DNA of 64,000 nt from NCBI RefSeq assembly GCF_030012215.1, contig NZ_JASCXX010000003.1, positions 62,001 through 126,000 of the forward strand. Reading direction: 5' to 3'. This DNA comes from Anaerobaca lacustris (lineage in GTDB: Bacteria; Planctomycetota; Phycisphaerae; Sedimentisphaerales; Anaerobacaceae). Made by a program: the position numbers and the translations under genes. Numbering within the stretch: position 1 is the stretch's first letter; every line of letters begins with the position of its first letter. The notes below the pieces were generated by a model, which was not told where the DNA came from, did not search any database, and was given only the letters and a program-made list of their open reading frames with translations. Shown here one piece after another: positions 1 to 64,000 of this stretch.

Positions 1-1413
1 GTGCGCTTCGTCCCAGATCAGGCTGAACAGGCCGGTGACGCTGCTGTAGGCCATGCGGGCGGCGATCCCGTCGATGCCCGCCGGCGTCATGAAGGTCACG
101 GAGTTGCCGCCGCCGGGGAAGTAGAACTCGTCGGCCATCGGCATCGAGACACGGTCCATGATCTGCTTGACGGTGGCGCCGGGTGCGGCGGCCCAGTCGA
201 ACGAGGCGCTGCCCGAGTTGTCGCCGTCGACGAGGCCCTTGGTGTACCAGTCGGCCTGCTTGTCGAGCTTCTTGAGGCCGAGCTTGCCGGCCAGTTCCTG
301 GATCTCCCATGCCTCCCAGACCTTGCGGAAGTCCATGAACAACGGGGGATTGCCGCCGCTCAGATAGGTCATCACGAGCATCGTCAGCAGGCCCTGGACG
401 TCGGCCTCGGTGGCGTAGGGGACCGGCGCCTTGGTGCCGGTGTGGTCGAACGTGCTGTTGAAGAACGACTCCATCACGTCGGCCACGGGCAACGGCAGGC
501 CGCGTCGGTCGCTGCCCCATTCGAGCTGGCTCATGAACCCGCCGCCGACGGCGTTCAGGTCGTTCATCAGGTCGCGGACGATCAGGTACATCGCCAGGGA
601 CATGTTGAACCGCTCACTGGCCTCGTCGTTCGGCAGTTCGAGCCGCTTGCCGACGTACCGATCGATCCAGCCGCGCAGGTCCTTCAGCTCCTTCTCCTTG
701 TAGGCCTTCTTGTTGAGCATGTCGGCCAGGAGCTTCATGTCCAGCCGGGTGATTTCCAGGCCGAAGGTGTTCCGCGTAGGCAGGACGTGGGCCAGCGCTG
801 TTTCCATGCCCATCGAGTCGTGTCCGAAGATCACGACCCGGCGGCCTCGCAACGCCACTTTCGCCACGGCGGCATAGCACCAGTCGATCAGGTTCCTCGC
901 GGTCTGCTCGGTCATCTGCGGGGTCAGCCCCGTGTCGGGCCAGGTGCCCACGTTCAGCGCGGCCATGCGGCCGTACTGGCTGAGCGCACCGTTGAGGGCG
1001 TGGGCGTAGACGACGCCGGGCCGGGGACCGCTGTTGCCGCAGGTGATGTTGAACGGCGTCTCGGCAGGGAACTGCTGGAGCAACGAGATCGTCGTCAACT
1101 GGGGGAACGCCCAGGTGTCGGGCACGCAGATGATGATATCGACACCGGCCTTGCGGAACTGCTCGGCGACCATGTCCGCCTGCGCCTCGCCGTCGACCAG
1201 GACCGTCGAGTACGCGACGGGCACGGGCGTCTTGTCGGGCAGCAGGACGCTGCCGCTGACGATGTCGGCGGCCATCTTGACGATGTTCTGGCCTCGCGTC
1301 CGGCTGTCTTCGTCGATGCGCGGGTCGCTCGTGGCAAACACGCCGATCACCGGGACCTTCGGCGTGGCCTTCTTCATGTTGGGCAATTGACTGGCTTCGG
1401 TCCTCTTCGCCAT
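1..1413 (-). CDS. L-fucose isomerase-like protein (C-terminus cut by window edge)
   Basis: The frame is open from an ATG at 1413 to the window edge: 471 codons, no stop. AGGAG lies just upstream. The protein follows the L-fucose/D-arabinose isomerase family, ketol isomerases that use Mn2+. The segment around VMESFFNSTFD and ATEADVQG aligns with the E. coli FucI metal-site region, so E315 and D338 are the likely Mn2+ ligands. The third ligand, a C-terminal His, lies outside the window, as do roughly 120 residues judged by the usual length near 590. It is the last visible gene of a run with the dehydrogenase E1 and E2 genes, 83 bp after E2. The true sugar (fucose, arabinose or another) cannot be told from sequence. 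It was recognised by reading the minus strand directly. Confidence 0.85.
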   Translation of the reverse strand, partial: MAKRTEASQLPNMKKATPKVPVIGVFATSDPRIDEDSRTRGQNIVKMAADIVSGSVLLPDKTPVPVAYSTVLVDGEAQADMVAEQFRKAGVDIIICVPDTWAFPQLTTISLLQQFPAETPFNITCGNSGPRPGVVYAHALNGALSQYGRMAALNVGTWPDTGLTPQMTEQTARNLIDWCYAAVAKVALRGRRVVIFGHDSMGMETALAHVLPTRNTFGLEITRLDMKLLADMLNKKAYKEKELKDLRGWIDRYVGKRLELPNDEASERFNMSLAMYLIVRDLMNDLNAVGGGFMSQLEWGSDRRGLPLPVADVMESFFNSTFDHTGTKAPVPYATEADVQGLLTMLVMTYLSGGNPPLFMDFRKVWEAWEIQELAGKLGLKKLDKQADWYTKGLVDGDNSGSASFDWAAAPGATVKQIMDRVSMPMADEFYFPGGGNSVTFMTPAGIDGIAARMAYSSVTGLFSLIWDEAH

Positions 1414-1496
1414 GTGGGCGCTCCTTTCAATCCATGACCGGCTATTGACGACGTATGATCTGAGACTGGCGAGGCGAATACAATCGGTCGTCAATC

Positions 1497-2738
1497 CTAC
1501 ACAGTAAGTCCCGATGGCTCCTCCAGCAGATTCCGCACGAAATCGAGGAACTGGGCGGCATACGCGCCGTTGGCGACCTTGTGGTCCACCGACAGCGTCA
1601 TGTTCATCAGCTTTCGCACGAGGATGTTGCCGTTGTCGGGCACGCAGGTGTCCGTGATCTTGCCGATGCCCAGGATGGTGCACTGGCCGGGCACGACGAT
1701 CGGGATGAACGACTCGATCCCGAAGGCGCCGAGGTTACTCACGGTGGTGCATCCGCCTTCGAGATCCGACAGGTCCAGCTTGTCGGCGCGGGTCCGCTCG
1801 ATCAGCGCCTGGCTGTCGCGGGCGATCTGCTTGAGCCCCTTGTTGTTGACGTCCTTGACCAGCGGGGCGACCAGACCGTCGGGCACGGAAATCGCCAGGC
1901 CGATGTGAATGGCATCGGCCAGCTTGATGGCGCTTCCGGCGAGTTGGCCCGTCATGATCGGGAATCTCTCGAGGCCGGTGGCGACCGCCTTTATGATGAA
2001 ATCGTTGAAGGAGACCTTCACGTCGCCGGCGGCGTTGAGTTCCGCTCGCTTGGCGACGAGGTTCGTGACATCGGCCCGGACGGTCAGATAGAAGCAGGGG
2101 ATCTCCTGCTTGCTCTTGAGCATCCGCTCGGCAGTGATCCGCTGGAGCCGGTTCAGGGCGATGGTGGTCCCGAGTCGGGCCTCGCCTGCGGCAGCAGCCG
2201 GTGCGGCCGCCGCGGCTGCGGTTGCGGGCCTGGCGGGCTTGGCCTCGGCGGCCTTCTGGATGTCCAGTTCGGTGATCTTGCCGGCCGGTCCGGTCCCTTT
2301 CAGGGTCGTCAGGTCCACGCCCAACTCCTGCGCCAGCTTCTTGGCGCGGGGCGAGGCCATGATCTTGCCCGCCGGCTTGGCCGGTTCCGGCGCGGCCTTG
2401 GCGGGCTCAGCGATCGCCGTTGTGGCAGCGGGCGCTGGGCCGGAGGGAGCTGATTCGACTCCCAGCAGAGAATCGACGAAGCTCTGTGGCACCTCTTCGT
2501 CCTTCTCGCCCAATACGAGCATCGGCGCGCCGACCAGCAGCGTCTGATCGACCTTGGCCAGCACGTGTTTGACGAAACCGCCCAAGGGCGATTCCATCTC
2601 GAGGGTGGCCTTGTCCGTTTCGATCTCGAAGATCACGTCGCCTTTCTTGACCTCATCGCCGACCTTGACCAGGCAGTTGACGACGGTGCCTTCCTCCATC
2701 GTCTGGCCGAGCTGCGGCAGCTTGATTTCTTTCGCCAT
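1497..2738 (-). CDS. 2-oxoacid dehydrogenase E2 (dihydrolipoyl acyltransferase)
   Basis: A 413-residue E2 component that moves the acyl group from E1 to CoA. Domains: an N-terminal lipoyl domain (about 1-78, lipoyl Lys in ETDKATLEM near 43), a proline/alanine linker, a peripheral subunit-binding domain (about 130-165, SPRAKKLAQELGVDLTTLKG), a second Ala/Pro linker and the acyltransferase core (about 190-413). The usual catalytic HxxxDG motif reads HKVANG here, so His386 is kept but the Asp position is Asn390. The start is the ATG before MAKEIKLPQLG, preceded by GGGGACG; longer upstream translation only shadows the E1 gene. It sits 53 bp after E1 and is likely cotranscribed. The substrate could be pyruvate or an acetoin-type substrate. 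No E3 gene is in the window. Confidence 0.92.
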   Translation of the reverse strand: MAKEIKLPQLGQTMEEGTVVNCLVKVGDEVKKGDVIFEIETDKATLEMESPLGGFVKHVLAKVDQTLLVGAPMLVLGEKDEEVPQSFVDSLLGVESAPSGPAPAATTAIAEPAKAAPEPAKPAGKIMASPRAKKLAQELGVDLTTLKGTGPAGKITELDIQKAAEAKPARPATAAAAAAPAAAAGEARLGTTIALNRLQRITAERMLKSKQEIPCFYLTVRADVTNLVAKRAELNAAGDVKVSFNDFIIKAVATGLERFPIMTGQLAGSAIKLADAIHIGLAISVPDGLVAPLVKDVNNKGLKQIARDSQALIERTRADKLDLSDLEGGCTTVSNLGAFGIESFIPIVVPGQCTILGIGKITDTCVPDNGNILVRKLMNMTLSVDHKVANGAYAAQFLDFVRNLLEEPSGLTV

Positions 2739-2791
2739 GTAATCGTCCCCATTCCTGTGCTTGACAACGTCCTGTCCTTGCGTTCGTTGCG

Positions 2792-5038
2792 TTACTGGCC
2801 CACGGATTGCTTCACGGCCTCGACGATCCGTTCGACGCTGGGAATGCTCGCATTCTCCAGCGGCTCGCTCATCGGCGGGGGCACATCGAGGGCCGCCATG
2901 TTGATCGGCCCGCAGTCGAGGTAGTCGAATCCGCGAGAGCCGTCGCCGAAGTCGTATTCCATGAACTGTCCGGCGATCTCTCGTCCGACGCCGCACCAGC
3001 CGAAGCCTTCGCTCACCGTAATCAGACGCCCGGTCTTCTTCACCGACTCGGCGATGGTCTTCATGTCGAGCGGCTTGAGCGTGCGCACGTCGATGACCTC
3101 GGCGTCGATCCCGTGCTGCTCGGCCAGGATCTTCGCCGCGTCGAGCGCCCACATCGCCATGCGGCTGTAGCTGACGATCGTCGCGTCGTTGCCGGGCCGC
3201 TTGATGTCCGCAGCACCCAGCGGAATGATGTAATCGTCCGTCGGCACCGGTCCGACCTGGCCGTAGGTGGCCTTGTGCTCGATGAAGACCACGGGATTGT
3301 CGCTGCGGATGGCGGCCTTGAGCAGGCCCTTGGCGTCGTAGGGCGTCGAGGGCATCACGACATACAGGCCGGGCGTGTGCATCAGCCAGGCCTCCAGCGA
3401 CTCGGAGTGGTGTGCCGCGATGCATCGGCCGACGCCGCCCTCGGTCCGCAGGACCATCGGCACTTTCGCCTTGCCGCCGAACATGTAGCGATTGTAGGCG
3501 CCGACGTGGACCAACTGGTCCATCGCGATGGTCAGGAAATCGACGTACATGATCTCGGCGATGGGACGCACCCCACGAAGGGCCGCGCCGACCGCGGCGC
3601 CGGCAATCGCCGCCTCGGAGATCGCCGTGTCGATCACGCGGTCGGTGCCGAACTCGGTCAGCAGACCGCGCGTCGCCTGATAGGCGCCGCCGTAGAGCCC
3701 GACGTCTTCCCCGAAGAGGAAGACGCGCTCGTCACGTCGCATCTCCTCGGCCTGGGCCGCCACGACCGCCTGCCCGATCGTCATTACGTCCATCCCGAAC
3801 TGCGACTTGACCGCGGCGCTGGCCTCTTCGGTCCGTTCCTTCTTCGTCTTGGCCGTCGAGGACGCCATCGCCGAATCGAAGACCTTCGAAGCTTCCATGA
3901 CCTTGGTCGAAGTTGCTTTGTCGGTCTCGATCAGGGCGCCGGGATACGTCTCTTCGACGTATACGTCCTTGGCGACGTCGGCCCCGTTCGGCCAGGGGCT
4001 GTCGACGCCGAACTGCGTGGCGGTTTCGATTGTGTTGAATGCGGTATCCTTGATCGCGTCCAGTTCCGCTTCGGTGCAGAGCTTCTCGCCGACGAGCCTG
4101 TTCCGCCAGACGGTGATCGGGTCGCGCTCATGCCAGGCCTTCTCCTCGGCCTTGGTCCGATAGGCCCTCGGATCGCTGCGGCTGTGGCCGTACCAGCGGT
4201 AGGTCTTGGCCTCGATGATCGTCATCCGGTTCTCTGTGCGGGCCCGCTCGGCGGCCTTTTGCACCGCCAGGAAGACGGCCGCCGGGTCCTGCCCGTCCAC
4301 AATCACGCCGGGCACGTTGTAGGCGACCGCCCGAACGGCGATGTCCTCGATGTTGCTGGCGCACAGCGTTCCATCGACCTCGCTGCCGGAGAACGGCACG
4401 CTCATGCCGTAGAGATTGTTCTCGATGATCGCCACCAGCGGGACCTTGAGCGTCGAGGCCATGTTCATCGATTCGTGAAAGGTGCCGGTGTTGGTCGATC
4501 CGTCACCGAAGAACGACAGGACGACCTTGCCGGATTTCTTGTACTTCTCCGCCAGGGCGGCCCCGACCGCCGGGGGCTGGTTGCCGCCGACGATACCGGT
4601 CGAGCCGAGGTTGTTCTGCCGCTCGACCTCGGCGATATGCATCGAGCCGCCGCGACCCTTGCAGTAGCCGGTTTCGCGGCCCATCAGCTCAGCCATCATG
4701 GCGTTCCAGTGGTCCTGCCGGGCCTTGTCGCCGTCGGCGTACTTGTTGCCGATCGCGCCGCAGTGGCCATGGCCGCGATGGGTCGAACCGATCACGTCGC
4801 CGTGCTCGATGGCCGCGATGGCCCCGGTAGCGACGGCCTCTTCGCCGGCATACAGGTGGGACGCGCCTTTGATGACGTTCTGGCCCAGCAGATCGAAGAC
4901 CTTCTCCTCGAAGAAGCGGATCTCGTACATCGTCCGGAGCCAGTCTTTGGCCGTCTCCAGCGTAATGAGGTCTTTGCCGATCAGGTCCTTTACCTTGGGT
5001 ACGGGCTGTTTGCGCGTATCCTCGATAGCGTGTTCCAT
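2792..5038 (-). CDS. 2-oxoacid dehydrogenase E1, alpha and beta subunits fused
   Basis: A 748-residue single chain holding both halves of a TPP-dependent E1. The alpha part (about 1-345) has the thiamine diphosphate motif GDG at 178-180 and the matching NN at 207-208. A low-complexity linker follows (about 345-415). The beta part (about 416-748) starts MTIGQAVVAAQAEEMRRDE and contains the FGEDVG and AHHSESLEAW regions. Most E1 alpha/beta components are two genes, so this is a fusion. It resembles the pyruvate/acetoin dehydrogenase class (KGRGGSMHI, HSRSDPRAYR). The start ATG at 5038 has AGGAG about 9 nt upstream; the open frame continues further without support. It heads the E1-E2-isomerase run and has a candidate promoter and palindrome upstream. 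Confidence 0.93.
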   Translation of the reverse strand: MEHAIEDTRKQPVPKVKDLIGKDLITLETAKDWLRTMYEIRFFEEKVFDLLGQNVIKGASHLYAGEEAVATGAIAAIEHGDVIGSTHRGHGHCGAIGNKYADGDKARQDHWNAMMAELMGRETGYCKGRGGSMHIAEVERQNNLGSTGIVGGNQPPAVGAALAEKYKKSGKVVLSFFGDGSTNTGTFHESMNMASTLKVPLVAIIENNLYGMSVPFSGSEVDGTLCASNIEDIAVRAVAYNVPGVIVDGQDPAAVFLAVQKAAERARTENRMTIIEAKTYRWYGHSRSDPRAYRTKAEEKAWHERDPITVWRNRLVGEKLCTEAELDAIKDTAFNTIETATQFGVDSPWPNGADVAKDVYVEETYPGALIETDKATSTKVMEASKVFDSAMASSTAKTKKERTEEASAAVKSQFGMDVMTIGQAVVAAQAEEMRRDERVFLFGEDVGLYGGAYQATRGLLTEFGTDRVIDTAISEAAIAGAAVGAALRGVRPIAEIMYVDFLTIAMDQLVHVGAYNRYMFGGKAKVPMVLRTEGGVGRCIAAHHSESLEAWLMHTPGLYVVMPSTPYDAKGLLKAAIRSDNPVVFIEHKATYGQVGPVPTDDYIIPLGAADIKRPGNDATIVSYSRMAMWALDAAKILAEQHGIDAEVIDVRTLKPLDMKTIAESVKKTGRLITVSEGFGWCGVGREIAGQFMEYDFGDGSRGFDYLDCGPINMAALDVPPPMSEPLENASIPSVERIVEAVKQSVGQ

Positions 5039-5126
5039 ACCAACGACTCCTGTATTGGACAGTTCTTGCGGTTCCCAGACCCGCAGCGGGCGGCGGGATC
5101 TCCTCGTGGCAGCGTAAAAGACGGAT

Positions 5127-5155
5127 AATATAGCACGTTCCAGCGTTCGCAACAA
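5127..5155 (-). promoter_or_regulatory. Candidate sigma70-like promoter for E1/E2
   Basis: On the minus strand a -35 box TTGTTG (5155-5150) and a -10 box TATATT (5132-5127) are separated by exactly 17 nt, about 90 nt before the E1 start. The match is moderate and the call is by eye. Confidence 0.45.
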
Positions 5156-5156
5156 C

Positions 5157-5170
5157 ATCACACGTGTGAT
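5157..5170. promoter_or_regulatory. 14-bp perfect palindrome, candidate operator
   Basis: ATCACACGTGTGAT is a perfect palindrome ending one base upstream of the candidate -35 box for the dehydrogenase operon, inside the divergent gap between E1 and the GH140-like gene. Position and symmetry suggest a dimeric repressor or activator site. No regulator gene is adjacent. Confidence 0.4.
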
Positions 5171-5350
5171 TCGCCGTTTTTTTCGCCTGAGGGCATCCCT
5201 CGCAGCCGAGGTCGCGTCTTGAGCATAGAGGCCGATGGTCCCGACGTGCGGGACTACGCGTTTGGCGCGACCTCTCGTGGCGGGTAGAATCGCCGGTGAC
5301 GGTCTGGAAGGGTCCGGGCCAAGAACGATTCCCACGAAGAGGAGTAGGAA

Positions 5351-7516
5351 ATGAGCGACTTGAATACCCATCCTGGGATGCGTCGAGGCACCCGTTGCAC
5401 TCTGTGGCTTGTGTTCCTGCTGTTATGGCTCTTGGTCCCGGCTGTGGCGAGCGCCTCGGCCGATCTGAGCCGGGGGCCGCTGAAGGTCTCCGAGAACAAG
5501 CGGTTTCTCGTCCATGCCGACGGCACGCCGTTCTTCTGGCTGGGCGATACCGCCTGGGAGCTGTTCCATCGGCTCAACCGCGAGGAGGCCGACCGGTATC
5601 TGGAGAACCGGGCGGCGAAGGGTTATACGGTGATCCAGGCGGTGGCCCTTGCTGAAGTCAACGGGCACTCCGATCCGAATCCCTACGGACACCTGCCGCT
5701 GGTCGACCTCGATCCCGCCCGCCCGGCGGTCAAAGACGGTCCCGACAACGACTATTGGGACCACGTAGACTACATCGTTGACAAGGCCAACGCGCTGGGT
5801 CTGTACATCGGCTTTCTGCCGACGTGGGGCCGCTACTGGCACGACAACGTCAAGGACGGCAAGCCGCTGTTCACCGTCGCCAACGCCGAGACGTATGGCC
5901 GCTGGCTCGGGCAGCGATACCGGGACAAACATTTGATCTGGATCCTGGGTGGCGACCGCACCGTCGATAACGACGAGCAAAAGGAGATCATCCGCGCCAT
6001 GGCGCGCGGGATTCGCGCCGGGGACGGCGGCGCCCATCTAATGACATTCCATCCGCGCGGCGGAGGGGGTTCATCGGACTACTTTCACAACGACGAGTGG
6101 CTCGATTTCAACATGCGTCAGAACGGCCACAACGTCAAATTCAACGAGGGCTTCAGGAACACGCGGGTCGACTACGACCGCACGCCGGTCAAGCCCGTCC
6201 TGGACGGCGAGCCCATCTATGAGGACCATCCCGTCTCGTTCCGGGCAAGGGACCTGGGCCACTCGATCTCGTCCGACGTCCGCCGGCCGCTCTACTGGAA
6301 CTTGTTCACCGGGGCCTTCGGCCACACCTACGGCCATCATTCCGTCTGGCAGATGTGGCAGCCGGGTCGTGGCCTGATCAACAATCCGCTGATGCCGTGG
6401 TATGAGGCCATCGACCAGCCCGGCGCCGGCCAGATGCAGTACGGCCGGTGGCTCATCGAGTCGCGCCCGTTCCTGACGCGCGTGCCCGATGACTCGATCC
6501 TCGTCGCCCATCGCCCGGACGGCCGATCCAGCGAGGCCGGGCGCAGAACGATCGTCGAGACGAAGAAGACGCACGTGGTCTACACCCGCGATGAAGCCGG
6601 CAGGGCGACGCTCTATGTCAACGGCGCCGTCGCCGAGACCGGGACCGTCGGCGGCGATCTGTCGAACTGGGACGATGGCTTCCACCTGGCACTGGGCAAC
6701 GAACTGACCGAGGACCGGCCGTGGCTCGGCGAGTTGCATCGAGTGGCCTTGTACGCCCGGGCCCTGACGTCCAGCGAAATCGCCGGGTCGCCCGCCGATC
6801 CCATCGCGCTTTATGAGTTCAGAGAAGGGGCGGGCCGGATGGTCAAGGATACGTCCGGCGCGGGGACGCCGCTCGATCTGCAAGTCAAGGACGCTTCGAC
6901 CATTCAGTGGTTCGCCGATGGGGGCGTGCGGATTACGAAACCGGCTCTGATCGCTTCAACGGGGCCTGCAACGAAGCTGATCGAGGCGGTGAAGCGGTCG
7001 AAGGCCTTCACGATCGAAGCGTGGATCAAGCCCGAGAACACGACGCAGGCGGGCCCGGCCCGCATCGTCACCGTCTCGCGGGACTTCGGCGGGCGCAACG
7101 TCACTCTCGGTCAGTTGGGCGGTGCATACGAGGTGCGTTTCCGCACGAGCGTCACGTCGCCCAACGGCGAGCCAGCCCTCGCGACGGCGGGCGCCGACGA
7201 TGGTCCGACCGTGCCGACGGCGGTGCCGGGCGCCGGACGCTATCGACTCGTCGCCACGCGCGATGTGGACCGAACCTATGCGATGGTCTACACCCCGGCC
7301 GGACGCACCTTCAGCGTCTGGATGGACGCGATCGCCGGCCCCCAGGTCAAGGCCTGGTGGCACAACCCGCGCAACGGCCAGGCGAGGGCCATTGGCACGT
7401 TCGCCAACACCGGCGCACGACAGTTCACCCCGCCCGACCCCGGCGAGATGATCGACTGGGTCCTCGTCCTTGACGATGCCACGAAGAACTACCCCGCCCC
7501 GGGAAGTCGGAAGTGA
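5351..7516 (+). CDS. Secreted GH140-like (DUF4038) glycoside hydrolase with inserted LamG
   Basis: A 721-residue exported protein. Residues 1-36 form a signal peptide ([21 protein letters not shown]). Residues about 40-385 are the DUF4038/GH140 TIM barrel, with [19 protein letters not shown] at the front and the [12 protein letters not shown] and [12 protein letters not shown] segments. The C-terminal 90 residues ([17 protein letters not shown] to WVLVLDD) match the putative collagen-binding domain usually directly attached to this barrel. Between them, at about 384-622, sits a concanavalin/LamG insertion whose two halves are in reversed order (C-half about 400-478, N-half about 485-615). GH140 includes apiosidases acting on rhamnogalacturonan II; the real substrate is unknown. 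The start follows AGAGGAGTAGGAA. It is first gene of a four-gene plus-strand cluster, 28 bp before the next. Confidence 0.85.
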
Positions 7517-7544
7517 CTCGCCTTGCGAAAGACAGGAGGCCCAT

Positions 7545-8564
7545 ATGATATTTAGATCGACATTGTTGGATCGGATAAGCCTAGCCTCTTTTGCACTAAT
7601 CGTTCTGTCCGTACCGACGACGGCATTTGGGATCGTGCCGGAGCACACCGTGACCGAGCAGGGCGTGATCCTCAAGGGCGTCGGGCCGGACAATCCGATT
7701 CTCTACGACAACGACTGGTGGTTCGATGTGTTCGACAACAACTACCTTTGGGCCCAGGCCAGCCTCAGCAAGGCCGACCTTCGCGGCAACATCGTTACGC
7801 TCGATATGTGGGACTGGCAGAAGGGCTATCACTATAAGATGCAGCAGTGCGTCGATGATGCCAACAAGGCGCTGAAGCTGGCCCGTGACAGCGGTCTGCG
7901 CAACATCCCCGATCTGACGCTCGGTTCGGATCGCGTTCTCCAGCGGCCGACCAGCGGCCGGATCGAGGACACCGTGCCTCACGAGACGCCGGGCAGCCGA
8001 TTGATTGTGGCCGAGGCCCGCAAGGTCTCGCCGGCCAAGCCGCTGGTCATCGTTGTCGGCGGCGCCTTGACGACGGTTGCCAATGCGCTGCTGACCGATC
8101 CCGAGATCGCGCCGAACATCGTGGTGTTTGGACTGACGGTCAGCTATTACGGCTACAACGGCAAAGACGGCTGGAGCACCTACATTGTCGCGAAAAGGGC
8201 GCCGCTGGTCGAATGGGGCACCCGTTCATTCTGGGACAAAGACTCGGTGTTTCGCGCCGAGCATTTCGAGGCGCTGCCGGACAATCCGTTCACGCAGGAC
8301 ATGAAGCGTTTCATCCGAACGGACCTGGGCCGGGCCAATCAGTTGGGCGACGGCGCGCCGCTGGTCTGGCTCTACAATCCGAAGTGCTGGAAAGCGGCGA
8401 AGATGCGCGAGGCCATTTGGCGCGGTCCGGCCACGGACTTCGTCGAAGTCGCTGAGGGCCAAACCGGCGATGTGCTCGAGATTCCCAAGGCGCAGACGGA
8501 CTTGGAGGAGTGCCGCAAGGAGTTCTTCCGCGTCCTGACCAACTCGGACCTGTATGGCAAATGA
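7545..8564 (+). CDS. Secreted nucleoside-hydrolase-like protein
   Basis: A 339-residue protein with an N-terminal signal peptide (ISLASFALIVLSVPTTAFG). The segment ILYDNDWWFDVFDNNYLW resembles the DTDxxxDD metal site of the inosine-uridine nucleoside hydrolase superfamily, with altered residues. PLVIVVGGALTTVANAL and GLTVSYYGYNG fit the later core strands of that fold. A C-terminal domain of unknown role follows. Secretion and position beside glycan hydrolases argue against nucleoside salvage and for hydrolysis of another N- or O-riboside/furanoside, or for binding; this is inference. The start ATG at 7545 follows GACAGGAGG. The gene begins 28 bp after the GH140-like gene and ends 9 bp before the beta-helix gene, so the three are probably one transcript. 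Confidence 0.65.
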   Translation: MIFRSTLLDRISLASFALIVLSVPTTAFGIVPEHTVTEQGVILKGVGPDNPILYDNDWWFDVFDNNYLWAQASLSKADLRGNIVTLDMWDWQKGYHYKMQQCVDDANKALKLARDSGLRNIPDLTLGSDRVLQRPTSGRIEDTVPHETPGSRLIVAEARKVSPAKPLVIVVGGALTTVANALLTDPEIAPNIVVFGLTVSYYGYNGKDGWSTYIVAKRAPLVEWGTRSFWDKDSVFRAEHFEALPDNPFTQDMKRFIRTDLGRANQLGDGAPLVWLYNPKCWKAAKMREAIWRGPATDFVEVAEGQTGDVLEIPKAQTDLEECRKEFFRVLTNSDLYGK

Positions 8565-8573
8565 GGTAGACCC

Positions 8574-11500
8574 ATGACGAGCCCGATGCCGTGTCGTTCT
8601 TTCATTGTGTTGAGCGTGATGTTCCCCTGTCTCAGTGTCGGGTCGGCCGAGAAGCCCTTCGCCTGGCAGCAGGACTACGCGCGCGTCACGGAGACGGGTG
8701 ACATCGAGTGGACGCCCAGGGAGTTTCGCTTCGTGGCCGGCGATCGCGTGCGGTATATCGACTACGAAAATGGCTCGGACGCCCATGACGGTGCCTCGCG
8801 GGCGCGGCCGTGGAAGCATCATCCGTGGGACGCGCGGGCCGGCGGCGTGGCGGCGGCCGCCAAGGGCATCGACACCTATGTGTTCAAAGGCGGCGTGATC
8901 TATCGTGGGCGGCTCACGGTGAAGGAGCAGGGCCGCCCGGATCGGCCGATTCGCCTGACCCGCGACCCCGATTGGGGCCAGGGTCCGGCCATTATCGCCG
9001 GCTCGCAGGCCGTCACCGGTTGGACGCGGCGCGCCGAGCATCCCGATATCCCCGAACCCGATGTGGTTTGGAAAGCTGCTCTCGATTTTGCGCCGCGCAC
9101 CGTCTGGATGATCGATTCGGGCGGTGCGGCCGTGCGCCTGCCGCTGGCCCGCCATCCGAACTGGAAGAGCCAGCCGGAAGACCACAAGGCCCAGTGGTTC
9201 CGCTGGACCAACGACCCGCATCCATTCCAGCCCAGAGAAGGCTTCAGCGCCAACGATGCGAAGAATCTCAAAGGCCGTGACAAGGATTTCGTCGCCGACG
9301 CGCTGATCTACTCCGAGTTCGGCTGGGTCATGGGCACTCCCTATCCGACGAAGGTGCAGGACTTCGATCCTGCGGACGGTTCGGTCCGATTCGCGGGCTG
9401 GACCGGCGGCGGAAACGCCTCGATCATCTTTCGCGGCATGCGCTACTACCTGGAAGACAAGCCTCATTACCTTGACGACCCTGACGGCGAGTTCTGGTTC
9501 GACAGGAAGGGCAGCGGGGGCACGCTCTACGTGCGCCTGCCCGGCGGCATCGACCCCCGCACGGTGCGCATCGAGGCCGGACGGTATCCCGATTTGGTCG
9601 TGGGGACCGACGTGGCGCACCTCGATATCAGCGGCCTCGATTTCCGCTGGACCACGCAGCCCTGGAACCTCGATGTAGCGGCCTGGGATTTCAGCACCAC
9701 GCCCTTCGGATACCGTGCCGACGCCCTCCCGGCGTGCATCCGCATCTGGGGCAGGGGGGAAGCCATCCGCATCGCCAACTGCACCTTCGAGGACGTGGTG
9801 ATGGGCATTCAGATGCGCGCCGTCGGCGTCGGTTCGCCGATACGCGACATCGTGGTCGAGGACAACGTCTTTCGCAACACCGACGTCGGCGCCGCTCACT
9901 TCAAGGACGGCGCCGGCTGGGGCTTCTCGCATCCGGTAGGGGTCCTCGACGATGTGCGGCTCTATCGCAACTACGCGACCAATGTTGGCTTCCGTCCCAC
10001 GCGGTACGAGCGCGGCTGCACCTTCGATCTGAGCTATGCCCAGCGGGCCCATATCGCCGGCAACATTGTCGAACGCAGCGGCGCCCAGGCGATCAACGTC
10101 TACGCCGGCAAGGGCGCCACGCGCGGTGAGGTGCCCCTGGTGCGCGTGCTGATCCACCAGAACAAGGCCTGGAAGACCATGCAGAACGGCAACGACTTCG
10201 GCGGCATCGAAAGCTGGCAGCACGGACCGGTCTACATCTTCAACAATCTCAGCTTCGACGCCCGCGGCCAGCGGGAGGGCGAGCGCTCGTATCACGGGAA
10301 CAACCCCGGCTTCGGCCACGCCTATTACCTCGACGGCGGCTTCAAGAACTACGTCTTCAACAACATTGCCTGGGGCCTGTCCAACGACCCGACCAGTCCG
10401 CTGGTCAACTGCTCGGCGTTCCAGGAGATCATCAGCTATCAGAACACCTTCTTCAACAACACCGCGTACAACTTCTTCGTCGGCTCGCGGCGCCAGGCCC
10501 CGCACGCCGGACGCAACAAGTTCCTCGCCAACGTCTGGCAGAGCATGAGCGAGCGCGTCTTCCGCCACGCCGATCCAGCCAAAACCGAGGCCGACGGCAA
10601 CGCCCATCACGCCGGGCCGCAGAAGCAGCATTTCGCGTACGAAACCAATGCCTACGCGAACAACGTCTTCCACGACATCGGTCAGATGGGCGTGTTCGAG
10701 ACCTCGGGCCGCTGGCTGCGGAGCCTGGACGATTTCCGCAATGCGCTGCGGCAACAGCAGAGCATGGTCGCCGACCTGGGCGTCATGGATTCGACCGCGA
10801 CGCTGCGCGATCCGGCTCGGGGCGATTTCCGGCTCAACTCCGAATCGGCGGCGGTTGATCGCGGCGCGGTGGTCTTCGTGCCCTGGGCCCTGTACGGCGT
10901 GGTTGCCGAGTGGAACTTCTATCCGGCAGGCAACGACCACACCCACATCATCGACGAGCACTGGTACGCCAAGGATTACATGACCGAACGCGACAACTAC
11001 TACCAGCGGCCGATGTACCCGTTGACGGCGGTGAACGTCGCTCCGGCCGACTATATCGACGGACCGCTGGAGAACTTCACCGCCGGCGCGCTTCGGCTCA
11101 CGCCCGCCAGGAAGACCTACGCCACGATCAGCCACGCGGCGCTGAACGAGCCCTTCACCGCCCGACTGGCCACGCGCTCGCGTCACGGCCAGGACCCGCA
11201 GGTCCGCGAATTCACCTTCGAAGCCGACGAGCTGAGGACTCCGGCGATCCACGCGGGCAATTTCCTGATCGAGGTCTATTTCAAGGCCGACAGCGACGGA
11301 TGGCTCATCGGAAAGAAGCAGGGGACCGGCTATTCGCTCGCGCTGCGGAACGGTAAGGCTGCCTTCACTGTTATTGGCGAGAACGGCGACGGCGCCGAAC
11401 TGGTTTCCAGGGCTTCGTTGGCCGACGGCCGATGGCATCACCTGATCGCCGAGGCCGACCGCAATACGCAAACCCTCGCCCTGTATGTGGACGGCCGACG

Positions 11501-11756
11501 GGACAATGTCGGCCCGGGCGTCGGGCCGATCTCGCTGGCCAATGAGGGCGATCTGTACGTGGGCGGCAGACCCGACGGCGACTACCTCAGCGGCGCCATG
11601 GAGTTCCTGCGCATCGCCCACGGCACCCTCGCCGACGCCCGCACCACGATCGAAGAGTTGTACGCCTGGCAGTTCGACGGCCCCGCTCGGCGTGACATGG
11701 CGCGTGGCGAACCGAAGGGCCGGGGCCGCGACGCCGGCGCGATTGAGTCCTTCTGA
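8574..11756 (+). CDS. Secreted right-handed beta-helix protein with C-terminal LamG
   Basis: A 1060-residue exported protein. A signal peptide covers about 1-25. The front (about 58-130: YIDYENGSDAHDGASRARPW, TYVFKGGVIYRGRLTV) is typical of parallel beta-helix (pectate-lyase-like) proteins, and helix coils continue to about 760 with repeated short motifs such as IRIANCTFEDVVMGI and VLIHQNKAW. Residues about 895-1045 form a LamG/concanavalin domain (FLIEVYFKADSDGWLIG, HLIAEADRNTQTLALYVDG, LYVGGRPDGDYLSG). Such proteins are polysaccharide lyases or hydrolases, or bind glycans; no catalytic residues could be fixed. It overlaps or abuts the next reading frame at its TGA, but the preferred start of the next gene lies 72 bp on. 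Part of the plus-strand secreted cluster. Confidence 0.75.
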   Translation: MTSPMPCRSFIVLSVMFPCLSVGSAEKPFAWQQDYARVTETGDIEWTPREFRFVAGDRVRYIDYENGSDAHDGASRARPWKHHPWDARAGGVAAAAKGIDTYVFKGGVIYRGRLTVKEQGRPDRPIRLTRDPDWGQGPAIIAGSQAVTGWTRRAEHPDIPEPDVVWKAALDFAPRTVWMIDSGGAAVRLPLARHPNWKSQPEDHKAQWFRWTNDPHPFQPREGFSANDAKNLKGRDKDFVADALIYSEFGWVMGTPYPTKVQDFDPADGSVRFAGWTGGGNASIIFRGMRYYLEDKPHYLDDPDGEFWFDRKGSGGTLYVRLPGGIDPRTVRIEAGRYPDLVVGTDVAHLDISGLDFRWTTQPWNLDVAAWDFSTTPFGYRADALPACIRIWGRGEAIRIANCTFEDVVMGIQMRAVGVGSPIRDIVVEDNVFRNTDVGAAHFKDGAGWGFSHPVGVLDDVRLYRNYATNVGFRPTRYERGCTFDLSYAQRAHIAGNIVERSGAQAINVYAGKGATRGEVPLVRVLIHQNKAWKTMQNGNDFGGIESWQHGPVYIFNNLSFDARGQREGERSYHGNNPGFGHAYYLDGGFKNYVFNNIAWGLSNDPTSPLVNCSAFQEIISYQNTFFNNTAYNFFVGSRRQAPHAGRNKFLANVWQSMSERVFRHADPAKTEADGNAHHAGPQKQHFAYETNAYANNVFHDIGQMGVFETSGRWLRSLDDFRNALRQQQSMVADLGVMDSTATLRDPARGDFRLNSESAAVDRGAVVFVPWALYGVVAEWNFYPAGNDHTHIIDEHWYAKDYMTERDNYYQRPMYPLTAVNVAPADYIDGPLENFTAGALRLTPARKTYATISHAALNEPFTARLATRSRHGQDPQVREFTFEADELRTPAIHAGNFLIEVYFKADSDGWLIGKKQGTGYSLALRNGKAAFTVIGENGDGAELVSRASLADGRWHHLIAEADRNTQTLALYVDGRRDNVGPGVGPISLANEGDLYVGGRPDGDYLSGAMEFLRIAHGTLADARTTIEELYAWQFDGPARRDMARGEPKGRGRDAGAIESF

Positions 11757-11827
11757 TGCCGATGGGCCGATTGTTCCACCCGACCCGAAAACGACGAACC
11801 GATTGTCTTGTGAATAGAGGTATCCAC

Positions 11828-14800
11828 ATGCGTACTGCGACGTTTCTTGTTGTCCTTGTGACGATGTCCTCCCTCTGTGCCGGCTCGCCCGGGATCATCC
11901 TCGACACGGATTTCCGGTCCGACGTGGACGATGTCGGTACACTGGCTCTGCTCAATGCCCTCGCCGACCAGGGCGAGTGCACACTGTTGGGCGTCATCGC
12001 CAGCCAGACGGGGCCCTATGTCGTCGGGGCGATCAACGCCGTCAACACATGGTACGGCCGGGGCGACGCGCCCATCGGTCTCAGTGGCGTCGATGACCAG
12101 CGATTCGACGATTACTATGCGCCGGTGATCGGCAATCCGGAGAACTATCCCAGCACGCAATCCAACGCCACGGCCCCCGACAGCACCGCCCTCTACAGGC
12201 GGTTGCTTCACGCCGCCGCCGACCGCAGTGTGATCGTGGTCGTCATCGGCGGTCAGACCTGTATCCATCGGCTGCTGTTGTCGCAGGCCGATCCGGAAGG
12301 CGACGGATCGATTGGCCACACCGGACGGGAATTGATCGAAGCGAAGGTGCGCAAGCTGGTCATCATGGGCGGTAACTTCGTCGATGCCGACCATCGGGAA
12401 CACAATATCGCGTTGGACGTGCAAGCCGCTCAGACCGTGGCCGAATCGTGGCCCACGGCCATCGTCTATTCGGGGTTCGAGATCGGTCGGCCCGTGATGA
12501 CCGGCGGCGCCCTGACCGACCCGCAGAAGAACCCGGTGGCCAAAGCCTACGAGCTGTTTCCCGCCGGCGGCGTCGGCACCATTGCGTCGTCGTCCAGTTA
12601 CGATCAGACGGCGCTCTACTATGCCGTGCGCGGCACCCGGGCCGGCGATCGCACGCTGTGGCAGCTCAGTGAACCGGGTTGGGTGAGCTTTCCCGATGCC
12701 CGCACGCGATTCGCCCGCAGCGCCTGGGGCCGGCATCGGCACCTGATTCGTCAAGCCGGCGACGAGGAGGTCGCCGCCGTCATCGAAGCCCTTATGATCC
12801 AGCCCCCCGGACACCGGCGCGGGCCGGCTCCGGCTGTGCGGTCGTCCGCATCGAGCGAATACGTCATCACCGCCTACGGTGCGACTCCCGACGACGACGC
12901 CCACGACACCGCCGCGATCCAGGCCGCCCTGGACGCCGCCGCCGGTGCCGGTGGCGGCGCCGTGCGAATCCCCCGGGGTCGTTTCGTTTCCGGAACGATT
13001 CAGTTGCGCGACGACGTGCGTCTGCTGTTCGACGAAGGCGCGGTCCTCGAAGGCAGCGCCGATTGGCGCCACTACGGTTCGGGCCGATGGCACGATGCCC
13101 TGATCGTCGGAGAGAACCTTCGCAACGTCCGCGTGGAAGGACCGGGCGTTATCGATGGGGTGGCGTGTCATAACCCCAAGGGTGAGGAAGGGTTTCGCGG
13201 CCCGCACGCCATTCGGCTGAACGGGTGTCGCGACATCGCGATCCGGGGCCTCACCATCACCCGCGCCGCGAACTATGCGATTCTCTGCCTGCACTGCACC
13301 GGAGCGGAGCTTGCCGACTTGACCATTCGCGGCGGACACGACGGCCTGCACGCCCAGGCGTGTGCCGACTTCCGCGTTCGCGACTGCGACGTGCGAACCG
13401 GAGACGACTGCTTCGCCGGCTGTGACAACACCGACTTCGAGATCGTCAACTGCAAGATCAATTCCTCCTGCAACGGCTTCCGCCTGGGTTGCGTGAATCT
13501 GGCGGTCCGCGACTGCACGTTCTGGGGGCCGGGCGAGTATGCCCATCTGATCAGTGCTCGCGGGGGCACACCACGAACCAACATGCTCTCCGCCTTTGTT
13601 CATTTCGCCCCGGTCGACCGCCGCCCGCGACTGCCCAGCGACAACTGGTCGATCGAGAACTGTCGCATGGAGAATATCGACGTGGTCTATGCGTACGATT
13701 TCGAGCGCGGGGGCTGGCAAACCGGTCAGCCGGCTGGGCGAATCCGGTTTCGCAACGTGCGCGCCGAGAAGGTGGCGCGGCCGCTGCGGGTGGTGGGGGA
13801 TGCCGATCGGCAGTTTGATCTCACGCTCGACACGGTCTCGATCGCGATGCGCGAGGATCGCGCCGACCAGGAGGTGTTGAATCTGACACGCTTCGGGGCC
13901 CTGCGCCTCCGGAACGTCACTCTCCGAAACAACGGCGCCGGGCCGGTCCTGCGCGCGAAAGACGGCGGCCTGGTTCAACTCGCCGGTGTCACGATCCTGC
14001 CGGAGAACGACGAGCCGTATGTGTTCGAGGAGATCGACGCGATACGAACGAATGAAACGGATCGTATCCAGCCCTGCGCCGCGAACCCGTATTACTGGCA
14101 ATACGAGGGCAAGCCGGTGCTGCTGCTGGGCGGCTCGTGGCAGGACAATCTGTTCAATCATCCCATCGGCCTGGAACGGCATCTCGACCTGCTCCAGTCG
14201 GTCGGCGGCAATTACGTCCGCAACGTGATGAGCCACCGCAACGAGGGCAACGTCTTCCCCTACAAACAGGTGGACGGCAAGTTCGATCTCGACCAGTGGA
14301 ACGACGAGTACTGGCGCCGGTTCGACAACTTTCTCAAGCTGACGCACGAGCGGGACATCATCGTCCAGATCGAGGTGTTCGATCGCCACGATGTCTCTGC
14401 CGACCACCAGACACATGGAGGCTGGTCGAAGCATCCTTTCAACCCGGCCAACAACATCACCTACACGCCGGAAGAGTCCGGGCTGCCGGTCGATATCGGC
14501 TCCAACGTCGGATGGACGCACCCCTTCTTCGCCATTGTACCCGCCAGACAGAACAACACAGTGGCGCTACGCTACCTGCAGGCGTATGTGGACAAGATGC
14601 TGTCGGTCTCGCTGGAATATTCGAACGTTCTCTATTGCATCCAGAACGAGAGCTCGCAGGATCTGGCGTTCGGCGACTACTGGGCCGACCACATTCATCG
14701 GCGCGCACGCGAGGCCGGCCGGCCGGTCTACGTGACGGACATGCGCAACAACTGGGACATCACCAGTTCAGCGCACCGTCACATCTATGACAACCCGGAC

Positions 14801-15403
14801 CGCTTCAACTTCCTCGACGTCTCCCAGAACGGTTGGCAGTCGGGCCAGACCCACTACGACCGTCTTCTCCACGTGCGCCGCTATATCGCGGAAGATCCTC
14901 GCCCGATCAACACGACGAAGATCTATAACCGAGACGGCGACGAGGAATCGGTGGCCCGCTTCTTCCGCATCGTCTTCGCCGGCGGGGCCAGCGCGCGCTT
15001 TCATCGTCCCCATCCCCTCGAAGGCCCCGGCGACCACGAGAAGACGAGCGAGTACGGGCTGGGTCTGAGCCCACGGGCCCAGGCCGTCATTCGCAGTGCA
15101 CGGATGCTGACCGGTGTGATGGACGTCTTCGCCTGCGAGCCGCGAAACGACCTGCTCGGCGAGCGCGAGGAAAACGAGGCCTACTGTCTGGCCCGCCCCG
15201 GCCGGGAGTACGCCGTCTACTTCCCCGACGGCGGCCAGGTGAAGCTGGATGTCTCGGCTGCACAGGGAGCGTTGCAGGTTTGTTGGCTGGATGTCCCCCG
15301 CAGCGTATGGCGCGAACCGAAGACCGTCGTCGTCGGCGGGTCGCTGGATTTGCAGGCGCCGGGCAACGGCCATTGGGCTGTGCTGATCCAGCCCCAGCAG
15401 TAA
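11828..15403 (+). CDS. Three-domain fusion: nucleoside hydrolase + GH28-like + TIM-barrel glycosidase
   Basis: A 1191-residue secreted protein. Signal peptide about 1-18. Domain 1 (about 20-325) is an inosine-uridine nucleoside hydrolase module with IILDTDFRSDVDDVGTLALL carrying the DxDxxxDD metal site. Domain 2 (about 346-735) is a pectin-lyase-fold GH28/PF12708-like beta-helix starting YVITAYGATPDDDAHDTAAI, with VEGPGVIDG and TGDDCF. Domain 3 (about 745-1191) is a clan GH-A-like TIM barrel (NPYYWQYEGKPVLLLGGSW) with a likely acid/base Glu941 in CIQNESS and a small C-terminal beta domain. The ATG at 11828 was chosen because it has AGAGGT upstream and directly begins a signal peptide; an in-frame ATG at 11756 would add 24 residues before it. 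No frameshift is needed to join the three. Confidence 0.8.
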   Translation: MRTATFLVVLVTMSSLCAGSPGIILDTDFRSDVDDVGTLALLNALADQGECTLLGVIASQTGPYVVGAINAVNTWYGRGDAPIGLSGVDDQRFDDYYAPVIGNPENYPSTQSNATAPDSTALYRRLLHAAADRSVIVVVIGGQTCIHRLLLSQADPEGDGSIGHTGRELIEAKVRKLVIMGGNFVDADHREHNIALDVQAAQTVAESWPTAIVYSGFEIGRPVMTGGALTDPQKNPVAKAYELFPAGGVGTIASSSSYDQTALYYAVRGTRAGDRTLWQLSEPGWVSFPDARTRFARSAWGRHRHLIRQAGDEEVAAVIEALMIQPPGHRRGPAPAVRSSASSEYVITAYGATPDDDAHDTAAIQAALDAAAGAGGGAVRIPRGRFVSGTIQLRDDVRLLFDEGAVLEGSADWRHYGSGRWHDALIVGENLRNVRVEGPGVIDGVACHNPKGEEGFRGPHAIRLNGCRDIAIRGLTITRAANYAILCLHCTGAELADLTIRGGHDGLHAQACADFRVRDCDVRTGDDCFAGCDNTDFEIVNCKINSSCNGFRLGCVNLAVRDCTFWGPGEYAHLISARGGTPRTNMLSAFVHFAPVDRRPRLPSDNWSIENCRMENIDVVYAYDFERGGWQTGQPAGRIRFRNVRAEKVARPLRVVGDADRQFDLTLDTVSIAMREDRADQEVLNLTRFGALRLRNVTLRNNGAGPVLRAKDGGLVQLAGVTILPENDEPYVFEEIDAIRTNETDRIQPCAANPYYWQYEGKPVLLLGGSWQDNLFNHPIGLERHLDLLQSVGGNYVRNVMSHRNEGNVFPYKQVDGKFDLDQWNDEYWRRFDNFLKLTHERDIIVQIEVFDRHDVSADHQTHGGWSKHPFNPANNITYTPEESGLPVDIGSNVGWTHPFFAIVPARQNNTVALRYLQAYVDKMLSVSLEYSNVLYCIQNESSQDLAFGDYWADHIHRRAREAGRPVYVTDMRNNWDITSSAHRHIYDNPDRFNFLDVSQNGWQSGQTHYDRLLHVRRYIAEDPRPINTTKIYNRDGDEESVARFFRIVFAGGASARFHRPHPLEGPGDHEKTSEYGLGLSPRAQAVIRSARMLTGVMDVFACEPRNDLLGEREENEAYCLARPGREYAVYFPDGGQVKLDVSAAQGALQVCWLDVPRSVWREPKTVVVGGSLDLQAPGNGHWAVLIQPQQ

Positions 15404-15450
15404 TTCGGTCACGTCATCAGCGGGCCGGGTCTTCGATGGGAAGGGCATGC

Positions 15451-16758
15451 ATGGGGGGCCGAGCAGACGAGCAACAGAGCAAGGTGGCCGAGTGGTTCGA
15501 CGAGATTCGTCGGCGCGTCGTGGGGTCTTCGCGGCGAGCGGCTCAGACGGGTCGCCGGATCGTGCGCCGATACGGCCGTCGCGATATGCGGTTCGTCTCG
15601 GCCGAATCGGTCCGGCTGCTGGTCGATGCGTCCGAGGCGTATCCGGAGATGCTCGGCGCGATCGACGCGGCCGCCGAGCACGTCGAGCTGGAGACCTATA
15701 TCCTGCGAGACGATGCGACCGGCCGGGCGTTCCAGCAGGCGCTGATCCGGGCGGCGTCGCGCGGCGTGAACGTTCGCCTGCTCTACGACTGGATCGGATC
15801 GATCGCTCTGCCTGGCCCATTCGTTCGCGAGCTGACCGATGCCGGCGTGGCCGTGTCTGTCTACCACCCGCTGGTGTGGCGTCGGCCCGTGTGGGCCATC
15901 AACAAGCGGGATCATCGCAAGATGCTCGTTGTCGATAATACTGTATCGTTCACGGGCGGTCTGAATATCGGCGACGAGTATCAGGGTGTCTCCGACGGGG
16001 GCCAGGGCTGGCGCGATACGCACGTGCGGCTGGATGGTCCGGAGGTCGCCGCCGAGATGCTCGCCCTCTTCGGATATGCCTGGCGGCGGGCCACCCCCTA
16101 CGCCAGGACGCTGACACGCAGCAGGAGACTCAAGTCGAAGATCCGCCGGCGGATGGAGGCCCTGTCGCGCCGCAAGGGTCGTCCTGCCGCCCGTCCACAC
16201 AGGGCCGGCGGCATTCCCATTAGCATCGTCGGCAACGAAGTGCTGCGGTATCGCCGGCGAATCCACCGCGCTTACCTTCGGGCCATCTGCGGGGCGCAAC
16301 GGTACGTGCTGATCGAGAACGCCTATTTCATCCCCAGTCGGCCGGTCCGCCGGGCGTTGGTCAAGGCCGCCCGTCGCGGCGTGTTCGTCGGCATCGTGGT
16401 CGGCGAGCGAAGCGATGTGCCCATCACGGCCTATGCGATGCGGTGGCTGTACGATCAACTGCTGGCCGGCGGGGTGCGCCTGTTCGAGTGGCCGGTCAGC
16501 GTCATGCACGCCAAGACGGCCGTCATCGACGACGCCTGGCTGATCGTCGGCAGCTACAATTTCGATCATCGCAGTCTGCTGCACAACCTGGAATGCGTCG
16601 CCGTTGTTTCCGATGCCGATGTGGCGGTCCACCTGCGCGACCAGACGCTCGCCGACATCGCCCGTTGCCGGGAGATCGTTCTCGCCACGCACCGGAAGCG
16701 TCCGTGGCTGAGCAAGGCCATGCAGTACGTCGCGTACCTCCTGCGTCACTGGCTGTGA
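15451..16758 (+). CDS. Cardiolipin synthase / phospholipase D family protein
   Basis: A 435-residue PLD-superfamily enzyme that likely makes cardiolipin from two phosphatidylglycerols, or transfers another phosphatidyl group, at the membrane. Both HKD motifs are present and intact: HRKMLVVD at His155 followed by FTGGLNIGDEY, and HAKTAVID at His353 followed by VGSYNFDHRS. There is no N-terminal membrane anchor, and the length fits the ClsB type (about 410 residues) rather than ClsA. A strongly basic linker at about 215-250 joins the halves. The start ATG at 15451 is preceded by GGGAAGGG; an in-frame ATG at 15436 is possible. It lies 47 bp after the fusion gene, but its housekeeping role suggests an accidental neighbour. 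Confidence 0.88.
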   Translation: MGGRADEQQSKVAEWFDEIRRRVVGSSRRAAQTGRRIVRRYGRRDMRFVSAESVRLLVDASEAYPEMLGAIDAAAEHVELETYILRDDATGRAFQQALIRAASRGVNVRLLYDWIGSIALPGPFVRELTDAGVAVSVYHPLVWRRPVWAINKRDHRKMLVVDNTVSFTGGLNIGDEYQGVSDGGQGWRDTHVRLDGPEVAAEMLALFGYAWRRATPYARTLTRSRRLKSKIRRRMEALSRRKGRPAARPHRAGGIPISIVGNEVLRYRRRIHRAYLRAICGAQRYVLIENAYFIPSRPVRRALVKAARRGVFVGIVVGERSDVPITAYAMRWLYDQLLAGGVRLFEWPVSVMHAKTAVIDDAWLIVGSYNFDHRSLLHNLECVAVVSDADVAVHLRDQTLADIARCREIVLATHRKRPWLSKAMQYVAYLLRHWL

Positions 16759-17573
16759 GTCGCATCGGGAACGGCGCGAGCACTTGGCTCAGGCGGGCTC
16801 CGTTGGCTGGTCGGGCGGGAGAAAAACAGGCAACCCAGAGGCCACGAAGGCCAACGTCTACAACAGGCGAGGTCCTCAGAAAGTGCCCCCACGTTTTGTG
16901 GGAGCGCCCCTGTGGGCCCCTGGATTGCCACGGTGCGGGGCTATGGAAATTTCAACCTGATCCAGTGCGCTGCAGCCGATAAAGGTGTCGCGCAGCCCTC
17001 CAACCACCCTGAACGGAGGGCTGCGCAACAGAGAGTGAGAGATAAGTAAGAGAGAGAGCGAGATTGTTGTCTTCCATGAGCAGGGGTGACGATGCGAAAT
17101 CCTCGCGGCGGACGATTCAAAGCGGAAGGAGACGTCTCATGGCGCCACAGGCTGCTCTTGCAGGGCCTCGGATGTGAGATGCCGAATGCAACTCGCGGGG
17201 CCTCCTGGCCCTCGTCATCCCTGTGCGAGTCACTGCTATAGCTCCGTCCTGCCGCCCCCATCGCCAGCGGTGCGGGCCTCGGCGCCGACAGTGCTGCTGT
17301 CCATAAGCATTTTGCGTATGCAAACATGCCTCTGCCTCCAACCAGAGGCTCTCCTCCTTGAACACATGATCCCTTGGCCGAACCCACAAGAGCAATCGGG
17401 GTGGCCTCCTCCATACGTGAGGACCATGTGAGTTTTCGCCCTCTTTACTACCCGCTCTCCGCTGGAATGTCAAGAGAAAACTTGGCAAACTGGGCGAAAA
17501 GGGGTGTTCTTTTCGGACGTACCATCGGCGTACGACTGCGTGGCCGAAGGCCGACATTCGGGGGCTGGCGGGT
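16759..17573. other. Long intergenic region with hairpins, no supported gene
   Basis: About 815 bp between convergent genes. Short open frames here have no recognisable protein features. It contains a 12-bp perfect hairpin (listed separately), a small CCCAC/GTGGG hairpin near 16891, and a GCCTCTG/CAGAGGC hairpin near 17330. No tRNA or known riboswitch pattern was recognised. Confidence 0.5.
16990..17026. other. 12-bp perfect-stem hairpin
   Basis: GCGCAGCCCTCC pairs with GGAGGGCTGCGC across a 13-nt loop. No T-tract follows on the plus strand, so it is not a classical intrinsic terminator. It could be an RNA structure, a terminator acting without U-tract, or a repeat element. Confidence 0.55.
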
Positions 17574-19544
17574 CTATCTGACCATAACCTGGCCGGCGTC
17601 GGCGACGAGAACCTGGCCCGTAATCGTTCGGGCCTTGTCCGAGCAAAGAAACACCACCGCGTCGGCGATGTCCTGGCCTTTGATCTCCCGGCGCAGCGCC
17701 GTCTTGCCGACGTAGTAAGGGATCACCTCCTCGGGTTTGATCCCATACTTCCTGGCGCAGACCTTGATGTACTCGGGGTTCCATATCTTCGAACCTTCGA
17801 ATACATTGCCCGGCGCGACGCAGTTGACGCGGATGCCGTGCTCGCCGAGTTCGAGGGCCCAGCCCCGGGCCAGATGCAGTTCGCCGGCCTTCGTGGCGTT
17901 GTAGGCGGAGTTGTTCTTGCTGGCATCGAGCCCCGATTTGGAGCTGAGGTTGACGATGTTGCCTCCGATACCCTGCTGAATCATGATGCGTGCGGCCTGG
18001 CGGGCCATGAGGAAATAGCCGGTCAGGTTGACCTCGAGGGCCATCCGCCACTTGTCCACCGGCATATCCACCAGCGCGAAAGGCGGCGCCAGACCGGCGG
18101 CGTTGACCAGGACATCCAGACCGCCCCAGTGCGCGAGCAGGGCCTCGAACGCCTTCTGCACGCCGGACTCGCTGGTGACGTTGCAGGGCAGGACCATCGT
18201 CTGGCTCGCCGGTCGCTCAGCGGCGATCCTCTCGGCGGTTTCCATCGCGGCTTGCTCATCCACGTCCGCCAACGCCACCATGGCCCCGGCTCGCGCCAGG
18301 CCCACGGCGATGCTCCTGCCGAGGCCGCTGCCGGCGCCGGTCACGATGGCGATGCGATTGGCCAGCGTGCCGGGTCCTTCGCTGCTGACGAGCTTCTTGC
18401 GGAACGCTTCCGATTCCCAGTTGTTGATGAAGTCCTGCTCGCGTGCGGTCAGTGCCAGGACCCCACCCATCCGCGCCGCATGCATTCGCACCTTCAGACT
18501 GGTATCGGTGATGTCGGCGATCAGTCCGGCGACTCCCTTCTCGGCGGCGACGAACAGTCCCAGGCCTTTGACGACGAATGCCGCCGGGACCTTCTGCCCG
18601 CGGTCGGCCAGCGACCGCAGCCGCCTGGCGATCGCTTCGGCCTTGACCGTTTCCACCCACATCGCCGAACCGTTGGCGTAGACCAGCTCATCCGGATTCA
18701 ATGCGGGCGTGGCCAGCAGCCTGGCCGCCTGCTTATGGGCCATGAATGTCACAATGGCTTCGTGTGTCGGGTAGTAGCTGACCGGCAGGTAGTGCCGCGT
18801 CGCTTCGAACACGGCCCGTCGAATCGCCATCGTCGCTGCGGTAATGCTCTCGGCTGAAGCGAGCGCGACCTTTCCGCTCCTGAGCGGTTTCAAGCCTTTT
18901 GTGCACAGCGCGATGACCCGCTTGACGAGCCGGATCGCCGCATCGGCGCTGCCGGCGGTGACGAACAACCCGTGCTTTTCCAGGAACAGGACGCCGGGCT
19001 TGCGCCCGTGTTCCTGCTCGTATTCACCGACCAGTCTGGCGATTTTGCGGGCCAGCATGTAGCCGGGATCGGTGTAGGGCACCCACAGCGGGGCAATCCG
19101 CTCGTTGGCAAACACCTTTTTGAGTGCGGCCCGCCCGTTCTTGGCGCTGACGTAGGCGGCCACCACGAGCGGATGCAGATGGATCACGTGGGTATCGAGC
19201 AGGGCGTGCAGGTGCGCCTCGACCGACGGTCGCGCGCCGCCGGTTACGTTGTCGTCGCAGCTTTGCAGCAGGCGATTGACGACCTCCGTTTCCCGCCGGA
19301 TGGCGTCCTGCTTCCCAAGAGACTTGTCGCTCAGGATCGAGAGCACCGATTCGATCCGCAGTCGCCGCCAGCCGCGATCGGCGCCCATGTCCTTCAACGC
19401 CGTGCCGCTGGCCTTGATGTACATGTACTTGCCGTCGGCCGTCTTGACGGACGTGTTGCCCCCGCCGCCGAGCACCAGTTCCGGGTCTTTCCCCGTCGTC
19501 GTCGATATCTCAATCAGATCCGCTAATGCCTTGTCCATCTGCAC
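17574..19544 (-). CDS. rhaEW: Bifunctional rhamnulose-1-phosphate aldolase / L-lactaldehyde dehydrogenase
   Basis: A 656-residue two-domain enzyme. The N-terminal class II aldolase domain (about 1-385) carries the zinc-site histidines in HLHALLDTHVIHLHP (about 110-124) and EKHGLF; it cleaves L-rhamnulose-1-phosphate to DHAP and L-lactaldehyde. The C-terminal short-chain dehydrogenase domain (about 390-656) has TGAGSGLG (about 398-405) and the catalytic pair Tyr548/Lys552 in YNATK; in the RhaEW family it oxidises lactaldehyde to lactate. Length and order match that family. It is the last gene of the rhamnose cluster in transcription order, but an insertion sequence now separates it from the sulfatase gene. 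GGGGAA precedes the start ATG; a second Met two codons later is equally possible. Confidence 0.88.
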   Translation of the reverse strand: MQMDKALADLIEISTTTGKDPELVLGGGGNTSVKTADGKYMYIKASGTALKDMGADRGWRRLRIESVLSILSDKSLGKQDAIRRETEVVNRLLQSCDDNVTGGARPSVEAHLHALLDTHVIHLHPLVVAAYVSAKNGRAALKKVFANERIAPLWVPYTDPGYMLARKIARLVGEYEQEHGRKPGVLFLEKHGLFVTAGSADAAIRLVKRVIALCTKGLKPLRSGKVALASAESITAATMAIRRAVFEATRHYLPVSYYPTHEAIVTFMAHKQAARLLATPALNPDELVYANGSAMWVETVKAEAIARRLRSLADRGQKVPAAFVVKGLGLFVAAEKGVAGLIADITDTSLKVRMHAARMGGVLALTAREQDFINNWESEAFRKKLVSSEGPGTLANRIAIVTGAGSGLGRSIAVGLARAGAMVALADVDEQAAMETAERIAAERPASQTMVLPCNVTSESGVQKAFEALLAHWGGLDVLVNAAGLAPPFALVDMPVDKWRMALEVNLTGYFLMARQAARIMIQQGIGGNIVNLSSKSGLDASKNNSAYNATKAGELHLARGWALELGEHGIRVNCVAPGNVFEGSKIWNPEYIKVCARKYGIKPEEVIPYYVGKTALRREIKGQDIADAVVFLCSDKARTITGQVLVADAGQVMVR

Positions 19545-19657
19545 GAATTCCCCATGAAAGGTTCCAGGATGTCATCCGAAGCAACCACCAATACCACATC
19601 CATCCGCTTCTGTCCACGGTGTTCCCGCGTTGGCGCCGATCGGTGTCCGTGCAGATT

Positions 19658-20926
19658 TTAGGGCGTTGGGGTTTTGGGCCAGTAGGTGGTCCATTGTTTG
19701 GAGTTGTGATGGAGGCAATCGATCGCCATATGCGCGTCGATGCCGGATGGATTCCAGCGTCGGCCTCGGCCTTTGAGGCGTGCGGCGAGAGACTTGCATT
19801 GGGATTCCGTGGGCCCCGAGCCGATCTGGAACCCCTCGGCCAGGAAGCGAGGATAGTCCAGCATCTCCAGCCGCTTGCCCATATAGCCCTGCAAGGTTTG
19901 GATCGCCTGGCGTTTGCGACCGCGGCGGTTTTTGGCGAAGAGCCCCAATTCGGTCACCACCTCGAGCGGGCCGCTCTGGCACAGGGTGGTGCACAAGGCG
20001 TTGCGCCATTCGGCGGCTTCGGTGGCCCCTTCACCGTAGAGGACTTTGCCACACTTGATCATCTGGTCCTTCAGATGGAAGTAATCGAGGATTCTCGCAT
20101 CCAGCATCGGCAGTTGCTGTTGATACTGATTGGAGATCCACTCGGCCCCATCGGTGACCGAGTACTTGCGGTCGGCTTGGTCCAACTGAAGCTGGGCGGC
20201 ATGCCGACGCATCAGGCGCCCCAAGGCCTGATGGTTACCGGTGGTGGCCGCCGTGTAGCGATGCGCGTTGCCCGGGTCGTAGAAGGTCACCAGCTTGGCC
20301 TCTTTCCACTTCTGATCGGCGCCCCGGGGCCGGGGCGGTAAGGCTTTGAGCCTGTGCCCTTGACGTCGAAGTTTCCGGCGACGGCGTTTGGCGTGGTTCC
20401 GACGCTTACGCTGCTCCGAATCGGTGATCAGGGGCACGTGAAAGCCATCGGCGCCGGTGATCAAACACGTCGGGTCCTCGGCTCGCCGGCGACAGTCCTG
20501 CGCTGTGAACGTCGGACCATAGGCTTCTGTCTGCTGCGCCTGACGCACCTTCTGGCCCTCCCGTTGAAAGACCTGGCGGAAGGTCTGGTACGACAGATCA
20601 ATCTGCGCCAGCCGTTTCAAGTCCTCCGTGCCTTTGCGATAGCTGCTGTCCAACCCCAGGCGAGCGATCATCTCGCGAACCCCTTGCGAGTACTTCTGCG
20701 TCAGTCCCAGCCAGGCATCCAGCGGCGCGCAACAGCCGTACTGGTTGGCCCAATAGACGCGCCGATGAAAAGTCACGGTACCATTGACCGTCGTGACATG
20801 AATCGCACGCGTCCCTTTATTGCGCCAGCGAACCTCCGTCGGCTCCGCGCTCGCCGGAGGGGGAAAAAGCTTCGCGTTGACTGCGAAGCTCCAGGGCCTT
20901 CTCGAAGAGGCGGCGGCGGAATTCAC
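19658..20926 (-). CDS. ISKra4-like transposase (main frame)
   Basis: About 422 residues in the open frame, the first 30 of which are translated in a different frame from the upstream short gene they overlap. A DDE-type catalytic set is visible: Asp in GADGFHVP, Asp in VTDGAEW and Glu in GSGPTESQCK. A highly basic stretch (RKRRNHAKRRRRKLRRQGHR) separates the first two. The GSGPTESQCK...RGRRWNPSG ending is typical of ISKra4-type transposases. The full protein probably starts in the upstream frame (21074) and is joined by a frameshift near GCTTTTTCCCCCTCC (about 20859-20873). Moving from the upstream frame to this one needs +1 (or -2). All three catalytic residues are present, so the enzyme may be active. 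Confidence 0.75.
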   Translation of the reverse strand: MNSAAASSRRPWSFAVNAKLFPPPASAEPTEVRWRNKGTRAIHVTTVNGTVTFHRRVYWANQYGCCAPLDAWLGLTQKYSQGVREMIARLGLDSSYRKGTEDLKRLAQIDLSYQTFRQVFQREGQKVRQAQQTEAYGPTFTAQDCRRRAEDPTCLITGADGFHVPLITDSEQRKRRNHAKRRRRKLRRQGHRLKALPPRPRGADQKWKEAKLVTFYDPGNAHRYTAATTGNHQALGRLMRRHAAQLQLDQADRKYSVTDGAEWISNQYQQQLPMLDARILDYFHLKDQMIKCGKVLYGEGATEAAEWRNALCTTLCQSGPLEVVTELGLFAKNRRGRKRQAIQTLQGYMGKRLEMLDYPRFLAEGFQIGSGPTESQCKSLAARLKGRGRRWNPSGIDAHMAIDCLHHNSKQWTTYWPKTPTP

Positions 20927-21074
20927 CCGCCGCCTCGCGGACCCGCTCTTCGCTATCGTCGATGATGCTACCGGGACGGGCCCGGTTCATCGCTCCGACC
21001 ACGTCCTCCAACATCGTGTCCATATCCTTGTTCAAAACCGCCTGCAGTTGCTCTTTGGTAATCTGACCATCCAT
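20817..21074 (-). CDS. Upstream frame of the ISKra4-like transposase
   Basis: 85 codons starting at an ATG with AAGGAGTAC upstream; it overlaps the transposase frame by 110 bp. The part MDGQITKEQLQAVLNKDM to FRRRLFEKALELRSQ is helical and reads like the natural N-terminus of the transposase. The last 20 or so residues after the T5C5 run look like out-of-frame tail. Either programmed frameshifting or a decay mutation explains the split. Confidence 0.6.
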   Translation of the reverse strand: MDGQITKEQLQAVLNKDMDTMLEDVVGAMNRARPGSIIDDSEERVREAAGEFRRRLFEKALELRSQREAFSPSGERGADGGSLAQ

Positions 21075-21177
21075 CCATGTACTCCTTGTCTTCTAAACCC
21101 TTGAAAAACAAAGAGTAACACACGAAAAACCACCGCGCCAGCATTTTTTCACACACACGCCGATCGTGAGTGCGAGC

Positions 21178-22569
21178 CTACCTTCGGTCGGGGTGGCGAC
21201 CCCATTCCTCGCGGCGGGTTGGGTCGAAGTCGGGGTTGATCTGCGGCATCGCGGCGCCCACCGACCGCCTCCAGAGCGCCAGCTTGGTCTGGAGTTCCAG
21301 CGCCTTTCGCGGGAACTTGGCGGACAGATCGGTCTGCTCGGCGATGTCGTCTCGCAGATTGTACAATTGCGAGTTGCTGTTTTCGAAGGATTCGATGAGC
21401 TTCCAGTCGCCCTGGCGAATCGCGCCGGCGGGCGTCGAATGGTGGTAATGCGGGTAGTGCCAGTAGAGGGCGCGGTCCTCGAATCGGCCTGTCTGTTGGA
21501 GCAGGGGGAGCAGGCTCCGGCCGTCGAGCACCTGTCCGGCCGGCCTTTCGGCGCCGGCGATCTCCAACAGAGTCGGGTAGAAGTCCACGCTCGTCACCGG
21601 CGTCCGGCACACACGTCTCGGCCGAACCACGCCGGGCCAGCGAACGATCAGCGGAACGCGGATGCCCCCTTCATAGAGCGCGCCTTTCTCATCTCGCAGC
21701 GGGGCGTTGGTCGTCACGATCGGGCCTTCGCCCGTGTACATCTGTCGCAGGCCGCCATTGTCGGAGAAGAAGATCACAATCGTGTCGTTGGATAGATTCA
21801 ACTCGTCGAGCCTGGCCAGCACCCGCCCGACGTTGGTGTCCACGTGTTCGATCATCGCGGCGTACACAGGGTTGTTGACGCCTGTGGCCGGCTTGGGTTT
21901 GTTCTCATACTTCTCGACGAGGTCCTGCGGCGCTTCAAGTGGGATGTGGACGGTGTGATGGGACAGATGCAGGAAGAACGGGCCGTCACTGTGGGTCTCG
22001 ATGAACTCGATGGCGCTGTCCGTGAAGGTTGTGACCTGCTTGTCGGTTCGATTCTGTCCGCCCAGGCGAACGAAATCGAACCCCTGCACTTGCGGCCCGT
22101 GGTCGGCCCCGCCCAGGTGCCACTTGCCGACGTGGCCTGTGGCATAGCCTGCCGCTTGCAGCGACTCGGCGATCGTGACGATTTCGAGCGGCAGATACTG
22201 GGTTCGGTTCGTCGGCACGCGCAGCGTCTCGTAGGGCCGCCAATGGCCCGGGATGAAGTCGGTGACCCCGACGCGGGCGGGATACTGGCCCGCCATGATG
22301 CTGGCCCTTGTCGGCGAGCAGACCGGACAGGCCGCATAGGCGTCGGTGAATCGCATGCCTTGCCTGGCCAGGTGGTCGATGTTGGGCGTCTCATGAAACG
22401 TATTGCCATAGCAGGCCAGGTCGGACCAGCCCATGTCGTCGAGCAGGATGAAGACGATATTGGGCCTGGTCTTCCGGGCGGGTGGTCCGTCTGTTGCGCA
22501 CCCGCCCAGGACAACGCCGGCCGCGCTGGAGCCCAGCCGGCGCAGAAAGTCCCTTCTCGATTCGGTCAT
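21178..22569 (-). CDS. Formylglycine-dependent sulfatase, Tat/lipoprotein-type export signal
   Basis: A 463-residue type I sulfatase that removes sulfate esters, probably from a polysaccharide-derived sugar outside the cytoplasm. The N-terminus carries a twin-arginine-like RRDFLRRLG followed by a hydrophobic stretch and a lipobox-like LGGC (Cys24). The catalytic signature CSPTRAS is intact, with Cys84 as the residue converted to formylglycine. Metal ligands DDMGWSD (44-50) and the SDNGG site are present, as are the GKWHLG and HHTVH segments. GGAGG lies just upstream of the ATG. Its place within the L-rhamnose operon suggests a rhamnose-sulfate-containing substrate such as ulvan or a sulfated rhamnan, which is inference. 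The stop codon is 12 bp from the IS end. Confidence 0.92.
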   Translation of the reverse strand: MTESRRDFLRRLGSSAAGVVLGGCATDGPPARKTRPNIVFILLDDMGWSDLACYGNTFHETPNIDHLARQGMRFTDAYAACPVCSPTRASIMAGQYPARVGVTDFIPGHWRPYETLRVPTNRTQYLPLEIVTIAESLQAAGYATGHVGKWHLGGADHGPQVQGFDFVRLGGQNRTDKQVTTFTDSAIEFIETHSDGPFFLHLSHHTVHIPLEAPQDLVEKYENKPKPATGVNNPVYAAMIEHVDTNVGRVLARLDELNLSNDTIVIFFSDNGGLRQMYTGEGPIVTTNAPLRDEKGALYEGGIRVPLIVRWPGVVRPRRVCRTPVTSVDFYPTLLEIAGAERPAGQVLDGRSLLPLLQQTGRFEDRALYWHYPHYHHSTPAGAIRQGDWKLIESFENSNSQLYNLRDDIAEQTDLSAKFPRKALELQTKLALWRRSVGAAMPQINPDFDPTRREEWGRHPDRR

Positions 22570-22602
22570 ACGCGCCTCCTTCTGGCAGATCCCTCCTACG
22601 AA

Positions 22603-22806
22603 TTACGGCACGACAATCTCGTCCTTCTGCACCGTGTCCTGCTCTTTCCACATCCAGCCGGTGGCGGTGACGAACCAGATGATGGTCGCCAGAAGCATGA
22701 TCCACTTGGCTTTGTCCAGGTCCACTCGACCGGCCAGAAACAGGATCGAGGGCAGGATCAGAGCGACCAATGACAGCAGCGAGACGACTTTCAGGATCGA
22801 ACGCAT
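22603..22806 (-). CDS. Small two-helix membrane protein
   Basis: 67 residues with two hydrophobic segments (about 5-26, VVSLLSLVALILPSILFLAG, and about 33-52, AKWIMLLATIIWFVTATGWMW) and a charged C-terminal tail. No family name is recognised. GGAG sits 7 nt before the ATG. It lies 13 bp after the permease stop and 33 bp before the sulfatase, so it is an operon member. The position suggests a permease accessory subunit, but nothing in the sequence proves it. Confidence 0.7.
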   Translation of the reverse strand: MRSILKVVSLLSLVALILPSILFLAGRVDLDKAKWIMLLATIIWFVTATGWMWKEQDTVQKDEIVVP

Positions 22807-22819
22807 GGGATTTCTCCGT

Positions 22820-24250
22820 CTAACGCGCCGCCACGGGGCGGCCCTGTTTCTGGTAGACCCGGCTCAGAACGATGTACACGGCTGACGCGATGAACCAGCC
22901 CGGCAGCGCCACGAAATACAGCGTCCAGTTGCCGACGATGAAGACGATGCCCAAACAGATCGCCAGGGTCACAATCCACGCGGCGAAGGCGGCCCAGTTG
23001 AAGTGACGGCCGCTGAGTTCGGCGTAGGAGCCTCGCAGGCCGAGCTTGGGGATCAGCCAGAAGTCCACGAAGACGACCGCGCCCATCGGCATCAGGACCA
23101 GGCCGTACAAGGCCACGAAGTCCAGCAGTCTCATCGCCAGCGCCGGGAACATGGCCGCGACGGTCGCGATGGCGCCCGTGATCAACGTTACGCGGAAGCG
23201 AGAGGACTTGGGAACGATCGCCTGGAACGCCAGACCGGCGCGGTAGATGGTCGGGTTGGCGGTGGTCCAGCCGGCGATGATGACGCAGATCAGGCCGGCC
23301 AGGCCGGCGGCCTGATAGGCGAGCGGACCCGGCAATACCTTCGTGTTGCCCGGCTCCACGTGCATCTGGAATGCGTAGAGGATCGACGCCGCCAGCCAGG
23401 CCAGGAAGTGCCCGAGGAACATGCCGGTCCCGCTGGCCACGGCGTACCACGATTTCCTCGCGAAACGAAGGACCGACAGGTCGCTCATCCCGATGTGCAT
23501 CGCCATGTTGCAGAACCACGCGAAGAACGCCACGTGCCAGAAGGTGAACTTGACCCGTCCCGGGTGCGGGTCGCCTCCCTGCCAGATGTGCGTTTTGGCG
23601 AGCGTCCAGACGTCCGCAAGACTGTTGACTTCCGAGCCGGTGGCATCGATGAACTGCCGCAGGCCGACCAGCCCGAAGGCGATGAACACGAGCACCATCC
23701 ATGGGGCCGCGACGTTGGCGACCTTGGAGACCACCTCGTAGCCATAGGCGGCCACGACGGAGATCATCGCGCCGCACGCCAGAACCGCGATCACCCATCC
23801 GAAGCTGTTCGGATAGTTGTCGCTCAGCTCCGGCATCGGGAACTTGAACCAGACGCCCAGCGCCGTGGCCGAGACCGTCACCATGGCCCCGGCCAGGAAG
23901 CAGAACATCACGCCGTTGGCGAGGTTATAGAGCGTCACAAGCTGCCGTCCGCAGATCTTCTCCAGTTGGTAGTAGAGCGTCAACCGGGCCCGCGTGGCGA
24001 TCGGGGCGCACAGGAACACCCAGCTCAGCACGGCCAGCACATTGCCTGCGATCAGTCCGACGACGACGTCGAACGCGCTGACACCGGCGGCCACGAACAA
24101 CGGCCCGATCATCAGCTCCGTGCCGGCGCAATGCTCGCCCGCGTACATGCCGACGAAACTCTTGAAGCCGAGCAGCCTGTTCTGCGGCACCGGCTCGCGC
24201 TCGAATTCACCTCCCGCCTGCGTCTGCTGTGCCTGCTGTTCTTCGCTCAT
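22820..24250 (-). CDS. NCS1/cytosine-permease-type transporter
   Basis: A 476-residue integral membrane protein with about 12 hydrophobic segments. The features LGFKSFVGMYAGEHCAGTELMIGPLFVAAGVSAFDVVVGLIAGNVLAVLSW and the later IIAGWTTANPTIYRAGLAFQ resemble the nucleobase-cation-symport-1 (purine/cytosine permease) family. Known NCS1 members carry nucleobases, hydantoins or thiamine; here the gene is embedded between rhaA and the sulfatase, so the likely cargo is L-rhamnose or a related deoxy sugar. That is inferred only from position. The ATG is preceded by GGGAAGGGA. It is 33 bp after rhaA and 13 bp ahead of the small membrane protein. Confidence 0.8.
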   Translation of the reverse strand: MSEEQQAQQTQAGGEFEREPVPQNRLLGFKSFVGMYAGEHCAGTELMIGPLFVAAGVSAFDVVVGLIAGNVLAVLSWVFLCAPIATRARLTLYYQLEKICGRQLVTLYNLANGVMFCFLAGAMVTVSATALGVWFKFPMPELSDNYPNSFGWVIAVLACGAMISVVAAYGYEVVSKVANVAAPWMVLVFIAFGLVGLRQFIDATGSEVNSLADVWTLAKTHIWQGGDPHPGRVKFTFWHVAFFAWFCNMAMHIGMSDLSVLRFARKSWYAVASGTGMFLGHFLAWLAASILYAFQMHVEPGNTKVLPGPLAYQAAGLAGLICVIIAGWTTANPTIYRAGLAFQAIVPKSSRFRVTLITGAIATVAAMFPALAMRLLDFVALYGLVLMPMGAVVFVDFWLIPKLGLRGSYAELSGRHFNWAAFAAWIVTLAICLGIVFIVGNWTLYFVALPGWFIASAVYIVLSRVYQKQGRPVAAR

Positions 24251-24283
24251 GCGTCTGTCCCTTCCCGCAGTGTGCGTGATCCG

Positions 24284-25549
24284 CTACGCTCGTTTGGCGA
24301 GCACGTTTTTCTCATAGGCCTTGGCGTCGGCCAGCCAGGCGGGGCCGACCGGCACGTCGGACCGGGCGCAGTAGTAGTCCCACACCGCGCCGTAGGGCAA
24401 TGTCTTCAATTCTTCGAGCATCGCCAGGCGGCTTGTGAAGTCGCCGTCGGCCTCGGCCTGGCGCAGCCGATCCGTCGGTTCGAGCAGGGCGATCAGCAGG
24501 GCCTTGATCATGCACCGCGTGCCGATGACCCAGGCGGCGATCCGGTTGATGCTGGCGTCGAAGAAGTCCAGGCCGATGTGCACCTTGTCGAGCTTGCCGC
24601 TGCGCACCAGCTCCTGTGCGATGGCCCGCAGTTCGTCGTCGAGGATGACCACGTGGTCGCTGTCCCAACGCACCGGCCGGCTCACGTGCAGCAGCAATTG
24701 GGGCACGAACATCAGCACGGACGAGATCTTGTCGGAGATGATTTCGGTGGGGTGATAGTGGCCCGCGTCCAGGCACAACAGGACCTGTCGCGACGTCGCA
24801 TAGCCCATGTAGAATTCGTGCGAGCCGACCGTGTAGCTCTCGGCGCCGATGCCGAAGAGCTTGGATTCGACGGCGTCGAGGTGGACCGTCGGATCGATCT
24901 TCTCGGCGAAGATCTCATCGAGCGAGTCGGCCAGACGCTGTCGGGGGGCCAGACGGTCGATTGGGATGTCCTTGTATCCGTCGGGAATCCAGACGTTGGT
25001 CACGCAGAGGGTGCCCAGTTCCTTGCCCATGTGGGCGCCGATCTTGCGGCAGCAGATTCCATGCTCGATCCAGAACTGTCGGATGTCGTCATCGGCGCTG
25101 GAGAGCGTGAACCCGCTGTCGGCCTTCGGATGCGAGAAGTAGGTCCCGTTGAAGTCCATCCCCAGACCGTTGGCCTTGGCCCACTGGACCCACGTGGCGA
25201 ATTGCTCGGGCTCCAGTTCATTGCGTGGCACCTTGGCCTTGGCGTCGAGATAGATCGCATGAAGGTTCAGGCGATGTTTGCCGGGGATCAGGCTCAGGGT
25301 CTTCTCCAGGTCCGTCCGCAGCTCGTCCGGCGTGCGGGCCTTGCCGGGGTAGTTGCCGGTCACGGCCAGGCCGCCGTCGAGGCCGGACCCGGTGTTCTCA
25401 AATCCGCCGACATCATCGCCTTGCCAGCAGTGCAGCGAGATCGGGATCTTGCTGAGCCGGTCCATTGCCTCGTCGGTATCGACGCCAAGCTCGGCATATC
25501 GCTCGCGCGCCAGTTGATAGGCCTGCTCGACGTTCTTTGAGTCGCTCAT
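24284..25549 (-). CDS. rhaA: L-rhamnose isomerase
   Basis: A 421-residue enzyme converting L-rhamnose to L-rhamnulose in the cytoplasm. Length and sequence match the E. coli-type RhaA family: [17 protein letters not shown] near the start, [29 protein letters not shown], the metal-binding region [39 protein letters not shown] and the C-terminal [21 protein letters not shown]. The start ATG has AGGAGAACGCGT directly upstream and lies 13 bp after the dehydrogenase stop, indicating tight operon packing. No missing residues were noticed. Together with rhaB and rhaEW it makes a complete phosphorylative rhamnose route. Confidence 0.95.
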
Positions 25550-25562
25550 ACGCGTTCTCCTC

Positions 25563-27227
25563 TCAGCCGCAGGTTTCGAGCAGTTTTCTTTCTGCTTCGA
25601 GTGTCCAGAGCCCGTCTTTCAGGCAGGCCGCAACACTGGGTAACTTCGTCGCCAGTTCTTCGAGACGAAGCAGCGGGAGATCCCTGCACGCCGGGTAGAC
25701 GACGATCTTGCCGGCGATCGAGCGGTCCTCCACGGCCCGGATGCCGTCGAGCGCCCCGGCCAGGCCGCAAACGGCCGCGACGCTGACGTTGGTGTCGAGC
25801 CGGTTCGATTCGACCTTGGCCAGCATCCGTTTCATGTCGTCGAGCGTCGATCCGCTCGTTCCGATGAAGTACAGGCGTTTCTCGATGTAGGCGTTCAGGT
25901 CGATCTTGCCCGTAACGTTTGCAGGGATGCCGGCGAAGATGTTGACGATCCCGTGCTGGGCGGCGTCCTGCACGGCGGCGGCCACCAGTTCGGGGATCGG
26001 CGCCATCAGGACGGAATAGCCGAACTCCTCATCGCTCGGCGGTTGCTTCGCGTTGTACGGGACGTACTCGAGGCCGTTGCTCTCGGCCAGCGGCTGGGCG
26101 ATCTTCGTCAGCATCGCCAGCCGGTTGTCGTCGACGTCGCCGGCATACACGCTGACGCCTTCGACCCCCTGGCACAGATTGCGAATGACATGCATCATCC
26201 CCATCGGTCCACCGGCCCCGACGACGTTGATCCTGTCGCCGTGGCGAATCTCTCCTGTCTTGGGGATCGTCTTCATCGATCCGGCGGGGTCGGTGTCGGT
26301 GGTCCCGACGATGCGAATGCCGCCGTAGTGGACGCGGCCGACCATCGTGACCACGGGCCGACTGAAGCGGTCGCCGCAGAGAACGATGTTCAGGATCCCG
26401 TTGGCCGCGACCTTGGCGAACAGCTCCTCCACCGTCCCGGCGTTCGATCCGAAATAGACCACGTCGTCGAAGGCGGCGTCGTCCACGTCGTCATGCTCGC
26501 GCGCCCGGACCACCGGCGCCGGCAGGTTGGCCGGCGGACCCGACTTCGAGACCCACGTGATCTGGGCCGGTGTGCCGTAGCGCTTGAACAGATTGCCGAG
26601 TCGGCCTTCGGGCAGGTCGGTTTCCACGACGATCAGCATCTGGCCGCCCGCCTTGAGGGTCGTACGCTCCTTCGATGCGTAGGCGTCTTCCACGCAGGCC
26701 CAGGGCTCGACCAGGGCGATGGCCGAGCCCGACCGGTCATCGCCCGTCGGTATCAGCATGGACTCGCCGTCGGGACTGGTGATCGCTCGCTCGTCCATCA
26801 GGACGTATTCCTGCAGGGCGCCCTCGAAGTTATAGCCGAAGGCCGCATTCGAACTGGCGGTCTTCAGCCAGCGGTAGTCCGTCTGCACGAGATACCGTTC
26901 GCCGGGCTTATGTCTCGTGACGCCGGGGCCCGCCTCGACGATGCGAACGACCGTTTCATGGCCCGGTACCGTAGCCTTGTCGTTTGGGACGTAACTGGCA
27001 ATCTGCGTCAAAGCGTTGGGCTCGATGCCGGAGACGACGGGGCCCTTGCGGACGTGGCCGGTGAACTGCTTGAGCAGCTTCAGGTCGGAGAAGCACAGCC
27101 CGACGACTTCGACCTTCGCCAGGATCTGGTGTGGGCCCGGCCGGAAGACCTCTTTGGATTGGTTGAGGACGAGCTGGTCGGGGCCCACCAATTGCACGGC
27201 CCATTGTGATGCCGGGATACTTGTCAT
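25563..27227 (-). CDS. Long zinc-type alcohol/polyol dehydrogenase family protein
   Basis: A 554-residue protein, well above the usual 340-400 for medium-chain dehydrogenases. The GroES-like catalytic domain (about 15-190) has [10 protein letters not shown] with the likely zinc Cys, and VPGHE. Two nucleotide-binding-like stretches follow: one around 195-320 ([41 protein letters not shown]) and one around 355-490 with [13 protein letters not shown]. The second is the normal Rossmann domain; the first looks like an extra or diverged copy. It may reduce lactaldehyde to 1,2-propanediol or act on another rhamnose-pathway intermediate, judged only by its operon. Start ATG at 27227 (GAAGG upstream); an ATG at 27242 five codons earlier is also possible. 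Confidence 0.75.
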
Positions 27228-27253
27228 GGTCCAAGCCTTCATTTCTGTGCTGG

Positions 27254-28579
27254 TTATTTGCCAACCTGTCGGACGATTTCTTCGGGCGTGGCCCTCTCGC
27301 TGAGGCCGGCCAGGTTCGTTTCCTGGTCCGGCTGCATCAACCGGCCCAGTTCGGCGAAGAAATCGTTTCGCGTGGCGAGGTCTTCGAATCGCTGCCCGGC
27401 CCACTCGCTGGTGTAGCCCAGGCCGCATTGTTGCTGCAAGACCGAGTGGGCGTAAACGATGTAGGCCCCCTTGACAAAGACCGGCAGGAGGGGGGCCAGT
27501 TCGCCCGTCGCGAAGTCGTCGACGAACTTCTGGCCCGGACTGTTCATCTCGGTGCCTCCGACGACGACCAGATGGCGGCGCTGGGCGATCTCGATCACCT
27601 CGTAAAGGTTCTTGACCTTCTCGTCCTGCCGTCCGGGCGTGTAGTTGCGATCGGGGATTACGTTGATCGCCACGGCGCCCGTGCTTGTGGCCACGTCAAG
27701 AAGCTCTTCGATGTTCCGTTCGCCGTCGCTGGTGCCGTCGAGCCAGGTGTGTGTGGGCATTCCGCCGCACGCGAGGATGAACCGATTCGTCTCGGCCATC
27801 AACGGAAACGAGCCTTCATCGGGCTGGACGTAACCGACCCCGCCTCGTTTCATCGTCTTGGCACGGATGGTGTTCAGCAGGTTGCGGCCCTCGGGCAGGT
27901 CCAGGGTCTCGGCGCCGACGCCCAGCTTCTCGGCCCAGAATTCGGCGAGGGCTTTGTCGCTGCCGAAATGTGCAGCCGCCTTGCGGGCGTAGGCCAGGCA
28001 CATATGCCGTTCCGTGGCGTTGCCGGCCGGGGTCAGCGGCCGAAGATCCCGCTCGTAATCCAGCTCGACCGGACGCAGGTACGCATTCACGCGCGCCATC
28101 AGATCGAGGTTTCTCCTCTGCGCGGTGTCCTTGAGACCTGTGAGGAAGTCTCTCTCGGCGGCTGGCACGTTCGCGCTGGGGAAACCGACCCCCATGTGAT
28201 AGGAGATGCCCGGCTCGCCCGGCGAGTTGATGACGCGCGTGGAGAACTCGGGCACGTAGACGCGGGTCTCCAGGCCCGAGCAGCCTTTCAGGCCGAGCTT
28301 GTGACGCGCCTGCTGGAATTCATCGAGGGCGTCGAGGACGTCGAAGTCCACCGTCCCGGCCACGGCCAAGCCGGCCTTGCGGGCCAGCCATGCGAATTTC
28401 GTCGGCGAATAGCCATAGGTGTTGTATGAGAAGAAGGTATGGCAATGCAGGTTCACGAATTCGCCCGTCTGGGGCAGTTCGATGTGGCCTGATTCGATCC
28501 TGTCGCACAAGGCCGACAGCGCCCGTTGGCGCTCGGCGAGATCGAAACTGTCCAGTTGCTGTTCGAGTGACTCGATCAA
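27254..28579 (-). CDS. PHP-domain phosphoesterase-like protein of the rhamnose operon
   Basis: About 441 residues. NLHCHTFFSYNTYGYSP is a classic PHP N-terminal metal motif (HxH), and later HMCLAYARKAAAHFG, VGGTEMNSPGQ and GAYIVYAHS supply further potential metal ligands. PHP proteins are hydrolases of phosphate esters or related bonds; the substrate is unknown here. The start is best read as TTG at 28579, with AAGGAGAG six bases upstream; a GTG at 28603 without such a site would add eight residues. It is 35 bp after rhaB and 27 bp ahead of the dehydrogenase start. A role in dephosphorylating a dead-end sugar phosphate would fit the context but is a guess. Confidence 0.75.
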   Translation of the reverse strand: MIESLEQQLDSFDLAERQRALSALCDRIESGHIELPQTGEFVNLHCHTFFSYNTYGYSPTKFAWLARKAGLAVAGTVDFDVLDALDEFQQARHKLGLKGCSGLETRVYVPEFSTRVINSPGEPGISYHMGVGFPSANVPAAERDFLTGLKDTAQRRNLDLMARVNAYLRPVELDYERDLRPLTPAGNATERHMCLAYARKAAAHFGSDKALAEFWAEKLGVGAETLDLPEGRNLLNTIRAKTMKRGGVGYVQPDEGSFPLMAETNRFILACGGMPTHTWLDGTSDGERNIEELLDVATSTGAVAINVIPDRNYTPGRQDEKVKNLYEVIEIAQRRHLVVVGGTEMNSPGQKFVDDFATGELAPLLPVFVKGAYIVYAHSVLQQQCGLGYTSEWAGQRFEDLATRNDFFAELGRLMQPDQETNLAGLSERATPEEIVRQVGK

Positions 28580-28613
28580 GTGGTTCTCTCCTTGGGACGC
28601 CACGTCGCCGGCG

Positions 28614-30086
28614 TCAGCGTTTCGTAAATCGCTCGTATCTGTGCGTCCACGCCGGCGTGTCCTGGGGCCGGTACTCCTTCAGGTCGAAGGAATGACGGAC
28701 GATCTCTCTGGCTTCGTCGATGCCTTTGAGCCTGCCGGTCGCGATGGCCTGCATCAGGACGTTGCCGCTGGCGGTCGCCTCGATCGGCCCGGCGACGACT
28801 CGCTTGCCTGTGGCATCGGCGGCGAACTGGCACAGCAATTCGTTCTGGATCCCACCGCCGACGATGTGGAGCACGTCGATGGGATCGCCCGTGACGTCCT
28901 CGATGGCCTCAAGGGTGCGTCGGTACTTCAGGGCCAGGCTCTCGAGGACCAGCCGAACCATCTGTCCCTTGTCGTCGGTGGTCGGCTGGCCGGTCTGCGC
29001 CAGGTGTTTGTTGATCCGGGTCGGCATGTCGCCCGGGGCCAGGAAGTCGCTGCAATCGCAGTCGATGATCCCGAAGAAGGGCTCGGCCTTCGACGCCAGG
29101 TCGGTCAACTCGCCGTAGGAGAGGTCCTGCCCCTCACGCTGCCACTGCCGCTTGCATTCCTGGACCAGCCAGAGGCCCATGATGTTCTTCAGCAGGCGGA
29201 TCGTGTTCTGCACGCCGCCCTCATTGGTGAAGCCGTACTCGAATGTCTTGTCGTCGATGATGGCCTTGGGAATCTCCACCCCCATCAGACTCCATGTCCC
29301 CGACGACAGATACGCCCAGTTGCCACCAGTCCCCGGTACGCCGAGCACCGCCGAGGCCGTGTCGTGCGAGCCGACCGCGATGACCGGGATCTTCGGGCAG
29401 CCGATCTCGCGGGCCACGTCGTCCGTCAGCGGTCCGACCACCGTCCCGGGCATGACGATCTCGGGCATGATCTCTATCGGCAGCCCCAGCTTCTCGAAGA
29501 TCGCCTTGGACCATCGTCCGGTCGCCATGTCCATCATCTGCGAGGTGCTGGCCAGTGTGTACTCGCCGAAGACCTGGCCGCAGAGGAAATAGCTCAGCAG
29601 GTCCGCCATGAAGATCAGTTTGCCGGTCCTGGCCAGTGCCGCCGAATCGGCCAGTCGCATGGCCAGAACCTGGTACAGCGAGTTCAACTGCATGAACTGA
29701 ATGCCGGTGTTCTGGTAGATGTCCCGCTTGGACATCAGGGCGAAGGCCTTCTCCATCATCCCATTGGTCCGGCTGTCGCGGTAGTGGTAGGGGGCCTCGA
29801 TCAACCGGCCGTCGTCGCCGATCAGGCCGAAGTCCACACCCCACGTGTCGACGCCGATGCCGAGCGGCGTGCCCGCCGCTGTCTTGGCCGCCAGGCCGAT
29901 GCCCGTCCTGACCTCGCTCAGCAGGCGATCGAAATCCCACCGCAACGAACCCTCGATCTCAACGGGTCCGTTGCCGAAGCGATGCACCTCTTCGAGATGG
30001 AGTTCCCCGGCGGCCATCGTACCGAGCATGACGCGCCCGCTCTCGGCCCCGAGGTCCACGGCAATGTAGCTCGCTGTCTCTGACAT
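28614..30086 (-). CDS. rhaB: L-rhamnulokinase
   Basis: A 490-residue FGGY-family sugar kinase that phosphorylates L-rhamnulose at C1 with ATP. The N-terminal phosphate-binding motif is IAVDLGAESGRVMLG; GIGVDTWGVDFGL and the second-domain VIAVGSHDTASAV and YLSSGTWSLMG are the hallmark RhaB segments; VLHIVGGGIQNELLCQFAAD is the ATP-binding region near the C-terminus. The ATG at 30086 has GGGAG upstream; earlier in-frame Mets have no such support. It is the first gene of the rhamnose operon, about 130 nt downstream of the candidate promoter's start point. Confidence 0.95.
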   Translation of the reverse strand: MSETASYIAVDLGAESGRVMLGTMAAGELHLEEVHRFGNGPVEIEGSLRWDFDRLLSEVRTGIGLAAKTAAGTPLGIGVDTWGVDFGLIGDDGRLIEAPYHYRDSRTNGMMEKAFALMSKRDIYQNTGIQFMQLNSLYQVLAMRLADSAALARTGKLIFMADLLSYFLCGQVFGEYTLASTSQMMDMATGRWSKAIFEKLGLPIEIMPEIVMPGTVVGPLTDDVAREIGCPKIPVIAVGSHDTASAVLGVPGTGGNWAYLSSGTWSLMGVEIPKAIIDDKTFEYGFTNEGGVQNTIRLLKNIMGLWLVQECKRQWQREGQDLSYGELTDLASKAEPFFGIIDCDCSDFLAPGDMPTRINKHLAQTGQPTTDDKGQMVRLVLESLALKYRRTLEAIEDVTGDPIDVLHIVGGGIQNELLCQFAADATGKRVVAGPIEATASGNVLMQAIATGRLKGIDEAREIVRHSFDLKEYRPQDTPAWTHRYERFTKR

Positions 30087-30222
30087 CTGCGACTCCCAAT
30101 CCTGCGCTGCATCCATCATCCCGGATCGCGGCAACGACCCTACCCCGCGACATCAGTCGTGATGGGACTGGCGCGCAGCGCATTTTCGGACGTTACACCA
30201 GCGGCGGTGACTCAGGACAGAG

Positions 30223-30251
30223 ATTAGAAAGGCACAGAAAGAGACCGTCAA
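30223..30251 (-). promoter_or_regulatory. Strong candidate promoter for the rhamnose operon
   Basis: On the minus strand TTGACG (-35, 30251-30246) and TCTAAT (-10, 30228-30223) are exactly 17 nt apart; each differs from consensus at one position. It lies between folC and rhaB. Just upstream is an imperfect CTGA-N5-TCAG symmetry (about 30258-30270) that could be an operator. Confidence 0.6.
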
Positions 30252-30277
30252 CCCTAAACTGAGCGGTTCAGCGGTCT

Positions 30278-31714
30278 TCAGGAGGCGGCCAGAGTGACAT
30301 TCGGCTGGAAGCGGACTTTGGCCTGGCCGATGAGGTAGAAGCTGCCCGTGATCAGGATCAGATCCTCGCGACCGACGGCGCTGCGCGCCAGTTGCAGGGC
30401 CTCGCCCAGACTGCTGGAAGTCTGATACATCTTGCCGCAGATGTCGGTGTACATCTCCGCCAGGTCCTGTGGGGAGACGGCCTTCATCGAGTTGCTGCGT
30501 GTGAAGATGACCTTGTCGGCACCGTACTGCAGTTCGGTGAGCATGCCGGGAATGTCCTTGTCGGCGTTGCAGCCGAAGATCACGACCATCGAGTCGTAGG
30601 GGATGTTCTGGCCGATCGCGTGGATCAGGGCTCGTACGCTGGCGGCGTTATGAGCCCCGTCGATCATGATGCGCGGGTCGTCGCAGACCATCTCCATCCG
30701 GCCGGGCAGGGTGACCCCGCAGAGGCCGTCGGCCGCCTTGTCGATGTCGATTTCGTACCCTGACGATCGGAGGCGGTCCAGCAAAGCCAGCGCCAGGCCG
30801 CAGTTGATCGCCTGGTGTTTGCCGTGCAATGGGACGCGAATGTGCTCGAACTTGCTCGTGGGAGTCGTCAGGCAGATTCGCGTGTGCGGCCCATGCTCGC
30901 GCGACGTCTCGAACCGATAGGAGAAGTCGATATCACTGCTGCCCGTAACACTCAGCGGCGCCTTCACGACGATGGCCTGCTCCCGGAGCACGCTCATGGC
31001 CGTCGGGTCCTGCTGGACGGTGATGGCCGGGACGCCTTTCTTGAAGACCCCCGCCTTCTCCATCGCGATCCGGTCGATCGTATCACCGAGCTGGAGCTTA
31101 TGATCGATGCTCAGGCTCGTGATGCCTACGACTTTGGGCAGGATCACGTTGGTGCTGTCCAGGCGGCCGCCAAGCCCCGTTTCGATGACGCCGATATCGA
31201 TCTTTCGGTCGGCGAAGTACATGAACGCCAGGGCCGTCATGATCTCGAAAAACGTGGGCGGATCGTCCTTCGACAGCTTCTCGACCGGAGCGTAGATGCG
31301 GTTCATCAGTCCCAGCATCTCCGCTTCGCTAATCATCTGCGAATTCACCACGATGCGTTCGTGCAGGTGGACCAGATGTGGGGAGGTATACAGCCCGACG
31401 GTGTAGCCGTTGGATTCGAGCATCCTTGCCAGCATTGTGGCGGTCGAGCCCTTGCCCTTCGTGCCGGCGATGTGGACGGTGTTGATCTTTGCGTGGGGGT
31501 CGCCCAGCAAAGACAACAGATTCCTCATTCGATCGAGACTGAAGGTCGTTACGTTATAACGTACGCGCTCCTCTTTCTCGTAGTCGGTCTTCTCAAAGAG
31601 GTAGGCCGTGGCCTGCCTGTAGTTGTTGAAAGGCTTCTTGGTTCTGATTGAGACGACTTTTGAAGAGCTTCGCGCTGCTCGTTTCTTTCCGGTTTTCTTT
31701 GTTATTTTTGTCAT
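30278..31714 (-). CDS. folC: Folylpolyglutamate synthase / dihydrofolate synthase
   Basis: A 478-residue Mur-ligase-family enzyme that adds glutamate to dihydropteroate and folates using ATP. The P-loop is VHIAGTKGKGSTATML, followed by YTSPHLVHLHERI; TFFEIMTALAFMYFADRKIDIGVIETGLGGRLDSTN and the GRMEMV/IDGAHNAAS segments are the diagnostic FolC sites. The first 25 residues are unusually basic (KKTGKKRAARSSSK) and precede the normal start of the fold at about residue 30. The gene is separate from the rhamnose operon and probably has its own promoter in the gap at 31715-31934. Confidence 0.94.
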   Translation of the reverse strand: MTKITKKTGKKRAARSSSKVVSIRTKKPFNNYRQATAYLFEKTDYEKEERVRYNVTTFSLDRMRNLLSLLGDPHAKINTVHIAGTKGKGSTATMLARMLESNGYTVGLYTSPHLVHLHERIVVNSQMISEAEMLGLMNRIYAPVEKLSKDDPPTFFEIMTALAFMYFADRKIDIGVIETGLGGRLDSTNVILPKVVGITSLSIDHKLQLGDTIDRIAMEKAGVFKKGVPAITVQQDPTAMSVLREQAIVVKAPLSVTGSSDIDFSYRFETSREHGPHTRICLTTPTSKFEHIRVPLHGKHQAINCGLALALLDRLRSSGYEIDIDKAADGLCGVTLPGRMEMVCDDPRIMIDGAHNAASVRALIHAIGQNIPYDSMVVIFGCNADKDIPGMLTELQYGADKVIFTRSNSMKAVSPQDLAEMYTDICGKMYQTSSSLGEALQLARSAVGREDLILITGSFYLIGQAKVRFQPNVTLAAS

Positions 31715-31934
31715 GGACGGCTGATCTTAACAAACCCTGAGGCTGTCGTCAACTCTTATAGGGCGATTGCCCCGCGAAATGCGGCCGATACGCCATCGAG
31801 GATCAGGCGCAAGTAATTGTTAACTAAAAGGTTAGGGAAATATCGGTTCGGGGCGGGGGGCGCAGGCAGAATTATGGGCCATAAGAAAAGCTTTCTTTGT
31901 GAACACCTGTGCTTATAAGGCGGCTGGGCGGCGG

Positions 31935-32993
31935 CTACAACTCTTCAATAGCCGCAAGGAGGCGGGGGATGATCTCCATCTCGGGAACGATCGCGATCTT
32001 GCGGCCGTGGAGGTAGAAGGCGGCCTTCTCCCTGGCGGCACAGACGGCGATGTCGGCGTCTGCGGCTTCCCCCGGACCGTTGACGATGCAGCCCATCACG
32101 GCTATGCGGCACGGCTTCCTGACCTTGCGCAATGCCTTCTCGACCCGTTTGGCGAGCTTGACGACATCGATCTCGGTGCGTCCACAGGTCGGGCAGACGA
32201 TCAGCTCCGGCCGAGTCCGGTCCAGCAGTCCCAGGGACAGGGCAATGGCCTTGGCAATCTCCGTTTCGACAACCGGGTCGCCGGCGGCACTGACGCGAAT
32301 GGTGTCGCCGATGCCCTCGGCCAACAGCGTTCCCAGGGCGACCGCCGAAGGAATGCTCGCATCAGCCGGCAGGCCGGCATGGGTCAGGCCCAGGTGCATG
32401 GGGTAGCCGAAGGCCTCGGCAATCGCCCGATTGACCTCGATGGTCCGCAATGCATCGCTGCTCTTGGCACTGAGGACGATCTGGTCGAAGCCGCGGTCCT
32501 CGAACAGCCGGACATAGCCGCTCATCTCTTCGAGCATCAGGGCGGTTCGCTCCTCCGGTGGGACGGGGGCCTTCTTCAGGTCACGGATGCTCGCCTCGTT
32601 GACGCCGATGCGGGCCGCGACGCGGTGCATCTTGGCCGCGTCGATGATGCGGCAGATGTCTTTGCGCTGCTTGATGTTGCCCGGGTTCAGGCGGATTTTC
32701 GCAGCCCCGGCCTCGATGGCCTCGACGGCGCGGTCGGCGCTGAAGTGTACGTCGGCGATCAGCGGCACGCGGACCTTCTGTACGATCTGCCCGAACGCGA
32801 TCGTGTCGGCCCGGCGGGGCACTGCGATGCGGACCAGCCTGCACCCGGCGGCAGCGAGCCGCTGAACCTGCCGGACGCATCGGTCGACGTCGGTCGTCGG
32901 CACCTTGGTCATCGACTGGATGACGACGGGGGCCGATGAACCGATTTCCACCGGACCAACGGAGACGGAGGATGTATGTCTTCTCGTAATCAC
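31935..32993 (-). CDS. ispG: 4-hydroxy-3-methylbut-2-en-1-yl diphosphate synthase
   Basis: A 352-residue IspG/GcpE of the non-mevalonate isoprenoid pathway; it reduces MEcPP to HMBPP with a 4Fe-4S cluster. The TIM-barrel part begins VGPVEIGSSAPVVIQSMTKVPTTDV and includes IADVHFSADRAVEAIEAG and KIRLNPGNI. The cluster cysteines are Cys267 and Cys270 (CPTCGR) and Cys302 (MGCIVNGPGE), with the catalytic Glu in NGPGE. It is the short bacterial form without the plant/Chlamydia insert. The start is read as GTG at 32993; no strong ribosome site is visible. Transcribed divergently from the hydrolase gene. Confidence 0.95.
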   Translation of the reverse strand: MITRRHTSSVSVGPVEIGSSAPVVIQSMTKVPTTDVDRCVRQVQRLAAAGCRLVRIAVPRRADTIAFGQIVQKVRVPLIADVHFSADRAVEAIEAGAAKIRLNPGNIKQRKDICRIIDAAKMHRVAARIGVNEASIRDLKKAPVPPEERTALMLEEMSGYVRLFEDRGFDQIVLSAKSSDALRTIEVNRAIAEAFGYPMHLGLTHAGLPADASIPSAVALGTLLAEGIGDTIRVSAAGDPVVETEIAKAIALSLGLLDRTRPELIVCPTCGRTEIDVVKLAKRVEKALRKVRKPCRIAVMGCIVNGPGEAADADIAVCAAREKAAFYLHGRKIAIVPEMEIIPRLLAAIEEL

Positions 32994-33100
32994 AGGGCGA
33001 TTGTAGCTTGTCGTATTGTGCCCGGCAAACTAAAATGAGGTTGGTGTATGGGGGATGGGGTGGAGGTCGTCTGAGACGGGGTCGAATTGGCTGGAGTGAT

Positions 33101-33952
33101 ATGGGATTGGTTTTGCTGTATTTGGGCGCCGCATTGGCGACAGGCTATGTGGGGTGTGGATTGGTGCTGTGGTTCATACAGTCCCGATTTCTGTACCGTC
33201 CCGTGCGGGACATCGCGTTTACGCCGGAGGATCGAGGCTGCGATTTCGACGACGTCACGTTTCGCACGCAGGACGGCCTGACGCTGCATGGCTGGTACGT
33301 TGCCGCCGCCGACGCACCGTTCACGATTCTGTTCTGCCACGGCAACGCAGGGAACATCATGCATCGGGCCGACACGATCGACCTGTTCCACAGCCTCGGT
33401 CTGAACTGCTTTGTCTTCGATTATCGCGGCTATGGCCGGAGCGAAGGCCGACCGACGGAGATCGGGACCTATCGCGACGCCCGTGCCGCCTATGATTGGC
33501 TGACACAGGTCAAAGGTGTCCCCGCAGAGCGGATCGTTCTGTTCGGACGCTCTCTGGGCGGCAGCATCGCGGCGCATCTGGCCGGACAGGTCGACGCCCG
33601 CGCTGCCGTCGTCGAGAGCGCCTTCACGTCGTACCCCGACATCGGCGCCAGGATGTACCCTTATATGCCCGTTCGGATGTTCGCCCGGTTCCAATACGAC
33701 ACGCGAGCCCACCTCGCCCGGGCGCGATGTCCCGTCCTCGTGATGCACAGTCGCGAAGACAAACTCGTTCCCTTCGAATTCGGTCGACGTCTCTACGAAG
33801 CGGCTCCGGAACCGAAGCGATTCGTGGAGATCACGGGCGGTCACAACGACGGCTACCTGACCTCGGGTGAGCTATACAGGGACGCGTGGGTCGAGTGGCT
33901 GAACTTCGTTGGTGACGATCGCCTCGAATTCACGGCTTGCAGGACCTCGTAA
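33101..33952 (+). CDS. Membrane-anchored alpha/beta hydrolase (ABHD13/BEM46-like)
   Basis: A 283-residue hydrolase with one N-terminal transmembrane helix (about 1-25, LVLLYLGAALATGYVGCGLVLWF). The fold signature is clear: oxyanion segment CHGNAGN, VFDYRGYGRSEG, nucleophile Ser151 in GRSLGG, Asp in HSREDKLVP and His in TGGHNDG. The family includes serine esterases/thioesterases of unknown physiological substrate. The ATG at 33101 has GGAG close upstream; an upstream in-frame ATG at 33008 would place low-complexity residues before the membrane helix and is rejected. It converges with the DUF4097 gene. Confidence 0.85.
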   Translation: MGLVLLYLGAALATGYVGCGLVLWFIQSRFLYRPVRDIAFTPEDRGCDFDDVTFRTQDGLTLHGWYVAAADAPFTILFCHGNAGNIMHRADTIDLFHSLGLNCFVFDYRGYGRSEGRPTEIGTYRDARAAYDWLTQVKGVPAERIVLFGRSLGGSIAAHLAGQVDARAAVVESAFTSYPDIGARMYPYMPVRMFARFQYDTRAHLARARCPVLVMHSREDKLVPFEFGRRLYEAAPEPKRFVEITGGHNDGYLTSGELYRDAWVEWLNFVGDDRLEFTACRTS

Positions 33953-34012
33953 CATGGATCGAGCGGGGGCGGTGAGAAACGCACGCACCCCCGCCCGTCC
34001 GGCAGAATCAGT

Positions 34013-34031
34013 GACAGCGAACGTCGCTGTC
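34013..34031. terminator. Hairpin between convergent genes
   Basis: GACAGCGA and TCGCTGTC form a perfect 8-bp stem with a 3-nt loop, between the hydrolase stop (33952) and the DUF4097 stop (34041). It could stop both transcripts, but no T-tract follows on either strand. Confidence 0.4.
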
Positions 34032-34040
34032 GATCCGTGA

Positions 34041-35120
34041 TTATCGCAACGTGACGGAGCCGCTGCTGGTTTCGATGCGAAGGTTGCCCCGACCTTCGCC
34101 GATGGCGCCTTCGATCTTCGTCTTGCCGATCTGGCCGCGGATGGTGATGGGCCGATCGGTGCGGACCGAACCGTGGTTGGTTCCCAGATGAACTCGACCC
34201 GCGAATGTGGGTGGGGCCGTGAACTGAACGCTGCCATAGGAGCTCTTGACATGGGCGGTAAGCTCCGGGGGGCAGTCGTCGGCGCAGACGATGTCGAGAC
34301 TGCCGCTGCCCGATGTGGCTCGCAACTCGCCAACAGTGATCGGCCGCGCCGCTACACGGCCGTACGAGGTCGAGAGATCGATGGCGTCGGCGGTCCCGTC
34401 GATCAGTTCGATGCTTCCGCTGCTGGAGCGGAACGTGATCGTTTCGCCGCGCAGAGAGCGACCGGAGACCGATCCATAAGAGGTGCCCGCGTCGCATCGT
34501 CCGAACGTTGCGTCGGAGATGTCGATCCTGCCGCTGCTGGTCTTGAGGGTCAAATCGCCTTCGGAGAACCTTTCGCACGTGATCGATCCGTAGGAACTGC
34601 TCAGATCGGTCGAACCTCGAACGTTCCGGGCTCTCACCGAGCCACTGCTGGTTCGGCCGACGATGCTGCCTTCGATGTCGGCCAGATCGAGACGGCCGTA
34701 AGAGCTGTGGCACCGGATGTTCGTCCGTCGAGGCACGACGATGCGATAGCTGATGCCGATCGACCGATTGGTCCCGGTCTTGGGCCTGTCGGCGCGCACC
34801 TTCAGCGTTTCGCCGATGGAGGCCATCGTGATGGTGACCTGCTCGGCCAGTTCCTGGGCCTCGGCTTCCGTCGGTGCGTGTGCGGTGATCGTGGCGACGA
34901 CCTCGCAGTCGGCCACGTCGGCGCCCGTGATGCTGATGGACCCGGATGCGGTCTCCACATCCAGCGTCGAGCCGGCGGCCAGTGGCTGCCGAGCGGTTGT
35001 CGTTCTCTCGTAGCGGGTCTGTCCGCAACCGGCCAAATGGATGTTGCAGCCGGTTGCTGCCACGGTTGCTGCAATACAGAGTCCCGAAACAATGTGTTGC
35101 CTGAAGCGTGTAGATTTCAT
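34041..35120 (-). CDS. DUF4097-family adhesin-like lipoprotein
   Basis: A 359-residue exported protein. A signal peptide with a lipobox (AATGC, Cys25) suggests a lipid anchor. From about residue 50 it is a regular beta-solenoid with coils near 20 residues in which two motifs alternate: SSGS (for example TASGSISIT, TSSGSVRA, SGSGSLDI) and SYGS (for example SSYGRLDL, SSYGSITC, TSYGSVSG). The DUF4097 family has this pattern and no known enzymatic activity. GGGAG precedes the ATG. It is transcribed alone between a convergent hydrolase and a divergent bioY. Confidence 0.82.
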   Translation of the reverse strand: MKSTRFRQHIVSGLCIAATVAATGCNIHLAGCGQTRYERTTTARQPLAAGSTLDVETASGSISITGADVADCEVVATITAHAPTEAEAQELAEQVTITMASIGETLKVRADRPKTGTNRSIGISYRIVVPRRTNIRCHSSYGRLDLADIEGSIVGRTSSGSVRARNVRGSTDLSSSYGSITCERFSEGDLTLKTSSGRIDISDATFGRCDAGTSYGSVSGRSLRGETITFRSSSGSIELIDGTADAIDLSTSYGRVAARPITVGELRATSGSGSLDIVCADDCPPELTAHVKSSYGSVQFTAPPTFAGRVHLGTNHGSVRTDRPITIRGQIGKTKIEGAIGEGRGNLRIETSSGSVTLR

Positions 35121-35413
35121 TCCATTGTTCTCCCGTTCTGCCGGATTGGGCTATTGTACACCTTCGCCAGCTTCTGGATACGACAGTTCTGGCCCTGTGC
35201 CCTTCTTTCAAATAGAGTCGCCGCCGACGGGTCAGGGTTTCACGCAAGAGCGATTTTCCTTCCTTCGCGGGCGGTTTGCCCCGTTCTTCCGGCCCGATCC
35301 GGGAGCCGATTGTGAATATCGTCAGTGAGCCGTTTGACGTGCGGCAGGCCGGTGTGTATAATTCGCCGCCGTGTCGGGCCTGGTGCATGGGAGGCCCGAA
35401 GGGAAGGCTGTTT

Positions 35414-36040
35414 GTGGAGAATGAATCGATCATGATTGCACAACTGACTGTGGCGGATCTGGTTCGGCCGGGCGAAAAAAGGGTCGCTTGGCTGTACGAT
35501 GGGGCGTTGGTGCTGGGCGGATCGCTTCTGATTGCGCTGTGCACGCAGATCGCCGTGGGCTTTCCGGTGCCCTGGACGGGCCAGACGTTCGCCGTGCTGA
35601 TGGTCGGCGCCTTGCTCGGCTCGCGTCGAGGGGCCCTTTCCGTCCTGGCGTATCTGCTGCAAGGCCTGGCGGGGCTGCCCGTTTTCTCGCATGGCAGGGC
35701 GGGTCTGGCCGTCTTTTTCGGGCCTACGGGCGGATATCTGATCGGATTCGTGCTGGCGGCCTATATTGTGGGGTGCCTGGCCGAGCGCGGCTGGGACCGC
35801 CGACCGGCCACCACCGTTCTGGCGATGGTTCTGGGCAACGCGGTGCTCTATGGCTGCGGCCTGCTCTGGCTGGCCTGCCTGGTCCACCTTCTCGGCCGGC
35901 CTCTCGGCGGCGTCCTGACCATCGGGCTCTATCCGTTCCTGCCGGGTGAAATCGTCAAAATCGTCCTGGCGACCGCCCTCCTGCCGGCCGGATGGACGCT
36001 GATTCGCCATTTTGGATTTGCCAAGACGCCTCCAATGTGA
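35414..36040 (+). CDS. bioY: Biotin transporter substrate-binding subunit BioY
   Basis: About 208 residues with six hydrophobic segments. The BioY hallmarks are VPWTGQTFAVLMVGALLGSRRGALSVLAYLLQGLAGLPVF followed by GPTGGYLIGFVLAAYIVG, and the C-terminal LPGEIVKIVLATALLP. It is the membrane S component that binds biotin, either alone or with an ECF energising module, which is not in this window. The start is uncertain: GTG at 35414 has GGAAGG six bases upstream and is preferred; ATG at 35432 lacks a well-spaced site. It ends 34 bp before tRNA-Gln. Confidence 0.9.
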   Translation: MENESIMIAQLTVADLVRPGEKRVAWLYDGALVLGGSLLIALCTQIAVGFPVPWTGQTFAVLMVGALLGSRRGALSVLAYLLQGLAGLPVFSHGRAGLAVFFGPTGGYLIGFVLAAYIVGCLAERGWDRRPATTVLAMVLGNAVLYGCGLLWLACLVHLLGRPLGGVLTIGLYPFLPGEIVKIVLATALLPAGWTLIRHFGFAKTPPM

Positions 36041-36073
36041 TACGTTTGTCACGGTTCCGTGTCACAGGCTCTT

Positions 36074-36144
36074 TGGGGAATAGTGTAACGGTAGCACGAC
36101 TGACTCTGGATCAGTTAGTTCAGGTTCGAATCCTGGTTCCCCAG
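36074..36144 (+). tRNA. tRNA-Gln (anticodon CTG)
   Basis: The cloverleaf folds by eye: acceptor TGGGGAA with TTCCCCA, D-arm around GTGTAACGGTAGCAC, anticodon stem ACTGA/TCAGT enclosing loop CTCTGGA (anticodon CTG), and T-arm CAGGTTCGAATCCTG. The CCA end is not encoded. Its 3' part is the integration site of the adjacent island. Confidence 0.95.
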
Positions 36145-36146
36145 TT
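36102..36146 (+). repeat. attL-type core in tRNA-Gln (45-bp direct repeat, copy 1)
   Basis: The 45 bp from the anticodon stem through the tRNA 3' end plus two bases are repeated perfectly at 54756-54800. This is the usual crossover region of tyrosine recombinases in tRNA genes. Confidence 0.9.
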
Positions 36147-36760
36147 TCCCCCAAGTTGCGAGAGCGCAGACGTTTATGAAACGCGGATGCGGTGAGTATC
36201 CACCTGGATGCAGGACTGCTTCACGTGTGCTTCACTTTTTTCGACTCGGCAGGGGGGGCCGGGGCCGACCCCCTTCGCCGGACTGGAATCATACGTGTGT
36301 GCAAATCCCGGTACACCCCACCCCGGCATCAATCGGAGTCCCACGGCATATACCCCCCGGTCTGCGTTGGAGTCCCTGACTGAAATCCCCCGGGGGCTTT
36401 GGTTGCATCCCATCGGCGCGCGTGAGGGGATGCCGCTCTGGGGTGGGGTTTTGGAATCAAACGCACGTTACCCCTACCGAGATGCCCTTCACGCGGAGTT
36501 CGTTGCCAAATCCTTAGCCTGGTGCGGGTTCACGATGCTCTCGGCCCTGCTGGGGTGCGTAGCGGCCAGGTCACGGCTGAGATTACCCCGTAGAAGGCCC
36601 CAGGACGGCGCAGGAGCGACGAACGCCCTGTAAAGGGTTCATGGGCTGCAGGAACGAGGAAGAGGGTGGACAATGCGTTGGCCTGCCAGCCCTCGCTATC
36701 GCGTCCTGCACTGAAGACTATGGCCGCACGGCACGGTTGTAGATTCGCACGTCGTCGATC
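36147..36760. other. Left end of the island, no supported gene
   Basis: About 610 bp. It contains a 21-nt sequence (36218-36238) that differs at one base from the 3' part of the integrase gene at 54634-54654. The rest holds only short frames with no recognisable features. Confidence 0.5.
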
Positions 36761-39424
36761 CTACGGGGACTTGCTGGCTTGGGGCGTGCCGCCGTAGGCG
36801 CCCATGTTGATGCGACCGCCGTTGGGTTCCGGTTCATCGCCGACCGACACGGCTGGATCGCCTGCGTCGATGCAGGGACTGGTCACGTCGTCCTGCACCC
36901 AACTTTCGCTCGCCGGGTCCCACCGTCCTGCCTGGGACTTCAGATGGTAGTCGCCATTTGTTGGATCGGCGAACAGCGGATCAAGGTCGAGATTGCCCTC
37001 GCCCGGCCAGCTTCCCTGGATGTTGCAGTAGGTCGCGGTCGCGATGCCGAAGATCGGGGCCGCCCCGTTGTCCCACAGGATGCAGTTGCTCAGTTCGACG
37101 GATATCGCGCCCGAGACAGAAACGGCCCCGCCAGCCATGACCGCCGTATTGTGGGCCAGCGTGCAATTCGTGAGCTTGATATCCGCTGTCGTCTGGGCGT
37201 TCACGGCACCACCCAGAAGGGCCAAGTTCCCTGCCAGGAGGCAGTTCGCAATCACCGGCTGGCTGTCGCCGCTAATGGCAAGACCGCCGCCCCCCATCGA
37301 GGCCGAGTTGCCTGCGAGAACGCAATCTCGAATGGTCGGGCTGCTGCCCTTGATCTGAATGCCTGCTCCATTTGTGCCCTTTCCTCCTGTGATGGTGATC
37401 CCTTGCAGGACCGTCTCCGGACCTTCACTGGTGTGGAAATCGAAGCCCCGTCCCTGGCCCAGGCAATCGATGATGCAGTTCTGCGGACCATTCTCGCTAC
37501 GAACGGTGATGGGCTTGCCGCCAAGGTTGATGTTCACATTGCCCGGCCCGCTGTAGTGCCCATCGAGAAGAACAATCGTTTCGCCCGGAAAGGCATAGTC
37601 GATCGCCTTCTGGATCGCGTCGAAGGGATGCTCCGCCGAGCCGTTCTCGTTGGGGTCGCTCACAGTGGAATCGCCGGGCCCCGGATCATTCGGCCCATCG
37701 TCATCGACGTAGATTGCCGAAAGGCTGTTGATCAGAGCCATCTCCACCGCCGCACGCGCATCGACTCGGCCCCAGCCGTAATACTCATCCCAGCCCGGCT
37801 CACCCAAGTCTTTTGCCGACCGGCACAAGATATCGCGGACTTCTTCATTGGTCAGGTGCGGATTGACAGAGAGAATCAGAGCCGCCACACCGGCCACAAT
37901 GGGGCAACTGACCGAGGTGCCCCCACAATACTGCGTGTAGTCCAGCAGGTCCGGATCATCGTTGAACACGCTGTTACCCTGTGGGCCCGTAAGATCGGTT
38001 GTCCACAGCGTTGCGGACACCCCTCCACACCACTCGCCATCGCAGCCGCTTGGCGCCACGAGAGACAGTTGAGGTCCGTAACTGCTGTAGGCCCAGCGCA
38101 CGTCTTTATGGTCCACTGCGCCAACGGCGCTTACCTCGGGTAATGCAGCACTGGAATTATTGGGGATCAGGCTCCCATTGTTGTCTGCTACGAAGCATAC
38201 GACACAGCCGCGACCTTGCCGCCCGATTCCGCCAGGTTGCGTCACATCAGTCACCGCTGAATGAATGATAGGGCCGACGCTCCGGCCCCAACTGTTGCTC
38301 AGCACATCCGCTCCATGGACGGCAGCCCACCGAATAGCCTCAGCGATTTTGCTTGCTGTGACCGATCCTTGCGAATCGAATATCCGCACGGGCATGATCC
38401 TGCAATCGAAGGCGACCCCCACCACACCAATGCCGTTATTGCCCTTTGCCGCAGCGACTCCGGCGCACAACGTCCCGTGAGCGTCCATGCGGTCCAGTTG
38501 AGCAGGGTCGGGCATATCATCGTCTTCAAAGAAGTCATACCCAGGCACAAGATTGTCAACCAGATCGGGATGGCTACTATCAACTCCGGTGTCCAGAATA
38601 GCAATCACGATATTCGAATTCCCGGTTGTGATCTCCCAGGCTTCGGGGGCGCGGATGTCGGCGCCGGGGGTGCCGCCGGACTGGCCGGTGTTGTACAGGT
38701 GCCACTGCATGGGGAAGTATTCGTCGTTCGGGAACACCCCGGTCCGCTCGGTCTCCTCCCCGGCCGTTATGGAACGCGGTTGGCCCGACCAGGCAATCTG
38801 ATTCGGCATCGTCTGGCCGGCCAACTTCGGCCGCATGGCCGTGTTCGGGCAGGCCCATTCGATCACGTCCATTTCGTTCAGTTGCTCGACCGCCGCGAAG
38901 ACCGCCTCGGCGTCCGGCCCGAGCACCTCCAGCAGGTACTCCTGTGTCGTGAACTCCATCGGCTTGATGACGGCCAGGGCCAGGGACTTGCAGAGGAAGT
39001 GGACCTGCCGCGTATCGACCTCGGGTCTGACGCGAATGACGATCTCCGGAATGACCGCCACGGTCTCGCCGCCGCAGGAGAACAGCGGTGCGGCGTACGC
39101 CGCATGGCCGCCGGCCCGCAGCGCACGGATCATCTCTTCGTTGCGTCCGGCGGGACCCTCGTTCTCCACCGTCCAGACCCCGCGCCGATCCCGCCCGCCA
39201 ATCCGCCTGGCGTTCTCGGTATCCAGGGCCGGCAGGCCCGCCAGCGAATAGAAGCCGCCGGACCGCTCCGCCACCTTGACGACATACCCCATCTCCGGCT
39301 GCGCCACGAACTCCATCCCCTCGCCCGCCACCGTCAGCCGGTACGCCTTCGCTCGCACCAATCCAGGGCACACAGACAACCCAACAACCACCGCAACGAC
39401 CCACACCCAATGCCTCGTCCCCAT
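36761..39424 (-). CDS. Secreted subtilisin-like (S8) protease with C-terminal beta-helix
   Basis: An 887-residue exported protein. Signal peptide about 1-25; a prodomain-like region to about 235. The peptidase S8 domain (about 240-575) has the full triad: Asp278 in LDTGVD, His316 in DAHGTLCAGVAAAKG and Ser504 in GGTSVSCP. A linker rich in Asp/Pro/Gly (YVDDDGPNDPGPGDS) leads to a parallel beta-helix (about 600-870) with repeated GGI..GSSPTIRDCVLAGN-type coils, ending in INMGAYGGTPQ, a common planctomycete ending. AAGGAGG lies before the ATG. It probably degrades proteins outside the cell or matures surface proteins. Gene order: same strand as the following GLUG gene, 108 bp apart, separated by CGTATCTCGT repeats. 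Confidence 0.92.
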   Translation of the reverse strand: MGTRHWVWVVAVVVGLSVCPGLVRAKAYRLTVAGEGMEFVAQPEMGYVVKVAERSGGFYSLAGLPALDTENARRIGGRDRRGVWTVENEGPAGRNEEMIRALRAGGHAAYAAPLFSCGGETVAVIPEIVIRVRPEVDTRQVHFLCKSLALAVIKPMEFTTQEYLLEVLGPDAEAVFAAVEQLNEMDVIEWACPNTAMRPKLAGQTMPNQIAWSGQPRSITAGEETERTGVFPNDEYFPMQWHLYNTGQSGGTPGADIRAPEAWEITTGNSNIVIAILDTGVDSSHPDLVDNLVPGYDFFEDDDMPDPAQLDRMDAHGTLCAGVAAAKGNNGIGVVGVAFDCRIMPVRIFDSQGSVTASKIAEAIRWAAVHGADVLSNSWGRSVGPIIHSAVTDVTQPGGIGRQGRGCVVCFVADNNGSLIPNNSSAALPEVSAVGAVDHKDVRWAYSSYGPQLSLVAPSGCDGEWCGGVSATLWTTDLTGPQGNSVFNDDPDLLDYTQYCGGTSVSCPIVAGVAALILSVNPHLTNEEVRDILCRSAKDLGEPGWDEYYGWGRVDARAAVEMALINSLSAIYVDDDGPNDPGPGDSTVSDPNENGSAEHPFDAIQKAIDYAFPGETIVLLDGHYSGPGNVNINLGGKPITVRSENGPQNCIIDCLGQGRGFDFHTSEGPETVLQGITITGGKGTNGAGIQIKGSSPTIRDCVLAGNSASMGGGGLAISGDSQPVIANCLLAGNLALLGGAVNAQTTADIKLTNCTLAHNTAVMAGGAVSVSGAISVELSNCILWDNGAAPIFGIATATYCNIQGSWPGEGNLDLDPLFADPTNGDYHLKSQAGRWDPASESWVQDDVTSPCIDAGDPAVSVGDEPEPNGGRINMGAYGGTPQASKSP

Positions 39425-39441
39425 CGTCAGTCCTCCTTACA

Positions 39442-39480
39442 ATGCGTATCTCGTATCTCGTCGTTCGTATCTCGAACGAG
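39442..39480. repeat. Short CGTATCTCGT repeats with a small hairpin
   Basis: Three copies of CGTATCTCG-type decamers, the last overlapping a CGTTCG/CGAACG hairpin, directly upstream of the protease gene. They may be a simple slippage repeat or part of its leader. Confidence 0.5.
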
Positions 39481-39532
39481 TGTCCCGTGCCCTGTGACCC
39501 GTCTTTCGCCTCAAATCATCGATAATCAATCA

Positions 39533-42118
39533 TCACTCATCAATTTGGAGCTCCCACCATAGCCTCGGATAGTCCTTGCCTTCGTCCATCCACCAGATGT
39601 CCTCCGTCCCATTGGCCGTCTCGCCCACGAAGTCCCAGCCGGCATCCAGGAACGTCTGGGACATCTGCATCTCAGCCGTGGTCAGGCCAGTGCCACCGGC
39701 ACTGGTGGCTCGGCCTGAAGTCTCGCTGTCCCAGAAACTGCCGTTCACAACCCCTTCACGTTCGAACCACATATCCTCAAAGTATGTATTCTCACCCACC
39801 AGTCCGCCAACATCCATCGAACCACTGACTGAACCGGTGCTATAACACCGGGTGATAATGCCAGGTCTACCATGGCCTAAGAAGTATTCGTAGTTTCCAC
39901 CGACTAATCCACCGACAGAACTATCTCCACTGACTGTACTCATGCTATAGCAGTCGGCAACCTCCCCACCATTTATACCCATAAGTCCGCCCACAAAAGA
40001 CCCTCCACGGACTGTACCAGTGCTAAAGCAGTAGGTCGTGGTATGCGCGAAATGAAGTCCCACCAGTCCGCCGACGCTGTAACTACCATGGACAGCACAG
40101 GTGCTGTTGCATTGACTCATTCTGCCACCCCAGCTCTGCCCCACTAACCCGCCAACGTGGTTATTACCTTTGACCGTGCCTGTGCTGTAACAATTGGTCA
40201 CTTCACCACCCAGAACGAGGAAACCGCCATAGGTACCGACAAGACCGCCAATCCAATCACCTGTCCCCTTAATGTCTGCTGCTACCAAGCCCACATTGGA
40301 GACACTCGCAGCGGCTAACGAACCAAAGAGGCCCAGACGGCTCCCGCCGCTGATCGTCAGACGCGAGATCGTATGGGCGTTGCCGTCGAAGACGCCGGTG
40401 AAAGGAGGCCCGTCGAACCAGTTCCCCGTGTCGCTGGTGTCCGGGGCAATCACGGCCCTGTCGAAGACCTTGCGGCCGGGGAGGTTGGGGTCCAGGTCGA
40501 TATCGGCGATCAGGATGAAGTGCTTGTCGTAGTCGTCGGGCGTCTCGCCCAGCGCGATCAGATCGGCCGCCGTGGCGATCTCGTACGGGTCGTTGGGCTC
40601 TCCCGTCCCGCCGCTGTATTTCTCCCACGCCAGACGCGGATAGCCCAAACCCTCAGCGATCTTCCATATATCCTCGCCGCCGTTAGCCGTCTCGCCCACG
40701 AAGTCCCAGCCAGCATCCAGGAACGTTCTGGCCGTCTGCATCTCGGCCGTCGTCTTGCCCGTGCCGCCGTAACTGGCCGTTTGGCCTGAGGTCTCGATGT
40801 CCCAGAGGCAGTTGGTCACAATCCCCCAGCCTTCCTGCACCGAACCACTTGACCCTATCAGCCCGCCGACATTCGTACCACCCACAATCGCACCTGTGCT
40901 GTAGCATTGGGTCACATGGCCCCAATTCACGCCCACCAGCCCACCGACACACTCGCCCATACCCGTAACCGTACCGGTGCTATAGCTGTTGCCGATGTGG
41001 CCCCAGTGGCCAGAGCCGCCAGCATTATCGCCCACCAAGCCGCCCACGTAGTTATCTCCCGTCACGGCACAGGCGCTGTGGCTACTGGTGATGCCTGAGC
41101 GCACGTGGTTTGCCCCCACGAGACCACCGACTTCGGCACTCCCACTGACGATACCAGTGCTGTAGCTCGCAGTGACATTCCCTCTGCCGTTGCCACCCGC
41201 CAACCCGCCGATACAGTACCCCAAACCGGTTATCCTGACATCGATGACTCCGAGGTTGCCGACCTCGGCACCGTACCCCAGATGGCCAAACAGGCCCAGG
41301 TAGCTTCTACCGACAATCGTGAGGTGCGAGATCGTATGACCATTACCATCGAGGACCCCGCTGAAAGCAGTCCCGTCAAAATCCCATTCGGTGTTCGGGT
41401 CTGTATCCGGCGCGATCACAGCCCTGTCGAAGACCTTCCGCCCGGGGAGGTTGGGGTCCAGGTCGATGTCGGCGGTCAGGATGAAGTGCTTGTCGTAGTC
41501 TTCGGGCGTCTCGCCGAGGGCGATCAGGTCGGCGGCCGTGGCGATCTGGTACGGGTCGTTCGGCTCTCCCGTCCCGCCGCTGTACTTGGTTGCGGCCGGC
41601 TCCGCAGTCGTATAGGTTCGGAAGAACCAATCGGTGCCGGGACGCTCCTGTGCGAAGACGAATCTGCCGCCTCGTTCATAGGTGTTCGAGCCGTACTTCC
41701 AGCCGAATTGCCCCTTGCCCGTGTCGCGCACTCTCAAATCGTAGACCTGTTCGGGAACGAGGGGCATCACCTCGGGGAACTCAACGCGCAGGAGGTCGTC
41801 GAAGCCATCCTCAACCGAGCGTTCGGCCGACGCCAGAACCACGCCGTCCCTGGCGATCTCGACGATCAGCACGTCGTCGCCCCGGCCGGGGTTTACGGTG
41901 AGAATGTCGATCTCCACCGCCGTCAGACTCGTGCACGCCGGGGTGAATGTCTGCCACATGACCGCCTGGCCATCGGCAGTTGGATTGACGTGAGTCCAGC
42001 CGCCACCCCATTCCGGCAGGTTGCTTTGGTCGATCTGCTCGGCCGCCGTGGCGGGACAGACGAGGGCGAGGAACAGGGGGATTGCGACACAGGCTCGGAA
42101 TGTGCTTGGAGTAGCCAT
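39533..42118 (-). CDS. Secreted GLUG-repeat protein, internally duplicated
   Basis: An 861-residue exported protein. Signal peptide about 1-25. Residues about 26-175 form a jelly-roll-like carbohydrate-binding region (LTAVEIDILTVNPGRGDDVLIVEIARDG). Two long modules follow, about 177-499 and 500-861. Each opens with YSGGTGEPNDPYQIATAADL or its near copy, contains several GLUG motifs (VGGLVG...CYSTGTV) and closes with AEMQ...TFLDAGWDFVGETANG. GLUG proteins are bacterial cell-surface adhesin-type solenoids. GGAGG stands six bases before the ATG at 42118; longer upstream frames lack a signal peptide. No anchor is visible at the C-terminus. Confidence 0.85.
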   Translation of the reverse strand: MATPSTFRACVAIPLFLALVCPATAAEQIDQSNLPEWGGGWTHVNPTADGQAVMWQTFTPACTSLTAVEIDILTVNPGRGDDVLIVEIARDGVVLASAERSVEDGFDDLLRVEFPEVMPLVPEQVYDLRVRDTGKGQFGWKYGSNTYERGGRFVFAQERPGTDWFFRTYTTAEPAATKYSGGTGEPNDPYQIATAADLIALGETPEDYDKHFILTADIDLDPNLPGRKVFDRAVIAPDTDPNTEWDFDGTAFSGVLDGNGHTISHLTIVGRSYLGLFGHLGYGAEVGNLGVIDVRITGLGYCIGGLAGGNGRGNVTASYSTGIVSGSAEVGGLVGANHVRSGITSSHSACAVTGDNYVGGLVGDNAGGSGHWGHIGNSYSTGTVTGMGECVGGLVGVNWGHVTQCYSTGAIVGGTNVGGLIGSSGSVQEGWGIVTNCLWDIETSGQTASYGGTGKTTAEMQTARTFLDAGWDFVGETANGGEDIWKIAEGLGYPRLAWEKYSGGTGEPNDPYEIATAADLIALGETPDDYDKHFILIADIDLDPNLPGRKVFDRAVIAPDTSDTGNWFDGPPFTGVFDGNAHTISRLTISGGSRLGLFGSLAAASVSNVGLVAADIKGTGDWIGGLVGTYGGFLVLGGEVTNCYSTGTVKGNNHVGGLVGQSWGGRMSQCNSTCAVHGSYSVGGLVGLHFAHTTTYCFSTGTVRGGSFVGGLMGINGGEVADCYSMSTVSGDSSVGGLVGGNYEYFLGHGRPGIITRCYSTGSVSGSMDVGGLVGENTYFEDMWFEREGVVNGSFWDSETSGRATSAGGTGLTTAEMQMSQTFLDAGWDFVGETANGTEDIWWMDEGKDYPRLWWELQIDE

Positions 42119-42882
42119 GACATGCCTCCGATGGAATAGGGCAACGGCGAGAACCCCCCGGAACGTGCGTGCGGCGTGCATCTTCTCACCTCCCGACAAA
42201 CGAGCCTGGCATGAACAGCGGCTCGGCATGAGAACAGCCGACGGATACATGGAAGCAGGCACACCGCCCCTGAACCGTCGGCTATCACTCCATTATACCC
42301 GTTTCGCCCGACGCGGTCGTATTGTGGGAACTACGTATTCTCTCTGGGCGGGGTCTCCTGGAATGGCCCTTTCCAGGCCCCTGCGACACCCGGACCGGAA
42401 CATATCGGGGAGGTAGGCGCCTGAGACAGCCAGGGATCCACGGGGTCGAGCCAGGTTTCTACTCAAGCCGGGCCGCCATCTTGCCGATCACAGGGGTACA
42501 TATCAATAGCCTAAGCCGAGGCCCCATACCACACGCCCCCCTGTGGTTCGGGGTCTGCGCGTTCATCGCGGCTGCGAGATCTGTAACCACCTGAGCCATC
42601 GACGCCACGAGATTCAGTTGCCGCTAAAGTCCCAGTTCCTGCCTGCCGATTACAGCGGTATCCCTCCAAAGTCCGACCCCTTCGGAGGGGGGTCCGTCGA
42701 TCTCGTAGCGTCACTCCGATGTGCTTCTGCGCCACCCCACTGGCAAGAATCTGAATCCACCGCGAGTCCCATACGCAAACGCTGCCCTCCGCCAGCTCTT
42801 GGAGCCCAGCCGACGAGGGGCAAGAGACATAGCCAGTGCCGTGGCCTGTGGAAAATCAGAGACCGTATGGCTGCATTTACGG
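42119..42882. other. Intergenic region, no supported gene
   Basis: About 765 bp on the upstream side of the GLUG gene and downstream of the FIMAH gene. A small CTGGAA/TTCCAG hairpin lies near 42359. Nothing else convincing was seen. Confidence 0.45.
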
Positions 42883-44241
42883 CTAAGACATGTCCTTGAG
42901 CAGGTCGATAACCTGCTGTGCCGTCGCGACCAGGGCGTCAGCAGTCCCTTGGGCGATTGCCTTTCCTCTTTGGGCCTTGACCTGGTTGATGAAGGCCCCA
43001 AGTTGACTGATTGCCGGTTTGGTGTGGCCTCTTTCAAGCGACCGGAGTGCCGCATTGAGCGTAGCGCTCAGGCTATTCTTGGTGCCACGCGGGAGGTCCA
43101 ATTCGGCGACAATGGCAATGAGCTCCTCCAACCGTTCGGCCGGACATGGTGGCGCAATGCGCTCGACAACAATGAACGGCGACAGCGAACTGACAACCCC
43201 GCAGATGACATGAGCAGTTTCATCAATTGGCAATATGGTGCAGTCGACCCACTCGCCATCCTCATAGTGGAGCAGGCGAAGCGAATCAAGCGGGCCTTCA
43301 AATGTGCTGGGGTCATAACTGATACAGATGACAATGTCGCCGGCATAGTCGGCCGTTGTGGTGATGTCGTAGTACACTGGCGGTTCGCCCATGCGGAAGC
43401 CGGCCGGCGGCATCGGGCCCGACGACGAGACCGAAACCTCGGTGTGTCCGGCCTCCACGACCGCATCAAACTGGATCGTCACCACGCCATCAGGTGTTTC
43501 GACCGGAACAACCACATCCTCGGCAACCGGTGTGTTCGCAGGGGCAAACGTCGCCAGCAGATAGACCTGCTTGGTCTGGCCTAACTCGATAAAATAGCGC
43601 CAGAAGTCAAAGCGCCAAACGTTGGGACGGTCAGGGTAGGACAGGACACAACCCAAATCTACACCCTGCCCCGTCCACCCGGTGAACACATAGCCGGGAT
43701 CTGCCAGCGCATGGCTGAACTCCTGCGGCGGCATATTCTCCGGCAATTGGTGAAGTAGGATCTCGCCACCGGCCGAGCCCCCTGGGCCCCTTTCGGCAAG
43801 AAGGTGGTACCCGACGTCCATGACCACGGGAATCGTGTCGAGGACGACACGTTCGAAATCCGGGTCACTTGACTTGCCCGCGAAGAGTGTCACCGTCGCC
43901 ACGTGAAGGTCCTTCATCCCCGCAAGGTCATCGAATCGATAGTTTTTGAGCCGCGCTCCGATCTGCACCATCCCGTCAGACCACGGCACTGTGTCTGGCG
44001 TAACCCAGCAGCTCCAATCTCCGCTCGCTGCCCCGGTCCGTGCTATGCTGATGGAGAGGCGGTCGAGATCGGAGTCCTTCCCTTGGAACGTGTAGTTTGT
44101 GTGGCCATCGAAGTGCCAGGACCCCAGTCCACCTGATGTCATACACACTTTGATTTTAGCCTGCCCCATCTGCCCGAACGCCGCTGTCAGGAGCACCGCC
44201 ACAAGGATCGCCGAACTCTGTAAAGTGCGGATTGCGTTCAT
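42883..44241 (-). CDS. Secreted protein with C-terminal FIMAH domain
   Basis: A 452-residue exported protein with a signal peptide (about 1-28). The middle carries an Ig-like strand-rich region with a CSYP/WTGQG segment that resembles divergent InlB-B-type repeats (VFTGWTGQGVD). The last 80 residues (ERLEELIAIVAELDLPRGTKNSLSATL onward, with AFINQVKAQRGK) match the FIMAH domain, a helical module found near the C-terminus of secreted bacterial proteins. The function is unknown. GAGGAGAA precedes the ATG. It is monocistronic on the minus strand inside the island. Confidence 0.78.
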   Translation of the reverse strand: MNAIRTLQSSAILVAVLLTAAFGQMGQAKIKVCMTSGGLGSWHFDGHTNYTFQGKDSDLDRLSISIARTGAASGDWSCWVTPDTVPWSDGMVQIGARLKNYRFDDLAGMKDLHVATVTLFAGKSSDPDFERVVLDTIPVVMDVGYHLLAERGPGGSAGGEILLHQLPENMPPQEFSHALADPGYVFTGWTGQGVDLGCVLSYPDRPNVWRFDFWRYFIELGQTKQVYLLATFAPANTPVAEDVVVPVETPDGVVTIQFDAVVEAGHTEVSVSSSGPMPPAGFRMGEPPVYYDITTTADYAGDIVICISYDPSTFEGPLDSLRLLHYEDGEWVDCTILPIDETAHVICGVVSSLSPFIVVERIAPPCPAERLEELIAIVAELDLPRGTKNSLSATLNAALRSLERGHTKPAISQLGAFINQVKAQRGKAIAQGTADALVATAQQVIDLLKDMS

Positions 44242-44837
44242 GATACATTCTCCTCTACCCCCTGGGATTACACGGCCGGTGTCCCGCTACACACGGGGGC
44301 CGGACAGCGTTGTCTGGTCAAACCGGTGGCGCCGGATACCAGTCCCTTGCGATATCTTGGGTGCGGGCCAGTCCCGCTCCACGGGGTCCGATCCTACGGA
44401 TTATAGCCTTTCGCAGGGACCGTTCCTATACGTAGAACTGCGTATTTCTGTGGTGTTTCCGGACCTTCTTGCGGTGGCCGCCTGATGCGCGATCGGGGCC
44501 GACAGCGATATGGCCTTATGACAAATACCAATGTGATGGCCGAGTGCGGCGCGCCAGTGCCCGTTCTGCGTCGTCCTCGTGCGTGTACATAGGGTGTAGC
44601 GGGCAAACGCCCTCCGGGTGGACCCCAGGTAGGGTCCGAGCGAGTTTGATTGCTGAAGTGGCCTCCGAGGGGGCCGTGGTGACTGGGGTGCGCCTGGCCG
44701 TCGTGCCGCCGGAGGACCGACGGTCGCTTCGATGGAGCGACGGCATGAGGCCTCTGTCTTCGTGCGCACCTGCCGTTGGACAGTAGCTGCACCCTACGCG
44801 AATCCAAGAAGCACACGAGAAGGGCGGCCCCGGCCCG
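44242..44837. other. Intergenic region, no supported gene
   Basis: About 600 bp between the FIMAH gene and the isomerase fragment. Open frames here are arginine/proline-rich on both strands and look like GC-rich noise. Confidence 0.45.
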
Positions 44838-45704
44838 TCACAGCAGGAGCCGCTGCAAGGTGATCCCGGCCACCTCGCACCAAGCGCGTAATGCTTGCCG
44901 GTGCGTTCCATAGACCATAACTGGGTGGGTAAGTATGTTGACACGCCGCACGTCGTCCACGCCGTCCACGGTCATGGTGAACCCGTTCTGGCATCCTCCG
45001 ATTCCATCCTCGTGGTGTTCGGGACGCATGCTCCGTCGGATGACACCTGTGTCCACTCCGAGGGTCCCCGACGAAAGGAATCGCAGCAATGTCACCGGCT
45101 GATTCTCCCGGAAATCGATCTGCAGGGTCACCCCCTGTTGCGTCTCATGATGGGGCCGAATCCTGTAGGGGTGGGGCGGCTTGTCGAAGCCGTCCATCCG
45201 CGTCGGCACCTGGCAGTGATACTGGCAATACTTGTTGGTAACTGTGTGGATCCCGGGGTTCGACATGAAGCCAGGCCGCCCCAGGAGATAGCTGCTCAAC
45301 ATCAAGGCAAGCGCCGGGTAGATGTCCTTTTCACAGGCCCCACACGTTCCTTCGTCCAGCAACAGGCAGTAGGCCAGGCACTGCACGAGCGAACCATCGC
45401 CCTCTCTCACAAGGCCCAGGCAATCCGTGGTCACGGCGTGGACGCCCGTTTCCTCCATGAGCCGCCGGTTTGCGACGTAGTTCCGAGCCGCCTTAAGGAT
45501 ATCCTCCTCCGAGGGCTCCACAATTTCCCTGGCACGTTCGATGCACAGCGCGGCGATCTCCCGGGCCTCTTCTGAGCCTTCCGCATCGCGCATGGCCTGG
45601 CGCAACCACTCCAGGGGCATGCGGTGTATGACCACGCCCAGGGGATCCAAGGTCTCCTGCCGGTCCTGGGTTCCTTCAATCACGGCCAGACGCGTGTTGG
45701 CCAT
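44838..45704 (-). pseudogene. C-terminal fragment of an L-fucose-isomerase-like sugar isomerase
   Basis: 288 codons open from an ATG that lies at the breakpoint with cas8c. The segment LEWLRQAMRDAEGSEEAREIA...RRLMEETGVHAVTTDCLGL followed by CLAYCLLLDEGTCGACEKDIYPALALMLSSYLLGRPGFMSNP resembles the middle and C-terminal domains of fucose/arabinose isomerase-family proteins, and the later YHCQVPTRMDG...HHETQQGVTLQI matches the C-terminal metal/substrate region. The N-terminal 150-200 residues are missing. It is in a frame one base off from cas8c, so it is not a fused protein; the junction is a DNA breakpoint. A different subfamily from the isomerase at the window start. Confidence 0.7.
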
Positions 45705-45930
45705 TTGCCATACCGATTGTCTTCTTCACCGCCTGTGGGACCAGAAATGACTTGGCCCGTCTCTGTCTTCCCTCGCCTTCATAGGTTGATGAAAGCGAAA
45801 TCGGGGTTCCGTCTTGGCCCAAAGAAACAACAAATGGAATCTCCTTCCATTCGAAACCAGCAGGAGCCATACGCGCTTCGGGGTCGGCTGCCTTTCTGTC
45901 ATAGTACTCCTTGAGTGCCTGGAGGATCAT
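45676..45930 (-). pseudogene. cas8c: cas8c (csd1), truncated after about 75 codons
   Basis: The start overlaps the cas5 stop as ATGA, as in intact type I-C operons. The reading MILQALKEYYDRKAADPEA...FEWKEIPFVVSL...EGEGRQRRAKSFLVPQAVKKTIG matches the N-terminus of Csd1/Cas8c. After TIG the frame runs into foreign sequence and stops at 45676. Intact Cas8c is about 550-600 residues, so the large Cascade subunit is lost. Confidence 0.82.
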
Positions 45931-46643
45931 CGGCGCACCTCCTCGCTTTCGGGATGCGGGACAAGGATCGTTCCACATTTCATCTCGGGGCGAAAGAACA
46001 TGGGCTTCGGGTCGGCAGGGTCGGAAAAATCGAGATCGTACAGCATCCAGCCCAGGTCATGCGTTTCCGGGATAGGCGGCGGGGTTTTGGCATCGCCGTT
46101 GCTTAGCAATCGAAACTCGCAAGAGAATTCACGACAGCCAAGATAAGGCTGGTTGAAACACTGGCCCTTGCTCGCACGGCGATCGAATATGGCGGCATAT
46201 TTCGCCTGGGTTTCATCTTGCCGGACATCAGGCTGCCGGAGCACCTCGGTCTCTTCTGTATCGACCAGCCACTCCGGTACAGGGTTACAGGCGTGAGCAC
46301 GCTGATCCGGGGGAATGAAGTCGAACTCGCCATGCAAACGATACCTGACGTCACGCAGGAGCAATCCCGCCCGTTGCTGGCGCTCATCCTCCACGAAGAT
46401 GCCCTCAGAACGTGGCGATGCGACTTTGCCGACCTCATTGCGGCGGACGGAAATCCAGCGAATCGGGGCCAGCACCTCGATGCTCGTGAGACGCCAGCGA
46501 ATTGCTGGTTTCCATAGGATGGCCTCGAAGATGGCGCGGGCGGCTGACGGCGTAATCACGTCATAGCTGACCCGCTCGACCTTCATCTCAGGGCGAGTGA
46601 AGCAAGCGTAGGGTCCGCTCACTTCCAGACAGAAGCCCTTCAT
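45927..46643 (-). CDS. cas5c: Type I-C Cascade subunit Cas5
   Basis: 238 residues with the Cas5d/c pattern: LEVSGPYACFTRPEMKVERVSYDVITPSAARAIFEAILWKPAIRW at the N-terminus, NEVGK and RHxxxLRDVRYRLHGEF-type segments in the middle, and the GCREFSCEFRLL region. In type I-C systems Cas5 replaces Cas6 and cuts the pre-crRNA. It appears full length. It starts 24 bp after cas3 and its stop overlaps the cas8c start. Without cas7 and cas8c it cannot form Cascade here. Confidence 0.9.
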   Translation of the reverse strand: MKGFCLEVSGPYACFTRPEMKVERVSYDVITPSAARAIFEAILWKPAIRWRLTSIEVLAPIRWISVRRNEVGKVASPRSEGIFVEDERQQRAGLLLRDVRYRLHGEFDFIPPDQRAHACNPVPEWLVDTEETEVLRQPDVRQDETQAKYAAIFDRRASKGQCFNQPYLGCREFSCEFRLLSNGDAKTPPPIPETHDLGWMLYDLDFSDPADPKPMFFRPEMKCGTILVPHPESEEVRR

Positions 46644-46667
46644 GCCTTACCTCCTTTCTCCATGAGT

Positions 46668-48311
46668 TCATACACATGTCAAATCCTCGATGGGAAAACC
46701 GTCTCGAAACACGTCGAGGCCGATGGATTCACTGTAGATCGAAACAGGACACTGGGCGAGGAAGCCCGGCCAAACCTCCTCCAGCAGTCCGTCACTCAGC
46801 ATTCTGTCAGCCAGCCGGACGGGAAGATTGACTGTGTAGCGCTGCAGTCTCCGCATCAAGCTTCGATATGGACCCGTGCGTTGCAGTTCGCCAATCAATG
46901 CTTCCCCTTTGCGGTAGTGGACGAGAACCGGCCGCTGAGCCTGGTCATCGATTAGTCTGAACTGGTCCCCGACGGAGCGAAAGGCGATATCCAGAATCCT
47001 GGGATCAGACGGAGTCAGCCGCTTGAGGAATCCCTCGCCGGTGTCATTGACCTTAGAGTAGAACAGATCGAAATAGCGGGTGAAGGACTCCGGTGCCTGT
47101 GCATCGAACCCAGGTAGCGCGTGCAATTCTCGGGTGGTGCATTCTCCCTTGTGCAGCAGTCCTCGTGGCACAGACTTCGGTGGGACAAAGACCATGACTT
47201 GGCCTTGGTATGCCAGTTTCCCCTCACGATTACATCGGCCTGCGGCTTGAGCGATAGAATCGAGCCCCGCCAAGGCACGATAGACCACGGGGAAATCGAT
47301 GTCCACGCCTGCCTCCAGGCGCGTACGCAGGGTTTCTTTCTCGGGATCGAGATTGCTGTGGTGTTCTACTACATTCTCAGGGCCAAAGATTTCTGCCAGA
47401 GTGGCTGCCGTCTGTTCGATGATGCTCGTATGGGGTATGACATAGATCACGCGATGCTTGCCATGCCGAATCGCATGATCGAGAGCGAACGCCATTGCGG
47501 AGAGCGTCTTGCCGCCGCCGGTGGGGACAGTGAGAGTGAAAAGTCCAGAAGGCCGCGACGCTGCCTTGAGGCAGGCAGTCAGGATTTCCTGGCGTACTCT
47601 GTTGACCGGCGTGTGCTCGCAGCGGGTTGTCATGTCCGCCATGTAACGATCCAATGGGGTCTTCAGTTCTGCCAGACTGCGACTTTTCACTCGATACCGT
47701 GCCTGTTCCGGTTCAATGAAAGCCTCGGTGTCGAGAAAGTCGGCATCGACCAGACAAGAGAAGAGTATACGCACCCAGAAGTGGAAGTTCTCTTTCTTCA
47801 CGAAGACAGGCAATTGGGACAAGGGTCGGTGCTCGGGCTTCAGGCCGGTGGCGACCGTGCGAATGCGCTCGAAATCTACCTTGCCTTCTTCCAAACGCTT
47901 CTGCAAAGCACCCATCCCTCCATCACAGGTGTGATAGTCGGGCAGTCCAGCATGATGCCCGGCGACGAGATAGCTCAGAATGCGCCCCAATGGACGATTG
48001 TGCTGATTGTGCACTTCTTCGGCGAGCGCCGTGCCCGCGCTGGAATGGTTGACTCTGTGCCCTCCTGTCCCATCGTATTCTTCATCGTCAATGTGATTCT
48101 CTCGGAGCAGATATGCTCGGAATTCATCCGCTGCTTTGCCAAGATCGTGAAGCATGCCTGCATTCCAGGCCCAGTCGGAAGAACCGAATTTCTGAGCAAA
48201 CCCCGATGCAAGCGCGGCAACTGCCCTCAAGTGCATATCAAGCCGCTGCCATTCCGATTCCGGTTTGCCGGGAAGGCTGTGTGCATAGAACTGCTTTTCT
48301 GACTCTGACAT
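46668..48311 (-). CDS. cas3: cas3 nuclease-helicase with internal in-frame deletion
   Basis: 547 residues; type I-C Cas3 is normally about 730-800. The HD nuclease domain is present (His55-Asp56 in MLHDLGKAADEF, then HRVNHSSAG and GHHAGLPDYH). The helicase starts normally with PTGGGKT (Lys268) and continues through VVEHHSNLDPEKETLR, then jumps at about residue 332 (RTRLEAGVDIDFPVVYRALAGLDSIAQAAGRCNREG) straight to motifs V and VI. The DEAH-box and about 200-250 residues are missing. The frame is kept. The protein cannot be a working helicase. It is the first cas gene of the remnant, 24 bp before cas5. Confidence 0.88.
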   Translation of the reverse strand: MSESEKQFYAHSLPGKPESEWQRLDMHLRAVAALASGFAQKFGSSDWAWNAGMLHDLGKAADEFRAYLLRENHIDDEEYDGTGGHRVNHSSAGTALAEEVHNQHNRPLGRILSYLVAGHHAGLPDYHTCDGGMGALQKRLEEGKVDFERIRTVATGLKPEHRPLSQLPVFVKKENFHFWVRILFSCLVDADFLDTEAFIEPEQARYRVKSRSLAELKTPLDRYMADMTTRCEHTPVNRVRQEILTACLKAASRPSGLFTLTVPTGGGKTLSAMAFALDHAIRHGKHRVIYVIPHTSIIEQTAATLAEIFGPENVVEHHSNLDPEKETLRTRLEAGVDIDFPVVYRALAGLDSIAQAAGRCNREGKLAYQGQVMVFVPPKSVPRGLLHKGECTTRELHALPGFDAQAPESFTRYFDLFYSKVNDTGEGFLKRLTPSDPRILDIAFRSVGDQFRLIDDQAQRPVLVHYRKGEALIGELQRTGPYRSLMRRLQRYTVNLPVRLADRMLSDGLLEEVWPGFLAQCPVSIYSESIGLDVFRDGFPIEDLTCV

Positions 48312-48947
48312 CGTTCACGGATTCCCAATAGCAGGCACACGGCATGGAAGGGCCACGACGCAGGCATGCCGGTTTGGGGATTGATCTGAGTAGAGAGACT
48401 GCATCATTCCCCGGTGGAACGAACATCCACGCAATTCTTCGGTCATGATTGTCTCCGATCAGGACCAAGGCACTCGCCGCAGCTCTTCTATTCTGCGCTT
48501 GCTCCGGCTGCAAACAAGGGCCATTCGCCCGTTCGACGTCGCAGTCGCGTTCGCTCAGCCCGCCTCCACTGTCCTTATCGGCCGAAACCACCCCAATGAT
48601 AGACCCGAAATCGACGAATCGCGGTGTATTGCCCGCTGCCTGTGGGGGGTAATGCTGAAGAAGGGCCAGAAAATGGCCAGGGGCGGCGCGGAGGACGTCC
48701 CCAATAGAGTGGAAGATGCGCACACCCCTGGCTAGCCCAAAGGCGTCGCACATGATCCGGATGTGGATGGGAGAATCGGCGAAAAGTGAATTTTCTCTGC
48801 TCGGATGGCGCCGGATAAGAGGGTGGCAAGGGGCATCGGTTCTGGTAATCTACAGGCACAGGATCTCGTGGGGGGTGGGTACGCAGATTCTGGCACGATC
48901 CGCGCAGGGTGCGTTGGAGTGTTTCGACCTCTCGGAGATGTACCGCC
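48312..48947. other. Region between cas3 and the kinase, no CRISPR array
   Basis: About 635 bp. No direct-repeat array is visible on either strand. In type I-C loci the array normally follows cas2, which is absent here. Short frames show no recognisable features. Confidence 0.55.
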
Positions 48948-51095
48948 ATGGCCACTGACGAGCAGACCGGCTGCAACGAACACAAACCCCCAAGCGCCGA
49001 ATTCCTTGCCGCAGAGAACGAGCGTCTGAGAAGGCGAATTGCCGAGCTGGAATTGCTCCGGATCGAGTGCCCGGCACGCAAAGAGTTTGCGGATCGCGTG
49101 TACGTCGAGGGGGCTCCACAAGGGTGCGAGTGCCACCTTCAGGAGATGGCCAACAGCGTCCGCGAGGCGTTCTGGATCATCGACTGGCGGGCGCGGAAGA
49201 CGATCTACGTCAGCCCCGCCTACGAGGAGATCTGGGGCCGTTCGATCCAAGCCGTCTATGAACGCCATGAAGAGTGGATCGACAGCATCCACCCGGACGA
49301 TCGCGAATTTGCCATGGCGTCACTTGCCACGGCGGTCGAAACCAGCGGGGGCGAGCCGCGTGAGTACCGCATCGTGCGGCCCGACGGCACCATCCGCTGG
49401 ATTTCGGACCGGGCCTATGCGGTCCGCGACCAGGACGGTCGCGTGCACCGGGTGGCTGGGGTCGCCAAAGACATCACGTCACGAAAAGAGGCCGAAGAGG
49501 CGTTGCGAGAGAGCCAGCTCCGCCTGACGGCGGCGGTCGAGAGTCTGCCCTGCGACTTCTTCATGCTCGACAACGACGGACGCTACACCATGTTCAATTC
49601 CGTCGCCCGCGAGCACTGGGGCGATTGCACCGGCCGGCGGCCCGAAGATCTCTGTCCGGACGAGGCCACCCTGGCGCTGTGGCTGAGCAACAACCGTCGG
49701 GCCCTGGCCGGGGAGGTCGTCAGAGCCGAGGTCCAGATGGCCCCCCATGGACAGGAGGGACACTACTACAACATCATCTCTCCCATCCGTGATGGCAGCG
49801 AAATCCATGGCATCCTCGGCGTCAACATCGATATCACGGCGCTGAAACAGGCTGAAGAGGCCCTGCAACGAGCGAACGATGTGCTGGAGTTCCGTGTCAA
49901 GGAACGCACGGCCGAACTGGAAGCGGAGGTGGACCGCCGCCGGCAGTTGGAACTCGACCTGCGGGCAAGCGAACAGAGATACCGCAGCTTGGTCGAGAGC
50001 AGCGGCGATGCCATTTCCACGGTGACGGAAGACGGGGGCATTCTCTTCGTCAACGGCGTCCTCGCCCAGTGGTTCGGCGTGTCCGCAGAGGCGATGGTCG
50101 GCCAACACGTGCAGGATTTCTTCCCCCAGCCGTTTGCGGATGAACAAGTGGCGTACATTCGCCAAGCCGTCCGTACCGGCCAGGCGGTGAATGTGACTGT
50201 TCTGGCGCCCGTAACCGAGGCCATGCGCTGGTTCCACGTCACGTTCGAGCCCTTGTGCATGGGCGAAACACCGGCCGCTCTCGTCGTCGCTCGCGACATC
50301 GACGATCTCGTCCGCACGCGAGAGCAGATCGAGAAATATCGTGAGCAGATGGCGTGCGCCAGTCGATTGGCGTCGTTGGGGACCCTGAGCGCGACGGTGG
50401 CGCACGAGATGACCCAGCCGCTGACGGTGCTGCGTCTCTCGATCCAAAACGCACTGGAAGCGATCAGGATGGGTTCTGCGCCCTCCGTCGCGGTCGAAGA
50501 CCTGAAATGTGCTCTGGAAGCGTTAACGACGATGGCTGACATCACAGAGCGTTTTCGTGGATTCGCTCGATCCTCGTCGTCGCGGCAGTGGCTGGACATC
50601 GATCTGTCGGCCATCGCCGACCGGATCATTGAGCTGACGGCCGAAGCGGCCAGGATCGCGAAGGTGGGCGTGTCCGTCCGGGGTCTGGATACGCTGCCGA
50701 AGTTCCGGGCCCGCGTCAACGACATGGAGCAGTTGTTCTTCGCCCTGTTGATGAACGCCATCCAGGCCGTCCCGATACCCGACGAATCGGGCCTTGCCCG
50801 TACCATCGTGATCAGCGGGCAGGTACACGATTCGGCAATTGAGTTGTGCTTCGAGGACACCTGCGGCGGGATTGCGTCCGAGAACGTCGAACAGATCTTC
50901 AAGCCCTTCTTCACCACCAGGGCCCACGCCGGAGGCACCGGCCTGGGCCTCTCCGTCGTCGAGAATATCCTCGACCGCTACGCGGGAAAGCTAAAGGTCT
51001 TCAACCGACCGGGAGACGGCGCCACTTTCCAGATCCTCTTGCCCCTTTGTCCCGGTTCACAGGACGGGCCCTCGCGCAGAGGCATGTTCCCGTGA
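48948..51095 (+). CDS. Cytosolic multi-PAS sensor histidine kinase (orphan)
   Basis: A 715-residue kinase without membrane helices. An N-terminal coiled coil (about 20-55) is followed by three PAS domains (about 70-190, 190-305, 350-465), the second and third separated by a coiled coil ending in VKERTAELEAEVDRRRQLELDLRASEQRYRSLVE. The HisKA dimerisation box SATVAHEMTQPLTVL carries phosphoacceptor His486. The ATPase domain shows the N-box (FALLMNAIQA), G1 (FEDTCGGI) and G2 (GTGLGLSVV). The sequence is closest in style to FixL-type kinases. No response regulator is adjacent; the next gene is phage-like. GGAG lies ahead of the ATG at 48948. The signal is unknown. Confidence 0.88.
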   Translation: MATDEQTGCNEHKPPSAEFLAAENERLRRRIAELELLRIECPARKEFADRVYVEGAPQGCECHLQEMANSVREAFWIIDWRARKTIYVSPAYEEIWGRSIQAVYERHEEWIDSIHPDDREFAMASLATAVETSGGEPREYRIVRPDGTIRWISDRAYAVRDQDGRVHRVAGVAKDITSRKEAEEALRESQLRLTAAVESLPCDFFMLDNDGRYTMFNSVAREHWGDCTGRRPEDLCPDEATLALWLSNNRRALAGEVVRAEVQMAPHGQEGHYYNIISPIRDGSEIHGILGVNIDITALKQAEEALQRANDVLEFRVKERTAELEAEVDRRRQLELDLRASEQRYRSLVESSGDAISTVTEDGGILFVNGVLAQWFGVSAEAMVGQHVQDFFPQPFADEQVAYIRQAVRTGQAVNVTVLAPVTEAMRWFHVTFEPLCMGETPAALVVARDIDDLVRTREQIEKYREQMACASRLASLGTLSATVAHEMTQPLTVLRLSIQNALEAIRMGSAPSVAVEDLKCALEALTTMADITERFRGFARSSSSRQWLDIDLSAIADRIIELTAEAARIAKVGVSVRGLDTLPKFRARVNDMEQLFFALLMNAIQAVPIPDESGLARTIVISGQVHDSAIELCFEDTCGGIASENVEQIFKPFFTTRAHAGGTGLGLSVVENILDRYAGKLKVFNRPGDGATFQILLPLCPGSQDGPSRRGMFP

Positions 51096-51600
51096 CCATG
51101 TCCGTTCTCTCGCCAAGAGCCAACCGAAACGCGCGAGAATCCGGACGCCAGGCAGGCCAACAGAGAGACAGCCACATCCATCGGACTGTACACGGGCGCC
51201 TGTGACGGACTGGGTGTGGGTGGAAAAACCAGAAGAAAACCAAAGAGCCCCGGCGGTTTGTGCGGAGGGAGAGGAAGCGAGACCACCGCTGGGGCAGAAG
51301 ATCAAGTTCTCAACAAACGCCCCATGCCCGTTCGGACACAGGGTACTCCACAGGTACCCAACCCATAGTTCAGGCCATGGCCTTCGGCTGCCGCCGGAGC
51401 CGCCCCAGGAGCGATGTATTCTACTCGATGGATGCCGCAATAGATGGTGCTTGCCGTGAATCTCAATCTATGGTATTTTGACCATAGCCCTGAAAAAGCA
51501 ATCAATCATCGCGTGAGGGCACAGCGTTATGGAACAAATAACGAAGCGAAAGCGGAACCACCGGCATTGTCGGGCCACCAGATGCGTTAGGGAGTAAGTC
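51096..51600. other. Gap between kinase and virion-type genes
   Basis: About 505 bp without a supported gene. A CTATGGT/ACCATAG hairpin (51468-51487) lies about 115 bp before the virion-type gene and may be an operator or terminator. Confidence 0.45.
51468..51487. promoter_or_regulatory. 7-bp perfect inverted repeat
   Basis: CTATGGT and ACCATAG flank ATTTTG. It stands upstream of the virion-type genes and downstream of the kinase. Confidence 0.35.
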
Positions 51601-52683
51601 ATGCCCAGAATTCCACGATATTCACGGCGGCGGTCACCAGATTCTGGCCAGTTGCCGATGTCGGCGGCCGATACGGGGGCCGGGATCGAGGCACGGGGTC
51701 TTGCCGGGCTGGCCCGGGACGTGGCCGGCGGGGTAGGTAATATCGCTGCGATTGCCGAGCGGATGGAAGTGCGCCGGGCGGAAACGGAGTACATTTCGAC
51801 CAAGGCGTTGCAGAGCCGATTGAACGCCGAGTTCCTCGATGAGCTGCGTCGTCAGCCGGTGCCGGAGAATGTGACCGATCCGCAGAAGTACTATCAGGAG
51901 ACGTTCGACACGCACATCAAGAGCCTGCACAGCCTGTCCGCCAATCGTGCAACGACCGCCCGGTCCAAGCGGGCCATCGAGAACATGACGATGGAGGAGA
52001 CGGAGCGGTTGCGTGGCGAGGTGATGAAGGTGGCGTGGGGCAAAGAGCAGGACCGATCCCTGGCCATGCTCGAAGCCAGTACAAATGAGTATTGGCAGGC
52101 TTATCTTCTCACGGGCGATGTGCGGAATATCGCCAGGATCGGCGCATCAATTCACATGATGTTCGAGAACGGGGTAATCGACGCAACCACAAAGACCAAG
52201 ATGCTGCTGGACTGGGACAAGAAGTACCAGGTTGAACTGGTCAGGCGTGAGATTACCGCCGCCGTCAACGACCCGGACAACCCGGAGGCCCAGGAACGAG
52301 CCAGACAGAAGATTGAAGACTATCCCGGCCCGGAGCGTGAAAAGATGCAGTTCCGGGACGAGTATCGCATCGATACGCACATTCGACAACGTCAGCGGGA
52401 GGAACTGGCGGCGAAGGATATTGACGAGGTCATGGGCATGGCCATGAACATGGACATGAACATCGAGGATATCCAGGCGGAGATTGAAGCCAGGGAGAAT
52501 CTCAGCCCGACCAAAAAGGTAGAGGCGTTTCGTTTGGCGACGTGGGCGTACGATCTCTGGCGTGGTGAGAGCGTCAATCCGTTCGTTGAAACACAGAACC
52601 ATAAGGCTCTGGCCGATGTCGATTATGATCTTGACCACAACACGGGCAAGATCACAAGTCTTCAGGATATCGAAGACAGATAG
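51601..52683 (+). CDS. Phage internal-virion-like protein, first part, ending at in-frame TAG
   Basis: 360 codons of an alpha-helical, charged protein (MPRIPRYSRRRSPDSGQLPM start, later long helices such as RREITAAVNDPDNPEAQERARQKIEDY). The start and the helical composition recall the large internal virion/ejection proteins of podovirus-like phages, but no specific family is certain. The frame stops at TAG 52681-52683; the same frame reopens at once and runs to 53265, so a single 555-codon gene is interrupted by one nonsense codon. CAG to TAG is one base change. Confidence 0.65.
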   Translation: MPRIPRYSRRRSPDSGQLPMSAADTGAGIEARGLAGLARDVAGGVGNIAAIAERMEVRRAETEYISTKALQSRLNAEFLDELRRQPVPENVTDPQKYYQETFDTHIKSLHSLSANRATTARSKRAIENMTMEETERLRGEVMKVAWGKEQDRSLAMLEASTNEYWQAYLLTGDVRNIARIGASIHMMFENGVIDATTKTKMLLDWDKKYQVELVRREITAAVNDPDNPEAQERARQKIEDYPGPEREKMQFRDEYRIDTHIRQRQREELAAKDIDEVMGMAMNMDMNIEDIQAEIEARENLSPTKKVEAFRLATWAYDLWRGESVNPFVETQNHKALADVDYDLDHNTGKITSLQDIEDR

Positions 52684-53265
52684 TCTGAGGACGGCAAGGT
52701 CAACTGGAGCCTGGTGGAACATCGGCGGCTCAAGAAGAAGTTCCAGGACATGCAGAAGCCGACCAAGCTGGAAGAGTACAGCGCCAGCCACCCGACTGCC
52801 AAACAGTACTTCTATCGGCTGGATCGGCTCTATCGAGAAGAGGGCACCGGGGCCTACGACGGGGATGTCAAGGACGGCAAGTACAAAGAGTACAACAACA
52901 AGCGATTCGCGTTGGAGAAGGTGCTGATGAAGCACTGGGGGAACTCGGAGATGATGGAGAAGGAATTTCAGAGCTTGGTAAAGCCTGAAATAGAAGAAGA
53001 GGCCAAGCGGACACTGAAGCAGTTCATGAGGGACTGGCTCTTCACGTTCTCGCCGGCGGCAGCGACGCTAAGGAGAAAGCCCGTGGTGGATGAGTTGATT
53101 CAGAAGAACGAGCCGAAAGACGAGAATCAGGAAACACCCAAGGCCGAGCCGCCGGCATTGACGGAGCCGGATGATGAAGATGAGTTCCTGCAAACCGTCC
53201 AGACCATACCGGACGATGCGCAGGCCCGTGCCTATTACAATCAGTGGGAGCACAAATTCCGATGA
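52684..53265 (+). pseudogene. Continuation of the virion-like gene after the TAG
   Basis: Same reading frame as the gene before it. It continues SEDGKVNWSLVEHRRLKKKFQDM and ends in an acidic tail (ETPKAEPPALTEPDDEDEF). An internal ATG at 52714 could restart translation. The stop TGA overlaps the next ATG as ATGA, showing that the two were once a coupled phage gene pair. Confidence 0.65.
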
Positions 53266-54737
53266 CACTCCCGACCTTTGACGAGATACGACGACAGGAG
53301 CCACGAACTGACCTGACGGCCATGCCGGGTGGATTGCTGCCGGAGCCGAAAGAGAGGCGTTCGCTTCCGACGTTCGAAGAGATTCGTGCCGGCCGGTCGG
53401 TGATGACGCCCGCCGACGGTCCGAAAGAGGCGACCCTGGCCGACATACCGGACGCAGATCTGCCGGAGAGTATTCGGGACCAGGGTTCACGTGTACGCAA
53501 TGCTGAATTCTATGCCGAGCAGTTCGGGCTGCAAGGACTCTCGATTGACGATGCCTACGACTACGAACCACAGCTCAACGAGCTGATCTGGGGACCCGGC
53601 GTGACGACGGAATCCGCCAACGCTAAGATCGCCGCCTATCGCAAACAGGCCGTCGAGCAGAGCAAGAGTCTCTTCCAAGAGCTGGGGTCAGCCTTCCGGG
53701 AGACAGTAGAGGCTCGTGGTGAGATCTGGGAAGCGGCCGAAATGACGGTCTGGGGCACTGGGCCGTACGGCGAAGAGAGCGTGGTCAAGGCCTGGCGGGA
53801 CGTACTGAAGTACAACCTTCTGCGTCTGACATCTCTGCGTGGCTTGATTACGTGGCCCCGTCCGGAAGGCGGCACGCCGTATGGCGCTGAAGATACGATG
53901 CAGATGCGGTGGAGCAAACCAGAGAAGACGGCCAAGGAGGAACTGACCGAAACCGTCGAAGGTCTACCGGGTCTTGCCGAGGCTGTAGTTCCTGCGGGAA
54001 CAGAGACACTCGAAACGCTGATCGACTTCGCCTTTGTATATCCGAAGTTGTTTCAGTTGGCCGGCGTTCCGGCCAAGGCCATCGGCAAGATCCCCAGGGT
54101 GCAGAAGGCGATCAAGGCACTCGGTGGCACGGAGTGGGTAACGGGGCATGAACGGGCCTTGATTTATCGCCTGGCGCTTCAAGTCGGCCTGCGGTCGTCG
54201 GAGATCGCTCGTCTTCGCGTTCTGGCCTTCGACTTCGATGCAAATCCCCCCAGCGTTCGCATCGAGTCGTCGGACACCAAGGGCAAGCGAGCCGCCGATT
54301 TGGTCCTCATGGCCGAGACGGCAGAGGCCATACGGGAGTTTCTCAAGGACAAGGCGGCCACGGACAAAGCCTTTGCCATGCCGCACAAGTCGAACGTGGC
54401 CGATATGCTACGGGGCGATTTGGAAGCCGCTGAGATCCCGTACACCGACGCGGCAGGCCGAGACATGGACTTTCACAGCTTGCGGCACAGCTTCATCACG
54501 CATCTGGCGTTGGCCGGGGTCCATCCTGCCGTCGCTCAAAAACTCGCACGACACCGGAGCATCGAACTGACGATGAGGTGCTACACGCACGTGTTCCACA
54601 AGTCCGAATGCGAGGCCATAGACTCGTTGAAACGCTTCACGTCTGCTTCACTTTCCGACGCACGAAGGCTGTCGTCGGCGGACCTTGGCGGACACAAGAC
54701 CGGTGATTCCAGGTCAGAAACGCGGTTATCTGCATAG
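53262..54737 (+). CDS. Chimera: virion-like N-terminus fused to tyrosine integrase catalytic domain
   Basis: 491 residues in one frame. Residues 1-about 285 (MTLPTFDEIRRQEPRTDL, then SLPTFEEIRAGR) look like a second phage structural protein and follow the upstream virion gene by an ATGA overlap. From about 290 (TEWVTGHERALIYRLALQVGLRSSEIARL) the sequence is a tyrosine recombinase catalytic domain with Arg311, His405, Arg408 (HSLRHSF), His431 and nucleophile Tyr441. The normal integrase N-terminal core-binding and arm-binding domains are absent. The end lies 19 bp before the right 45-bp att repeat, the usual place for an island integrase. Likely inactive as an integrase; a deletion or assembly join made the fusion. 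Confidence 0.8.
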   Translation: MTLPTFDEIRRQEPRTDLTAMPGGLLPEPKERRSLPTFEEIRAGRSVMTPADGPKEATLADIPDADLPESIRDQGSRVRNAEFYAEQFGLQGLSIDDAYDYEPQLNELIWGPGVTTESANAKIAAYRKQAVEQSKSLFQELGSAFRETVEARGEIWEAAEMTVWGTGPYGEESVVKAWRDVLKYNLLRLTSLRGLITWPRPEGGTPYGAEDTMQMRWSKPEKTAKEELTETVEGLPGLAEAVVPAGTETLETLIDFAFVYPKLFQLAGVPAKAIGKIPRVQKAIKALGGTEWVTGHERALIYRLALQVGLRSSEIARLRVLAFDFDANPPSVRIESSDTKGKRAADLVLMAETAEAIREFLKDKAATDKAFAMPHKSNVADMLRGDLEAAEIPYTDAAGRDMDFHSLRHSFITHLALAGVHPAVAQKLARHRSIELTMRCYTHVFHKSECEAIDSLKRFTSASLSDARRLSSADLGGHKTGDSRSETRLSA

Positions 54738-54755
54738 AAACGAGGGTGTCACCGG

Positions 54756-54800
54756 GACTCTGGATCAGTTAGTTCAGGTTCGAATCCTGGTTCCCCAGTT
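54756..54800 (+). repeat. attR-type core (45-bp direct repeat, copy 2)
   Basis: A perfect copy of 36102-36146 (3' part of tRNA-Gln). The rest of the tRNA is missing here, so it marks the island's far end and is not a tRNA gene. Confidence 0.9.
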
Positions 54801-54859
54801 CTCCTCTTCCGTCGCCCCGAGTGCGGTGCGTCTGTTCCCGCGGCCTGAACGTGAAACGG

Positions 54860-57451
<2,592 letters not shown>

Positions 57452-57802
57452 CTTCGGACCTCACTCGAATCATCCGTTTCAACTGGGGACGATCATCCCC
57501 ACCCACGAACGATGCAAACCGCGTGCCGGAGTGAGAGATATGGTCTAAGTCAATTCTGGGAATGAGGTTGTGTTGTCTTTGGTTCGGTCCACTGGTGTGC
57601 CAATATGGCAGGATCGATCCCTCATGGACGCGATTGTCAGTTCGGGTCAGGCGACACGGCCTGGTTCGTAGTGACGCCGTGAGGCGTTAACTTCACTCAG
57701 GGGAATATGCCCCTTCGGCTTTGCTCAGGGCAAGCTCCTATGGGCACACTACAAACGCGTTCGTCACAGGCCGTCAGGACAGGGGGGCAATCGTGTCTAC
57801 CA
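57452..57802. other. Gap upstream of clpB with a repeat
   Basis: About 350 bp between clpB and the MarC-like gene. It includes the palindromic repeat at 57665-57757. The clpB promoter could not be picked with confidence. Confidence 0.5.
57665..57757. repeat. Palindromic repeat family B, copy 1
   Basis: Starts TTCGTAGTGACGCCGTGAGG and ends with GGGCACACTACAAACG, the two ends being partly complementary (CGTAGTG / CACTAC with an offset). A related copy begins at 63936 and is cut by the window edge. Confidence 0.6.
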
Positions 57803-58384
57803 TCAGGCGGCGTAGAACGACGCAAGACCTTTGCGGATGAGCATTACGGCGATGGCGGCCAGCAGCAGGTTGGAGACCTTGGACATGGCCTTGGCGCCCG
57901 ATTCGCCGAGCAGCTTGATCAGCACCAGCGAGAATCGAAAGAGCAGTCCGGCCAACAAGATGTTGGCGACGACGGAGATCAGCGTCGGCAGCAGGCCGTA
58001 TTCCGAGACCGCCAGCATGGACGTGGTCAGCACCGCCGGCCCGGCCAGCAGCGGTGTCCCCAGCGGCACGACGCCGAAGTCGCTGTCGGGCATCCGCCGT
58101 CGTTTGATCGGGTTGACGATGTCGATGATGGCCAGGCAAAAGAGAATGGCCCCGCCGGCGATCATGAAATCGCCCATCAGGATCCCCAACGCCCGGAAAA
58201 CGAGCTTGCCGATCAGGATGAAGCCGACGGCCAGACACAGCGCCGTGAGCATCGACTGCAGGATGATGCGGTGCTTCTGTCTTCGATCCAGACCCTGGCT
58301 CAGCGACATCAGGATCGGAAGCGTGCCGATCGCATCGACCGCCACGAAAACCGGAATGAAGGCCATCAGAATGTTCGTCAGCAC
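57803..58384 (-). CDS. MarC-family membrane protein
   Basis: About 193 residues with six hydrophobic segments. ILMAFIPVFVAVDAIGTLPILMSL at the N-terminus, PIKRRRMP in the middle loop and VVPLGTPLLAGPAVLTTSM are the MarC/NAAT family marks. Transport substrate is unknown. The start is GTG at 58384, chosen because GGAGG sits six bases upstream; the ATG at 58405 overlaps that site. Confidence 0.85.
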   Translation of the reverse strand: MLTNILMAFIPVFVAVDAIGTLPILMSLSQGLDRRQKHRIILQSMLTALCLAVGFILIGKLVFRALGILMGDFMIAGGAILFCLAIIDIVNPIKRRRMPDSDFGVVPLGTPLLAGPAVLTTSMLAVSEYGLLPTLISVVANILLAGLLFRFSLVLIKLLGESGAKAMSKVSNLLLAAIAVMLIRKGLASFYAA

Positions 58385-58398
58385 GCGGAACCTCCATG

Positions 58399-58437
58399 AT
58401 TCCACTGTTCCACCATTCCACTATTCCAGCATTCCAG
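58399..58437. repeat. Short ATTCCAC/ATTCCAG tandem repeats
   Basis: Five imperfect 7-10 nt units (ATTCCAC, GTTCCAC, ATTCCAC, ATTCCAG, ATTCCAG) in the leader of the MarC-like gene. Confidence 0.6.
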
Positions 58438-58464
58438 TACAGACGATCCACCGCCTTCGAATCG

Positions 58465-59427
58465 CTAATTCAGCCAGAGGACCGTAGCGGCGATGTACAC
58501 GCCGTACAGGCCGAGGAAGATCGCCGCCTCCCACCGATCGAGCATCCGCCGCTTGCCCGTGAACATGCACAGAAACAGCAACCCGCTGGCGACAATCGCC
58601 ACGCCGATGTCCACATTCGCCTTCGGCTCGAACGGGATCGGACGGATCAACGAGCTGACGCCGAGGACGAAGAAGATATTGAAGATGTTGGAGCCGACGA
58701 CGTTGCCGATGGCGATCTCGGCGTTCCTGCGATAGGCAGCCGCCGCCGAGGTGGCCAGCTCGGGCAGCGACGTGCCGATCGCGACGATCGTCAGGCCGAT
58801 CACCGTCTGGCGCACGCCCAGCGCGGTGGCCAGCTTCACCGCGCCGTCCACCACCCACATGCTGCCGACGAGCAGTGCGACGAAGCCGACGGCCATCAGC
58901 GCGCCCGTCTGCCAGGCCAACTGCGTCCCTTTGTCCGGCGGACCCGGGATGCCCTCGATCGTGCGGGCGATGCCGGCGGTGTAGTACAGGAAGACCGCGA
59001 AGAAACACAGCAGCACCAGACCGTCGATCCGCGTCAGATGCGAGAGGCCCGCGCCGTCGATGAACCGGTCGTTGGCCAGGACGCCCACCAGCAGCGCCGC
59101 CAGCAGGCTCAGCGGGATCTCCTTCCAGACCGTGCCCCTGGCCACCGCCAGCGGGAAGATGACGCCTGCGACGCCGAGGATCAGCAGGATGTTGGCGATG
59201 TTGCTGCCGAGGATGTTGCCGATGGTGATGCCCGCGTCGCCGCGAATGCTGGCGGCCACGTTGACGGCCAGCTCCGGCAGCGAGGTCCCGAACGCCACTA
59301 CCGTCAGTCCGATGGCCAGGTCCGAGACGTGCAGCCGCCGGGCCAGCGCTGAGGCCCCGCTGACGAACAGGTCGGCCCCCTTGATGACAAGGACGAACCC
59401 CACCGCCATGAGCACGTACGCCAGCAT
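58465..59427 (-). CDS. Na+/Ca2+ exchanger (CaxA/YrbG family)
   Basis: About 320 residues, ten hydrophobic segments in two homologous halves. Each half carries an alpha-repeat: GLTVVAFGTSLPELAVNV...GNILGSNIANILLILG and GLTIVAIGTSLPELATSA...GNVVGSNIFNIFFVLG, the signature of cation/Ca2+ exchangers. The protein exports Ca2+ in exchange for Na+ or H+. The start is ATG at 59427 with GGAG eight bases before it; ATG at 59453 would also fit. Same strand as marC but 80 bp apart. Confidence 0.88.
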   Translation of the reverse strand: MLAYVLMAVGFVLVIKGADLFVSGASALARRLHVSDLAIGLTVVAFGTSLPELAVNVAASIRGDAGITIGNILGSNIANILLILGVAGVIFPLAVARGTVWKEIPLSLLAALLVGVLANDRFIDGAGLSHLTRIDGLVLLCFFAVFLYYTAGIARTIEGIPGPPDKGTQLAWQTGALMAVGFVALLVGSMWVVDGAVKLATALGVRQTVIGLTIVAIGTSLPELATSAAAAYRRNAEIAIGNVVGSNIFNIFFVLGVSSLIRPIPFEPKANVDIGVAIVASGLLFLCMFTGKRRMLDRWEAAIFLGLYGVYIAATVLWLN

Positions 59428-59530
59428 CACAAAGACTCCAGGCCCCTTACCCATTCCAATCCACAGCCGCCCATCATACCGCCGCCGCTCGCTCTGGCAA
59501 TCCCCGGCTCCGCCCTGTTCTTCCGCCGTG

Positions 59531-59558
59531 CCGTAGGTCGTGCGTCCCCGCACGACAC
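59531..59558. repeat. REP-like repeat family C, copy 1
   Basis: CCGTAGGTCGTGCGTCCCCG begins a hairpin (GTCGTGCG/GCACGAC) and is followed by GGCGAGCG, with CGCTCGCC further on. A second copy is at 61962-61989. Confidence 0.7.
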
Positions 59559-59633
59559 TCTTGGCGAGCGGGAGCCTGCCCTGAGCAACGTCGAATGGGA
59601 CGCTCGCCCTGCGACGGGCCGTCTCATACAGCC

Positions 59634-59660
59634 TGTAGGATGGGCTTGAAGCCCATGCGG
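59634..59660. repeat. REP-like repeat family D, copy 1
   Basis: GTAGGATGGGCTTGAAGCCC followed by ATGCGG; GGGCTT/AAGCCC form a hairpin. Copies as an inverted pair lie at 62039-62098. Confidence 0.7.
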
Positions 59661-59732
59661 CCCGGTTCGTGAAGGCTTCGTGTCCCGGATGATAAAAGGC
59701 GGCCCATAGCGGACTGTGTCGGATCGATCGCC

Positions 59733-59760
59733 GTAGGGGCGAGGCATGCCTCGCCCCTAC
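59733..59760. repeat. 28-bp perfect palindrome, family A copy 1
   Basis: Begins GTAGGGGCGAGGCA and is its own reverse complement over all 28 bp. Near-copies are at 62141-62168 (one mismatch) and 63789-63816 (two or three mismatches). Confidence 0.85.
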
Positions 59761-60052
59761 CCTGGGGGGCGGATGGACCACCGATGACCGGTTGCCGGCC
59801 ACCGTCCATGCCCGGAGACCACAAGACGCTCGAAGCGGCGTTGCGATGGCGGACGCCCGTCCGCGCGCGAATTCGAAATCCGCAATCCGCAATCCGCGGC
59901 TGCCGGGGGGTGGTACGGCGGGCCGGGATCTGGTATAATGAGACGGCCTGCGCTGCGAAGGAGCGAACGGCAGCGGGCGAGGTCGGGGGTGTGCCCGGCC
60001 CGTGTGAGAACCGGATTGTGTCGTCGAACCACAACGACTGGAGGGCTGGCCC

Positions 60053-61933
60053 ATGACTGGCACCACACGCCCCGCGTGGCACATCTGCTACGCCATCATC
60101 TCACTGGGACTTTGCGCCGCGCGATCGGCCCACAGGCCGCGACGAACCCGATCCGCATGGGCCCCGGCACAGATACTCGGCAATCTGGGCACAGAAATCA
60201 AACAACGCCTCGCACGCGCCAGCCGCGCATACGCACGAATAGGACTCGCAGGACTGGCACTGGCTATCCCCTTCATGCTGACAGACAGAGCACAAGCACA
60301 AGGAGTAGAAGGATATGTTCTTACTAATTATTATATAACTGGATTAGGGGGAGATGCATGTAATGTTTCTTTTATTGAAGGGGCTAGTTATGGGTGGGAT
60401 CAATTTGATATAGCTTATTATGATATGCCCTTTCCTGGACAGGTGCGCGTTAAAACTATTGGTTTTATTGAAGGAAGAGAAGCCATCTCAATTATTGACC
60501 CTCCATTACAGCCTGGAGAGTCAGCATCAGAGACCTTCTACGGAAGTTTGATCGTACAAAGAGGAACGGTGAACCTGGAGGCGGCAAACCACTACCTCAC
60601 ATGGTCCATCTCAGGACTGGACAACTGCAACATCACGATCAACGGCACGGACGCCCGAAGCACGAACCGGTTGGACTTGGGGACACTGACGGGCAGCTAC
60701 CCGACGGGCGAGCACTCAACAGCAAGCTGGAGCATCAGCGTAGAATACCCACAAACAACACCCCCACCGCCCCCTCCACCAGGCCCGGACCCCCCGAGTC
60801 CCCCGACGGCGGCGCCGGCGGTGGAGACGCTTTCGGCGGTGGATGTGGGCGAGACGAACGCGACGCTGCGGGGTCGGATCGTCGGCGGCGAAGACGAGTG
60901 TGAGTACTACTTCTTGTATTGGGCCGAGGGCCAGACGGCGACGACGAGCCTGACCGGCTGTTGCGCGGCACCCGGCGAGACCTTCTCGGTCGCCGTCGCC
61001 AACCTGCAACCCCAGACGCAATACTTCTACCAGGCCCACGCCCGCAACGACGCCGGCAGCGCCGCCGGCGCCACACAAACCTTCACCACCGGACCCCACA
61101 GCCCCCAGGAACCCCCAGAAAAACCAGCACCAGGAAGACTGAGAATACAAAACGTGCACGAAAAATTACTTACAACTACTTTTGAATTAGTCTACAAAGC
61201 AGGAGCAACAGAAAGCCCCAACGACCCAGGAGACAAAGAGTACACAAGATGGATAGGGATACCGCCACCATTCATCGTCTCAAAGGTGGGAGACAAATAC
61301 GTGACGACAGATGAAAGAGGACCAAGCAGCAGAACACCGGTCTACATCAACCAAATGTTCCATTCAGACACAGGTTCAGGAAGGATTGCTGGAGGAGATA
61401 CAAACGCATTCGTCTTCAGCTTCCCAGAAGACAAGGGGCCAAACGAGAGATTCCCCGGCAGAACAATAACGTTCCAGGAATACATACCAGACCCCAACAG
61501 CCCGAAAACACCAGACCCAAACGCAGAAACGTACCATACCTATCTCATAAGGGATATGATAGAAGAGGACCCTAACGGACTGGGAGTGGTACTGCTGCCA
61601 GACCTGCCAAATAGAATATACGCAGGAACCCTGCACAGCTTCATACTGAGAACGGACATCCCAACGCGGGCGCTGGCGATAGCCGACTTCAACGGGGACG
61701 GCCAGGTGGACCTGGCCGACTACGAGCTCCTGCTGGAAGCGATGGGCCACGAGGGGAACTCGCGATACGACATTGCCCGCCTCAAGGACCCGGAGGCCGA
61801 GGCAGGCTCGGACGACTATGGTGCGATCCTCATCGGCCACGGCGGCGACGGGATCGTCGACGAAATCGACGAGCAGGCCTTCCTCGATCTGATGGACCAG
61901 GATACGCAGCGACGAACCGAGCCATCGCCGTAA
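60053..61933 (+). CDS. Secreted FN3/dockerin-like protein with AT-rich segments
   Basis: A 626-residue protein with an unusually long N-region (about 60 residues, basic) before the hydrophobic signal core GLAGLALAIPFMLTDRAQAQ (about 64-83). Residues about 85-235 are a beta-rich domain of unknown family. A proline run (about 237-250) is followed by one fibronectin-III-like domain (about 255-347, TQYFYQAHARNDAG). A further unrecognised domain (about 360-535) and two dockerin-like Ca2+ repeats (ADFNGDGQVDLADYELLLEAMG; GGDGIVDEIDEQAFLDLM, about 545-620) close the protein. Codons in 60310-60560 and parts of 61130-61640 are markedly more AT-rich than the rest. GGAGGGC precedes the ATG. Confidence 0.75.
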   Translation: MTGTTRPAWHICYAIISLGLCAARSAHRPRRTRSAWAPAQILGNLGTEIKQRLARASRAYARIGLAGLALAIPFMLTDRAQAQGVEGYVLTNYYITGLGGDACNVSFIEGASYGWDQFDIAYYDMPFPGQVRVKTIGFIEGREAISIIDPPLQPGESASETFYGSLIVQRGTVNLEAANHYLTWSISGLDNCNITINGTDARSTNRLDLGTLTGSYPTGEHSTASWSISVEYPQTTPPPPPPPGPDPPSPPTAAPAVETLSAVDVGETNATLRGRIVGGEDECEYYFLYWAEGQTATTSLTGCCAAPGETFSVAVANLQPQTQYFYQAHARNDAGSAAGATQTFTTGPHSPQEPPEKPAPGRLRIQNVHEKLLTTTFELVYKAGATESPNDPGDKEYTRWIGIPPPFIVSKVGDKYVTTDERGPSSRTPVYINQMFHSDTGSGRIAGGDTNAFVFSFPEDKGPNERFPGRTITFQEYIPDPNSPKTPDPNAETYHTYLIRDMIEEDPNGLGVVLLPDLPNRIYAGTLHSFILRTDIPTRALAIADFNGDGQVDLADYELLLEAMGHEGNSRYDIARLKDPEAEAGSDDYGAILIGHGGDGIVDEIDEQAFLDLMDQDTQRRTEPSP

Positions 61934-61961
61934 GGGCGACGCCCGCCAGAGTCGGATCGCC

Positions 61962-61989
61962 CCGTAGGTCGTGCGTCCCCGCACGACAC
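61962..61989. repeat. REP-like repeat family C, copy 2
   Basis: Identical over the 28-nt core to 59531-59558. It is followed by GGCGAGCG-gggc-CGCTCGCC, a second perfect hairpin, so two stem-loops stand side by side. Confidence 0.75.
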
Positions 61990-62038
61990 ACAAGGCGAGC
62001 GGGGCCGCTCGCCCTACGATGCGCCGCGTCATATGTCG

Positions 62039-62098
62039 TGTAGGATGGGCTTTAGCCCATGCCGAATCAGCCGCATGGGCTTCAAGCCCATCCTACAA
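62039..62098. repeat. Family D inverted pair
   Basis: GTAGGATGGGCTTTAGCCCA and, inverted, GCATGGGCTTCAAGCCCATC with a ten-base spacer; together a near-perfect 24-bp inverted repeat. Each arm is itself a hairpin. Confidence 0.75.
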
Positions 62099-62140
62099 GC
62101 TGATGGACCGGGACATGCAGCGACGAGCCGAACCATCGCC

Positions 62141-62168
62141 GTAAGGGCGAGGCATGCCTCGCCCCTAC
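62141..62168. repeat. 28-bp palindrome family A, copy 2
   Basis: One base differs from the perfect palindrome at 59733-59760 (GTAAGGGC in place of GTAGGGGC). Confidence 0.8.
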
Positions 62169-62295
62169 CCCCCAATGACAAGCTCGCGGGCTTTCTTCAG
62201 AGGATAGCCAACGGCCCATGTTTCGGGTACAAAAGGGGGTGGTCGCACGGTCGGGTGTGCGGCGGATTCGGTTGGGATGTGGTTGAGAGGTTCCG

Positions 62296-63093
62296 ATGAT
62301 TGAGGCGCAGAAGGTGTGGGCGGATGTGGCGGCGATTCGGGCCGGGGCGCCGCTGGTGCACAACGTGACGAACTGGGTGGTGATGGACCTGACGGCCAAC
62401 GCGCTGCTGGCGCTGGGGGCCTCGCCGGTGATGGCGCATGCGGTCGAGGAGGTCGAGGAGATGGCGGCCCTGGCCGGGGCGGTCGTGCTCAACATGGGAA
62501 CGCTGGACCAGTCGTGGATCGCCAGTATGACCGCGACGCTGGCGGCTGCACGCAAGCACGGCAAGCCCGTGGTGTTCGACCCGGTCGGCGCCGGGGCTAC
62601 TCGCCTGCGTACGCAGACCGCCCAGCGCATGGTGGAAGCGGGGGGCGTCTCGGTCGTTCGAGGCAACGCGTCGGAGATCGCCGCACTGGCCGGTGCGGCC
62701 GGACGGACCAAGGGCGTCGATAGCCTGGACGAGTCGCTCAAGTTCGCCGACGCCGCGGCCGGCCTGACGGCGATGTGCGACGTCGTCGTCATCAGCGGCG
62801 AGAAGGACGTGATCGTCGGCCGCGACCGGCGATGCGTGCTGGCCAACGGCTGCGCGCTGATGACCCGCGTCACCGGCATGGGCTGCACCGCGACGGCCCT
62901 GGTCGGGGCGTTCCTGGCGGTCCAGCCCGATCCTTTCCTGGCGGCGGCCCATGCGATGGCGGTGATGGGCATCGCCGGCGAACTGGCGCGGGACGCCGGC
63001 GCCGGGCCGGGCAGCCTGCGGATGCACTTTCTCGATGCCCTGCACAACCTCGACGAGCAGACGATCGCCGCCCGGCTTCGGATAGACCGATGA
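62296..63093 (+). CDS. thiM: Hydroxyethylthiazole kinase
   Basis: A 265-residue ribokinase-like enzyme that phosphorylates 4-methyl-5-(2-hydroxyethyl)thiazole for thiamine salvage. The family marks are VHNVTNWVVMDLTANALLALGASPVMAHA, VFDPVGAGATRLR, VVRGNASEI and the catalytic GMGCTATALVGAF. GAGAGG stands before the ATG. Its stop overlaps the thiE start (ATGA), so the two are translationally coupled. Confidence 0.95.
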   Translation: MIEAQKVWADVAAIRAGAPLVHNVTNWVVMDLTANALLALGASPVMAHAVEEVEEMAALAGAVVLNMGTLDQSWIASMTATLAAARKHGKPVVFDPVGAGATRLRTQTAQRMVEAGGVSVVRGNASEIAALAGAAGRTKGVDSLDESLKFADAAAGLTAMCDVVVISGEKDVIVGRDRRCVLANGCALMTRVTGMGCTATALVGAFLAVQPDPFLAAAHAMAVMGIAGELARDAGAGPGSLRMHFLDALHNLDEQTIAARLRIDR

Positions 63094-63722
63094 GCCGGCC
63101 GTTCGATCCGTTCCTGTACCTCGTAACCGATCGTGCGCTGGCGGGGCCACGCGGCGTCGCCGAGACCGTGCGCCTGGCGCTCGACGGCGGTGTGACGCTC
63201 GTGCAACTGCGGGAGAAGGCGCTGGCCCACGAACCGTTCGTCGAAGAAGCCCGCCGGCTCAGAGAGATCTGCCACGCGCGGGGCGTGCCGCTGATCGTCA
63301 ACGATGACCTCGCCGTGGCGCGCGAGGCGGGCGCCGACGGCGTTCACCTGGGCCAGTCGGATGCGTCCGTTGCACAGGCCCGCGAAACGCTGGGGCCCGA
63401 CGCCATCATCGGCCTGTCCGTCGAGAGCGTCGAACAGGCGCAGGCCGCTGCGCAGTTAGAGATCGACTACATGGCGGCCAGTCCGGTCTTCGCGACGCCG
63501 ACCAAGACCGATACAGCCCTGCCGCTGGGCCTCGAAGGCGTGCGGGCGATCCGCCGACTGACCGACAAACCCTTGGTCGCGATTGGAGGTATCAATCACG
63601 CCAATGCGCTGGAGGTCTTGCAGGCCGGCGCCGACGGCTTAGCCGTGATCTCGGCGATCATGGCCGCCCCCGATCCGCGCCAGGCCGCAAGAGAATTCCA
63701 CCGCCTCCGATCCGTTCACTGA
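63090..63722 (+). CDS. thiE: Thiamine-phosphate synthase
   Basis: A 210-residue TIM-barrel enzyme joining HMP-PP and the thiazole phosphate made by ThiM. It shows YLVTDRALA, VQLREKAL, LIVNDDLAVAREAGADGVHLGQSD, ASPVFATPTK and AIGGINHANA, all standard ThiE segments with the phosphate-binding GG. The start codon overlaps the thiM stop by four bases. Confidence 0.95.
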   Translation: MSRPFDPFLYLVTDRALAGPRGVAETVRLALDGGVTLVQLREKALAHEPFVEEARRLREICHARGVPLIVNDDLAVAREAGADGVHLGQSDASVAQARETLGPDAIIGLSVESVEQAQAAAQLEIDYMAASPVFATPTKTDTALPLGLEGVRAIRRLTDKPLVAIGGINHANALEVLQAGADGLAVISAIMAAPDPRQAAREFHRLRSVH

Positions 63723-63788
63723 GCCCGGATGTGGGACGCGATCTGCAAGACGCTCGCCCCACGATGTCGGAGCCTTGACGTCGGCAAG

Positions 63789-63816
63789 GTAGGGGCGAGG
63801 CATGCCTCGCCCTTGC
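63789..63816. repeat. 28-bp palindrome family A, copy 3
   Basis: The left arm is identical to copy 1; the right end diverges (CCCTTGC in place of CCCCTAC). Confidence 0.75.
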
Positions 63817-63935
63817 GACAGAAAACGTGCCACCCTCGGCTCTCTGTGCTCAACAAGGCCCGACCATGAAATCTGCTCAGACACCTTGCACGAGACGGCT
63901 GAGTGTGTGTGAAGACTTCCTGGTATGCAGGTGGT

Positions 63936-64000
63936 CGTTTGTAGTGACGCCGTAAGGCGTTATCCCCATTCCGTGGGAGGTATGCCCTCACGGGCACACT
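63936..64000. repeat. Palindromic repeat family B, copy 2 (cut by window edge)
   Basis: CGTTTGTAGTGACGCCGTAA opens it and GGGCACACT ends at the last base, matching the start and end of the copy at 57665-57757. Confidence 0.65.

Follow-up and report, generated by a model that had tools for sequence, protein, structure and literature searches.

An orphan reading frame joined to the 3′ part of an integrase gene: a probable deletion scar at the right end of a tRNA-Gln-integrated element of Anaerobaca lacustris

The window analysed here is a stretch of 64,000 nucleotides of the Anaerobaca lacustris genome (contig NZ_JASCXX010000003.1, positions 62,001 to 126,000). Positions 53262-54737 of its forward strand form a single uninterrupted frame that translates into 491 amino acids. 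This fused frame is real, and its codon-position base composition is coding-like in both halves. The N-terminal part, about residues 1-292 (53262-54137, +), is an orphan that has no credible relatives and is probably phage-derived. The rest, about residues 293-491 (54138-54737, +), is the 3′ remnant of an integrase gene, as defined by a PF00589 match and by alignment with relatives. The boundary lies near residue 293, at about nucleotide 54138, and thus within the interval 54100-54150 where a sequence-only reading of the window had placed the joint. No parental sequence of the N-terminal part was found. A single-sequence structure model of the whole fused protein had a mean pLDDT of 38.6 and was set aside.

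The ATG of the fused frame shares bases with the stop codon of the preceding frame (ATGA), and translational coupling is therefore possible. The upstream gene (51601-53265, +; translation across the stop) is one frame interrupted by an in-frame TAG at 52681-52683 and is thus itself broken. The coupling to an upstream virion gene that had been proposed is compatible with this overlap, but the virion identity of the upstream gene is unproven. Use of TAG as an amino-acid codon was considered and rejected: the fused frame itself ends in TAG and would read on into the attachment core that follows it.

The only Pfam match of the fused frame is to PF00589 (Phage_integrase; residues 299-445, E 1.3e-17), and it covers positions 25-169 of the 172 of the profile. 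PHROG 216, an integrase family, matches residues 280-461 (E 1.1e-22), and among solved structures the closest relative is a XerC-like tyrosine recombinase (4a8e), with a match that starts at residue 298. All six active-site residues are present (R311, K340, H405, R408, H431 and Y441), and five of them (R311, H405, R408, H431 and Y441) are invariant in an alignment with 24 full-length relatives. In most comparisons, the alignment with full-length relatives begins at residue 293-295, and these relatives have about 160-300 amino acids, mostly 200-250, ahead of this point. Their catalytic domain opens with 'RRALEPDEIRRLLEAT....RFGM', a stretch that is missing from the window protein; this places the break inside the catalytic domain, near nucleotide 54138. 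No SAM-like core-binding domain was matched by Pfam in the fused frame, and integrase homology starts only at about residue 293. According to Pfam and the alignment of relatives, the protein thus has no arm-binding domain, no core-binding domain and no first catalytic helix. The earlier statement that the N-terminal integrase domains are gone is borne out. The recombinase set had also been called complete, and this holds for the active-site residues but not for the catalytic domain, which enters PF00589 at position 25 of 172 and is without its first helix. Core-binding and catalytic regions have been described in all tyrosine recombinases (survey PMC8138268). Since the core-binding region is lost, and with it the parts that hold the core site, the fused protein is most likely inactive. 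A search of the rest of the genome did not recover the missing 5′ part of the integrase gene; it returned only the 5′ part of a different integrase gene on contig C10 and weak matches on contig C21.

Searching the halves separately identified the C-terminal part as a tyrosine recombinase but gave no credible relative of the N-terminal part. Residues 1-289 have no Pfam match and no convincing PDB relative, and among PHROGs they reach only phrog_1999, a family of unknown function, at chance level (E 0.055). Neither they nor the upstream frame have a relative in 50,697 phage records or in 392 phylum-wide genomes. None was found in IMG/VR either, searched with exact-peptide seeds that detect only close relatives. 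The upstream frame likewise lacks Pfam or convincing PDB relatives, its PHROG matches are at chance level, and it has a single weak match among the related genomes (G180). Residues 1-285 had been read as a virion protein, and no known virion family was matched in Pfam, PDB, PHROGs, the phage records or IMG/VR; this label, a guess from position and style, is unproven. From the setting, it is plausible that the N-terminal part was drawn from a phage structural module, a view that no search supports. The N-terminal part contains the motif LPTF(D/E)EI twice, at residues 3 and 35. A degenerate ATG-x-LPTF(D/E)EI pattern retrieved from viral contigs only short frames and one unrelated protein of 398 amino acids. 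Weak matches to the N-terminal part in three of 198 related genomes (G143, G054 and G155; E ~0.004-0.006) lie in frames that look unrelated, and they were discarded as spurious.

The integrase domain occurs in 107 of the 198 related genomes, and the N-terminal part is not credibly present in these 198 or in the 392 phylum-wide genomes. Homologues that combine both parts over their full length, which would speak for a genuine domain combination instead of a scar, were sought in both genome sets and in phage records, and none was found. IMG/VR did not yield the layout either, again with exact-peptide seeds and within the reach of close relatives.

The fused frame is located at one end of an integrated segment. 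An intact tRNA-Gln (CTG) gene, detected with ARAGORN at 36073-36145 (+), is the integration target at the left end. The 3′ part of this gene forms the attL core, a repeat of 45 bp (36102-36146, +), and an exact second copy in direct orientation forms the attR core (54756-54800, +), which starts 18 nt past the stop codon of the fused frame. The two repeats are 18,654 bp apart, giving an element of about 18.65 kb. Just inside each repeat is a 21-bp motif, GCTTCACGTNTGCTTCACTTT, made of two GCTTCAC units 11 bp apart. Its left copy, GCTTCACGTGTGCTTCACTTT, is at 36218-36238 (+), and its right copy, GCTTCACGTCTGCTTCACTTT, lies at 54634-54654 (+), within the integrase remnant. Motif counting gave exactly two occurrences in the 5.73-Mb genome with up to 2 mismatches allowed. 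Moreover, when the 200 nt inside each end were compared, the best match was 20/21; about 1,500 random pairs never exceeded 17/21. A second short motif, GAAACGCGG, has two exact copies in the window, one near attL (36178-36186, +) and one near attR (54717-54725, +). Judged from their sequence and placement, the 21-bp motifs have the appearance of arm-type sites from a single attP, to which the integrase would bind. Because the shared motifs resemble the arm sites of one attP, the 18.65 kb between the repeats probably result from one integration event. The fused frame thus looks like what is left of the integrase gene of an 18.65-kb integrated element, at its right end, with both ends of the element derived from one attP. 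Two features of a grounded element are found here, direct att repeats at a tRNA gene and matching sequence inside both ends. These repeats and the shared end motif are new relative to the sequence-only reading.

Inside the element lie genes for a subtilase, for GLUG-repeat and FIMAH proteins and for a PAS histidine kinase, together with a type I-C cas set in decay, and a short relic, probably of phage origin, adjoins attR on the inside. In Cas3 (46668-48311, -), an HD domain and the start of the helicase are followed directly by the C-terminal part; this is an in-frame internal deletion of the helicase middle. Of Cas8c/Csd1 (45676-45978, -), just 72 of the 588 model positions remain, and a frame that overlaps it (44838-45704) shows weak similarity to a portion of a sugar isomerase. 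The repeats found near the cas set included no recognisable CRISPR array. In addition, the gene of a GLUG-repeat protein (39551-41587) contains an internal duplication of about 1 kb, the copies being 75-91% identical.

Altogether, the best reading of the frame at 53262-54737, and a likely one, is that of a scar which a deletion left in a grounded element. We infer that the partner is of phage origin, that DNA was deleted and that activity was lost, and propose the following course. The integrating element would probably have been a temperate phage. It would have inserted into the 3′ end of tRNA-Gln (CTG), with the 45-bp attL and attR as copies 18.65 kb apart and the integrase gene on the right, directed toward attR. 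Subsequent decay would have removed the DNA between the upstream gene, itself probably of phage origin, and the integrase gene. The deletion would have taken about the first 200-300 integrase codons, which encode the domains for arm and core binding and the first helix of the catalytic domain, and the leftover pieces would have been joined in frame by chance. The product keeps the active-site residues and is most likely inactive, which would leave the element grounded and unable to excise itself. A deletion onto the 3′ part of the integrase gene is well supported, because integrase homology ends abruptly inside the catalytic domain, because the gene sits at an intact attachment site next to a neighbour with a nonsense codon, and because the same architecture occurs in no genome examined. 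The decay of other genes of the segment (Cas8c, Cas3) also counts for a scar. So does the nearest integrase relative (G071, 65% identity; L042:10911-12174), itself frameshifted: its N-terminal frame gives a weak SAM-like hit, and the gene that precedes it encodes an AAA-ATPase and no virion protein. Against it stand the open frame, since a random join would be in frame and stop-free about 1 time in 3 at best, the coding-like composition of both halves, an orientation of the core relative to the integrase that is rarer in the family, and the rearranged state of the region. Of the initial proposal of a deletion or a mis-join between a phage structural module and the integrase gene, the deletion is thus well supported and no genome examined has the layout, while the structural-module origin of the partner finds no support in the searches.

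Outside the element, the sequence on the left side of tRNA-Gln shows synteny with contig C14 of a related genome (G005), and that on the right side of attR with contig C121 of the same genome. In four congeners (G001, G002, G003 and G005), clpB adjoins a common block, which in G005 is a che operon (cheB, cheD, cheR and cheA); in the present genome this block is on contig C19 (G000:C19:22079). Here clpB, at the attR flank (54801-54870), is parted from the che block, unlike in the four congeners. Since the clpB of the right flank lies next to the che operon in relatives, the region has been rearranged. This comparison of gene order places the event at attR or close to it, at some time in the lineage, and the history of the region may be more complex than a single deletion. 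In congeners, tRNA-Gln and clpB are on different contigs or in different neighbourhoods, and there is thus no simple empty site for comparison. No rest of the phage was seen near the che operon on C19, by DNA comparison and with frames read by eye.

An assembler could also have joined, at about 54130, an N-terminal part and an integrase 3′ part that come from different molecules. The genome is a draft of 5.73 Mb in 117 contigs (97.94% complete, 2.2% contamination), several genes of the segment look internally deleted, and the neighbourhood from tRNA-Gln to clpB is not conserved in congeners. We nevertheless hold such a mis-join to be unlikely: one contig of 296 kb carries both att repeats and both arm-like motifs in register, the reading frame is kept over the joint, where no long repeat is found within 30-60 kb of the window, and the missing integrase 5′ part does not turn up elsewhere in the genome, given that the C10 gene is a different integrase and the C21 matches are weak.

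It could also be that the 45-bp repeat is the attachment site of another element, of which the integrase remnant was never the integrase. Members of this integrase family usually adjoin a tRNA gene, and in 21 of 22 cases the 3′ end of the integrase gene faces the 3′ end of the tRNA gene. The window integrase has the opposite orientation, the rarer one in the family, and its closest relatives (L012-L014) have no tRNA beside the integrase gene. However, in one relative (L036) a tRNA 3′ fragment lies behind the integrase gene in the same orientation as in the window, and the right copy of the shared 21-bp motif sits inside the integrase remnant. We therefore give this alternative a small chance.

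That selection maintains a functional protein, with an N-terminal phage domain and a recombinase catalytic domain, would fit the 491-codon open frame and the retention of all six catalytic residues. It is nonetheless very improbable, given the loss of the first catalytic helix, the stop in the coupled upstream gene, the decayed surroundings and the absence of this layout from the 198 related and 392 phylum genomes and from phage records. That a phage virion protein carries a recombinase catalytic domain, delivered with the particle, is hardly credible.

Such a scar would have parallels. Grounded, or cryptic, prophages with decayed integrases (review PMC6379469) likewise keep their att repeats, have lost most phage genes and have a damaged integrase; in the window, the remnant is not just truncated or mutated but shares one reading frame with another gene. 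In the Aux3 element of pandemic Vibrio cholerae, the att sites are kept and the integrase is truncated (PMC7721734). That integrase is cut by an IS element in its C-terminal tail, directly behind the catalytic tyrosine, whereas in the window the N-terminal domains are lost. With tyrosine recombinases and phage integrases (PF00589; PMC8138268), the remnant shares the catalytic pentad, the nucleophilic tyrosine and the position at a tRNA attachment site, and it differs from them by the lack of the core-binding domain, the arm-binding domain and the first catalytic helix. As a scar of a mobile element the fused frame seems unremarkable, and the case brings no new principle. It illustrates that a decaying integrative element can yield an in-frame chimera, which automatic annotation would name an integrase or a new domain combination. 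With attL and attR located and candidate arm sites at hand, the element now has defined borders, which make its grounding testable.

Finally, the integrase frames of many relatives extend into the neighbouring tRNA sequence. The overlap of the 3′ end of the integrase frame with the tRNA, almost always on the opposite strand, is found at L002, L015-L017, L021-L024, L026 and L028-L031, and also at L033-L035, L037 and L039; some of these integrase frames cross the whole tRNA gene.
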